From a virus, in the IMG/VR virus record IMGVR_UViG_3300028666_000017, positions 1 through 38,481 of that record: a stretch of DNA of 38,481 bases, one strand, 5' to 3'. Made by a program: the position numbers and the translations under genes. Shown piece after piece: positions 1-38,481 of this stretch. Position 1 is the first letter of the stretch; each line of letters starts with the position of its first letter. A model generated the notes under the pieces. That model was not told where the DNA came from, did no database searches, and worked only from the letters and a program-made list of their open reading frames with translations.

Positions 1-127
1 TACCTTTACCTTTTTCTCCAAACCCAATGTTGATACTTATCCTACTGATACCAGTTCAGGCGATCCTAATGATCCTTTGTATGATTTTAGCAATAAATAC
101 ATATCGATATTGCAGCCATTATATGTT
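1..127 (+). repeat. Terminal direct repeat, left copy
   Basis: Identical to 38355-38481. The length of 127 equals a common assembler k-mer, so this is most simply the overlap of a circular assembly rather than a physical terminal repeat. Confidence 0.95.
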
Positions 128-949
128 GCAGGATATAACGTTCAATATTCACAAAGTCGTGAATCATTTTATGCATCATATCCATTCTTGAATAATATCG
201 CATCTATTGGACCAGCGGGGGACAATGCCACTACGAATTTTACCGGAACCATAAGCAATACACCGTTCTTACAGAACAATGTGCTCTTTAGTTCTTTTGA
301 TCAATACAATCAAAGTTTAGCTATGATTGATGTGCCTATATTGGATTCAGTGACTGGATCACCAACACCATTTGGAGTATTAATAAGTTATAATGCTTCT
401 CAAGTTGGATTACCATTACGTAACATACCACCTTATAATGATATTGTTGCTAACCCTCAATTTATCCCATATCAAAACAACTTTATCAATTATAATACTG
501 GGCAATATAGCGTTACATTCTTAACGCCGCCTGCACAAGGTATTGCTATAAATAGTCAGACAGTACCCTATATAGCATCCAGACCACAAGCAGTATTATA
601 TTATGATGATATGTTTACATTGAGACCGGTACCAGATCAAGCGTATCGAATTGATATGCAGGTATTTCAGCAGCCGATGCAACTTCTTCAATCAACAGAT
701 AAACCTATGCTTTCACAATGGTGGAAATACATAGCTTACGGCGCAGCAAAACAATACTTTGAAGATTATGACGACTTAGAATCTGTAGCACGTATCATGC
801 CTGAATTTGATCATCAAAAAAGAGAAGTATTACGAACCACCCTTATGCAATATGCCAATCAAAGAACATCGACAATATTTGCCGGTCAAACTGACAATAC
901 AAGTTCATGGCAAGGATATGGTAGTTTCTTTGGCTGGAGTAACTTTTAG
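1..949 (+). CDS. Head-tail connector/neck-type structural protein, C-terminal part
   Basis: This is the 3' part of a gene whose 5' part is at 38197-38481; the contig ends cut it. The reading frame is open from base 2 and matches exactly across the join, giving a 368-residue protein. The first in-frame ATG inside the window (77) is not the true start, because codons before it are present in the other end. The protein has no signal peptide or long hydrophobic helix. It follows the capsid and two small virion genes and precedes the nozzle-like gene, the place where P22-like phages keep head-completion or tail-adaptor proteins. Function is inferred from position only; no diagnostic motif was recognised. 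Confidence 0.8.
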   Translation, partial: TFTFFSKPNVDTYPTDTSSGDPNDPLYDFSNKYISILQPLYVAGYNVQYSQSRESFYASYPFLNNIASIGPAGDNATTNFTGTISNTPFLQNNVLFSSFDQYNQSLAMIDVPILDSVTGSPTPFGVLISYNASQVGLPLRNIPPYNDIVANPQFIPYQNNFINYNTGQYSVTFLTPPAQGIAINSQTVPYIASRPQAVLYYDDMFTLRPVPDQAYRIDMQVFQQPMQLLQSTDKPMLSQWWKYIAYGAAKQYFEDYDDLESVARIMPEFDHQKREVLRTTLMQYANQRTSTIFAGQTDNTSSWQGYGSFFGWSNF

Positions 950-958
950 GAGAAAATT

Positions 959-1558
959 ATGGCATATAATCCACTAATTCCACAGGCAACTGATAGATTA
1001 CGAGTATCGCAGGGAGATCTATTAGGGAATTTTGCAAATACTTCCAGTGGTTTAGGTACAATGCTTAATCCAAATCAGGGATATATACAATTTCCAAACC
1101 AAGGCGCAACGCCAACATTAATTGCTACACAACCAGGAATCTATGCATCAAAAATTGCAAATCCTCCATATCCTGTACCAATAGTTTCGGCTATAAGTGA
1201 ATTGTTTTTAAACAAAAATTCATTTAAAAATGTTGTAACTACAAACGAAATACCTTTTACTGCATCAAATTTAAGTGTTGAATCGCCAACAAATGCGTCA
1301 ACGTTAAATTGGTCTTATCTTCCAAGTGGATATAGTATACAGTTCGGTTTTTTTCAAAATAAGGCGAGCAATGCGACGGTATCTTTTAAATATACTTTTC
1401 CCAACGATAGAGTAAGTCTATTTATTTCAGATTTTAACAATGGTGCGGATAACTCCACTAATTTTATGCAATGGAACAATTTTTCAACAGCAGGATTTAA
1501 TATTGTTTTTGGTGGTGGTGGCACTAAATCGGGTTATTATATAGTTATAGGATATTAA
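959..1558 (+). CDS. Hypothetical virion protein (199 aa)
   Basis: Starts 9 bases after the connector gene with AGGAG just upstream, and ends one base before the next ATG. The product is rich in Asn, Ser, Thr, Gly and aromatic residues, with alternating patterns in the C-terminal half suggesting beta structure. No signal peptide or transmembrane helix. Position between the connector and the nozzle-like protein makes a virion role likely. The family was not recognised. Confidence 0.75.
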   Translation: MAYNPLIPQATDRLRVSQGDLLGNFANTSSGLGTMLNPNQGYIQFPNQGATPTLIATQPGIYASKIANPPYPVPIVSAISELFLNKNSFKNVVTTNEIPFTASNLSVESPTNASTLNWSYLPSGYSIQFGFFQNKASNATVSFKYTFPNDRVSLFISDFNNGADNSTNFMQWNNFSTAGFNIVFGGGGTKSGYYIVIGY

Positions 1559-1559
1559 G

Positions 1560-3905
1560 ATGGCAGATCGTTTTCTTATTGGCCCTATGAATTCTACACA
1601 GCAAAGTGATCTTAAACCATGGGCATTGCCTGAACAATCCTATATTCAACTCACTAACATGTATAATTTTCGTGGCCGTATAACAAAACGATTTGGTTCT
1701 GGATATATGGTTCCTTCTGATGGTGCAACACCAGGATTTGAGAGTTTGGTATCAAGACTTGCAATAACTGTGGGTACGATAGCGGCAGATGGTACTGCAT
1801 CCGGAACAGTGCCTGGATCTACTATTGCGGGTACAACTAATATAGGTCAACTTTTTGCAGTTGGGCCATATGAAGTAAGTGCGGGCGTATTTGCCTATGA
1901 TACATATACAGTTTATCAAGCAAATGGCGCATTAATGCCAAGTAATCCTTTAACTTCCGGTACATATAATACTACCAATGCAGTTATTGGTGCATGGACG
2001 CTGGCAGATCTTCCTGCTAATGTTGGCATGTCTGTTTATTGGTTTCCCGCATTACCGGTTATGGGATTACCTACTTATCAATCCGGCCCTCTCAATGACT
2101 TACCTACTTTGGCATTTGATACAAGATTTGCTTATCAATACACCAATGCAGGATGGCAAAGAATAGGAACTTCAACCACTGCACCTAACGCAGGAATATG
2201 GACGGGAGCAGATTGGCAATTTTTCTGGTGTGCGAACTATCAAGCTACCTCTTCTTCGGCTACTTATTTATATGTGACCAATAATAATCCACCCGATCTT
2301 ATGCAATATTGGAATGGTAGTGTATGGACTCAGTTCAATCCTACTTATAATGCAGCAGGCAGCACTATAACAACTTGTCTCATGATAATACCATTCAAGA
2401 GTAGATTGATATTAGCCAACACGACAGAATTAATAGGCGGCAATCCATTTACTTTCCAAAATAGAATACGTTATAGCATGGTAGGTGATGCGAGTAATAT
2501 GTATGCTTACTATGACAATCAAAATATGCCAAATTATAAAGGTGGCGGTTATCTTGATAATCTTCAAACTCAAGAAGCGATCATAAGTTCTGAGTTCATC
2601 AAAGATAGATTAATAGTAAACTTCGAAAAAAGTTCCTATGAATTAGCCTATACCGGCAATCAACAATTGCCCTTTATTTGGAACCTACTTAACACAGAAC
2701 TTGGCGCAGAATCGACTTTTAGTCCCGTTCCATTTGATAAATTTATTATCACAGTAGGAAACGTCGGTGTCCATCAATGTAACGGTAGTAACGTAGAACG
2801 TATCGATCAACTCATACCTGATGAAGTCTTTCAGATTTCAAATTCTAATCATGGCGTTCAACGTGTGTATGGCATCAGAGATTATTACAGTGAGATGGCC
2901 TATTGGACATATCCTGATGAAAATCAGAACAATCCTGACACGCAATACTTTCCCAATAGAATCTTTGTGTATAATTACCGTACCGGTTCTTGGTCATTTA
3001 ATACCGATACCATTACCTGTTTTGGTTATTATGATCAAGTCACCGATCAGACATGGGCAACAACTTTTTATACATGGGAAGAATTAGATGAGCAATGGGA
3101 TGCCGGCACACAACAAGGACAATTCAGGCAGGTATTAGCTGGCAATCAAGAAGGTTATACATTTATCGTCAATCGTGATCTTAATCGCAATGCAGGGGCA
3201 TTACAGATCACTAATATGGTATTTAATGGATTCTTTGTAACACTGACAATAATCAATCATAACCTTGCGGTATTTGAAAACTTAGAAAACTCAACAGAGT
3301 ATATACTGATCGAGAATGCTATTGATACCGGTGGCGGCAATATTGTATTACTCAATGGCGGTATATTCCCAATAGTATCAGTAACTGATGCCAATACGAT
3401 TATAATTAGTGCATCGCAACTTAATGTCGATATAACGGGTACATATGCCGGTGGTGGTACAGCAGCACGAGTCTCAAATATCAATATCATCACTAAAGAA
3501 TTCAATCCATATCGTCAAAAAGGCCAAAATATCTATATCAACAAGATAGAATTCTTAGTAGATAAGACTGATGCAGATCCGGATACCGGTATAGGTGGAC
3601 AAGTGACGATTGATTCGTTCCCATCTTCTAGCAATTTATCAACACTCAACCAGTCCAATGCAGGGGTATTATTTGGCGCAACTCCAGGAGTACTTGAGAC
3701 AACGCCATATCCCGCAATATATTATCCACTTGAACAATATCAGGATCAATTATGGCATCCATTGGTATTGCAGATTGATGGAAGCGGTATACAACTCAGG
3801 ATATTTATGAATCCTGATCAGATGATCAATCCGCATACATCTTTGCAGGACTTTGTACTCAATGCGTTTATAATTTATTGCAATCCAATTGGGAGGGTAC
3901 AATAA
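1560..3905 (+). CDS. Tail nozzle/hub-like structural protein (781 aa)
   Basis: Large soluble protein. The N-terminus (residues about 15-50) carries a leader with LPEQSY, then a Tyr/Asn-rich stretch and RGRITKRFGSG. Podovirus nozzle proteins of the P22 gp10 type commonly open with a comparable arrangement, in which the DNA-facing tail protein begins with a run ending in an RGR..KR-type basic segment. The rest is rich in short beta-like strands with Trp/Tyr, as in propeller-like tail proteins. It lies between connector and ejection genes, the gp10 position. Length exceeds P22 gp10 (472 aa), so extra domains are present. Assignment rests on position and N-terminal pattern. Confidence 0.7.
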   Translation: MADRFLIGPMNSTQQSDLKPWALPEQSYIQLTNMYNFRGRITKRFGSGYMVPSDGATPGFESLVSRLAITVGTIAADGTASGTVPGSTIAGTTNIGQLFAVGPYEVSAGVFAYDTYTVYQANGALMPSNPLTSGTYNTTNAVIGAWTLADLPANVGMSVYWFPALPVMGLPTYQSGPLNDLPTLAFDTRFAYQYTNAGWQRIGTSTTAPNAGIWTGADWQFFWCANYQATSSSATYLYVTNNNPPDLMQYWNGSVWTQFNPTYNAAGSTITTCLMIIPFKSRLILANTTELIGGNPFTFQNRIRYSMVGDASNMYAYYDNQNMPNYKGGGYLDNLQTQEAIISSEFIKDRLIVNFEKSSYELAYTGNQQLPFIWNLLNTELGAESTFSPVPFDKFIITVGNVGVHQCNGSNVERIDQLIPDEVFQISNSNHGVQRVYGIRDYYSEMAYWTYPDENQNNPDTQYFPNRIFVYNYRTGSWSFNTDTITCFGYYDQVTDQTWATTFYTWEELDEQWDAGTQQGQFRQVLAGNQEGYTFIVNRDLNRNAGALQITNMVFNGFFVTLTIINHNLAVFENLENSTEYILIENAIDTGGGNIVLLNGGIFPIVSVTDANTIIISASQLNVDITGTYAGGGTAARVSNINIITKEFNPYRQKGQNIYINKIEFLVDKTDADPDTGIGGQVTIDSFPSSSNLSTLNQSNAGVLFGATPGVLETTPYPAIYYPLEQYQDQLWHPLVLQIDGSGIQLRIFMNPDQMINPHTSLQDFVLNAFIIYCNPIGRVQ

Positions 3906-4501
3906 TGGCATTAGATATACAGCAAACGAGTACCGGCGCATATGTTCCAACAACGTTTATATTGGATGTTGCGCAACTTAATCAAACAGATGTTACCAAA
4001 CCTGAATTTAAAGAATTATTGGTACGTCTTTATCAAAATATTGGATTGATGTGCAATGTACTGAATGTTAAAGATACGGGTATGTATCTAACACAGGAAT
4101 TGATAAATTCACAGTTATGGTTCCAGAATCCATTATTAGATTCAAGTACACCTCAAGTACCGGAATATCGCCAGGTATATAGGATGTTAGTTAATTTTGG
4201 TGCTTTACCGGCAGCAGGAACAAAACAAGTTGCACATAATCTTGATGTGGGTCCTCTATGGACATTTACACGTATATATGGAGCATCTACTAATCCAGCA
4301 TTATTTACAACACCACCAACGGCATTTGGAGTTCCACCACTTGGAAAAAATTATATTCCATTACCATACGTTAGCGTTAGGGATGCAACAGGAAGTTTAG
4401 AATTAAGTGTAGATCAACAATTTGTCAATATTACAACTGGTGGAACTGATTATAGCGCATGGACAGTAACATATATAATTTTTGAGTATATAAAACTCTG
4501 A
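3905..4501 (+). CDS. Hypothetical virion protein (198 aa)
   Basis: The ATG at 3905 overlaps the preceding stop as TAATG and has GGGAGG upstream, so it is preferred over an in-frame start at 3878 that would lie inside the preceding gene. The N-terminus is Thr/Gln rich; the C-terminal half looks beta-rich. No known motif seen. The gene is locked between the nozzle-like and ejection-type genes, and a tail or plug role is the simplest inference. Confidence 0.72.
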   Translation: MALDIQQTSTGAYVPTTFILDVAQLNQTDVTKPEFKELLVRLYQNIGLMCNVLNVKDTGMYLTQELINSQLWFQNPLLDSSTPQVPEYRQVYRMLVNFGALPAAGTKQVAHNLDVGPLWTFTRIYGASTNPALFTTPPTAFGVPPLGKNYIPLPYVSVRDATGSLELSVDQQFVNITTGGTDYSAWTVTYIIFEYIKL

Positions 4502-4511
4502 AGGAAAAATT

Positions 4512-5156
4512 ATGGCTTACCCAAATCAATTAGTAAATCAGGCAGTGCAAGGTGGGGGTAATCTGCTTCAACTGCCTAAATATGGACAAGGACAACAAGG
4601 CGGTGTTGAAAATATACTCCAACAACTTTTGTCACAAGGTTCGCAAGGTCTCAAAAATCCACAACAAGGATTCCAACCCATAGAAGAAGCATCACGAAGA
4701 GGTTTCGAAAATCGCACTATTCCTTTGCTGGCTGAACGTTTTGGTGGTCTTAATGCTACCGGTTCATCCGGCTATCAAAATGCACTTACAGGAGCTGGTA
4801 CAGACTTCGAATTAGGCCTCAATGCTCAACGTCAGCAATTTGGTCAACAAAACATAGGTCAGTTATTGCAAATGTTGCAACTTGGCATGCAACCAACAAG
4901 TGAAAATGTATTCACCCCGCCATCATCCGGTGGTTTTGGTTCTGCTGTAGCCGGAGGTCTAGGAGCTGGCGCAGGATTATTAGGAACAACAGGATTATCA
5001 AGCGCATTAGGAGCAGGTGGATCATTAGCCCCATGGTTAGCTAGTTTAGGACTCGGTGCTACTGCAACAGCTGCTGCTCCTATAGCAATACCATTATTAT
5101 TAGCAGCATTACTGGGCGGTGGCGCATATGGTTTGTCACAATTAGGAGGAGATTAA
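4512..5156 (+). CDS. Putative DNA ejection protein, first of three (214 aa)
   Basis: Residues 1-120 are Gln/Gly-rich with a helical segment containing R-x-FENRTIPLLAERF, followed by SSGYQNAL and an Arg/Gln-rich helix. The C-terminal 75 residues are Gly/Ala/Leu-rich with long hydrophobic runs ending LLGGGAYGLSQLGGD, suited to membrane insertion. Three consecutive genes of 214, 348 and 449 residues after the nozzle gene parallel gp7/gp20/gp16 of P22, which leave the virion and form a channel for DNA. Sequence identity to those proteins is not claimed; the call comes from architecture and order. Good AGGA ribosome site upstream. Confidence 0.65.
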   Translation: MAYPNQLVNQAVQGGGNLLQLPKYGQGQQGGVENILQQLLSQGSQGLKNPQQGFQPIEEASRRGFENRTIPLLAERFGGLNATGSSGYQNALTGAGTDFELGLNAQRQQFGQQNIGQLLQMLQLGMQPTSENVFTPPSSGGFGSAVAGGLGAGAGLLGTTGLSSALGAGGSLAPWLASLGLGATATAAAPIAIPLLLAALLGGGAYGLSQLGGD

Positions 5157-5157
5157 G

Positions 5158-6204
5158 ATGGCAACAATATTACAACCTAAACAAGGTTTTGGTGAAATGT
5201 TCGGTGCAGGTTTGGGACAAGGAATCCAAAGTGGTGTCGGATCATTAATTGAACAAAAATTGCAAGCGATGCAACAAGAGCGTCAATATGCGCAAAGAGA
5301 AAAAGGTATTGAAGCATTAGTAAAAGGAGGTTTCCTTGGTGAAAATCTATCTCCTGAAGCTATGCAAGGTCTCAAATATGCACCCGATTCAGTACTTAAC
5401 AGCATTATTAAAAATAAGATGACTGCACCACAAGCCCAGGCTTATCAGCAAGCAGCAACTCGATTGGCGCAAGATGTACCATATGAAAAGGTACTACAAG
5501 AATTTCCAGGATTAAAAGGACAAGAAATAACACAACTTGGACAAACTTATGCCGCATTACAACAAGCAAAACGTGGCGAAGAAAAGATTGGCAGACAAGA
5601 ATCTTCCAAATATCGTGAAACATTATCATTGAGAGAACGAGATGCTGATATTATGGGTGCTGAATTAGGCAAACTTGAAAATCTTATCAAGGAACAGGAT
5701 GTAGCATCAGGTATATGGGGAACATTGCCAACACCATTACAAAATGAAGCTACACAAGAAGCACAAACAATTATTAATAAGATGGTTATACCGCTTGAGG
5801 CTAAAGCTCGTGCCAATTCTGACAAAAGATTGGATGCAGTAGTAAAATCATTGGTGTCATTAAGCCAAACTAAAGGCGCACAATTAAAGACTATCGATTA
5901 TTGGAAAGACCTGGTTAAGTTAGACAAGATAGAAGCAGAAGTAGCCGATGAGATTATTGAAGAAAGAAAGGGAATTGTTCCTGGAAATCTTGAAAAACTG
6001 GCCTATAAACGATCTGCACCAGAAAGAGAAAAAATACTTTCAAAAATTGAAAAAGGCATAGGGTCAACATCAACTGCCGTTGCTGGTAAAAAAGTATCAT
6101 CAGTAAAACCGCAAGATAGACCTATTGGTGCTCCAATGATAAATCCAAAAACAGGTGAACGTTATATATGGAATGGCACTGAAGCAGTATTGCAAAAGGG
6201 ATAA
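5158..6204 (+). CDS. Putative DNA ejection/internal virion protein, second of three (348 aa)
   Basis: Starts two bases after the previous stop. The N-terminus is Gly/Gln-rich, followed by long charged helices (about residues 30-290) with heptad-like patterns rich in Gln, Glu, Lys and Ala. A Lys/Pro-rich segment and a short C-terminal module ending with GERYIWNGTEAVLQKG follow; the latter resembles the small MINPKTGERY..W-type beta tail seen at the ends of some phage internal proteins. No catalytic motif visible. Position suggests an internal virion protein co-ejected with DNA. Confidence 0.62.
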   Translation: MATILQPKQGFGEMFGAGLGQGIQSGVGSLIEQKLQAMQQERQYAQREKGIEALVKGGFLGENLSPEAMQGLKYAPDSVLNSIIKNKMTAPQAQAYQQAATRLAQDVPYEKVLQEFPGLKGQEITQLGQTYAALQQAKRGEEKIGRQESSKYRETLSLRERDADIMGAELGKLENLIKEQDVASGIWGTLPTPLQNEATQEAQTIINKMVIPLEAKARANSDKRLDAVVKSLVSLSQTKGAQLKTIDYWKDLVKLDKIEAEVADEIIEERKGIVPGNLEKLAYKRSAPEREKILSKIEKGIGSTSTAVAGKKVSSVKPQDRPIGAPMINPKTGERYIWNGTEAVLQKG

Positions 6205-6206
6205 CT

Positions 6207-7556
6207 ATGGCAGTCAATCTCGATGATTTGATATTTGAAGAACCACAACAAGAATCTATGGGCGGCGCAATTGGAAGGAATATAAGTCGTTCAACATTAA
6301 AAGGTGTTGAAGCAATTGGTGGATTTCCAGGTGATATAGCTGAATTTGCCAATGTTATTGCACAGCAGCCTCAAGGACCAAGTTTATTGCCTCAACCTAC
6401 CAGGCAATATGGCGTGGGCGTAAATCAATTACTTGGTCAAGCATTACCTAAAGCCACTCAAGCAGTATCAAATGTATTACCAACGCAAGAATCATTACAT
6501 GAAAAAGCAACTAAATACATTGCTCCTCATCTTCCTGAAAAATATCTTGAGCCACAAGGAGAATGGGAAAAACTTGGTGATGAATTCATATCTACTCTAG
6601 CTCCTTCACTTGTATTTGGTGCGCCTAAAACCATTAAAGGTGTTGGTAAATTAGCTACATCCGTCGCAACTGGATTAGGATCAAAAGAAATAGCCAAGAA
6701 ATTTGGATTCGGTCAATTTGGACAAAGCATTGCTCAATTTGGTGGTGCATTATTACCTGGCATTTTAGGCAATGCAGCAAAAGTGAAAGAAAAGGTTACA
6801 GAAAATTATAAACTCGCTGAAGAGGCAGGAAAAGGTCAATATCTCAATGGTGAAAATCTTTGGCATTTTACTGAAGAAGAATTAGGTAAACTTGTAAAAG
6901 GCCAACCATTACCATATAAAAAAGAAGCAGCAGAGCAGCTTAATGGTCTTAAAACTGTTTTTCATGGCGCAGATCGTAGAATTCCTGTTAATGAAGCAGT
7001 TGATAGAGTTCAGGAATTTAACAAAATTGGACATGATACAAGAAATTTTTCTAAAGAAGCACGAGATGTATTCAAACGAACTGCTGAAAAAATCGATGAT
7101 TCTATTATGAATTATGGCAAACAGCATAAGCAATTTGGCATGCCATATGAATTAGCAAAAACTGGCTATAGAGGACTCAATGCAAGAACAGCAGTAGAAG
7201 ATGCAATTAAAGAATGGTTTCCTGTTGCTAATATAAATAGTAAGTTAGGACAAACTGCTTATCATGTTTTAACGAGCGGAGGCAGTTTTCTTTTTAAGGG
7301 ATTAACAGGACTTGCTAAAACAGCTACGGTAGCATCATCAGTAGCAGCAGTAAGAGAAGGCGACAAATTAATACGTTTACTTAAACATAGTAAATTAGCT
7401 CGTGATATTTATATGGATTCAATTAAAAATGCGGCAAACGGCAATAAGGCTGCCTTTTTAAAAGATGCGAAGAATTTTGATTTGATTGCTCAACATTTTG
7501 AAAAGCAAGATAAGAAGAAAAATGCATCAATAGAAGATGAATTAGTATTTGCGTGA
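6207..7556 (+). CDS. Putative DNA ejection protein, third of three (449 aa)
   Basis: Starts three bases after the previous gene. Residues about 10-60 and 130-190 are Gly/Ala-rich and amphipathic or hydrophobic. Residues 200-330 are charged and helical. A second Gly/Ala/Val patch lies at about 350-385, and the C-terminus is very basic (KKNASIEDELVFA end). This alternation of amphipathic and soluble segments fits ejected channel or pilot proteins. No lytic transglycosylase motif was recognised. Its last bases overlap the 3' end of a minus-strand mini-gene. Confidence 0.62.
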   Translation: MAVNLDDLIFEEPQQESMGGAIGRNISRSTLKGVEAIGGFPGDIAEFANVIAQQPQGPSLLPQPTRQYGVGVNQLLGQALPKATQAVSNVLPTQESLHEKATKYIAPHLPEKYLEPQGEWEKLGDEFISTLAPSLVFGAPKTIKGVGKLATSVATGLGSKEIAKKFGFGQFGQSIAQFGGALLPGILGNAAKVKEKVTENYKLAEEAGKGQYLNGENLWHFTEEELGKLVKGQPLPYKKEAAEQLNGLKTVFHGADRRIPVNEAVDRVQEFNKIGHDTRNFSKEARDVFKRTAEKIDDSIMNYGKQHKQFGMPYELAKTGYRGLNARTAVEDAIKEWFPVANINSKLGQTAYHVLTSGGSFLFKGLTGLAKTATVASSVAAVREGDKLIRLLKHSKLARDIYMDSIKNAANGNKAAFLKDAKNFDLIAQHFEKQDKKKNASIEDELVFA

Positions 7557-7670
7557 TTCATGATTCATTACACTTATAAAAATTACAATGCAGAGTATAA
7601 ACCCTGCCATACCCATGCATTCAACTAATGCTACACCTATTAATGTGCCTAGAATCCATTCAGTTATCAT
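7542..7670 (-). CDS. Mini membrane protein resembling helix 2 of ATP synthase subunit c (42 aa)
   Basis: ATG at 7670 (minus) with AAAGGA upstream. It overlaps the 3' end of the regulator gene by 11 bases, so the two are probably translationally coupled. The product is one hydrophobic helix: MITEWILGTLIGVALVECMG, then MAGFILCIVIFISV and a short polar tail NHESRKY. The G-x-AL-x-E-x-MG pattern with one buried Glu recalls the proton-carrying second helix of F-type ATPase subunit c. The first helix and the conserved polar loop of that subunit are absent. It could equally be a small holin-like or regulatory membrane peptide. The gene is real by start, coupling and hydrophobicity; the resemblance is tentative. 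Confidence 0.6.
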   Translation of the reverse strand: MITEWILGTLIGVALVECMGMAGFILCIVIFISVMNHESRKY

Positions 7671-7839
7671 TTTTATCCTTTAAATAATCCGGCCAACCAC
7701 GTTGTCTTTCTTTCTCCATTCTATCGGCAATAGCTTCTACTACATAATTAGTCATAGTTTGATTCATATACGCAGATCGCATCTTTATTATTTGATGAAT
7801 CTCTTCATCGATCCACATCATTAATGCTTTCTTTTTCAT
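7660..7839 (-). CDS. Ribbon-helix-helix-type regulator (59 aa)
   Basis: The start at 7839 is chosen because AAGGAG sits just upstream; a longer frame to 7872 would run through the promoter. The N-terminus KKKALMMWIDEEIHQIIKMR is a short strand followed by a helix, then QTMTNYVVEAIADRM as second helix. This is the strand-helix-helix layout of MetJ/Arc/CopG DNA-binding proteins. A perfect palindrome covers its own promoter region (7848-7865), as expected for autoregulation. It stands alone with the mini membrane gene on the strand opposite to the virion genes. Confidence 0.72.
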   Translation of the reverse strand: MKKKALMMWIDEEIHQIIKMRSAYMNQTMTNYVVEAIADRMEKERQRGWPDYLKDKNDN

Positions 7840-7847
7840 ATTTTCTC

Positions 7848-7865
7848 CTTCTATATTTATAGAAG
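7848..7865. promoter_or_regulatory. Palindromic operator candidate
   Basis: Perfect inverted repeat with 7-base arms CTTCTAT and ATAGAAG separated by four bases. It lies between the -10 box and the start codon of the ribbon-helix-helix gene and touches its ribosome site, so a bound dimer would block transcription. Binding by the adjacent protein is inferred. Confidence 0.55.
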
Positions 7866-7891
7866 TATACAATAAGAAATAAAGGTTGCAA
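7864..7891 (-). promoter_or_regulatory. Sigma70-like promoter of the minus regulator operon
   Basis: On the minus strand TTGCAA (plus 7886-7891) and TATACT (plus 7864-7869) are 16 bases apart, close to the bacterial -35/-10 consensus. The predicted start of transcription lies 20-30 bases before the ATG at 7839. Confidence 0.65.
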
Positions 7892-7905
7892 GTTTAATGT
7901 GCACC

Positions 7906-7942
7906 ATGATTGACTGAAGATAAGTAAAATTATCTTAATCAT
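7906..7942 (+). promoter_or_regulatory. Bulged hairpin in the leader of the 7955 gene
   Basis: Outer stem ATGATT/AATCAT, a five-base bulge on the 5' side only (GACTG), then inner stem AAGATAA/TTATCTT with a six-base loop. It ends directly before the AGGAG ribosome site of the next gene. A one-sided bulge just ahead of a ribosome site is the geometry of a translational operator, but no partner is known. Confidence 0.45.
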
Positions 7943-7954
7943 TAGGAGAAATTC

Positions 7955-8812
7955 ATGGCAACACAAATGCAAGATCCAATAAAACTTTATAGTTTAAACA
8001 ATGGTGGCATCGTTAATATGCCTCCTTATCCAGAGACTTGGTTGCGTGATCCAGGAGCGGGAGATTTTGCCCAACCAGGACAACTCGTACGTAATATAGT
8101 TAATCCAGCAGCACCAAGACTTTGGTTCTTTGCTGGTTCTAATAATGGAAAAGCTATTTGGTTACTTAATGGTGTCAGTGGCGGTGCAGGTATATTTACC
8201 AGTCTGACCGTATCACCAGGACTAACAAGTTTAACAGCATTAACACAAGTCGGTACAGCACTTATCAATACCAGCGGAGCCGCAGCTACGTCAATTGGCG
8301 TTGGTGGCACAGGCGCAGTTCATATTGGTAATGCCACGGGCAATACTGATATCCCAGCAGGTAATTTTACCGTCACATTAGGAAATATTGTAACTAGCGC
8401 AGGCAACATTACTGCTACATTAGGCAATATTGCTGCAACAGCAGGCTCATTAGCAGCAGGCACAACGGTCACAGGCGGAACGGGCGTAGTAGCAACCACG
8501 GGCAATGTTGTTGCGACTGCAGGACAAGTCAATGCAGGAACCACTATGACGGCTGGTACCGGCATAACTGCAACAACGGGCAATATAACTGCCACAGCGG
8601 GTGCTGTAGTGGCTGGAACAGTAGTGCGAGCTTCAGGTGATGCCGCAGGTGTAGCATTAACTAACCAATTATCTAATGTTGTAGCAACAGCAGCAGGTGG
8701 TGGTGCAGTAACATTTGGGGCCAATGGTGCAGGTGGTATTACGCAAACAGGCTGGATGAAGATGTATGTTGGTGTAACTGCTGTTTATATTCCATATTTC
8801 TCTGCTATCTAA
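7955..8812 (+). CDS. Repeat-rich tail or surface protein (285 aa)
   Basis: AGGAG precedes the ATG. Residues 1-85 form a head with PPYPETWLRDPGAGDF and aromatic residues, probably the virion-attachment end. Residues about 130-220 are Thr/Gly/Ala/Val repeats of the type NITATLGNIAATAGSLAAGT, about 12-20 residues per unit, as in beta-helical or trimeric fibre shafts. The last 60 residues return to a globular pattern ending YIPYFSAI. It starts the surface-protein block after the minus regulator pair. Its role as fibre or spike is inferred from composition. Confidence 0.68.
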   Translation: MATQMQDPIKLYSLNNGGIVNMPPYPETWLRDPGAGDFAQPGQLVRNIVNPAAPRLWFFAGSNNGKAIWLLNGVSGGAGIFTSLTVSPGLTSLTALTQVGTALINTSGAAATSIGVGGTGAVHIGNATGNTDIPAGNFTVTLGNIVTSAGNITATLGNIAATAGSLAAGTTVTGGTGVVATTGNVVATAGQVNAGTTMTAGTGITATTGNITATAGAVVAGTVVRASGDAAGVALTNQLSNVVATAAGGGAVTFGANGAGGITQTGWMKMYVGVTAVYIPYFSAI

Positions 8813-8864
8813 TACTTCTTTGGTATAGTCCAATTAACATTAACAATTTATCCAAAGGAACGGT

Positions 8865-9110
8865 ATGGAAAACCAAATTACCCCTACAGAAATCACTCAA
8901 GAAACAGCACCAGTCGAAAATATCCAACAACCACAACGCTTTGTAATGAAAATACAAAGGGATAACCAAGAGTTTATTCTTGACTATCCATCAACAGCAA
9001 GTTTTCATGAAGCTTTTAATGCTACACAACAATTTTTGCTGAGTGTTTACGATCTTTCTAAACAACAAGAACCACAACCGGTTAAAGAAGGGGAAGCAAA
9101 TGTCAGCTAG
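8865..9110 (+). CDS. Hypothetical small acidic protein (81 aa)
   Basis: AAAGGAA lies upstream of the ATG. Gln, Glu and Thr-rich ends flank a central segment FVMKIQRDNQEFILDYPSTA that looks like a small alpha/beta fold. The gene overlaps the next start (9100) by 11 bases, so both are translated together. Family not recognised; an accessory or assembly role for the neighbouring surface proteins is possible. Confidence 0.62.
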   Translation: MENQITPTEITQETAPVENIQQPQRFVMKIQRDNQEFILDYPSTASFHEAFNATQQFLLSVYDLSKQQEPQPVKEGEANVS

Positions 9111-9561
9111 TACGTTTTTATCCCTACGATATGCAATGGAGCCAATGCGAACTATACCATTGGCCAGCATTTCTAATGTATATGTTCCATATGCATTCAA
9201 TCCTAATGATCCTATGCATCCCGCAGCAACGGGAACGGGATACCTTAGTGTTCCTGCCGGCGCACCTAATAATGCCGGTCAAGCACCTCTACTCTATCCA
9301 GCTCGTCAATGGGTACTCAATAACAATACCAATGGTTATTTGTATTGGTCTCTTAACGGTATCGATGACAATGGTTCTTTATTGCCATTCCAGGGATTTG
9401 TAAATGATATCTCTAGTAATAAGAATGCCAATGCAACCGGTCAAGGTGGTTGGGCACTCAATGCGGGCGATGTTATGTATGTTCGATGGGAATTTGCCGC
9501 CCCAACACTTCCTGCTTTAGGTGGCGAAGTGACATTCTCAGTAAGTCATGGAGGCGTATAA
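9100..9561 (+). CDS. Hypothetical surface/tail protein (153 aa)
   Basis: The ATG at 9100 is chosen because AAGGGG precedes it and the preceding stop overlaps it. An earlier in-frame start at 9043 would lie deep inside the previous gene and lacks a ribosome site. The protein has many Asn, Pro, Gly and aromatic residues and ends TFSVSHGGV, a beta-sandwich-like pattern. Its stop forms TAATG with the next gene. Confidence 0.68.
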   Translation: MSASTFLSLRYAMEPMRTIPLASISNVYVPYAFNPNDPMHPAATGTGYLSVPAGAPNNAGQAPLLYPARQWVLNNNTNGYLYWSLNGIDDNGSLLPFQGFVNDISSNKNANATGQGGWALNAGDVMYVRWEFAAPTLPALGGEVTFSVSHGGV

Positions 9562-10121
9562 TGTCCCAACTGACAAGTTCAACATTTGCAGGAGAAGCAC
9601 CATCCGGCCCTATATTAACGCTTACCGGTGATACTAATGTAGGCGGTGGCGGGCCAACTCCTGTCGGCCCTGATGGAACCGGCACTATTAATATCAATGG
9701 TGATGGCGTATTTATTCAGGTTCAAGATAATGCAGCCGGCAATCAGATTAAGATTATCCAACTTAATAGTGGCCAAGGCGTAGCAACAACAATTGGTGCC
9801 GTAAGTGCTACAGTGTTTAGTTTTCCATTAGGTGCTACACCTGCCGTTTACGAAATTGAAGTGCGCATAGTAGGGTTTAATGCTTCTACTCCTGCCGGCT
9901 ATGGCAGTAAAGTATTTGCTACCGTACGAACAACCGGTGCAGCCGGCGTTCTTATTGGTGTCAATGATGATGCGCTTTCTAATGAAGTAGCTTTGGAAAA
10001 TGCCAATGCTGTTGTAGCAGTAAATGTAAGTAGTGCTAATTCATTTGATATTGTTGCTACCGGTGTAGTCGGATTGACAATACATTGGAAAGCTACTGCT
10101 CAATTCACATTTGTAACTTAA
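9561..10121 (+). CDS. Hypothetical fibre or surface protein (186 aa)
   Basis: Starts inside the preceding stop (TAATG). An N-terminal Gly/Pro-rich stretch (residues 10-45, GDTNVGGGGPTPVGPDGTG) is followed by beta-rich sequence. This opening recalls tail-fibre and surface proteins with TLTGN..GPV-type leaders. The C-terminal part alternates Val/Ile/Thr, consistent with a small jelly-roll domain. It lies directly before the long fibre gene. Confidence 0.65.
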   Translation: MSQLTSSTFAGEAPSGPILTLTGDTNVGGGGPTPVGPDGTGTININGDGVFIQVQDNAAGNQIKIIQLNSGQGVATTIGAVSATVFSFPLGATPAVYEIEVRIVGFNASTPAGYGSKVFATVRTTGAAGVLIGVNDDALSNEVALENANAVVAVNVSSANSFDIVATGVVGLTIHWKATAQFTFVT

Positions 10122-10130
10122 GGGACTAGT

Positions 10131-12275
10131 ATGGCAAGTTTTAAAAATGATAGAATTATCGGATCTGCTCTGCTATTACCGACAACAGCAGCTCCGGATG
10201 CAGTCTTTGGTCCAATAGGATCAATAACTATTAACAATGTATCGTTCATGCATGCCTATGGCACTAATAATACCTTTCTGGGTGCTAATGCAGGTAATTA
10301 TACGCTAACCTCTACAGGTTCAGTTGGTATTGGTACTGGTGCATTAGCAAATATTGGTAGTGGCAATAATAATGTAGCCGTAGGCCTCAATGCTGCTTCG
10401 GCATATACAACAATTGAAGCGGGAAATATATGCATTGGAAATGTTGGTGTAGTATTAGATAGTGCTACGACCCGTTTAGGCACATCACAAACAAAATGTT
10501 TTATTGCTGGCGTAGTCGGCGTTACCGTTCCCAATCCATCCGCAAGTGTAGTAGTTGATACAGTGACTGGACAATTTGGTGTCGGTTCTGGCGGTGGTGG
10601 AATAACAACTATTGATGGAGATACCAGTTCAATTACTGGGGCAACCGTATCTATAAAAGGTGCATCTACCGCTGGATCATCGGTTTCATTCACTGGTAAT
10701 GGTGCAACCGCCATGACTTTTAATGTTACCGATTCAGGATTTAATACGTTTATAGGTATCAACGCTGGTAATGCAACCGCAGTAGCAAATGGAGCACAGT
10801 ATAATAGTGGCTATGGTGATCACAGTCTAAATACTATAACAAGTGGTGCTAGTAATACATGTTACGGTAGATACAGCGGTGTGGCTATTACTTCTGCCTC
10901 CAATAATACTTTGATAGGTCAAGGCGCAGGTGGGGGAATAATATCAACTAATGCAAATACAGCGCTCGGTTCAGCCGCTTTACAACAAGGGACTGGATCA
11001 AACAATACTTGCATAGGTTTTCAATCTGCGGCCTCTTTGACCAGCGGCTCTCAATGCGCTTTCTTAGGATATAACACAGGCCTTTCATATAGTGGCTCTG
11101 AGAGCAATAACACGCTTTTGGGCTATAACGTAGTTGGTGTCTTGGGTGAATCAAACGTCATACGCCTGGGAAATACATCTCATGCCACATGCTTTATTCA
11201 AGGAATTTATGGCATGAGTCCGGCATCTCCACAAATGGTTACAATAAATTCTGCTGGATTATTGGGATCTCAAGTAATTCCAAGTGGAATAACAACTATT
11301 GATGGTGACAGTGGTTCTGCTACTGGATCTATAGTAACATTTAATGCAGCAGGCAATACTAAAGCTGGTGTTACTGTAGCTTTTGTAGCATCAGGAACAG
11401 CAGTAAGTCTTAACGTTACTGATGCGAATGGCAATACAATTATTGGTGGTGGTAATGCTGTCAATTCTGGACAATCCAATGTCGGCATAGGTCAATCAGT
11501 GCTAGGCAATTGTATTGGCAATAATAATATGGCCGTTGGTGCTGCAAGTCTTTTTGCCCTTACTTCTGGTAGTGACAATGTTGCTATAGGGCAGCATTCA
11601 CTTTATGGAGGAGGCGGTGTTGGAATAACTAGTGGATCAAGAAATATAGGAATTGGTTCGAATGTTGGAGGAAATTATCGCTCAGGAGAATCTGATAATA
11701 TTTTATTTGGTTACAATAATAGTGGTGTTCTAGGTGAATCAAATGTTTTTCGTGTTGGTAATGCTACAGGTACTGGGTCTGGAAATCTCAATGCTGCGTA
11801 TATTCAAGGAATTTATGGCATGAGTCCAGCATCTCCACAGATGGTTACAATAAATTCTGCTGGATTATTGGGATCTCAAGTAATTCCAAGTAGTAGTACT
11901 GGTAAAAGTATGATAGGAAGTCCTCCTGTAGCCATTTTTGCTGTTACAACCAGTGCAGTATATTATCCTGCCTGGGGTGTTGCTGCTGCATTAACTGCCG
12001 CTCTTTCTGATCAGCCAATGCCATTTGCAGCAACATTAAGTAATATGTATCTAAAAATTACAGCCAATGCTAGTACCACTGATACCGCATTTACTCTATA
12101 TGTAAATGGTGTGCCAACAGCATTAACAGTAACCGTAACTGCTTTAACTACGGGATCATTTTCGAATATAATCGATTCTGTTTCTGTTAGTGCAGGCGAT
12201 TTGATATGTATTCAAGCCGCACAAACAACTACTGGTAACATGTCGGGATTATGGATGATGCAAATAGTAGCTTAG
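10131..12275 (+). CDS. Tail fibre with trimeric-adhesin-like repeats (714 aa)
   Basis: The sequence is built from repeats of NNTFLGANAGN, VGIGTGAL and NNNVAVG types, like the head-domain repeats of trimeric autotransporter adhesins and repeat fibres of phages and large viruses. Modules begin GITTIDGD (near residues 156 and 385) and continue with a G..V.F...G.A...NVTD pattern. Two blocks end with the same segment FYI-like QGIYGMSPASPQMV and following residues, encoded by a 91-base direct repeat. The C-terminal 110 residues after SSSTGKSM form a separate, non-repetitive domain that may bind receptor. A role in host binding is inferred. Confidence 0.78.
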   Translation: MASFKNDRIIGSALLLPTTAAPDAVFGPIGSITINNVSFMHAYGTNNTFLGANAGNYTLTSTGSVGIGTGALANIGSGNNNVAVGLNAASAYTTIEAGNICIGNVGVVLDSATTRLGTSQTKCFIAGVVGVTVPNPSASVVVDTVTGQFGVGSGGGGITTIDGDTSSITGATVSIKGASTAGSSVSFTGNGATAMTFNVTDSGFNTFIGINAGNATAVANGAQYNSGYGDHSLNTITSGASNTCYGRYSGVAITSASNNTLIGQGAGGGIISTNANTALGSAALQQGTGSNNTCIGFQSAASLTSGSQCAFLGYNTGLSYSGSESNNTLLGYNVVGVLGESNVIRLGNTSHATCFIQGIYGMSPASPQMVTINSAGLLGSQVIPSGITTIDGDSGSATGSIVTFNAAGNTKAGVTVAFVASGTAVSLNVTDANGNTIIGGGNAVNSGQSNVGIGQSVLGNCIGNNNMAVGAASLFALTSGSDNVAIGQHSLYGGGGVGITSGSRNIGIGSNVGGNYRSGESDNILFGYNNSGVLGESNVFRVGNATGTGSGNLNAAYIQGIYGMSPASPQMVTINSAGLLGSQVIPSSSTGKSMIGSPPVAIFAVTTSAVYYPAWGVAAALTAALSDQPMPFAATLSNMYLKITANASTTDTAFTLYVNGVPTALTVTVTALTTGSFSNIIDSVSVSAGDLICIQAAQTTTGNMSGLWMMQIVA
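11195..11285 (+). repeat. 91-bp direct repeat in fibre gene, copy 1
   Basis: Matches 11801-11891 with two single-base differences. It encodes the module end containing QGIYGMSPASPQMV and the following INSAGLLGSQVIPS. The copies are 606 bases apart (202 codons, in frame), so recombination between them would delete a module without breaking the frame. Confidence 0.9.
11801..11891 (+). repeat. 91-bp direct repeat in fibre gene, copy 2
   Basis: Second copy of the 11195-11285 repeat; its 3' border is the switch to the unique C-terminal domain. This suggests a recombination point for swapping fibre tips. Confidence 0.9.
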
Positions 12276-12286
12276 AAAGGAATTCG

Positions 12287-12472
12287 ATGCGCTTAGAAAT
12301 CATTGCCGTTCTGCTCATAAGTAATTCTTATGCTTCTCAACCCAATCCTGAGTTGAACAAATCATTCCATAAACTGCCACTTATCAAATATACTCGTTTA
12401 GAATTAGAGATGATTGAGAAAGAAACTAAAAAACTAGAAGAAGCAAAACAAAGACAAGAAAAGAAATCTTAA
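12287..12472 (+). CDS. Small exported protein, coiled-coil tail (61 aa)
   Basis: Start at 12287 is supported by AAAGGA upstream; an in-frame start at 12251 lies within the fibre gene. Residues 1-17 (MRLEIIAVLLISNSYAS) look like a signal peptide with a cleavage site near YAS-QP. The rest is polar and ends in a Glu/Lys/Gln helix (about residues 38-61). It is the last gene before the strand switch. A spanin-like or periplasmic role is possible, but no lipobox or partner gene was seen. Confidence 0.6.
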   Translation: MRLEIIAVLLISNSYASQPNPELNKSFHKLPLIKYTRLELEMIEKETKKLEEAKQRQEKKS

Positions 12473-12484
12473 TAAGACCGTTCG

Positions 12485-12539
12485 ACTCTCTTTTTTGCCC
12501 CCGCTAGCATAGTGTTAACGGGGGTTAAAACAGGAGAGT
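12485..12539. terminator. Large hairpin between converging operons
   Basis: Nested inverted repeat: ACTCTC/GAGAGT outside, CCCCCG/CGGGGG inside, with a further weak stem around TAGCA/TGTTA. It lies between the end of the plus-strand virion block (12472) and the end of the minus-strand early operon (12546), the place for a bidirectional terminator. The flanking T and A runs are moderate. Confidence 0.6.
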
Positions 12540-12545
12540 ATAAAT

Positions 12546-12764
12546 TTATTCAGGTTCTGTATATTCTATTTCTACCAATGGACGTTCATCTTTACGATAT
12601 TCACCCATGTATTCCCAATTGGGTTCAGCATCCTGTCCCAATTGTATCCATAGATCATATATCGTCTCTTCTGGATCTTTATAGACAATGATGCGAGTAC
12701 CATATTCATGATGGTCTAGATTACTGGGAGGGCCATAGCGTTTAAATTCTAACGGCTGTCTCAT
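12546..12764 (-). CDS. Hypothetical acidic protein (72 aa)
   Basis: Last gene of the minus operon; its ATG lies just after the preceding gene's stop. The product is rich in Glu, Asp, Tyr and Trp, with a strand-like RIIVYKDPEETIYDLWIQLG centre. No family recognised. Its place beside the ERF gene suggests an early, DNA-related role at most. Confidence 0.6.
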   Translation of the reverse strand: MRQPLEFKRYGPPSNLDHHEYGTRIIVYKDPEETIYDLWIQLGQDAEPNWEYMGEYRKDERPLVEIEYTEPE

Positions 12765-12767
12765 ATC

Positions 12768-13049
12768 CTACCTTTTATACCATGGTTTAAGATAAGCAGA
12801 AATTGCATCAAGAGTATTCTTAAATACATTATTATGTGCTTGCTGGTTGAGAACCATTCTATCCAATTTTGATTCCAGTTCAGTAATCTTGTGATGAATA
12901 TCGGTAAGTTTATTACTGAGTACACTATGCGGCACATTGCAATAATCTTTCTTTGGTTCTACTGCTGGTGAATCATTTCTCTTTGTTGGTTTATCATTTT
13001 TTATAATATTAACTGTAGGTATCATCACTGATTTAACTGCTTCTGCCAC
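12768..13049 (-). CDS. Hypothetical coiled-coil protein (93 aa)
   Basis: Begins with GTG at 13049, eight bases after AAGGAG. The N-terminal half is Lys/Pro/Asp-rich and probably disordered. Residues about 50-88 form a heptad-like helix (LSNKLTDIHHKITELESKLD). It lies directly downstream of the ERF gene and may be co-translated with it. Family not recognised. Confidence 0.6.
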   Translation of the reverse strand: MAEAVKSVMIPTVNIIKNDKPTKRNDSPAVEPKKDYCNVPHSVLSNKLTDIHHKITELESKLDRMVLNQQAHNNVFKNTLDAISAYLKPWYKR

Positions 13050-13067
13050 AATATTACTCCTTAGTTA

Positions 13068-13658
13068 TTAAATATTAGGAAATCGACTCAATATACCATT
13101 GAATTCATTTTTTAGAATCAAAGTCACATCTACCCCTTCTAGATACCTTTCGGTTATATCAGGATGTTGTTTCATCTTGGTACGCAATAGATAGACTTGC
13201 TTTTCATTGATGTAATCTGACGAATATTGTTGTTGTGGTTGTTTTCGTTGTTCTTCTACCATGGCTTCTTCGCCATCATCATCTGCTTTATCAGAAACGG
13301 CAATTCCACATATAGCCAAAATGGCATATTTGCGACAATAGGTTATATATGATCCCAAAGATTGTGGGTCTGTTTTTTGAGGTGTTAGTTTCATGCGTGA
13401 CTCAATCCATTGACCACTTAGATGACCGAGCAAAGTAGTAAGATATTGACCTGTCTCGTCAGTGGTGATCGGCTGAGTTATACTCAATCCATGTTTCGCA
13501 AGTGCAGGTCGTGAAGACTTAACTATTGCAGAAAGAGTAGCATACTTACTTTTAAAGAATGGATTGTCGGCGTCCACGTTAGCGTTTTGCATCTCGGCTT
13601 GAGCTTTGGCTAGGGCAGCAAACAATTCGTTTACCTGAGATGATTTATATTCGTTCAT
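13068..13658 (-). CDS. erf: ERF-family single-strand annealing recombinase (196 aa)
   Basis: ERF proteins anneal complementary single DNA strands and serve phage recombination and circularisation. Seen here are the family features: an N-terminal helix with LFAALAKAQAEMQNA, NPFFKSKYATLSAIVKSSRPALAKHGLS, then TTLLGHLSGQWIESRM, and LGSYITYCRKYAILAICGIA, followed by an acidic DDDGEE stretch. Residues 140-196 are the variable tail. The start has AGGAAC upstream and overlaps the previous gene's stop (ATGA). ERF is consistent with a circularising or circularly permuted genome. Confidence 0.88.
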   Translation of the reverse strand: MNEYKSSQVNELFAALAKAQAEMQNANVDADNPFFKSKYATLSAIVKSSRPALAKHGLSITQPITTDETGQYLTTLLGHLSGQWIESRMKLTPQKTDPQSLGSYITYCRKYAILAICGIAVSDKADDDGEEAMVEEQRKQPQQQYSSDYINEKQVYLLRTKMKQHPDITERYLEGVDVTLILKNEFNGILSRFPNI

Positions 13659-13792
13659 TTCTTGTTCCTAATTTTTCTCACATAAATTTTATAACATTGA
13701 TTGCATAAGAAAATAGTTTGCCCTTGCTTTGCTTTATCTAATTCGATTAAGCATTTTCTATCATAATCTTTATTAGTGTCATTAATTTGCAT
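13655..13792 (-). CDS. Small cysteine-containing protein (45 aa)
   Basis: ATG at 13792 overlaps the end of the upstream gene, and the stop overlaps the ERF start (ATGA), so it is a tightly coupled operon member. The sequence has a CNQC pair and a basic tail YKIYVRKIRNKK; an earlier Cys may add to a metal site. Too short to assign. Confidence 0.5.
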   Translation of the reverse strand: MQINDTNKDYDRKCLIELDKAKQGQTIFLCNQCYKIYVRKIRNKK

Positions 13793-14000
13793 GAGTCGGA
13801 TCCTCGGTACGTAATTTGTACTTTTGAGTGGCCATAATCTCCATCCATTCGGATTGTAGATAATCTTTCTCGTCATAGAGTACTGAGAACTTATTGATTT
13901 TGGCAATAGCTTCTTCAGGCGTGGTGCATTTTACTTCATCAAGTTGATCTATTTCTTTGCGGATCTCTTCCAGACGTTTATTTATATATTCTACGTTCAT
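13782..14000 (-). CDS. Hypothetical helical protein (72 aa)
   Basis: The start at 14000 follows GGATT; longer in-frame starts lie inside the upstream gene. The product is almost all charged helix (NKRLEEIRKEIDQLDEVKC and so on), probably a coiled coil. It overlaps the next gene by 11 bases. Function unknown; early operon member. Confidence 0.58.
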   Translation of the reverse strand: MNVEYINKRLEEIRKEIDQLDEVKCTTPEEAIAKINKFSVLYDEKDYLQSEWMEIMATQKYKLRTEDPTHAN

Positions 14001-14001
14001 A

Positions 14002-14151
14002 CTAATCCCATAACTCTTTTGCCAATTTAGCTCGCACATGTTCAATCTCAATCTCTTCTTCTGATTTCATTAATCGTATACATGCTTCACGTTCGCAATC
14101 TCTGCCATCACACACTATACAATAGCCATCTTCATTATTATTGTAGTTCAT
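14002..14151 (-). CDS. Small cysteine-rich protein (49 aa)
   Basis: First gene of the minus operon, with AAGGA upstream of the ATG at 14151. The cysteines C-x2-C and C-x3-C (CIVCDGRDCEREAC) could hold one metal ion. The C-terminal half is a charged helix. It sits next to a divergent ribbon-helix-helix gene. Function unknown. Confidence 0.55.
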   Translation of the reverse strand: MNYNNNEDGYCIVCDGRDCEREACIRLMKSEEEIEIEHVRAKLAKELWD

Positions 14152-14177
14152 ATTTATCCTTTGCGTATTGAAACTTT

Positions 14178-14214
14178 CATATAAATATAGTAACATATAG
14201 AGAACAAATGTCAA
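14178..14214 (-). promoter_or_regulatory. Promoter candidate of the minus ERF operon
   Basis: On the minus strand TTGACA lies at plus 14208-14213 and a TATATT box about 19 bases downstream. The -35 match is perfect but the spacing is long. It points into the early operon starting at 14151. The divergent gene starts within the same 60 bases, so shared control is likely. Confidence 0.45.
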
Positions 14215-14231
14215 ATAATCAAAGGAAATTT

Positions 14232-14405
14232 ATGCACTACCCGTTTAGAAAGAACTGCTCCGTATACATTGGAGAGGAAGAAGATAAGATGCTCAGAGAA
14301 TTAGCAGAAGAATTAGACAGCTTTCAGACAGTACCCGTGAGCAAGATATTTTGTTTAGCACTAAGAGAATATTATAAAAAGATGATTACCGAGAAAGGAA
14401 AATAA
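14232..14405 (+). CDS. Ribbon-helix-helix-like DNA-binding protein (57 aa)
   Basis: The ATG at 14232 has AAAGGAA ahead of it and is preferred; an in-frame ATG at 14208 would add eight residues. The short strand NCSVYIGEEEDKML, then helix LRELAEELDSF and a second helix VSKIFCLALREYYKKM, fit the MetJ/Arc fold. It is divergent from the ERF operon across a 60-base gap and could control both directions. Confidence 0.62.
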   Translation: MHYPFRKNCSVYIGEEEDKMLRELAEELDSFQTVPVSKIFCLALREYYKKMITEKGK

Positions 14406-14407
14406 CA

Positions 14408-14893
14408 ATGGGATTAGATGTATCATCAGCTTTATTGGTTGGTATAGAATGCCAAATAAAAAAAGGCGTACTTATAGAGAAAGTAACTAGATATGACGAG
14501 ATTACCGGCAAACCTAAGATTGTTAATCTTACTAAAGAAATATGGAGTCTATTCCATAATGATATCGAACTAAAGCGATCAGAGACCAAGGATGATCTTG
14601 TTTGTGATATATACGATGAATTAGATATGTATGATTTTAATTGGGATGATTATGACAATGAAGATTTCAATCGCATTCTTGTCGGCAAAAATCTATCTGA
14701 TACCGGATCACATCGAAATGATGAACAGGGTTATAAATCATATGATTTAAGTTTATACATAATGCAAAATGATTTTATAACTCTCTTAGCAAAAGTCACA
14801 TCTGATTCTCATAAAGCGTTATTAAAAGTATTTCCTGCGATAAAAGATAAATCAGTGCAGATGAAAGTATTTCATTATCTTGATATATGTTAA
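14408..14893 (+). CDS. Hypothetical protein (161 aa)
   Basis: AAAGGA precedes the ATG. The N-terminus GLDVSSALLVGIECQIKKGV and the acidic middle (DIYDELDMYDFNWDDYDNED) are distinctive, and LAKVTSDSHKALLKVFPAI near the end is helical. No catalytic motif recognised. It lies in a run of early-type small genes leading to the SpoU-like methyltransferase. Confidence 0.65.
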   Translation: MGLDVSSALLVGIECQIKKGVLIEKVTRYDEITGKPKIVNLTKEIWSLFHNDIELKRSETKDDLVCDIYDELDMYDFNWDDYDNEDFNRILVGKNLSDTGSHRNDEQGYKSYDLSLYIMQNDFITLLAKVTSDSHKALLKVFPAIKDKSVQMKVFHYLDIC

Positions 14894-14902
14894 GGAGTAC
14901 TC

Positions 14903-15163
14903 TTGAAGATATGTGATACCTGTAAACGCTTCCTTGAAAATATGTATGCATGGTCAAATGGCACTGATCATGTCTCAATTCTGTTTCATGGAAGTAATAT
15001 GAATGGAGATTTTTATACGTGCCAAAATAATGAGATAAAACACCGATGCTTAAGGGAAATAATTGAAGAACTCGTCGACCAAGACCAAAAAGAAACCAAT
15101 CAAGAAAGTACAACCAAAAAAGATAGCGATCAAGAAGACTGCGATTGTCACCCAGAAATCTAG
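14903..15163 (+). CDS. Cysteine-containing protein (86 aa), TTG start
   Basis: TTG at 14903 stands eight bases after AAGGAG. The sequence starts KICDTCKRFLENMY, with a C-x2-C pair, and ends in a Gln/Glu/Lys/Asp-rich tail with CDCHPEI. The four or more cysteines may form a small metal site. Its last 100 bases are also read in another frame by the next gene. Confidence 0.6.
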   Translation: MKICDTCKRFLENMYAWSNGTDHVSILFHGSNMNGDFYTCQNNEIKHRCLREIIEELVDQDQKETNQESTTKKDSDQEDCDCHPEI

Positions 15164-15485
15164 ACCTAAAGCCATCAAGGTTGCACGAGTATCGCCATGT
15201 ATAGCTACTCCCAACCAACCACATCAATGTGCCTATATGAATACCGTATGGTCATTTATGTTGCGTGGTGCTTGTATCTTACAGGATCATTATACGGGCT
15301 TTCAGACTGATCCAGAACGTGGTATATATTTACCGCATATCTATGAACTGGTTAGTCTGCTCAAGCCTGCTCATCTGGCATGGCCTCATATGATACCTAC
15401 CGAGAAGCAAGAATCGTTTGACTGGGCATTGGCATTATATGAATCATGGTTAAGAACTAAGAATAAGAGGACTATAGATGAATGA
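15063..15485 (+). CDS. Lysine-rich N-terminus protein (140 aa)
   Basis: The frame opens with a TTG at 15063, inside the previous gene. Residues 1-45 are very Lys-rich (SSTKTKKKPIKKVQPKKIAIKK), like a nucleic-acid-binding tail. The body has Trp and aromatic residues (SFMLRGACILQDHYTGFQTD) and ends with a helix WALALYESWLRTKNKR. If translation starts at ATG 15237 instead, only the globular half is made. The 100-base overlap in two frames is unusual and makes the start uncertain. Family not recognised. Confidence 0.55.
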   Translation: MKNSSTKTKKKPIKKVQPKKIAIKKTAIVTQKSRPKAIKVARVSPCIATPNQPHQCAYMNTVWSFMLRGACILQDHYTGFQTDPERGIYLPHIYELVSLLKPAHLAWPHMIPTEKQESFDWALALYESWLRTKNKRTIDE

Positions 15486-15927
15486 AGTGGATTTACTTTT
15501 AATACGATTAAAGACTCCTGAGAATGTTGGCGCATGTTATCGATTGGCTAACCAATTTGGCGTTAAGAAAATATATAACTATAAATGTAGAGAGGCAGGC
15601 AGAACTAATACGAGTAAGACTGAAACCAAAATACCTATTGAATATATTGAATCTTTAGATTTTCTACATAATTATCCTCATTCAAAATATATTCTTGAAA
15701 CAAATGGTACTTCAATTTTGCTCCCTCTTCAATGCAAAACTATTGATTCTCGATTTCTTTTAGCAGTTGCGCATGAAGGAAAAGGTGCTAATAAAGAAGA
15801 GTTAAAATTATTCACTCGGATATTTACTCTTCCTGCGCCCAATATTGTGATGCATGAAAAGCTAATTAGTTACAATGTGAGTCATGCATTAGCAATAGGA
15901 TTATTTTTATTGGAATATAGACAATGA
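15478..15927 (+). CDS. SpoU/TrmH-type RNA 2'-O-methyltransferase (149 aa)
   Basis: SpoU enzymes transfer methyl from S-adenosylmethionine to ribose 2'-OH of tRNA or rRNA through a trefoil-knot fold. Motif 1 is at residues 13-28 (TPENVGACYRLANQFG, with the conserved Asn and Arg). Motif 2 is FLLAVAHEGKG near 97-107. Motif 3 is YNVSHALAIGLFLLEY near 132-147, a variant of the usual SLNVS box. Length fits the minimal TrmL-like class (about 150 aa). The gene overlaps its upstream and downstream neighbours. The target RNA is unknown; the wobble position of tRNA is typical for this size class. Confidence 0.8.
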   Translation: MNEVDLLLIRLKTPENVGACYRLANQFGVKKIYNYKCREAGRTNTSKTETKIPIEYIESLDFLHNYPHSKYILETNGTSILLPLQCKTIDSRFLLAVAHEGKGANKEELKLFTRIFTLPAPNIVMHEKLISYNVSHALAIGLFLLEYRQ

Positions 15928-16151
15928 AGTGGATTAAGATAAATAGAGCTGAAAAAATACCTATGATTAGATCTATGGGTATATATATAGTCACCAATGG
16001 CAAAGAGATATGTGTTATAGATAGTAAATGCCCTATGGGGAAAAGACTTTGTGGGAGTAACTTTAGTTCATTTAACGATGGTAGAACATTGTACTATTTA
16101 AAATTACCTGAACTACCGCCATATGACAACGGCAAAAAGGACATAGAATGA
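15924..16151 (+). CDS. DUF551-like small protein (75 aa)
   Basis: Starts in the stop of the methyltransferase gene (ATGA). The opening MKWIKINRAEKIP and the closing YYLKLPELPP match the start and end of DUF551 proteins, small phage-associated proteins of unknown function that begin W-I-x-V and end with a W-M-P-L-P-type box. The middle is shorter and has two cysteines. It is the most diverged of the set in this genome. Confidence 0.55.
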   Translation: MKWIKINRAEKIPMIRSMGIYIVTNGKEICVIDSKCPMGKRLCGSNFSSFNDGRTLYYLKLPELPPYDNGKKDIE

Positions 16152-16369
16152 ACCAATGGGATATATTTTTTAATATTCCTGACTTATACAATAATCTGAT
16201 TGATGAATGTAAAAAAGAAGATAATGTATGGAAACCTATTGACACAAGGAATGAATATTTAAGATGGGACAAAGTAGTAAAACAGCTGAATTGGAAGATT
16301 GGCCTAGAAAAAAGAATGTTTAAAGTCTTATACACATTACTGAAAAGGAAACAAAATGAAAGTATTTAG
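16148..16369 (+). CDS. Hypothetical basic helical protein (73 aa)
   Basis: Overlaps its neighbours at both ends (ATGA at the start, 14 bases at the end). Trp and aromatic residues in the N-terminal half, then a basic helix LEKRMFKVLYTLLKRKQNE. No family recognised. Confidence 0.55.
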   Translation: MNQWDIFFNIPDLYNNLIDECKKEDNVWKPIDTRNEYLRWDKVVKQLNWKIGLEKRMFKVLYTLLKRKQNESI

Positions 16370-16568
16370 CGTAAAATCGAAGAAGAATGGCGAAGTTTGG
16401 TATCTTCATGCAAAAATTATAACAATGAAAGGCCAAAAGCCACGTTGTATATATTATTTTGGTAGAACGATTACCAAAGAATTTGCAATTGATGCTGTAC
16501 CTACCGGCTTTGAAATAAGTCACAACATGCGTACAGGCATGCCACTACTTAAAAAAATAAAAGTATAG
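16356..16568 (+). CDS. Small basic protein of a conserved type (70 aa)
   Basis: AAAGGA is upstream of the ATG. The pattern is a run of short strands: WYLHAKIITMKG, RCIYYFGRTI, then IDAVPTGFEI, RTGMPLLKK. I have the impression of a widespread small family with a YYL..K.V.L.G...IYYF...A.D.LP.G pattern, function unknown. It is the last gene before a 169-base non-coding stretch. Confidence 0.55.
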   Translation: MKVFSVKSKKNGEVWYLHAKIITMKGQKPRCIYYFGRTITKEFAIDAVPTGFEISHNMRTGMPLLKKIKV

Positions 16569-16737
16569 ACAATTAAGGTTCATCGTGTTAGGTTGTGTCT
16601 TGAATTTTTGATAGCAGTGTAATAAAAAGCCTATTCCCTTATTGTTGATTTTGCCGTCGACTTAAGAAATAGGCCTTAAAAAGAAAACCGCAACTTTAAC
16701 TTTTTACGCTAAAGTTGCGATAAATGAGAGTAAATCT
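16569..16737 (+). promoter_or_regulatory. Structured intergenic region before the replication gene
   Basis: One of the longest stretches without a gene in the window. It holds two inverted repeats. The first has arms GCCTATT (16629-16635) and AATAGGC (16668-16674) around a 32-base loop. The second, 16689-16719, has perfect 10-base arms CGCAACTTTA and TAAAGTTGCG with an 11-base loop. It may contain a terminator for the upstream genes and the promoter, operator or origin for the 16738 gene; the sequence does not decide between these. Confidence 0.5.
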
Positions 16738-18036
16738 ATGAACAATATAACACCGAATCCCGTCCCAAGTCAAGAAAAACCAGTCAAACCTAAAAGAATT
16801 CCTCATGATCGTGAGGCTCTTCGTCATAGAACACGAGAAGAGAACTCTAGGATCTATAATCGGCGTTGGCCCAAAGCTACAAAAGCAATTCGTGAAGAAC
16901 TTAACACTCTATATCCAGGTAGAAACTCTTTTACCTATAATCCTGCCTGGAGCATTACATCTAGTAATAATGCTTCTTCCCCCTGCACCCCCAAGAAGAA
17001 TAATATTATATATATAAGCGCCAACGTAGAAGTTGCCCGTCGCTGTGCGAAAGCCTTTGAGAATGTTTCTCAGGGCCAGATAGATACTCTACGATCACCG
17101 TTTAGCCAACGATCCCCTAGCAGTTTTTTTAAATACCAGTCCCCAGTACCAGTTCAAGACTTTTGGACTGTACTGGAAAAAGAAAAGAAAAAGGAACCTG
17201 TAATGCAAGCAAAGCCAATCAGACAATCTGTCTGCAATCTTACCATGCTCAATTTATCGAAGTGGGGCCAGATCAAACTCAGTGCTTATCCCGATCAAGC
17301 ACTGGATTATGCTTATTCGCAGCTTAAATTTACCAATCCACGTGATCCTTTTAAGTGGTTTGTAAGCCTCTGCATGCGATATTGCCAAGAGAATAAGATG
17401 GCTCCGGACTGGTCTGGTATGTTAACACTGTCCAGGGAACTAAATATGCCGGATAATGCTGCGATGACACTTGGCCCATTACTCAAGCCAATCGAAAAAG
17501 CACCAGAAACGGGAAAGGCGAAATCAGTACCTTCGGTATATATCAATGCCGCTATCGTAAATCGTGCAGAACGACTTTTTAGAGATGAAGTGCCAAAACG
17601 TGGTAGAAGCCAATTTTATGTAAAACGTAATTTAGAACAGTGCGCTAGAGATTTTCCACAATGCCGTGATCAATTTGATGCATACTGGGCTTCGGATGTG
17701 TCAGGTGATATACGAACTTGGCTCAATGATCCTAATTGGCATCCTTATACATTCGATTACACTGCTCATAGAAATGCTTTACTTGCACAAGAAGCAATTA
17801 ATCCTGAAGAAACCAGACAGAAATTATATGCAGAACTTGCCAAGCCGGAATACGCAAAAGGTCGAGCAATTGTAGAAAGTATTATTTCCCAACCTTATAT
17901 TTCTAAACCAGTTACCAGTCCAGTAACAGCCGACAAATCTTTAGATGCAACGAGCAATGAAGAGTTACTCTCTTGGCAGCCTCAAGAAACAGATGCTATC
18001 GATGATGACAATATGTTTGAGGAGATATTTGTATGA
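16738..18036 (+). CDS. Putative replication or DNA-binding protein (432 aa)
   Basis: GAGAG precedes the ATG. The N-terminal 60 residues are Arg/Lys-rich (REALRHRTREENSRIYNRRW). A low-complexity Pro/Ser zone follows to about residue 150. Residues 165-240 form a compact module (LSKWGQIKLSAYPDQALDYA, then DPFKWFVSLCMRYCQENKM) that resembles the C-terminal helix-turn-helix part of some phage and plasmid replication initiators. The C-terminus is acidic. It is the largest non-virion gene on this strand, after a hairpin-bearing leader and before recombination and packaging genes. The replication role is inferred from context. Confidence 0.6.
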   Translation: MNNITPNPVPSQEKPVKPKRIPHDREALRHRTREENSRIYNRRWPKATKAIREELNTLYPGRNSFTYNPAWSITSSNNASSPCTPKKNNIIYISANVEVARRCAKAFENVSQGQIDTLRSPFSQRSPSSFFKYQSPVPVQDFWTVLEKEKKKEPVMQAKPIRQSVCNLTMLNLSKWGQIKLSAYPDQALDYAYSQLKFTNPRDPFKWFVSLCMRYCQENKMAPDWSGMLTLSRELNMPDNAAMTLGPLLKPIEKAPETGKAKSVPSVYINAAIVNRAERLFRDEVPKRGRSQFYVKRNLEQCARDFPQCRDQFDAYWASDVSGDIRTWLNDPNWHPYTFDYTAHRNALLAQEAINPEETRQKLYAELAKPEYAKGRAIVESIISQPYISKPVTSPVTADKSLDATSNEELLSWQPQETDAIDDDNMFEEIFV

Positions 18037-18194
18037 AACGCACCAAAGTCGATATTTATCTATCCCAAGAGACACATAACATCTTGATGGAGTTATGGTT
18101 TAAGACTCGTAGACAAGATCGTAAAAGTACCATCAGTGATATTGTCGAACAAGCAATAAAAGAATATGCTAGCAAGGATGCAAACAATAAGTAA
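18033..18194 (+). CDS. Ribbon-helix-helix (Arc/CopG-type) regulator (53 aa)
   Basis: Starts four bases before the end of the previous gene (ATGA). Sequence MKRTKVDIYLSQETHNILME is the DNA-binding strand and first helix; STISDIVEQAIKEYASK is the second helix. This matches the MetJ/Arc/CopG fold in order and length. It could control the upstream replication gene or be a co-factor. It is the third such small protein in this genome. Confidence 0.7.
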   Translation: MKRTKVDIYLSQETHNILMELWFKTRRQDRKSTISDIVEQAIKEYASKDANNK

Positions 18195-18229
18195 TGTTGA
18201 AGCCATTACCACTATAAGAGGAGAACGCT

Positions 18230-18670
18230 TTGCTGAACCATAAATTCTTTACCAAACAGAACTTCGAACAACGACCTGAGACCGATCCATTACGCTTTGA
18301 GATGTCAGGCGATCCTATGCCTTTCTTTAAGTCTCGTCATATCAATCGTAAAGCATGGGATGGCATACAACAAGCCATAACATCCTATAAAGGTAATCTA
18401 CGTAATGCGGCTGAAGACAGATGCTTTACCGGCCCTATATATGTAGATACGGAATTCTACTTTCCCTTTAGATACAAGAATGAGACCTATCTCATAGATA
18501 GACCCATGGATGAACTACCACAACTATCAAGACTCATACAGTTTGTAGAAGAATGTATGCTTGAATTACATATCACTACATCACATGGACAATTATCTTC
18601 GCTCTTTGCCAAGAAACTATGGAGCGATAAGCCAAGAACGTCATTTGTTGTATATGAAGTAGTAGCATAG
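18230..18670 (+). CDS. RusA-like protein lacking usual acidic catalytic residues (146 aa)
   Basis: TTG start at 18230 with GAGGAGA upstream. RusA resolvases cut Holliday junctions using three Asp residues. The fold pattern is recognisable: FEMSGDPMPFFKSRHINRKA, then TGPIYVDTEFYFPFR, then LSRLIQFVEECMLELHI followed by LSSLFAKKLWSDKPRTSFVV. Where active RusA has PDxDN and a DD pair, this protein has ELPQLSRL and TSHGQ. It may have lost nuclease activity or use other residues. It lies just before the terminase genes, often a place for RusA-type genes. Confidence 0.65.
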   Translation: MLNHKFFTKQNFEQRPETDPLRFEMSGDPMPFFKSRHINRKAWDGIQQAITSYKGNLRNAAEDRCFTGPIYVDTEFYFPFRYKNETYLIDRPMDELPQLSRLIQFVEECMLELHITTSHGQLSSLFAKKLWSDKPRTSFVVYEVVA

Positions 18671-18678
18671 AGGTATAT

Positions 18679-19242
18679 ATGGCTGATGGAACACTAAAGG
18701 ATCGTGCGCAGATCGATGCTAAGAGAGCCTCTATTTCAGCTAATATAGCTAATAAGACTCCATTGCTTAACCAAATAAAAGGTCTGCGTCATATGCCTAA
18801 AGATGAACAAGAACAAAATAAACTTGCCGTAGAATTAGTTGAATGGACATGTTCACCGAGTTCTTTTTATATTGAAAAGTTTCCTGTCAGTAAAGGCATT
18901 AGCCCCTATCGTTTCTTTAAAACCAAGCACACTAATGATTTCTTTGCTGAATGTGTTGAACTTGCCAATGCTATATGTCACCTCAATCTTAAAGAAGCAG
19001 TTCATCAGGGAGACCTGCATTATAGTTATGTATTGTCTATGCTTCCAGTCTACGATGGTGACTATAAAGGCTTTATGATAGAAAAGATAAGTAAGAAGGT
19101 AATGGAATATATCAAGCAACAACAGACTTTTGCCTGTTCGTGGCTTAATGAATTAAAAGAAGATAGTAATGATGAATCAAAATCTAGAACCGATCGAGAT
19201 CAATCAGTTCCAGCCCAGACCATACCAGAAAGCATTCCTTAA
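18679..19242 (+). CDS. Probable small terminase subunit (187 aa)
   Basis: AGGTATAT precedes the ATG. The protein is mostly helical, with residues 1-60 charged, a central WTCSPSSFYIEKFPVSKGIS segment, and a C-terminal Gln/Glu/Ser/Pro-rich tail. It ends 74 bases inside the large terminase gene. Small terminase proteins recognise the packaging site and are usually encoded directly upstream of the large subunit; this position and the helical composition are the grounds for the call. Confidence 0.6.
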   Translation: MADGTLKDRAQIDAKRASISANIANKTPLLNQIKGLRHMPKDEQEQNKLAVELVEWTCSPSSFYIEKFPVSKGISPYRFFKTKHTNDFFAECVELANAICHLNLKEAVHQGDLHYSYVLSMLPVYDGDYKGFMIEKISKKVMEYIKQQQTFACSWLNELKEDSNDESKSRTDRDQSVPAQTIPESIP

Positions 19243-20536
19243 AGCATTATGTATAGATGGCTATCGTAATGTCATGGCAGTCTATCATCGCCGAGCCGGT
19301 AAGGATTATATGTGCTTTAACGGTCTAGTACCTCTTATGCTCGCACGTCCTATTGTGGTTGTTTATATCTTTAAAACAGCAGCATCAGGCAGGCGTATCT
19401 TATGGGATGCAAGAGACATCGAAGGTAAGAGAGTTTTAGCAGCAATCCCCAATGAAGCTATTCAAGAGATGAACAATCAATCACAGCAGATCATTCTAAA
19501 AAACGGTAGCGTGTTCCGTATAATTGGCAGTGATAAATACAATGAAACTGTAGTTGGAAATAATATTCACTTTGCAATATTTTCAGAATATAGTGTGCAG
19601 CCTCAGGGACCAGCATGTTATGCCTATCTTAGCCCCATACTTCTAGCTTCAAGAGGCACATGTATATTTTTGAGTACACCCAGAGGCCACAACTGGTATT
19701 ATGACCTGTGGTTTAAGAACAAAGATAATTCTGCTTGGTTTGTGGAACTTAAAACTATCCATGATACGGGTGTAATATCATGGGATGATGTTCAGAAAGA
19801 CATTGATGATGGCAAGATCAGTCTTGATAGAGCAAAGCAGGAATATCTATGCGACTGGAATCAAGGTCAGGACGGTTCTTATTATAGTGCAATACTCGAA
19901 CAGATGTATGACAATGGTCAGATTACTGATGTGCCGTATGATCCTGCTTTAGGTAAAGTATACAGCAGTTGGGACCTGGGTATAAACGACCCGACTGTAA
20001 TATTATTCTGGCAGCAAACTTCAAATCAGAATCGTCTCAATCTAATAGACTATTATTCTGCTAACAATCGCTCTATCGATCACTTTGTACGTATTGTAAT
20101 GGATAAGCCATATGTATATGGGGGTCATTATCCCCCTCATGATATTGCTGTGAGAGAGCAAAGCACTGGCACTACACGGAGAGAAATCTATAAACGTATG
20201 GGTATAGACTTCAAAGATCCAATCCAAGTAGATTTTGAGGATGGGATAGAAGCAGTTAAATGTACTTTGCCTAAGATATGGATAGATAAAAAGAAATGTG
20301 CTTTTTTAGTGAAGACGTTAGAGAACTATCGCCAGAAGTATAATGAGAAAGAAAGCAGATATTATAAAGACCCTGTTCACGACGAATATAGTCATCCCGC
20401 AGATGCATTAAGATATATGTGTTTGGCATTACCTACTATCAAAGAAGGTATGACTGCTTCTGACGCTGATGCACTTTATAAGAAAGTAAACTATGGTAGT
20501 CAATCGATGACCACGTACAATAAGCCATGGTGGTAG
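19169..20536 (+). CDS. terL: Terminase large subunit (455 aa)
   Basis: The DNA-packaging motor, with ATPase and nuclease domains. Walker A-type HRRAGKD is at residues 40-46. The Walker B strand HFAIFSE ends in the catalytic Glu at about 140. The coupling motif LSTPRG is at about 169-173. The nuclease domain begins SSWDLGINDP (Asp 269) and ends with SHPADALRYM (Asp 412). Two adjacent ATGs (19169, 19172) are possible starts. The long overlap with the preceding gene implies coupled translation. Headful packaging is plausible because the assembly circularises, but no pac site was identified. Confidence 0.93.
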   Translation: MMNQNLEPIEINQFQPRPYQKAFLKALCIDGYRNVMAVYHRRAGKDYMCFNGLVPLMLARPIVVVYIFKTAASGRRILWDARDIEGKRVLAAIPNEAIQEMNNQSQQIILKNGSVFRIIGSDKYNETVVGNNIHFAIFSEYSVQPQGPACYAYLSPILLASRGTCIFLSTPRGHNWYYDLWFKNKDNSAWFVELKTIHDTGVISWDDVQKDIDDGKISLDRAKQEYLCDWNQGQDGSYYSAILEQMYDNGQITDVPYDPALGKVYSSWDLGINDPTVILFWQQTSNQNRLNLIDYYSANNRSIDHFVRIVMDKPYVYGGHYPPHDIAVREQSTGTTRREIYKRMGIDFKDPIQVDFEDGIEAVKCTLPKIWIDKKKCAFLVKTLENYRQKYNEKESRYYKDPVHDEYSHPADALRYMCLALPTIKEGMTASDADALYKKVNYGSQSMTTYNKPWW

Positions 20537-20537
20537 T

Positions 20538-20840
20538 ATGAAAAACGATATTATTGTAAAAGATCTCCAAAAACAACGAAAAGAATTATTCAATTCTATG
20601 CAGCATATCGAAGAAGAATACGAATCTATTCATATAGATATATGCACAATGAAATTACATAATCGTTGCGAAATAATACCAGCAGTAGGTGCGCAACAAT
20701 ATAGATTACTAGCAAAAGAATTTAGTGATTTATCTTTTAGGCTTTATCTTTATCTTGAAGACAATAATATGATGTCATTAAAGAAAATTAATGAGATGAG
20801 AAAAATACAAAAAAGAGCTAATGAAACGATAGGTATATAA
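20538..20840 (+). CDS. Hypothetical helical protein (100 aa)
   Basis: Starts two bases after the terminase stop. The protein is mainly charged helix with a central Cys/His-containing stretch (IHIDICTMKLHNRCEIIP) and a basic end. No family recognised. First gene of the accessory region. Confidence 0.6.
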   Translation: MKNDIIVKDLQKQRKELFNSMQHIEEEYESIHIDICTMKLHNRCEIIPAVGAQQYRLLAKEFSDLSFRLYLYLEDNNMMSLKKINEMRKIQKRANETIGI

Positions 20841-20852
20841 TAAAGGAGAATA

Positions 20853-21062
20853 ATGAACAGTGATATATTAGAGAAGATTATATTTATTTTTATGACATTG
20901 GTAATGTTGTTCTTGATAGGATTTATGTCATTGATTATGTTTGCTTTATGGGATGATATGACTACTCATAGAACCACACGAGCTAAAAAGATGTCCGATA
21001 ATATAGCCATATGTCATGATATACAATGCAATGATGGTGATTGGTTAATAAGTTCTAAATAA
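20853..21062 (+). CDS. Single-pass membrane protein (69 aa)
   Basis: AAAGGAG precedes the ATG. Residues about 8-32 (KIIFIFMTLVMLFLIGFMSL and following) form one transmembrane helix; the remainder is polar with two Cys. Size and topology allow a holin-like role, but no lysis enzyme is nearby, so the role is open. Confidence 0.6.
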   Translation: MNSDILEKIIFIFMTLVMLFLIGFMSLIMFALWDDMTTHRTTRAKKMSDNIAICHDIQCNDGDWLISSK

Positions 21063-21099
21063 ATATCTGACGAAGAATGAGTTAGAATAGGAGATTGCA

Positions 21100-21213
21100 A
21101 TGAATCATATCTTGATGGGTCTAGGATTGTCGTTGGTACATATTGCTGAGGTTGCTATTGGGGTAATCTGTTCATCAATCATATTGGATCTTATATATAG
21201 TAAGGATGAATAA
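21100..21213 (+). CDS. Mini membrane protein (37 aa)
   Basis: ATG at 21100 follows AGGAG. Sequence MNHILMGLGLSLVHIAEVAI continues GVICSSIILDLIYSKDE: one transmembrane helix with a single acidic residue inside. Its stop overlaps the next start (TAATG). Confidence 0.5.
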   Translation: MNHILMGLGLSLVHIAEVAIGVICSSIILDLIYSKDE

Positions 21214-21716
21214 TGAAACAAACTAATGAAGGTAATAATTGGATATACTGCAGTGCCGGCAATAATAAAGATATGCCTACTGAACCTACACGATATGATA
21301 TTGAAGCAGCCTTGATAGCTTTGATTAAAGCTGAGGTGCCAATGTCGAGCCAAATGGTAGGCGAAAAAAGATATGGTTGGGCACCGATTAGAGATTGGTA
21401 TGCGCTTTTTATTGCACATTCAAAAGCAAAACTAATAAGAAAATGCCAAGGATTCATACCAAAAAAAATATATCCAGATAAAACCAATATATTATTTAAT
21501 GAAATAGGCTCAATTGCAAACTTCAGAATATTCGTTAGAGAGAATAATGATGAAGATCTCTTTCTTATTAATAAATCTAACCTCAATCGTAAAATCTTTA
21601 GTATGATATGTATGCCTATCGGGCCAGATGAACTAACAATAACCTATTGTGGTCAATTACGTGAAGCTAAATATTGGGATGATAGAGTTGAATTATTATA
21701 TACGGATCATAAATAA
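21213..21716 (+). CDS. Hypothetical protein (167 aa)
   Basis: Coupled to the mini membrane gene by TAATG. An N-terminal polar stretch is followed by a helix DIEAALIALIKAEVP and GWAPIRDWYALFIAHSKAKL. The C-terminal half has mixed strands. No motif recognised. It is followed by a short repeated junction (21702-21727) and then the RNA ligase. Confidence 0.6.
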   Translation: MKQTNEGNNWIYCSAGNNKDMPTEPTRYDIEAALIALIKAEVPMSSQMVGEKRYGWAPIRDWYALFIAHSKAKLIRKCQGFIPKKIYPDKTNILFNEIGSIANFRIFVRENNDEDLFLINKSNLNRKIFSMICMPIGPDELTITYCGQLREAKYWDDRVELLYTDHK

Positions 21717-21727
21717 TGGACGAAAAA
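21702..21727 (+). repeat. Junction repeat, copy 1
   Basis: About 26 bases (core ATGGACGAAAAA) matching 22500-22525 with a few differences. It spans the end of the 21213 gene and lies ahead of the RNA ligase gene; the second copy lies ahead of a DUF551 gene. Confidence 0.7.
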
Positions 21728-21747
21728 ATATATCGGGGGACTAACAA

Positions 21748-22413
21748 ATGAAATATCCTAAAATACAATCGCTCTGGAAACGAGAAGAAGGATCTACTAA
21801 TAAAGGAAAGATCCTGGAAGGCCAATATTCCCTTGATGAAATACCTAATATTAAACAATGGGAAGTACAAGAAAAGATTGATGGCACTAATATTCGTATA
21901 CGTTTTTATCATAAATTAGAAGGCGATATTAATCATTATTATAGTGAAACGCCCTCTATTGAGATAATGGGACGAGGCGATGATGCATCTATACCTAATC
22001 ATCTTTGTAAATATTTAATATCCCATTTCAATCACGAAAGATTATCAAAAGTATTTTGCACCAATGAAGAAGTTCTCCTTTTTGGTGAAGGATATGGACC
22101 TAAAATTCAATCAGGCGGCAATTATCGCAAGGATGCAGGATTTATTTTATTTGATATAAAAATCGGTTTTTGGTGGCTGAAACAATCAGATGTAAAAAAT
22201 ATAGCAGAATCCCTTGAAGTGCCCTATGCACCTATCATTGGTTTAATGACTGAACAAGAGATTGTAGATTACGTAAAATCTAAACCACTATCATTATGTT
22301 CAATCACACCACAAGTAATGGAAGGCATTATTGCCAGGCCACCAGATCTGCTCTTTTTGCGCAATGGTGATCGTTTAATGTTTAAATTAAAATGTAAGGA
22401 TTTTGATCGATGA
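21748..22413 (+). CDS. RNA ligase of the nucleotidyltransferase superfamily (221 aa)
   Basis: RNA ligases join RNA ends through a lysine-AMP intermediate. Motif I is KIDGTNIRI, with the nucleophile Lys 43. LFGEGYG (111-117) corresponds to motif III, FDIKI follows as motif IIIa-like, EGIIARP (192-198) is motif IV, and FKLKCKDF (212-219) is motif V with two Lys. The length is near the catalytic core alone, with no added C-terminal domain. The likely job is repair of tRNA or other RNA cut by host defences, as in T4. No partner kinase was seen in the window. Confidence 0.88.
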   Translation: MKYPKIQSLWKREEGSTNKGKILEGQYSLDEIPNIKQWEVQEKIDGTNIRIRFYHKLEGDINHYYSETPSIEIMGRGDDASIPNHLCKYLISHFNHERLSKVFCTNEEVLLFGEGYGPKIQSGGNYRKDAGFILFDIKIGFWWLKQSDVKNIAESLEVPYAPIIGLMTEQEIVDYVKSKPLSLCSITPQVMEGIIARPPDLLFLRNGDRLMFKLKCKDFDR

Positions 22414-22514
22414 AGTTATTAGTATTTTTATTTATATCTATTTCAGCAATGGAACATACCCCACCATTACAGATACCTGAACACCTTAAAGATCGCATAA
22501 CGGATTATAAATGA
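22410..22514 (+). pseudogene. Truncated copy of the exported-protein gene at 22794
   Basis: Overlaps the ligase stop (ATGA). It encodes a short exported-type peptide of 34 residues. Its second half is nearly identical to residues 15-33 of the 22794 gene product (AMEHTPPLQIPEHLKDRI), then it breaks off into TDYK and a stop at a junction repeat. The signal-like N-terminus differs from the full gene. It is probably the remnant left by recombination or cassette insertion, although it is translatable. Confidence 0.6.
22445..22499 (+). repeat. 55-bp direct repeat, copy 1
   Basis: Matches 22835-22889 with two differences. The interval contains a DUF551 gene. The arrangement repeat, cassette, repeat suggests partial gene duplication by insertion. 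Confidence 0.85.
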
Positions 22515-22525
22515 TGGACGAAAAA
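22500..22525 (+). repeat. Junction repeat, copy 2
   Basis: Copy of the 21702-21727 element; it abuts the 55-bp repeat exactly, marking the recombination border, and carries the ATGA junction of the next gene. Confidence 0.7.
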
Positions 22526-22797
22526 TGAAATGGATCCCAGTAAAAGAACGATTACCTGAAGTGCCATCAGGCCAAATGTGTATCAGAGTTTTAACAACTG
22601 ATGGCAAATCTATTGATGCACGTGTCTTCTATAAAGATTGGGTTATACATGAAACTGATATGTTTGGAATAGCAAATAAAATAGCGACTCACTGGATGGA
22701 TTTAAAAGAGATTCCATTACCCAATAAAGAATCATGCGAAGCACCATGCCAATTATGCAAAGCACGACACAAAACTAATCATGAGGTAAAACTATGA
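22525..22797 (+). CDS. DUF551 protein with cysteine tail (90 aa)
   Basis: Begins MKWIPVKERLPEVPSGQ, the typical opening of DUF551 proteins. THWMDLKEIPLP near residue 68 is the closing box. It ends with a cysteine module CEAPCQLCKARHKTN, like the tails of two other small genes in this array. DUF551 proteins are common in phages and have no known function. Its stop overlaps the next start. Confidence 0.8.
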   Translation: MKWIPVKERLPEVPSGQMCIRVLTTDGKSIDARVFYKDWVIHETDMFGIANKIATHWMDLKEIPLPNKESCEAPCQLCKARHKTNHEVKL

Positions 22798-23171
22798 TTG
22801 AAATATTATTTGTTCTTTTTGCTATACCCATCTTAGCAATGGAACATACCCCACCATTACAGATACCTGAGCACCTTAAGGATCGCATAGAAGTGTTACC
22901 ATCCACTTATGGCAGTACTGATGTCAGACGAACGACTTCTACCCATCATGTGCATGATACTGATACATTTACGAGAACCACCAAGAATGATGCTGGCAAG
23001 GATGTAGTAATAGAGATCAAAGAAGATAGAGTGCACGATTCAGATAATGATAAAGAAATACAAATCAGCAAGAAGATACTTATACTGAGTCATGGCGCAA
23101 CGGTGATCATAACCGCCTTAATATCAGCAGGTACAACAGTAGGTATAGCATATGCAAAATGTCACGGATAA
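22794..23171 (+). CDS. Exported or membrane protein (125 aa)
   Basis: Residues 1-15 are a hydrophobic signal-like segment ending ILAMEH. The middle is polar with His/Thr/Asp-rich stretches. Residues about 95-120 (ILSHGATVIITALISAGTTV) form a second hydrophobic helix, and the end is AKCHG. It may be a periplasmic loop anchored at both ends. The same C-terminal residues recur at two other junctions downstream. Confidence 0.65.
   Translation: MIEILFVLFAIPILAMEHTPPLQIPEHLKDRIEVLPSTYGSTDVRRTTSTHHVHDTDTFTRTTKNDAGKDVVIEIKEDRVHDSDNDKEIQISKKILILSHGATVIITALISAGTTVGIAYAKCHG
22835..22889 (+). repeat. 55-bp direct repeat, copy 2
   Basis: Copy of 22445-22499, here within the intact exported-protein gene. 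Confidence 0.85.
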
Positions 23172-23349
23172 AAAAACATGTTGTTCTTTATTAGATTTAC
23201 TTGAAAAATCATATGAAGAAAATAAAAAGATGCATACTTTAATAAATGAGATGCAAAAAAGACATATAGATTTAATAATTAAGTTCGCCGAACAACATAA
23301 AGAAATAATCAGATTGCAGGAAATAGCGAATGCAAAATGTCATCAATGA
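23152..23349 (+). CDS. Small coiled-coil protein (65 aa)
   Basis: The start ATGCAAAATG lies inside the end of the preceding gene. Residues 20-60 are a charged heptad helix. It ends ANAKCHQ, the same tail as its neighbour, because the junction sequence is repeated. Function unknown; array member. Confidence 0.58.
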   Translation: MQNVTDKKTCCSLLDLLEKSYEENKKMHTLINEMQKRHIDLIIKFAEQHKEIIRLQEIANAKCHQ

Positions 23350-23515
23350 ATATAAAAAATTATGGTCAATTTGTGATAAATGTGGCGAAGAAATAAGATC
23401 ATGTGATGCATATTGTTATGAACTTACTTGGGAAGCCTGTAAAAAATGTGCTCATAATCTTGATGATGAAATTTATGTTATAACATTAGATTATTTTGAG
23501 CCAAAAGATAAATAG
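23330..23515 (+). CDS. Small cysteine-rich protein (61 aa)
   Basis: Begins at a repeated ATGCAAAATG junction. CDKCGEEIRSCDAYCYELTW and ACKKCAH supply two CxxC pairs, a zinc-ribbon-like arrangement. Acidic C-terminus. Function unknown. Confidence 0.6.
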   Translation: MQNVINEYKKLWSICDKCGEEIRSCDAYCYELTWEACKKCAHNLDDEIYVITLDYFEPKDK

Positions 23516-23545
23516 GAATAGCATATGCAAAATGCCACCAATAAA
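23516..23545 (+). repeat. Remnant of the AKCH tail at a cassette junction
   Basis: In one frame these 30 bases read GIAYAKCHQ and stop, the same end as the 22794 gene; in another frame they provide the start of the next gene (MQNA). It is a third copy of the junction seen at about 23143 and 23324. Confidence 0.7.
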
Positions 23546-23878
23546 AAATTAGAATCAGAATACGCTAATAATAATGCATTTAAAGTAGGCATGAAAACTT
23601 ATGAAGTAAATGTCTACGATCAAGTTGGAAATGTGCATATAATAGAAGAAGAAAGTAGCCAAGCACAATTTATTTACCGACCTCCTATTTCCTCAGAACC
23701 GTTAATGCAGAATGTAAAACTTGGTTATTCATTTGCAACAGAGCATCGTGAAAGATGTGGCAAACGCTTCATTAAGATCAAGCGTTTTGGTAAAACAAAA
23801 CGTTATTATGTATCAAAATTCAGAATGACTACAGGTTATATATTGAATGACCTATGGATTCATAATTTACGGGGATAA
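23525..23878 (+). CDS. Hypothetical protein (117 aa)
   Basis: Third gene starting at the ATGCAAAATG junction. The protein has short strands and a basic C-terminal half (CGKRFIKIKRFGKTKRYYVS). No metal motif. Family not recognised. Confidence 0.58.
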   Translation: MQNATNKKLESEYANNNAFKVGMKTYEVNVYDQVGNVHIIEEESSQAQFIYRPPISSEPLMQNVKLGYSFATEHRERCGKRFIKIKRFGKTKRYYVSKFRMTTGYILNDLWIHNLRG

Positions 23879-23881
23879 GTA

Positions 23882-23926
23882 ATGCTCTTTCTTAAACAAT
23901 CTATCTTTGCCAAGAACTCAAAATGA
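23882..23926 (+). pseudogene. Fragment of an exported-protein gene start
   Basis: A 14-codon frame (MLFLKQSIFAKNSK) that begins with the same 11 bases (ATGCTCTTTCT) as the gene at 24309 and ends in the start of the next gene. It may be the left-behind 5' end of a gene split by the cassette at 23923, but the shared stretch is short. Confidence 0.4.
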
Positions 23927-24309
23927 TTTATAAAAATTGTCCTCGCTGTAAATCTATTTTTTTTTCTGAACAATGTTTGTCCTGTTTTCCTCTAGAAGAA
24001 AATAAAACTGCTATTTGGGATTGGAAATTAAATCCTTATGTCTGTAAGAAATGCGATAAAGAATTTATTTCAGAAAAAGATGTATATAACGGATTTATTT
24101 TCTGTAAAGAATGTTATAGCGATCTAATAAATAAAATTAATTTGTTATTTTATGATTATATAAATCCAAAAAGATTACCATTAAGTAAAAATTGCATAAA
24201 CAAAGATTATCATTATGAAACAATTTGTACGTTTGGAACTTTAGGAGAATGTAACTGTAGAGATTGTGGAATAACTTTAAAATATTGTGATTGCAAAAAG
24301 GATATCTGA
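23923..24309 (+). CDS. Cysteine-rich zinc-ribbon-like protein (128 aa)
   Basis: Contains several CxxC pairs: CPRCKS, CLSC, CKKCDKEF, CKEC, CNCRDCG and CDCKK. The spacing suggests two or three zinc sites; the central CKKCDKEF...FCKECY unit looks like a small LIM- or ribbon-like finger. It overlaps neighbours by ATGA/TGATG. Function unknown; other array members carry similar fingers. Confidence 0.65.
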   Translation: MIYKNCPRCKSIFFSEQCLSCFPLEENKTAIWDWKLNPYVCKKCDKEFISEKDVYNGFIFCKECYSDLINKINLLFYDYINPKRLPLSKNCINKDYHYETICTFGTLGECNCRDCGITLKYCDCKKDI

Positions 24310-24563
24310 TGCTCTTTCTAATACTCTTCTTTACCCTCTCTCTTTATGCCGCCCCTTCATTCGATGAACAAGAATATGCAGCTCTTATGCAAGCGTGTAG
24401 ATTCATACGAGGACAGCAATTAGCTATAGCCGATTACAGGATGTCATTAGACGATGCAATTGAGTGCTCCATAACCAACTACCTTAGAATGGTAAATAGT
24501 GCCGCTGCGTTGAAATTACTGGGTGATCTGAAAGATATAGATTTTAAGATGGGTGTGCGATGA
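24309..24563 (+). CDS. Small exported helical protein (84 aa)
   Basis: The start at 24309 overlaps the preceding stop (TGATG); an in-frame ATG at 24291 lies inside that gene. Residues 1-15 (MLFLILFFTLSLYAA) form a signal peptide with likely cleavage after YAA. The mature part is helical with two Cys (QACRFIRGQQ and AIECSITN). Periplasmic role unknown. Confidence 0.62.
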   Translation: MLFLILFFTLSLYAAPSFDEQEYAALMQACRFIRGQQLAIADYRMSLDDAIECSITNYLRMVNSAAALKLLGDLKDIDFKMGVR

Positions 24564-24769
24564 ATCAATGCGAAAAATGTGATTCTTTTATATTAGATAA
24601 ATATAATAATCGATCTGACTTAAAAACTTTCTTTCTTTGTAATGATTGTTATAAAAAAGCATCAATAATTTCGGATTTAGCAGTTTCACATTGGATTAAT
24701 GAATATAAAAAAGATTGCCAATCCAAGTGTAAACTCTGCGATGCACGGGAAGAATGGAATAAAGAATGA
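24560..24769 (+). CDS. Small zinc-ribbon-like protein with repeated tail (69 aa)
   Basis: Starts NQCEKCDSFIL and has LCNDCYKK, so two CxxC pairs about 25 residues apart. It ends with CQSKCKLCDAREEWNKE, encoded by the 54-base repeat shared exactly with the gene at 25965. A tail shared by otherwise unrelated proteins indicates module swapping. Confidence 0.65.
   Translation: MNQCEKCDSFILDKYNNRSDLKTFFLCNDCYKKASIISDLAVSHWINEYKKDCQSKCKLCDAREEWNKE
24716..24769 (+). repeat. 54-bp cassette-junction repeat, copy A
   Basis: Identical to 26154-26207. It encodes the cysteine tail CQSKCKLCDAREEWNKE and ends GGAATAAAGAATGA, which holds the stop and the start of the next gene. Shorter versions of the last 20 bases occur at 24961-24980 and 25731-25750. 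Confidence 0.92.
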
Positions 24770-24990
24770 ATGAAGAAATATTGAGAATGATATTAAGAGA
24801 ATTAGAAAATTTTAATGAGCATCTCGCAGAAATAGCAGATACCAATGCAAATTCTATAAAATTGCTTCAAGATAAACTTGATGAGAAACTTGAGAATGTA
24901 AAATGTATTACTAAAGAAGTAAATACTGGTCATTGTTGCGGACAAGAAGTTATGCGCAAGAAGAATGGAATAAAGAATGAATTGGTTTAA
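24766..24990 (+). CDS. Coiled-coil protein (74 aa)
   Basis: Begins in the 54-base repeat. Residues 1-50 form a long charged helix (EEILRMILRELENFNEHLAE). The end contains HCCGQEV and KKNGIKNELV, the last encoded by a partial junction repeat read in another frame. Function unknown. Confidence 0.58.
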   Translation: MNEEILRMILRELENFNEHLAEIADTNANSIKLLQDKLDEKLENVKCITKEVNTGHCCGQEVMRKKNGIKNELV

Positions 24991-25210
24991 ATGTTCTGAG
25001 CGATTGCCAGAAAAAGAGGGTGAATATTTAGTTCAAACTCAAGATGATAGAAATCAATGCTTTTGTCTTCATGTATGGCAAAAGAATAGTAATAAAAAGG
25101 CAAAAAAATCATTCGAATGGACACGTTGTTTACAAGAAAGTTATGATTTTCCTTATGAATGTGGAAAAGTAACATATTGGATGCCAATTACACAACCAGG
25201 AAAAGAATGA
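24977..25210 (+). CDS. DUF551 protein (77 aa)
   Basis: Opening MNWFKCSERLPEKEGEYLVQ and closing VTYWMPITQPGKE match the DUF551 start and end boxes. The middle is basic with two Cys. It starts 14 bases inside the previous gene, at the partial junction repeat. Function unknown. Confidence 0.78.
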   Translation: MNWFKCSERLPEKEGEYLVQTQDDRNQCFCLHVWQKNSNKKAKKSFEWTRCLQESYDFPYECGKVTYWMPITQPGKE

Positions 25211-25398
25211 AAATATTACTTGAAGAAAAAGATTTTAGAATTTGTTATGAAGATCAAGATGATAATGAAATATATATCGTTAAAAAAAAAGGACTTGGTA
25301 ATAAAAGAGTCCGTGAATTAAATAGAATATTACGTGATTATAAATTGAAGAATGAAAATGAATATAAATGTGTTCATTCATGTGAAGATTGTAAATGA
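25207..25398 (+). CDS. Hypothetical small protein (63 aa)
   Basis: The ATG at 25207 forms ATGA with the previous stop; an earlier in-frame start at 25159 lies inside the DUF551 gene. Strand-rich N-terminus, basic helix (KRVRELNRILRDYKLKNE), and a cysteine tail CVHSCEDCK. Function unknown. Confidence 0.55.
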   Translation: MKILLEEKDFRICYEDQDDNEIYIVKKKGLGNKRVRELNRILRDYKLKNENEYKCVHSCEDCK

Positions 25399-25478
25399 GA
25401 AAAATATATAAATTTTGTTTTAAGATGTTCTTTTGTTTTTCACAAAAAAGATTTAATCAAATTATGGATAAAAAATGA
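25395..25478 (+). CDS. Mini protein (27 aa)
   Basis: ATGA overlaps at both ends. MRKIYKFCFKMFFCFSQKRF and FNQIMDKK: a short basic, aromatic peptide, possibly membrane-associated. It may be a translated linker rather than a functional gene. Confidence 0.35.
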   Translation: MRKIYKFCFKMFFCFSQKRFNQIMDKK

Positions 25479-25711
25479 AGTTGCATTGGATGCATGTAAA
25501 AGACAAAAAACCTGAAGAAGAAAAAGAAGTATTTGTTCTTTTCGGGGAAGACAAAATTTCATATTCAGAAGATAATCCAACAATAAATATTGGAAGATGG
25601 GTTTCTGGACGTTTTTTAGATGCAGATAATCAACAACTATTTTCCAATTATTGGCATCCTATAGTTTGTAATTGCAAAAGTAGAAATAGACATAAATGCA
25701 AATCGCCTTGA
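25475..25711 (+). CDS. DUF551-like protein, paralogue of the intron 1 protein (78 aa)
   Basis: Starts MKLHWMHVKDKKPEEEKEVF and ends its core with GRWVSGRFLDADNQQLFSNY then WHPI. The same order (KDQKP, FVL, ARWIEDYGFLDANDQL, SNFWYPLP) is found in the protein inside the first capsid-gene intron (34632-34976). The two are clear relatives. It is followed by a 39-base decayed junction repeat (25712-25750) that no longer joins the frame. Confidence 0.75.
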   Translation: MKLHWMHVKDKKPEEEKEVFVLFGEDKISYSEDNPTINIGRWVSGRFLDADNQQLFSNYWHPIVCNCKSRNRHKCKSP

Positions 25712-25750
25712 AAACTCTGTGATGCGCGAGAAGAATGGAATAAAGAATGA
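25712..25750 (+). repeat. Decayed cassette-junction repeat
   Basis: Matches the last 39 bases of the 54-base repeat with a few changes; the frame of the cysteine tail is cut off from the gene before it, but the start for the next gene is kept. Confidence 0.75.
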
Positions 25751-25968
25751 AATTATTAATATTATTATTTATTCCATTTTCATTATCAGCTCAACTTTCA
25801 ACAAGATTTATATCTTCAGAGTCAGGATCGAATCTAAGTTATGCAATAAACAAATTTATTAAAGGTAAAAAGATAATATCTGTTGGTTATGCTGCTACTG
25901 CTTATAAAATGTATGGACCTACATGTTTTGAATATTCTGCTTTAATAGTTTATGAGGATAAAGAATGA
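25747..25968 (+). CDS. Small exported protein (73 aa)
   Basis: Signal peptide MKLLILLFIPFSLSAQ (cleavage near LSA-QL), then a polar mature part with Ser, Tyr and Gly. It starts at a junction repeat. Function unknown; one of at least four exported mini proteins in this genome. Confidence 0.62.
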   Translation: MKLLILLFIPFSLSAQLSTRFISSESGSNLSYAINKFIKGKKIISVGYAATAYKMYGPTCFEYSALIVYEDKE

Positions 25969-26207
25969 ATTGGGTCAAATGTTCTGAACGATTGCCGGAA
26001 GAATTCGAAAAAGTATTAGTATATGACGAAGAACTTGGAATCAATTCTTTAGAAGTAGTTGAATATAGAAGTGAATTTAATAGTAATTTTTATGGTTATA
26101 TTGATCCAACATATTGGATTAAGTTGAAAGATATTACTTTGCCGATTCATAAATGCCAATCCAAGTGTAAACTCTGCGATGCACGGGAAGAATGGAATAA
26201 AGAATGA
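25965..26207 (+). CDS. DUF551 protein with repeated cysteine tail (80 aa)
   Basis: Opening MNWVKCSERLPEEFEKVLVY is close to that of the 24977 gene, and TYWIKLKDITLP is the closing box. It ends CQSKCKLCDAREEWNKE through the exact 54-base repeat. Function unknown. Confidence 0.78.
   Translation: MNWVKCSERLPEEFEKVLVYDEELGINSLEVVEYRSEFNSNFYGYIDPTYWIKLKDITLPIHKCQSKCKLCDAREEWNKE
26154..26207 (+). repeat. 54-bp cassette-junction repeat, copy B
   Basis: Identical to 24716-24769 although the genes before it differ, which shows recent exchange of the tail plus junction. Confidence 0.92.
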
Positions 26208-26512
26208 AACAACCATGCTTCAATGAAAAATGTAATAAATATGCATCTGCTGGAATAGATATTCATTATGAAGGAACTGATAGTAATGCTTATTGTTCAA
26301 AAGAATGCTTCAAAAAAATAGAATTTGCCGATCTAATACTTGATGCTATTAAAAATAATGATATAAACAGTATCGGTCTTCCTAATAATGGTTTTATATA
26401 CGAACCAAGGATATTTAATGGACGTAAGGAATTTGAATTGAAACTCTTTAACAAAGAAATTGCAGATCAAATACATACACTAATAAAGGCTTATAAAGAT
26501 TTGGCTAAATAA
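26204..26512 (+). CDS. Zinc-finger-like small protein (102 aa)
   Basis: N-terminus CFNEKCNKYAS... then YCSKECFKK supplies four Cys in two C-x(3-4)-C pairs, like a treble-clef finger. The rest is mixed and ends in a helix. It starts at the 54-base repeat. Function unknown. Confidence 0.62.
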   Translation: MKQPCFNEKCNKYASAGIDIHYEGTDSNAYCSKECFKKIEFADLILDAIKNNDINSIGLPNNGFIYEPRIFNGRKEFELKLFNKEIADQIHTLIKAYKDLAK

Positions 26513-26554
26513 ATATATTTAGTAATGTTTAGAAAAAAAGGATGAGAAGATACT

Positions 26555-26767
26555 ATGAAAAATAAATGTACCTGCCCAAAGTGGGGCAACAATAGAACAT
26601 TAGATGGCTATTGTACTATACACGATGCTCAGATTGCCTCAGTTGATGACAATCACATGATCGATACCATGAAGAACGTCTACAACAAAGAACAAAAGGG
26701 CGATCGCAATAAGATGAAACAAAAAGTCAAAGAATTGGAACATAACTTTAAGATCAATTCAAAATGA
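26555..26767 (+). CDS. Small Cys/His protein (70 aa)
   Basis: Starts KNKCTCPKWGNNRTLDGYCT then IHDAQI, a Cys/His cluster that may bind one metal. The C-terminal half is a charged helix. Last gene of the array; the portal follows after a hairpin-bearing leader. Confidence 0.58.
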   Translation: MKNKCTCPKWGNNRTLDGYCTIHDAQIASVDDNHMIDTMKNVYNKEQKGDRNKMKQKVKELEHNFKINSK

Positions 26768-26820
26768 AAATGAAATTTAGCAGGTTTTCTTTTTTTCCTT
26801 GAATATAAATGTGCACGGAT

Positions 26821-26847
26821 TTAGGATCACTGTGAATACAGTCCTAA
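26821..26847 (+). promoter_or_regulatory. Bulged hairpin in the portal leader
   Basis: Outer stem TTAGG/CCTAA and inner stem ACTGT/ACAGT around GAAT, with a three-base bulge (ATC) on the 5' side only. It ends just before the AAGAAGG ribosome site. The layout repeats that of the 7906-7942 hairpin. Confidence 0.45.
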
Positions 26848-26862
26848 AGAAGGGTACAAAGA

Positions 26863-28944
26863 ATGGGATTCAATTCAGGTCTAGGCCCCGAATTCTATGT
26901 AGATGATGGTGGTCGTGATATAAAATCACGCATGGAAGCCTTCTACGCAGATGCAATTACTAATAATTTAGCATATTGGACGCAAGGCGATTTTGACACA
27001 AGATTTTATTGTGGCGATCAGGACGTTTACAATGATAGCGGAATCTATGGTAATGTTCCCATTTTAAGGCGCAAAACGTTCTCATTTAATCGTATCATGC
27101 GTGTCGTCAATCTTATCAGTGGTCATCAGCGACGATCTCGCAAATCTACTATAGTAATTCCCGCCGAGACGGGCGACCAAGAGACCAGCGACCAATTCAC
27201 AAAAATCATGTTATGGGTGAACAACCAAGAACAAGTACTTGAGACAATAAGCCAAGCATTTCAAGGTGCGCTTATCACCGGCATGAATCTACTTGAAGTA
27301 TGGATAGATTGGAGAGAAGATCCCATCTCAGGCAATATCAAAGTAGATAATAATGCCTATAATCAATTCATAATCGATCCATTCTTTAGAAAGCATGACC
27401 TATCTGATTGCAATGCCATCTGGAAACGTAATTGGATGACTAAAAAAGAAGTCTGTACAATGCTTCCAGGCCATGAAGAACAAATATTATCCTTGATGGA
27501 AACCCAAACCCAAAGAGACGCTAAGTTTCAGTTCATGCCTGAAGCGTATCAAGCCAATATGCGTAATCTCTTGCCAATCGATCAATTTCACTACAAAGAC
27601 TTCAGAAAACAAAAGTTATTGATAGATACACAAACCGGCGAAACAATGGAATGGCGTAGCGAAAATGATGATAGATTGAAATTGTATCTTCATACATTCC
27701 CTACGGTTAAGTTATCTGATTGCACAATACCTACAACTCGATTAGCAATAGTTGTACAAAATATCGTCATGTATGATGGCCCTAATGTAGCGGGCACAGA
27801 TTTTTATCCTTTCGCCCCGGTATTTGCCTATTACAATCCACAGATCAACTACTACTGGAATAGAATCCAAGGTGTTGTGAGAGGATTGAGAGATTCTCAA
27901 TTCTTATACAATCGTCGTAAGGCAATTGAATTAGATATCTTAGAAAGCCAATTAAATAGTGGTTGGATTGCAACTGAAGATACGGTCATCAATCCTGATG
28001 ATCTTTATTACCAAACTAACCAAGGCCGAGTGATCTTTAAAAAGCAAGGCAGCAGGCCTGAAGATCTTATACGTGTAGAATCGCCGGCAATCCCGCCAAC
28101 CACCTTGCAAGTATCACAAATATTAGCGCAAGAAATTAATGAAATATCGGGGGTAAATGAGGAACTTATGGGTTCAGCCACCGATGACAAAGCAGGCATC
28201 CTATCGATGTTGCGGCAAGGTGCTGGACTTACCACTCTTAATGGTCTTTATGATCAATTAGATATCTCCCAAAAGATGCTTGGTAAGATTATGTTAGATA
28301 TAATCCAGACTAATTTTACACCTGGCAAAGTCAAAAAAATCCTTGAAGGCCAAGAACCGGCTCCACAGTTCTATAATAAGGCATTCGGCAAATACCATTG
28401 CGTAGTAGAAGAAGGCCTGAATACTTCCACACAGAAACAAATGCAATTTGCGCAGATGGTATATCTCAAGAACGAAGCGGGTGTACCTATTACTAATGAG
28501 GATTTGCTGGAGGCATCGACAGTGCAAAATAAGAAGAAAATCATTGAAAATGCAACCAAGAATGCAGAGCAGCAGCAGAAGTTACAACAACAAGCAGCTC
28601 AAGTACAAATACAAGAGATGCAGGCAAATATTGAGAATATCAAAGCTCAATCTATTGCCAATAAAGGTCTTGGTTTTGAACGAGTATCAAGAGTTCAGGA
28701 AAATCAGGCATTAGCAGTAGAACGCAGAGCTAAAGCACATCACGATGAGGATAGTGCATTACTTGATAAGATCAAAGCACTGAAAGAAATACAGCAATTG
28801 GATATCAATCATCTCAATCAATTGGTATCAATCGCTAATATGATCAATATGCAATCAAGATCATCTCAGTCTGAGCAAGGTGCTCCAGACGAAGTTAGAG
28901 GTGGATTAGAACCCTTGCGGCAGTTAAATCCTGCGCAGCAGTAA
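26863..28944 (+). CDS. Portal protein, P22-like type (693 aa)
   Basis: Forms the ring at the capsid vertex through which DNA passes. The length is near that of P22 portal (725 aa). The N-terminal third has TFSFNRIMRVVNLISGHQRR and a following ALITGMNLLEVWIDW segment, typical of this portal family. A central NRIQGVVRGLRDSQFLYNRR helix and residues 560-690, a long Gln/Ala/Glu coiled tail (barrel-like), complete the architecture. It is followed by the tiny basic genes and the scaffold gene. Spacing and start are clear. Confidence 0.88.
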   Translation: MGFNSGLGPEFYVDDGGRDIKSRMEAFYADAITNNLAYWTQGDFDTRFYCGDQDVYNDSGIYGNVPILRRKTFSFNRIMRVVNLISGHQRRSRKSTIVIPAETGDQETSDQFTKIMLWVNNQEQVLETISQAFQGALITGMNLLEVWIDWREDPISGNIKVDNNAYNQFIIDPFFRKHDLSDCNAIWKRNWMTKKEVCTMLPGHEEQILSLMETQTQRDAKFQFMPEAYQANMRNLLPIDQFHYKDFRKQKLLIDTQTGETMEWRSENDDRLKLYLHTFPTVKLSDCTIPTTRLAIVVQNIVMYDGPNVAGTDFYPFAPVFAYYNPQINYYWNRIQGVVRGLRDSQFLYNRRKAIELDILESQLNSGWIATEDTVINPDDLYYQTNQGRVIFKKQGSRPEDLIRVESPAIPPTTLQVSQILAQEINEISGVNEELMGSATDDKAGILSMLRQGAGLTTLNGLYDQLDISQKMLGKIMLDIIQTNFTPGKVKKILEGQEPAPQFYNKAFGKYHCVVEEGLNTSTQKQMQFAQMVYLKNEAGVPITNEDLLEASTVQNKKKIIENATKNAEQQQKLQQQAAQVQIQEMQANIENIKAQSIANKGLGFERVSRVQENQALAVERRAKAHHDEDSALLDKIKALKEIQQLDINHLNQLVSIANMINMQSRSSQSEQGAPDEVRGGLEPLRQLNPAQQ

Positions 28945-28960
28945 CTTAAAGGAGCCTAAC

Positions 28961-29281
28961 ATGGCAAAAAAAAGACATTATTCAAATTCAGAAAAGCTTA
29001 TGCGTAGCGAAACAGGGCACAAAAGTGAAGATCGTGGCACTGGTCGTGGTATGAATCGTGAGATGAATCCAGAATCTCGTGAATTCTATGCAGATGGTGA
29101 CATGATTGATGATAAACCACGTGAACCATTCAATCTTCCTCAAGAAGTAATGCGTAAAACCTACAAAAATCCATCAGCTGGATTACCAGGTGAACTACAT
29201 TATGGAATTGATGAAGTGAATCGCAATCAAAATGAAAATCATATGCAATTCAAAAAGCAATTCAAAATATCACGGAGCTAA
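28961..29281 (+). CDS. Hypothetical basic protein (106 aa)
   Basis: AAAGGAG precedes the ATG. Highly polar, with N-terminal Lys/Arg/Ser and Gly/Arg (HKSEDRGTGRGMNREMNPES) and no predicted hydrophobic core; likely disordered. Its place between portal and scaffold suggests a head-assembly accessory. Confidence 0.62.
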   Translation: MAKKRHYSNSEKLMRSETGHKSEDRGTGRGMNREMNPESREFYADGDMIDDKPREPFNLPQEVMRKTYKNPSAGLPGELHYGIDEVNRNQNENHMQFKKQFKISRS

Positions 29282-29283
29282 TC

Positions 29284-29436
29284 ATGCCTTGCTTCCCTCG
29301 TCCTAAAGATAATCTAGAGAAACTTGCTCGCAAAATAATGGGTAAGCCACCTGCTCAGATTAACAAAAAGACGGTGGCAGAAAGAAAACTTGACCAGCAA
29401 CTTGGTAGGCAAGAAATAAGATATGTCAGAGACTGA
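29284..29436 (+). CDS. Small basic protein (50 aa)
   Basis: CGGAGC precedes the ATG at 29284. Sequence MPCFPRPKDNLEKLARKIMG then a basic helix ending GRQEIRYVRD. Its stop lies in the first arm of a terminator hairpin. Function unknown. Confidence 0.55.
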   Translation: MPCFPRPKDNLEKLARKIMGKPPAQINKKTVAERKLDQQLGRQEIRYVRD

Positions 29437-29462
29437 GGGGGAAATTATCCCCCTCTCATTTT
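29435..29462 (+). terminator. Rho-independent terminator after the portal unit
   Basis: Perfect 8-base stem GAGGGGGA/TCCCCCTC with loop AATTA, followed by TCATTTT. It separates the portal group from the next small genes. Confidence 0.75.
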
Positions 29463-29476
29463 AGAAAGGAATATTT

Positions 29477-29542
29477 ATGTCAAACAAACCAGCACCTAAA
29501 CCAGCCCCAAAGCCAAATCCATTTAACCCAGTAAAAAAATAG
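29477..29542 (+). CDS. Pro/Lys-rich mini peptide (21 aa)
   Basis: AAAGGAA stands before the ATG. The product (MSNKPAPKPAPKPNPFNPVK plus K) is a PK repeat peptide with no fold. A real ribosome site and the neighbouring mini-genes argue for expression; it may bind DNA or scaffold in the head. Confidence 0.45.
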   Translation: MSNKPAPKPAPKPNPFNPVKK

Positions 29543-29550
29543 GGATAATT

Positions 29551-29604
29551 ATGAAATCAAGCAAATCATGTAAGAAATGCGGCAAAAAAAGCTGTAAGTG
29601 TTAG
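29551..29604 (+). CDS. Cys/Lys mini peptide (17 aa)
   Basis: Sequence MKSSKSCKKCGKKSCKC: four Cys in two CxxC/CxC pairs and seven Lys, so a metal-binding basic peptide is possible. AGGGAT lies just before the start. Only size makes it uncertain. Confidence 0.42.
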   Translation: MKSSKSCKKCGKKSCKC

Positions 29605-29613
29605 GAAAGTAAT

Positions 29614-29811
29614 ATGCCTTACGCAAAGAAATCAGATTCGAAGAAAAAGAAACGTGCCGTTATGAAAGAACGCATGGATGCCTTTAAAGAAGGTAATATG
29701 CATAGCGGTAAAAAAAGTGGTCCGGTGGTAAAAAATCCAAAACAAGCGATTGCTATCGGTTTGAGTATGTCAGGCCAATCAAAGAAGAAAGCAAAAAAGA
29801 AAAAGAAATGA
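29614..29811 (+). CDS. Lysine-rich small protein, DUF6496-like (65 aa)
   Basis: KERMDAFKEGNMHSGKKSGP then VVKNPKQAIAIGLSMSGQSK, flanked by long Lys runs. This matches the pattern of the DUF6496 type (F.EG.LHSG...GPVVK...QAIAIALSEAG), small basic proteins of phages and bacteria of unknown function. A nucleic-acid-binding role in the head is possible. Its stop overlaps the next start (ATGA). Confidence 0.7.
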   Translation: MPYAKKSDSKKKKRAVMKERMDAFKEGNMHSGKKSGPVVKNPKQAIAIGLSMSGQSKKKAKKKKK

Positions 29812-29987
29812 CCAATAAGGGTTTACTCTTCCCGTTAATCGCCATTGCTCTGCTTACATTGTCCTTATGTGTGAGCAGAGTTTTCAATTGGTGTGGGACA
29901 AGTCTCCTAAAAAAATCGAGAGAACGTGAACGACAAATTCAAAAGAGAAAAGGTTGGCAAGTTATCGGTCGATCTTTTGCTGAGTAA
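29808..29987 (+). CDS. Small membrane-anchored basic protein (59 aa)
   Basis: Coupled to the preceding gene. Residues 5-24 (GLLFPLIAIALLTLSLCVSR) form one transmembrane helix; the tail is very basic (KKSRERERQIQKRKGWQ). It overlaps the next gene by 62 bases in another frame. Role unknown; single-helix holin or spanin part cannot be excluded. Confidence 0.5.
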   Translation: MTNKGLLFPLIAIALLTLSLCVSRVFNWCGTSLLKKSRERERQIQKRKGWQVIGRSFAE

Positions 29988-30435
29988 AGAAAATGAACAA
30001 GCAAATTCTATAGATATCGAAGAAGAAGCGCATGTCAAAAATGATAAGTTTCTGAAAGGACTGCATGAATGCAAAGACAGAGGCATGAATCAGTTCCCTA
30101 AAGACTTTTATATAGTGCATCTTGTCCAACGACCGGCAGTATATAAGAACGTTATCCGTGAATATTTCTTTCCCAGAGAAAGTTGCCCGACACCTGATTA
30201 CGATCAAAGTGTATGGCGATATATACGACATGATGATGTTCTTGAATATTTGTGGACAATACCTCAACGAGAAATATGTATTGAATTTAAAGACCATGCT
30301 TTAGAGATACCTAAAGAACAACAATGGTTACTTAAGATGATCTTAGAATTCGCTGATGGCACGTTATATAAGATGGCCAGAGAACTTAACGGAGAAGGCG
30401 AATTCGATAAAAAAATTATTATAGCGCAATCATGA
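29926..30435 (+). CDS. Hypothetical protein (169 aa), GTG start
   Basis: GTG at 29926 follows GAGAGAAC. The N-terminal 50 residues are charged; the body has PKDFYIVHLVQRPAVYKNVI and WRYIRHDDVLEYLWTIPQRE, aromatic-rich. Family not recognised. It lies immediately before the scaffold gene and may act in head assembly. Confidence 0.62.
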   Translation: MNDKFKREKVGKLSVDLLLSKENEQANSIDIEEEAHVKNDKFLKGLHECKDRGMNQFPKDFYIVHLVQRPAVYKNVIREYFFPRESCPTPDYDQSVWRYIRHDDVLEYLWTIPQREICIEFKDHALEIPKEQQWLLKMILEFADGTLYKMARELNGEGEFDKKIIIAQS

Positions 30436-30445
30436 GGAGAACAAT

Positions 30446-31345
30446 ATGGATGTATATTCGATAGATCAAATGCAAGATAGAACTTCAGGAGCTATTGTTG
30501 ATCCTAATGCAGTACCGCCCCATATCTTAGCAGCGGCTAATGCCTACGACGCAACTCAACAAGCACCTGCTGAAACAATAACTCAACCGGAACCGGAACA
30601 AGCACCACCGGTAGCAGAAGCAGCAACACACGAAACATATGAACAGCCACAACCAACTGCCGTACAAAGACCAAAAAAAGATTTTGCTACTTTATCAGCA
30701 GAGAAAGATGCTTCAATAAGAGCAATGCGTGAGTTGAAAGAACGTGCCGAATGGGAACGTGACCAAGCAATGAAACTGCTCAAAGAGAATAGAGAATATT
30801 TACAATCATATCCTCAACAGCAAAAGCAGCAGCAATATGAAGAGCCTGAAACGGAACTCAGTGATGCTGATGTAGTACAAGCAAAACATGTAAAGAAAAT
30901 ATTATCACCTGTCTTACAGGAACTTAAAGCAGTCAAAGAAGAACTCAATACTTATCGTAAACAGACTGCCGTATCAACTGATGAGTTAAGACTTAAGGCA
31001 TCATACCCTGACTTTGATCGAATAGTAACGATGGATAATGTAAAGGCATTCGCTAACGCCTATCCAGAACTTGCTAAATCAATTGACGCAGGGTCTGATG
31101 TCTATGCTAAAGGATCATCTGTATATACCTTGATAAAGCAATTCGGAATCGGGCAAGATCAACAATTGCAACAACAACAAGATTTGATACAAAAAAACTT
31201 GTCAAAACCTAGGCCAATTAGTAGTGTATCTCCACAGACAGGATCAAGTCCTTTAACAAGAGCTAATCCGTTTGCAAATGGTATGACTAAAGAAGTTGAA
31301 GATGCGTTACGTGCAGAAATGTACTTATACTCATCTAAATATTAA
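30446..31345 (+). CDS. Scaffolding-type protein (299 aa)
   Basis: Scaffold proteins guide capsid assembly and leave the head. Residues 20-75 are Pro/Glu/Ala/Thr-rich, residues 80-125 a charged helix (RAMRELKERAEWERDQAMKL), and 145-185 a coiled coil. A middle domain (SYPDFDRIVTMDNVKAFANA) and a short C-terminal helical segment rich in basic and hydrophobic residues complete it. Length (P22 scaffold 303 aa), helical acidic composition and position between portal and capsid agree with the call. GAGGAG precedes the ATG. Confidence 0.72.
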   Translation: MDVYSIDQMQDRTSGAIVDPNAVPPHILAAANAYDATQQAPAETITQPEPEQAPPVAEAATHETYEQPQPTAVQRPKKDFATLSAEKDASIRAMRELKERAEWERDQAMKLLKENREYLQSYPQQQKQQQYEEPETELSDADVVQAKHVKKILSPVLQELKAVKEELNTYRKQTAVSTDELRLKASYPDFDRIVTMDNVKAFANAYPELAKSIDAGSDVYAKGSSVYTLIKQFGIGQDQQLQQQQDLIQKNLSKPRPISSVSPQTGSSPLTRANPFANGMTKEVEDALRAEMYLYSSKY

Positions 31346-31390
31346 CGTTGGCTTCATTACTTGTTGTTCATCAGAACACCTTTTTTCTGG

Positions 31391-31425
31391 CCCAGGGTAA
31401 TCTGCTATCCTGGGTCTGTTTATTT
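31391..31425 (+). terminator. Terminator candidate after the scaffold gene
   Basis: Stem CCCAGG/CCTGGG with further GGTA/TATC pairing and a T-rich tail (TCTGTTTATTTA). It lies between the scaffold gene and the converging chaperonin operon, and may serve both directions. Confidence 0.6.
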
Positions 31426-31689
31426 ACATGAACATGAACAGATAGAACCATTTTCTACTTGAGATTCAAGCAATTTAATATAAAATACCCGATCTTCATT
31501 ATTCAGATGATACATAAGACGACATTTAGGACATAATTTTCTTAATGATTCATTATATTCTCTACTAATTCGATATATATTAAAATCGCTTTTGCATGAC
31601 ATGCATCGATCATCACATTGTTTACGTATAGAATGTTTACAATGATAACATTTTGGATCATCATGCGTGAGAATATTAGGAAGTTTCAT
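31420..31689 (-). CDS. Cysteine-rich zinc-binding-type protein (89 aa)
   Basis: CYHCKHSIRKQCDDRCMSCK, then CPKCRLMYH and a CSCSC end provide many Cys pairs; two zinc ribbons are likely. It starts at the end of the GroEL gene (adjacent stop/start) and is the last gene of the chaperonin operon. Function unknown. It resembles the array fingers in style, not in detail. Confidence 0.65.
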   Translation of the reverse strand: MKLPNILTHDDPKCYHCKHSIRKQCDDRCMSCKSDFNIYRISREYNESLRKLCPKCRLMYHLNNEDRVFYIKLLESQVENGSICSCSCK

Positions 31690-33335
31690 TAATACATTCC
31701 ACCAGGTATTTGATTTACCGGCCCCATACGTCCAAGTTTACTATCAGTAGATTCTTCAGGGAGATCTACAACTGCAACTTCAGTCGTAAGCAATAATCCC
31801 GCAATAGATGCAGCATTTTGAATGGCGCAACGAGTTACCTTTACAGGATCAATGATACCAGCGGCAACCATATCAACATATACATTGTTAGCAGCATCAT
31901 ATCCCTGATTACCCACTCTATTGAGTACTGATTTGATGACCCATGATTCATCTTCACCACAATTACGCACGATAATGCGTAGTGGTTCTTCCAATGCTTT
32001 GGAGATGATCTGAGCACCAAGCTTTTCATCTTCATTGTCTAGCGTCTTAATAAGGTCTTTAAGACACTTTTGAGCACGGAGTAATGCAATACCACCACCA
32101 GGAACAATACCTTCTTCTACGGCTGCTCTTGTTGCTGATAATGCATCATCGATACGATCTTTCTTCTCTTTCATTGCCGTTTCAGTAGCTGCACCTGCTC
32201 GGATGACACCAATGCCACCGGTTAACTTAGCCAGACGTTCACGGAAATTGCCACGACTATAATCCGAAGTCTCATTGTCTAACTGTGCTTTGATGAGATT
32301 GATGCGTTCTTGTACTCTTTCAGGCGATGCTTCACCTTCAATAATGGTGCAATTGTCACGAGTTACGACAACACGTTTAGCTCTGCCAAGATAATCTATA
32401 GAGATATTCTCAAGTTGTAGACCAACTTCAGGTGATATCATCTGTCCGCCGGTTAATGCAGCGATATCTTCTAGTACCTGACGTTTGCGTTCACCAAATA
32501 ACGGCGTTTTAACGGCAACACAGTTAAGGGTATTACGTATGCGATTGACCACAAGAGTACTTAACGCATCACCTTCAACATCATCAGCAATAATCAATAA
32601 GGCTTTATTGTTACGGGCAAACAGTTCCAACAGTCCTACAATATTCTTGAGATTGTTGATCTTGCCATCATAGATAAGTATGGATACATCTTTGAGTTCG
32701 GTTTCCATCTTTTGTTTATCGGTCACAAAGTAAGGAGATATCCAACCTCTATCAATTTGCATACCTTCTACGATATCCAATTCATCAACAATGCCTTTAG
32801 CTTCTTCTACCGTTATTACCCCTTCTCTGCCTACTTTTTTCATAGCAGTAGCAATCAATTTGCCAATTTCTACATCGCCATTGGCAGAGATAGTAGCAAT
32901 CTGTTGAATATGTTCATCAGTGCTTACCGGTATGGACTGGTGCTTAATATGTTCGGCAACGGCAATAACTGCTTTATCAATGCCTCTTTTCAGACTGATT
33001 GGACGTGATCCTGCTGTTACATATTTAAGTCCATCACGATATATAGCCTGAGCAAGCAAAGTTGCCGTGGTAGTACCATCACCTGCGACATCGGCAGTTT
33101 TCTGGGCTACTTCTTTTACCATTTGAGCACCCATGTTTTCCAAACGATCTTTAAGATCGATACGCTTAGCAACGCTAACGCCATCTTTAGTAATGATTGG
33201 AGTTCCATAGGGGTTATCAATAACAACATTACGACCAGAAGGCCCAAGAGTTGCTTTAACGGCATCTGCAAGGATATCAACACCTCTTTTAATTCTGTCA
33301 CGTGCTTCCGCATTAAATACGATCATTTTAGCCAT
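31689..33335 (-). CDS. groL: Chaperonin GroEL (548 aa)
   Basis: Complete GroEL of the same length as the E. coli protein. It folds proteins in a double-ring chamber with ATP. ATP-site residues are intact: [12 protein letters not shown] near 30-40, TKDG (Asp 51), AGDGTTTA (Asp 86), and [14 protein letters not shown]...GGG with the catalytic Asp equivalent to 398. The helical apical-domain segments are present. The C-terminus is short, ending IPGGMY rather than a long GGM repeat. No truncation or frameshift is seen. It is in an operon with GroES, beside scaffold and capsid genes, so folding of the capsid protein is the likely job. Confidence 0.96.
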
Positions 33336-33600
33336 TGATTATTCCTTCACCCGTTATTTTTGCATCAAAAAATGCCTTAGTTACTTCTATCTCTTTTTCA
33401 TATTCTTTTTCGGCTTGAATCATACTTTTAGCTTTAATTTCCTCGATATACTTAGATCTTCTCATCATATGTTCAAGTAAAAAGTTAACATCATTGATAA
33501 AAACCGTTTGAAATTCCATATCAGTCCATGTAGTTGGATCAAAGTCTGGACTGATAGTTTTGAATGCTCGTTGCAAAGTTTTACGATACTTATTTTCCAT
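33328..33600 (-). CDS. Hypothetical protein between GroES and GroEL (90 aa)
   Basis: Overlaps the GroES stop (TAATG) and the GroEL start by 8 bases, so it is an integral operon member. Charged and mostly helical ([20 protein letters not shown], then [31 protein letters not shown]). Host groES and groEL genes are normally adjacent with nothing between. It may be a chaperonin partner or substrate adaptor; no family recognised. Confidence 0.65.
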
Positions 33601-33881
33601 TATTCGACCTCTATAGCTAATATCTCTTGCTCAGTTACTACTACGGTGTGTTTATCGCCCAGTTCCACTCCGGAATATCTACCAATCCATACTTTATCGC
33701 CGATTTTGGCAGTCAATGGCACTCTACCATTATCCCATCTACCAGGCCCGACAGCTTCTACTCTTCCTGAACGAATATCAGGCGTTGCGCTTTCAGGAAT
33801 AATAAGACCATGTTTAGTCTTTTCTTCTTGTGCGTCTAGCTTTATTAGTATCTTGTCGCTTATTGGTTTGTATTTTGTCAT
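33600..33881 (-). CDS. groS: Co-chaperonin GroES (93 aa)
   Basis: Forms the lid of the GroEL chamber. The core KYKPISDKILIKLDAQEEKT is followed by the mobile loop HGLIIPESA (near residues 24-32), whose hydrophobic LII contacts GroEL. GRVEAVGPGRWDNGRVPL, then KIGDKVWIGRYSG, and the final VTEQEILAIEVE strand are typical. Length matches bacterial GroES (about 95 aa), unlike phage T4 gp31 (111 aa). AAGGAG lies upstream. Confidence 0.93.
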   Translation of the reverse strand: MTKYKPISDKILIKLDAQEEKTKHGLIIPESATPDIRSGRVEAVGPGRWDNGRVPLTAKIGDKVWIGRYSGVELGDKHTVVVTEQEILAIEVE

Positions 33882-34104
33882 AAGACTCCTTATTTAATGA
33901 TTCTAAAATTTCTTCTGATATGGACAATGGAACAATCATTTCATGCCTATGAGGACGATAAAATGAATCATGAATTATATGTTCTATTTGTTCGGGATAC
34001 TTATCGATTAATAACTTACATTTTTCATAAAATAATTTATTGCATGTAGTTAAATCTGAATCACAATATTGTACGATTCTTCGCAAGGTTGAAGATTTAG
34101 ACAA
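33814..34104 (-). CDS. Hypothetical protein upstream of GroES (96 aa)
   Basis: TTG start at 34104 with AAAGGAAC upstream. The C-terminal 22 residues are encoded inside the start of GroES in another frame. The body is helical (RRIVQYCDSDLTTCNKLFYE, KYPEQIEHIIHDSFYR) and the end is basic. Translation would run into the GroES start, a likely coupling device. Family not recognised. Confidence 0.55.
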   Translation of the reverse strand: MSKSSTLRRIVQYCDSDLTTCNKLFYEKCKLLIDKYPEQIEHIIHDSFYRPHRHEMIVPLSISEEILESLNKESYDKIQTNKRQDTNKARRTRRKD

Positions 34105-34288
34105 GACCGTTCCTTTCTTTTAAAACTAATCTAGCATTTCTGAATTCACTTGTAATATTTTTGTGAGCAAATATACGCTGATGCTGACGTAAGGGCATCG
34201 TCAACCCAAAGTCGTATGGCCTTCGACAAGCCACAGATGTAAGCAGATTTATCGACTGCACACGAATCGTCCTATCTGATAATTTCAT
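34097..34288 (-). CDS. Hypothetical basic protein, first in chaperonin operon (63 aa)
   Basis: ATG at 34288, only 18 bases from the divergent capsid start. Its ribosome site is weak. The end (EFRNARLVLKERNGLV) contains the next gene's ribosome site and start. Basic and compact; no family recognised. The frame could be fortuitous, but its length and junction favour a gene. Confidence 0.42.
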   Translation of the reverse strand: MKLSDRTIRVQSINLLTSVACRRPYDFGLTMPLRQHQRIFAHKNITSEFRNARLVLKERNGLV

Positions 34289-34305
34289 TTTTTGGAGTTA
34301 ACTGT

Positions 34306-34557
34306 ATGTCAAATATAGTAACGACAGGGAATTTACCACCACCAGTACAACAAAGTTTCAACTATAAACTGTTGGCTATTAAACTTCCTGATTTTATTCA
34401 CACTATTCCTGCTGCACTCAAAGAGATGCCACGTAATGGTGGTACAACCATGCGCTTCCGTAGATTTGATCGTCTACCACCTGCTCTAGCTCCTCTTGGT
34501 AATACCGGTGCACCAATTCCACCTACCCCATTAAATGCAACGGATATCGATAAACAT
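34306..34557 (+). CDS. Major capsid protein, exon 1
   Basis: 84 codons, N-terminal arm to NATDIDKH. If unspliced, the frame continues 15 codons into the insert and stops (…SLIDLEAVA). Confidence 0.78.
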
Positions 34558-36169
34558 TGTGTCGATATAAAATCTTCTCTGATAGACTTGGAAGCGGTAG
34601 CGTAAAGACGATCGTGACAAGGGGCAAGATTATGCAATGGATTAATTGGATAAACATAAAAGATCAAAAACCTAACAAAGAAGAATATGTATTTGTTCTT
34701 CAATTTTCTACAAATCCTATACTTTCTACTCCAGAAACAATTGATCCTGATATTAGAGTTGCAAGATGGATAGAAGACTATGGTTTTTTAGATGCTAATG
34801 ATCAATTAATGCATTCTAATTTTTGGTATCCATTACCTAATCAGCCTGAACGTAGCAAGCGAGAAGACTGTGATAGATGTACAAAATTACAAGAACCTAT
34901 TAATGGTTGTTGTTATACAGAAATATCACAGATGCGGTGCTCTGAACATTGTGGAAACACAGTGAGGGATAAGTAGAGAAAATCCCCGCCTCTTAAGAGG
35001 TCATAAAAGTAACAGATAGGCAAAAATCGATTTCTATGGACAATGGATCGGCATTGTCGATCAAGTCTCATTGCAAAACCAAGATCCAGTGCTTAATGAG
35101 GCTGCTAAGTTACTCGGGATTGCGCTCAGAGAAACAGAAGACACTCTCACCCGTAATATGCTCGCCGGCACAGCTACCGCAATAAATTGCGAAGGCGGCC
35201 AGAATGGCGATAATCCTACTGAGATCACTCAAGCAGATACGGACTTCTTTACTCAAACTCTCTTGGGTAATGATGCTCGTTGCATGCTGGATACAATACC
35301 TGGTGAAAACCGATTCGGTAAACTTTGTGCCGAATTAAAATCTTCTCTGATAGACTTGGAAGCGGTAGCGTAAAGACGATCGTGACAAGGGGCAAGATTA
35401 TGCAGAAATTATGTACAAATTGTTTTATGAAAATCGATTCATGTAAAAATGAAACATTTAATAAATTATTTACTATTGAATCTGATAAAAAAATAATCTA
35501 TTTAAATGAAGATTTTCAAAAACATGATCATGTTTTGTGTGACAATCAGCCTGAACGTAGCAAGCGAGAAGACTCAAATTGTTTAGCTCCTGGTAAATGC
35601 CCGTCGGTAGAAAATAGTACTGAATGGCTTTGCGAGGCATGTTTTTACGATTGAGATGCGGTGCTCTGAACATTGTGGAAACACAGTGAGGGATAAGTAG
35701 AGAAAATCCCCGCCTAAAAGTCTCGCAACTGCGCGACAATTAGGTCACATAAGTAACAGATCTGACAGGTCCAGTACGTGATGCATTCTTCGGATTATCC
35801 CATACTGATATGACCAGTTCGCTGGTAGCAGCAGGAGCAATCCAGAAAGCACAATATCCTAATCCAACTCGTCCGCTGGAAAGCGAATGGGCAGCATTAG
35901 GCAATATTCGTTTTTGTATCTCATCTATTGGTTCAATTACTCCATTTGACAGCGCACAAGGTGCTAACGTCTATAACAACTTTATTGTTGCGATGGAAGC
36001 CTATGCGATTGTAAAACAAGATGGTGCTTTTGCCCAATTCTTATATAAGCCAGCGCAATTCTCCGATGCGTTGATGCAGACAGTATCTTGCGGTTGGAGA
36101 ACCGCTATGGTGCCACGCATCCTGAATGACCAATGGTTATTAAATGGACGCGCAACGCTGCCTGTTTAA
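34306..36169 (+). CDS. Major capsid protein, N4-gp56-type, interrupted by two introns
   Basis: The gene cannot be read straight through: it lies in three pieces (34306-34557, 35020-35325, 35765-36169, about 1 base uncertainty). Joined, they give one 320-residue protein. Family features: RFRRFDRLPPALAPL in exon 1, QDPVLNEAAKLLGIALRETE and DTLTRNMLA in exon 2, GPVRDAFFGLSHTDMTSSL, KAQYPNP, ISSIGSITPF and GWRTAMVPRILNDQWL in exon 3. These occur in this order in N4-gp56 capsid proteins, of about this length. Each exon alone lacks the rest of the fold. Splicing, or another way of skipping the inserts, is therefore needed for an essential protein. GGAG precedes the ATG. Confidence 0.85.
34558..35019 (+). 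other. Intron-like element 1 in the capsid gene (about 462 bp)
   Basis: Inserted after codon 84 of the capsid gene. It shares four conserved blocks with the second element: about 34567-34636, 34839-34869, 34931-34991 and 34999-35017. Foldable parts include GGGC/GCCT with an inner GATT/AATC stem closing the inner gene (P4/P5-like), AGCA/TGCT around the second variable part (P6-like), TGTG-GAAA-CACA, GGGAT/ATCCC, a terminal stem CCTC/GAGG, and a long-range GTGAC (34614-34618)/GTCAT (35000-35004) pair. Ends can be placed so that the upstream exon ends in T and the insert ends in G, as in group I introns. The P3/P7 core was not identified with certainty. Confidence 0.65.
34632..34976 (+). CDS. 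DUF551-like protein encoded within intron 1 (114 aa)
   Basis: ATG 34632 follows AAGGGGC, which is also part of the predicted intron stem. The sequence INWINIKDQKPNKEEYVFVL, then RVARWIEDYGFLDANDQL and SNFWYPLP, is related to the array gene at 25475. The last 45 residues include NQPERSKRED, encoded by the conserved intron block, and several Cys (CDRCTKL, CCYTE, CSEHCG). No LAGLIDADG, GIY-YIG or HNH motif is visible, so it is not a recognisable homing endonuclease. An in-frame TTG at the exon border would extend it by 25 residues. Confidence 0.65.
   Translation: MQWINWINIKDQKPNKEEYVFVLQFSTNPILSTPETIDPDIRVARWIEDYGFLDANDQLMHSNFWYPLPNQPERSKREDCDRCTKLQEPINGCCYTEISQMRCSEHCGNTVRDK
35020..35325 (+). 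CDS. Major capsid protein, exon 2
   Basis: 102 codons from AKIDFYGQWIGIVDQVSLQN to ENRFGKL. There is no start codon with a ribosome site at its beginning, and the preceding in-frame codon is a stop (TAG), so it is not an independent gene. Confidence 0.78.
35326..35764 (+). other. Intron-like element 2 in the capsid gene (about 439 bp)
   Basis: A relative of element 1, inserted after codon 186. The 5' block (35335-35404), the 31-base block (35544-35574), the 61-base block (35655-35715) and the 3' block (35743-35761) match those of element 1 almost perfectly, while the two parts between differ completely. The terminal hairpin is enlarged (CCTAA/TTAGG around an inner GTC-CGC/GCG-GAC stem), and the long-range pair is GTGAC/GTCAC, one base stronger than in element 1. 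The target TAAAC-T-T resembles that of element 1. Confidence 0.65.
35400..35654 (+). CDS. Cysteine-rich protein encoded within intron 2 (84 aa)
   Basis: ATG 35400 follows AAGGGGC as in intron 1. Starts QKLCTNCFMKIDSCKNETFN; later DNQPERSKRED comes from the shared intron block, and CLAPGKCPS and WLCEACFYD give further Cys pairs. Four to six Cys could form a zinc ribbon, as in array proteins at 24560 and 26204. No nuclease motif recognised. The N-terminal part is unrelated to the intron 1 protein, so the inner genes were exchanged within a fixed intron frame. Confidence 0.6.
   Translation: MQKLCTNCFMKIDSCKNETFNKLFTIESDKKIIYLNEDFQKHDHVLCDNQPERSKREDSNCLAPGKCPSVENSTEWLCEACFYD
35765..36169 (+). 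CDS. Major capsid protein, exon 3
   Basis: 134 codons from TGPVRDAFFGLSHTD to the stop. An internal ATG (35810, DMTSSL) has no good ribosome site and would drop conserved residues, so expression by splicing is preferred. Confidence 0.78.
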   Translation, partial: TGPVRDAFFGLSHTDMTSSLVAAGAIQKAQYPNPTRPLESEWAALGNIRFCISSIGSITPFDSAQGANVYNNFIVAMEAYAIVKQDGAFAQFLYKPAQFSDALMQTVSCGWRTAMVPRILNDQWLLNGRATLPV

Positions 36170-36184
36170 TACAAGGAGAAAATA

Positions 36185-37297
36185 ATGGAATATGCAATAT
36201 CTATGCAAGGTCGCTTTACCTCTACCGGTGCAGCGAAAACTCTTATTCTTAGTCCTGAAGTAGACTTTATCAATGTCTATAACTATACCAAATCCAATTT
36301 TACTGCCACAAACCAAGCAGCAGCTACCGGTGTCAGATTTTATTGGCAAAATGGTATGGCTGTGAACGATGGTTTTGTATATCAAAATACAACTACATCA
36401 GGCGCATTAATTCAAACTACTTCTGCTGCTTTAGGCGTTGGTGGATTTACTGTTATTAATAGTACTCTGAGTGTACCAGGTGCAGCAATTGCTCTAGGTA
36501 ATTCAGTGGGATCGGCAGCTAATCCTCCTGTATTTCTTACTGCCACTACACCAGTTGTTGGTAATATTGTCCGTCTATCTTCTTTGGATAATCAACCACA
36601 AATATCTGGAATTGATTTTACAGTTACTGCTATTAATCCTGGTGTTAGTTTTAGTATTGGTAACATTAGTTTAGTAAACTCAGTAGCTTCTACTGTTGGC
36701 AACTATCGAATAATTCCTTTTGATCCAATTTTCTATCCACGAGCAAGAACTATTACCTATGTTGCTACTACTAATCCACTCGCAGTTGGCTTACTCGTAG
36801 TGTATATGTCGGTCACTCATGGTTATACCGTTGGTCAATCAGTGCGTTTAAGTTTCCCTGGTGGATCAGCAGTATGGGGACAATTTGCACAACTCAATGG
36901 TGTTCAAGGTATTATTACGGCAATTAATATAGCTCGTAATGGTAATGAGCCTAACAATGCTGGTGTTGCTAATAATATTGTCTTAAATATTAGTAGCGCA
37001 GGACTTCCATTGTGGAATACCTTTGGTAATTTCCCTAATGACAATTTGGGTACTCAGTCATATATATCATCCAATGAAGTACCATATTCACCTGCACAAG
37101 TTATTCCTGTTGGGGAAGGAGCTAATAACGATATCGTTACAACTCCTCAATACAATGCGAATTTACTTGATGATGCTACCCAAAACCAAGGATTTACCGG
37201 CGTTATTCTGGCAGCAGGAGCAAATTCTCCAGCTGGCGCAATTGGCGATGTAATCTATTGGCAAACACAGCAATCATATAATGTGAACAACCAATAA
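36185..37297 (+). CDS. Virion protein, possible capsid decoration or second head protein (370 aa)
   Basis: AGGAGA lies upstream. Beta-rich sequence of Val/Thr/Asn/Gly, with a repeated-looking pattern around SVGSAANPPVFLTATTPVVG and THGYTVGQSVRLSFPGGSAV, the latter like small Ig- or fibre-type insertion domains. Ends with YWQTQQSYNVNNQ. Placed directly after the capsid gene, where head decoration or abundant head proteins are found. Followed by a strong terminator, so it is the last gene of the capsid transcript. Family not recognised. Confidence 0.68.
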   Translation: MEYAISMQGRFTSTGAAKTLILSPEVDFINVYNYTKSNFTATNQAAATGVRFYWQNGMAVNDGFVYQNTTTSGALIQTTSAALGVGGFTVINSTLSVPGAAIALGNSVGSAANPPVFLTATTPVVGNIVRLSSLDNQPQISGIDFTVTAINPGVSFSIGNISLVNSVASTVGNYRIIPFDPIFYPRARTITYVATTNPLAVGLLVVYMSVTHGYTVGQSVRLSFPGGSAVWGQFAQLNGVQGIITAINIARNGNEPNNAGVANNIVLNISSAGLPLWNTFGNFPNDNLGTQSYISSNEVPYSPAQVIPVGEGANNDIVTTPQYNANLLDDATQNQGFTGVILAAGANSPAGAIGDVIYWQTQQSYNVNNQ

Positions 37298-37317
37298 CCA
37301 TTTAACTTTTTTACTTC

Positions 37318-37344
37318 CAGGGGGAGATTGTCTCCCCCTGTTTT
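37318..37344 (+). terminator. Strong rho-independent terminator
   Basis: Perfect 10-base stem CAGGGGGAGA/TCTCCCCCTG with loop TTG, followed by TTTT. Ends the capsid transcript; read-through is needed, or a new promoter, for the next genes. Confidence 0.88.
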
Positions 37345-37353
37345 AAGGATCAT

Positions 37354-37752
37354 ATGGAAAAGAGACTGACAACATCAGAAATAAATAAAATGATTGAACA
37401 TGATAAACAACTGGTAAAAGGACGATTCAATTATAAAGAAAATCCAGGCGGTAGATTCAAATTGTCACAAAAACTGGGTAAGAGTTTTCCTTTGTTTAGG
37501 GAGACTATGATTGATGGCCATGAATATACCATTCCATTAGGTGTAGCAAAATATATCAATAATAAGTGCAGATATCCTCGCATTGTACCTGCGGTTGATG
37601 ATAAAGGTAGAGAAATACCAAATACATCGGTTACGGTACAAATACAAAGAGCAGAATTTAGTATTTATGAGTTCATTACGCAAGACATGATGGTTCCAAA
37701 AGACTTGATAAAAGTGACAAAGATGTCACCGGTGACACCAATGCCTGCTTAA
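37354..37752 (+). CDS. Hypothetical virion-region protein (132 aa)
   Basis: AAGGATCAT precedes the ATG, right after the terminator. N-terminal helix (LTTSEINKMIEHDKQLVKGR), a basic middle and a beta-like C-terminal half (TSVTVQIQRAEFSIYEFITQ). No family recognised. It may be a head accessory. Confidence 0.65.
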   Translation: MEKRLTTSEINKMIEHDKQLVKGRFNYKENPGGRFKLSQKLGKSFPLFRETMIDGHEYTIPLGVAKYINNKCRYPRIVPAVDDKGREIPNTSVTVQIQRAEFSIYEFITQDMMVPKDLIKVTKMSPVTPMPA

Positions 37753-37757
37753 TTTTA

Positions 37758-37815
37758 AAAAGTATTAGTACCCATTGTGTGAGCAATGCTAGCATGATGG
37801 GTGTTAACATAAGAG
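37758..37815 (+). promoter_or_regulatory. Hairpin with GCTAGCAT...GTGTTAAC motif
   Basis: Stem ACCCAT/ATGGGT around a loop that contains GCTAGCAT, followed by GTGTTAAC. The same two octamers, one base apart, are found in the hairpin at 12485-12539. It lies in the gap before the 37822 gene; promoter, processing site or protein site are all possible. Confidence 0.4.
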
Positions 37816-37821
37816 GTACAT

Positions 37822-38187
37822 ATGCCATATTTTTCTGCTATCCCATTTCCGACCTTTCAGCAGGCCTATAGGCTTATTACCAATATTACCAATGCACCAA
37901 TTGCTTCAGTGACCACTTCATTTGCGCATCAATATGGTGATGGACTTATTGTGCGGCTCATTGTCCCTAAAGTATATGGGATGACACAAGCTAATAATCT
38001 TACCGGTACTATCACCGTAACCGGTCCAACAACTTTTAATATTGATATAGATACAACGGCTTTTGATACTTTTACCTATCCAGGCGCAACACCACCACCA
38101 GGAACCAGAGAGCCGTCACAAGTAATACCGATCGGGGAAGTAAATAATATATTGTCACAGGCAGTTCATAACGCATTGCCTTATTAG
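37822..38187 (+). CDS. Hypothetical structural protein (121 aa)
   Basis: AGAGGTACAT precedes the ATG. Opens MPYFSAIPFPTFQQAYRLIT, followed by beta-rich sequence with a Pro-rich turn (YPGATPPPGTREPSQVIPIG). The SPAQVIPVGE-like box also occurs in the 36185 protein (PAQVIPVGEG versus PSQVIPIGEV), so the two may share a short binding segment or ancestry. Ahead of the connector gene; a neck or head role is likely. Confidence 0.65.
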   Translation: MPYFSAIPFPTFQQAYRLITNITNAPIASVTTSFAHQYGDGLIVRLIVPKVYGMTQANNLTGTITVTGPTTFNIDIDTTAFDTFTYPGATPPPGTREPSQVIPIGEVNNILSQAVHNALPY

Positions 38188-38196
38188 GAGAAAATA

Positions 38197-38481
38197 ATGG
38201 CAGATAGTAGCTTAACGGCAATACAAACCAAGGTAAGAAGGCTTACCAGAAAACCAACGGAAGCTAGTTTATCGACTGCGCAAATCAATGAATACGTAAA
38301 TACATTCATCCTGTATGATATGCCATCACAATTGCGATTGTTTGCCTTAAAAAGTACCTTTACCTTTTTCTCCAAACCCAATGTTGATACTTATCCTACT
38401 GATACCAGTTCAGGCGATCCTAATGATCCTTTGTATGATTTTAGCAATAAATACATATCGATATTGCAGCCATTATATGTT
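38197..38481 (+). CDS. Head-tail connector/neck-type structural protein, N-terminal part
   Basis: AGGAG precedes the ATG. Opens MADSSLTAIQTKVRRLTRKP, TEASLSTAQINEYVNTFILY: a helical start with LSTAQIxxYxN that looks like the N-terminal domain of podovirus neck proteins. The frame runs through the 127-base terminal repeat and continues at base 2 of the window (see 1-949), giving 368 residues in total. Confidence 0.8.
   Translation, partial: MADSSLTAIQTKVRRLTRKPTEASLSTAQINEYVNTFILYDMPSQLRLFALKSTFTFFSKPNVDTYPTDTSSGDPNDPLYDFSNKYISILQPLYV
38355..38481 (+). repeat. Terminal direct repeat, right copy
   Basis: Identical to bases 1-127; removing one copy gives a 38,354-bp circle with an uninterrupted gene across the join. 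Confidence 0.95.

Follow-up and report, generated by a model that had tools for sequence, protein, structure and literature searches.

Putative group I self-splicing introns in the split major capsid gene of a phage lineage, with small reading frames running through the ribozyme core

Introns in phage capsid genes, even several per gene, are already known (PMC3706429, PMC7886860). In LittleE, one of the Cluster J mycobacteriophages, the capsid gene carries an intron for which both spliced mRNA and protein were demonstrated (Pope 2013, PMC3706429), and in crAss-like phages capsid gene fragments are separated by group I intron segments, with five fragments in one case (Yutin 2021, PMC7886860). 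In Bastillevirinae, 32 of 45 introns are associated with homing nucleases, and that survey is not reported to include one in a capsid gene (PMC11878797). The LittleE and crAss-like precedents temper the claim, made in an initial sequence-only reading of the locus described here, that such insertions are out of the ordinary for a capsid gene.

We analyzed a window of 38,481 bases, namely the entire viral contig IMGVR_UViG_3300028666_000017, which carries a 127-nt repeat at each end, the pattern that a complete, circular assembly would give. A single open frame is absent from its capsid gene (34306-36169), which consists of three coding pieces on the same strand and in the correct order, separated by stops and shifts of frame (Table 1). 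Once joined, the pieces encode a 316-residue protein (316 codons plus stop) matching Pfam Phage_capsid_4 (E 1.6e-7), and fourteen relatives of this protein were identified in IMG/VR, several of which are uninterrupted and ~60% identical. Because these intronless homologues read TAVDIDAKI and DKFGTAPV, with no residues between the join partners, we placed the joins at 34551/35020 and 35319/35765, giving the junctions DID/AKI and RFG/TGP in the window protein. Possible 3' ends near the conserved GTAACA were in addition all scored against the capsid profile, and by this score only the best ends were 35019 for intron 1 (79.8 bits, runner-up 73.3) and 35764 for intron 2 (66.7 bits, runner-up 59.8). 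In a close relative (L013), 94% identical to the window capsid over residues 132-315, the second intron site is empty.

Exon order, joined protein and intronless homologues thus bear out the proposal of the sequence-only reading that the capsid gene lies in three exons with two intron-like inserts, and not in one continuous frame. Its right boundaries were also correct, with exons starting at 35020 and 35765, whereas the left ones (34558 and 35326) had been set 6 nt too far to the right; homologues and the 3'-end scan place the intron starts at 34552 and 35320. As a consequence of this shift, the frame comprises 316 and not 320 codons, and the junction peptides read DIDAKIDF and FGTGPVR in place of DKHAKIDF and GKLTGPVR, in which KH and KL stem from the boundary error. 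We also checked the record for a second intact capsid gene and found none, the sole other match being a partial capsid-like ORF (21213-21716, +, 167 aa). Over its first ~130 residues, this ORF is similar to the central part of the capsid protein (30% identity, E 7e-18), which makes it a capsid-derived fragment located elsewhere in the genome.

The minus strand of the window also contains a GroEL-like ORF (31689-33335, 548 aa) and a GroES-like ORF (33600-33881, 93 aa). The former is 55% identical to GroEL in a Parachlamydia-binned genome, which is too distant for naming a donor.

Table 1. Positions of capsid exons, predicted group I introns, their pairings and internal ORFs (window numbering)
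Feature	Position	Strand	Remarks
Capsid exon 1	34306..34551	+	Ends ...ATDID (GAT); basis: intronless homologues
Predicted group I intron 1	34552..35019	+	468 nt; starts AAAC, ends ...AACAGATAG
Intron 1 P1	34545..34567	+	Exon TATCGAT 34545-34551 / guide GTCGATA 34561-34567; last exon U opposite G; basis: sequence, covariation
Intron 1 P10	34557-34560 with 35020-35023	+	Basis: sequence, covariation
Intron 1 core, 5' half	34573..34625	+	P3 5' 34573-34579; P4 5' 34587-34590; P5 34594-34598/34611-34615; P4 3' 34618-34621; P6 5' 34622-34625
Intron 1 ORF	34632..34976	+	114 aa; begins within P6 loop, 3' of AAGGGG; spans P6', P7, P3', P8 loop
Intron 1 P6 3'; P7 5'; P3 3'	34844-34847; 34852-34857; 34861-34867	+	P7 5' GTAGCA, extra U 34853
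Intron 1 P7 3'; P9 hairpin	34938-34942; 34947-34964	+	P7 3' TGCTC; P9 CATTGTG-GAAA-CACAGTG
Capsid exon 2	35020..35319	+	AKIDF...NRFG; basis: joined protein, homologues, 3'-end scan
Predicted group I intron 2	35320..35764	+	445 nt; starts AAAC, ends ...AACAGATCTG; L013 empty site
Intron 2 P1	35313..35335	+	Exon ATTCGGT 35313-35319 / guide GCCGAAT 35329-35335; basis: sequence, covariation
Intron 2 P10	35324-35328 with 35765-35769	+	Basis: sequence, covariation
Intron 2 ORF	35400..35654	+	84 aa, rich in cysteine; begins within P6 loop, through core into P8 loop
Intron 2 P6 3'; P7 5'; P3 3'	35549-35552; 35557-35562; 35566-35572	+	
Intron 2 P7 3'; P9 hairpin	35662-35666; 35671-35688	+	
Capsid exon 3	35765..36169	+	TGPVR...LPV stop; basis: joined protein, homologues, 3'-end scan

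Three blocks of 90, 31 and 62 nt are identical or nearly so in the two inserts, and the loops between them are unrelated. From the third of these blocks, a 21-nt piece was found in 34 IMG/VR stretches, most of them adjoining capsid-gene exons, and relaxed patterns extended the family to 176 distinct introns in 120 loci, 172 of which lie near capsid-gene exons. Among the four exceptions, one family member (L022, reverse strand, ~1086) sits in an apparent portal gene. The inserts range from 188 to 824 nt and occupy ~45 insertion sites (alignment shifts may in some cases have listed a single site as two), of which 21 are used in two or more loci, with up to five family introns in a single capsid gene copy. 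Searching phage GenBank DNA with intron 1 returned chance matches only; the relaxed P9-region pattern gave no match in bacterial genomes, and the pattern for the canonical P7 form described below hit a single contig. This 39.8-kb contig (L109), binned as a Parachlamydia MAG, has a similarly split capsid gene, and its binning, weak evidence by itself, provides a possible host lead.

From their anatomy, the inserts are very probably group I self-splicing introns, whose removal would restore a normal 316-residue capsid protein. P3, P4, P5, P6, P7, P8 and P9 are present in the canonical order, and the cores of the two window copies are identical over the compared segments. In 65 distinct cores of the family, P3, P4, P6 and P7 were paired in 100% and P9 in 98%, with two-sided changes in each helix, counts which depend on our choice of anchoring for the core segments and on related, hence not independent, sequences. 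P8 was also fully paired, in a register one off the initial choice, and the guanosine-binding pair of P7 was G-C in 69 of 69 cases. As the intron search required a 5' exon U facing a G plus at least four further neighbouring pairs, four of the five P1 pairs adjoining the U•G are a search requirement; all five were formed throughout (325/325, compared to 47% after shuffling) even as the exon sequence varied by site. Independently of this requirement, the intronless homologues place both 5' splice sites of the window at the U. The P1 guide lies 10 nt into the intron, and P10 positions 2-4 were paired in 56, 50 and 44 of 59 introns, versus about 26, 26 and 24 after shuffling. Both window introns terminate in G, as do 110 of the 114 family members with clear 3' ends, these ends having been picked by protein similarity alone.

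The exon frame remains open for 17 codons into each window intron, up to a UAA in the P5 loop (34603-34605 and 35371-35373), and many phase-0 introns of the family show a similar read-in.

The class assignment has to account for an unusual P7, which occurs in two forms in the family: a canonical GACUA/UAGUC and the window type G(U)AGCA/UGCUC, in which a single additional base adjoins the guanosine-binding pair (of 92 cases, 84 have U and 7 have C). The P7 of the T4 td intron resembles the canonical form. The extra U could lower activity, and, together with the invisibility of the window introns to Rfam (no match at gathering or relaxed thresholds, up to E 10), it might be taken to indicate a self-splicing intron of a new class outside group I, an idea which the odd-looking P7 had indeed prompted and which was dismissed once divergent cousins with GACUA/UAGUC were recognized. 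These canonical-P7 introns sit in the same genes as window-type introns (e.g. L027) and match Rfam Intron_gpI (RF00028) with 30.5 bits (E 1.7e-5) and 26.9 bits (E 2e-4), with the R and S motifs aligned; both scores are below the gathering score of 50, and the RF00028 match serves as a detection aid and not as a structural requirement. Since the canonical introns in the same genes match Intron_gpI, we file the family under group I, and with all group I helices in order and covarying, and with the P1 U•G, the terminal G and P10 as further group I marks, we regard a new class as very improbable. Group II marks, namely a GUGYG start, an AY end and domain V, were not found, the introns starting with AAAC and ending with AG or UG, and no Rfam group II match was obtained.

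The inserts might also be read as decayed or inactive introns, or as errors of assembly, within a capsid gene that no longer functions. We find this hardly credible: the identical core type recurs on many independent contigs, far beyond chance, all core pairs are retained in both window copies, and the three exons are all open. Translational bypassing (gp60-like) or programmed frameshifting in place of splicing, which the sequence-only reading had kept as an alternative and which would account for the stops and shifts of frame that separate the exons, can practically be dismissed, as the codons before take-off (GAT, GGT) are unlike those before landing (TAG, CTG) and the inserts vary widely in length across the family, contain a conserved ribozyme core and pair with both exons through P1 and P10. 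Removal at the RNA level, favoured from the outset without naming an intron class, is thus supported by the group I anatomy predicted here.

Unusually, the P6 loop of these introns mostly holds a small ORF rather than a homing endonuclease. Where this loop is long, an ORF with an ATG start begins directly 3' of GGGGCAAG, downstream of AAGGGG. We identified 116 such ORFs (41-167 aa), 114 of which reach the core without a stop and 112 of which enter it in one and the same frame, yielding a common core-encoded tail (QPERSKRED... or QPERLSEKTP...). Grouped by similarity, the heads form 89 families, 86 of which are in the common frame (binomial ~3e-37 for a one-in-three expectation, the families being only approximately independent). 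Loop lengths vary, and the frame has survived the underlying insertions and deletions, which points to selection acting on the protein. Most related head pairs showed dN below dS (0.33 vs 2.4; 0.54 vs 1.3; 0.46 vs 0.79), a pattern that lends weak support to selection at the protein level, given that a few pairs had dN equal to or above dS, that the sequences are short and that dS was in part saturated or undefined.

In the window, the intron 1 ORF ends past P9 with the tail ...MRCSEHCGNTVRDK, and its head resembles a free-standing ORF at 25475-25711 (38% over 65 aa). Neither window ORF had a Pfam match at E 0.01, and hence no endonuclease domain was found; the intron 1 ORF gave weak matches to PHROGs of unknown function and nothing else. 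Elsewhere in the family, some heads match DUF551, and some longer cousin introns carry antisense LAGLIDADG endonucleases. A defence role for the small proteins was considered and found unsupported, the matches being homing endonuclease models plus one weak candidate.

The window further contains an array of small ORFs (24560-26207, +) with several differing heads and a repeated tail (CQSKCKLCDAREEWNKE), tightly packed with stop-start junctions, in a head-plus-constant-tail layout as in the intron ORFs.

We infer the following mechanism. The end of the upstream exon would pair with the intron guide to form P1, the 5' splice site being marked by the U•G, and P10 would form between the adjacent guide bases and the beginning of the downstream exon. 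The P3-P9 core would then bind guanosine in P7, cut 3' of the U and ligate the exons beyond the terminal G. The ribosome-binding-like AAGGGG overlaps P4/P6, and the small ORF, presumably encoding a functional protein, would be read from the P6 loop through P6', P7 and P3', either from the unspliced precursor or from free intron RNA. Translation of the core would compete with its folding, a competition we suggest because reviews report that ORFs overlapping the core require tight control to spare folding (PMC3984707, PMC3073962).

As a more tentative reading, which we hold with more doubt than confidence, the introns may represent swappable cassettes, wherein heads of small accessory proteins are exchanged in frame before the core-encoded tail, a single RNA serves as catalyst and as coding sequence, and the small protein and the capsid mRNA are mutually exclusive products. 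The P7 insertion would be part of the cassette, because the one-nucleotide frame shift would let the ORF continue into a further coding segment within the P8 loop.

With regard to spread, core identity did not differ overall within a gene and at the same site across phages (means 0.75, 0.77 and 0.76), a result that fits homing as well as gene conversion or local copying. The many sites might have been reached with the help of endonucleases acting in trans, by reverse splicing or through gene conversion between cores.

Overall, these results describe a phage lineage in which one ribozyme family has invaded the capsid gene, normally among the most heavily expressed, at some 45 sites. Its introns carry unrelated small proteins in place of endonucleases, and the reading frame is laid over the catalytic core. 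The family thereby offers naturally occurring data on the tolerance of a ribozyme active site, variant P7 included, to a coding role, and on intron spread without an own endonuclease. Rfam and single-frame gene calling overlook the intact capsid gene and the introns alike.

In the abstracts and passages of open-access literature covered, we found no description of this intron family, nor of group I introns with many unrelated non-endonuclease ORFs through the core. The present locus resembles crAss-like phages in its capsid gene of several fragments with group I introns between them (PMC7886860), and Bastillevirinae and Twort phages in having several group I introns within one phage gene (PMC11878797). 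Whereas the crAss-like introns were recognized by their intron endonuclease domains in genomes of 145-192 kb (PMC7886860), the present family belongs to a ~38 kb phage clade and mostly lacks an endonuclease, with varied small ORFs fused to core-encoded tails. As with the LittleE intron, the major capsid gene is targeted, the upstream exon ends in U and the intron ends in G, splicing being deduced here by comparison; LittleE contains a single ~820 bp intron with an antisense LAGLIDADG (PMC3706429), and the window two smaller, endonuclease-free ones. A parallel for the ORF arrangement is offered by the I-TevI-bearing td intron of T4 ('core creep'; Edgell 2011, PMC3073962), in which the P6-loop ORF likewise overlaps the core at P6a/P7. 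This overlap is confined to the last 20 nt of the I-TevI ORF (PMC3073962), whereas the ORFs described here span P6', P7 and P3' and often extend to P9, and, unlike I-TevI, their heads are not endonucleases but fall into 89 families that enter the core in a common frame.
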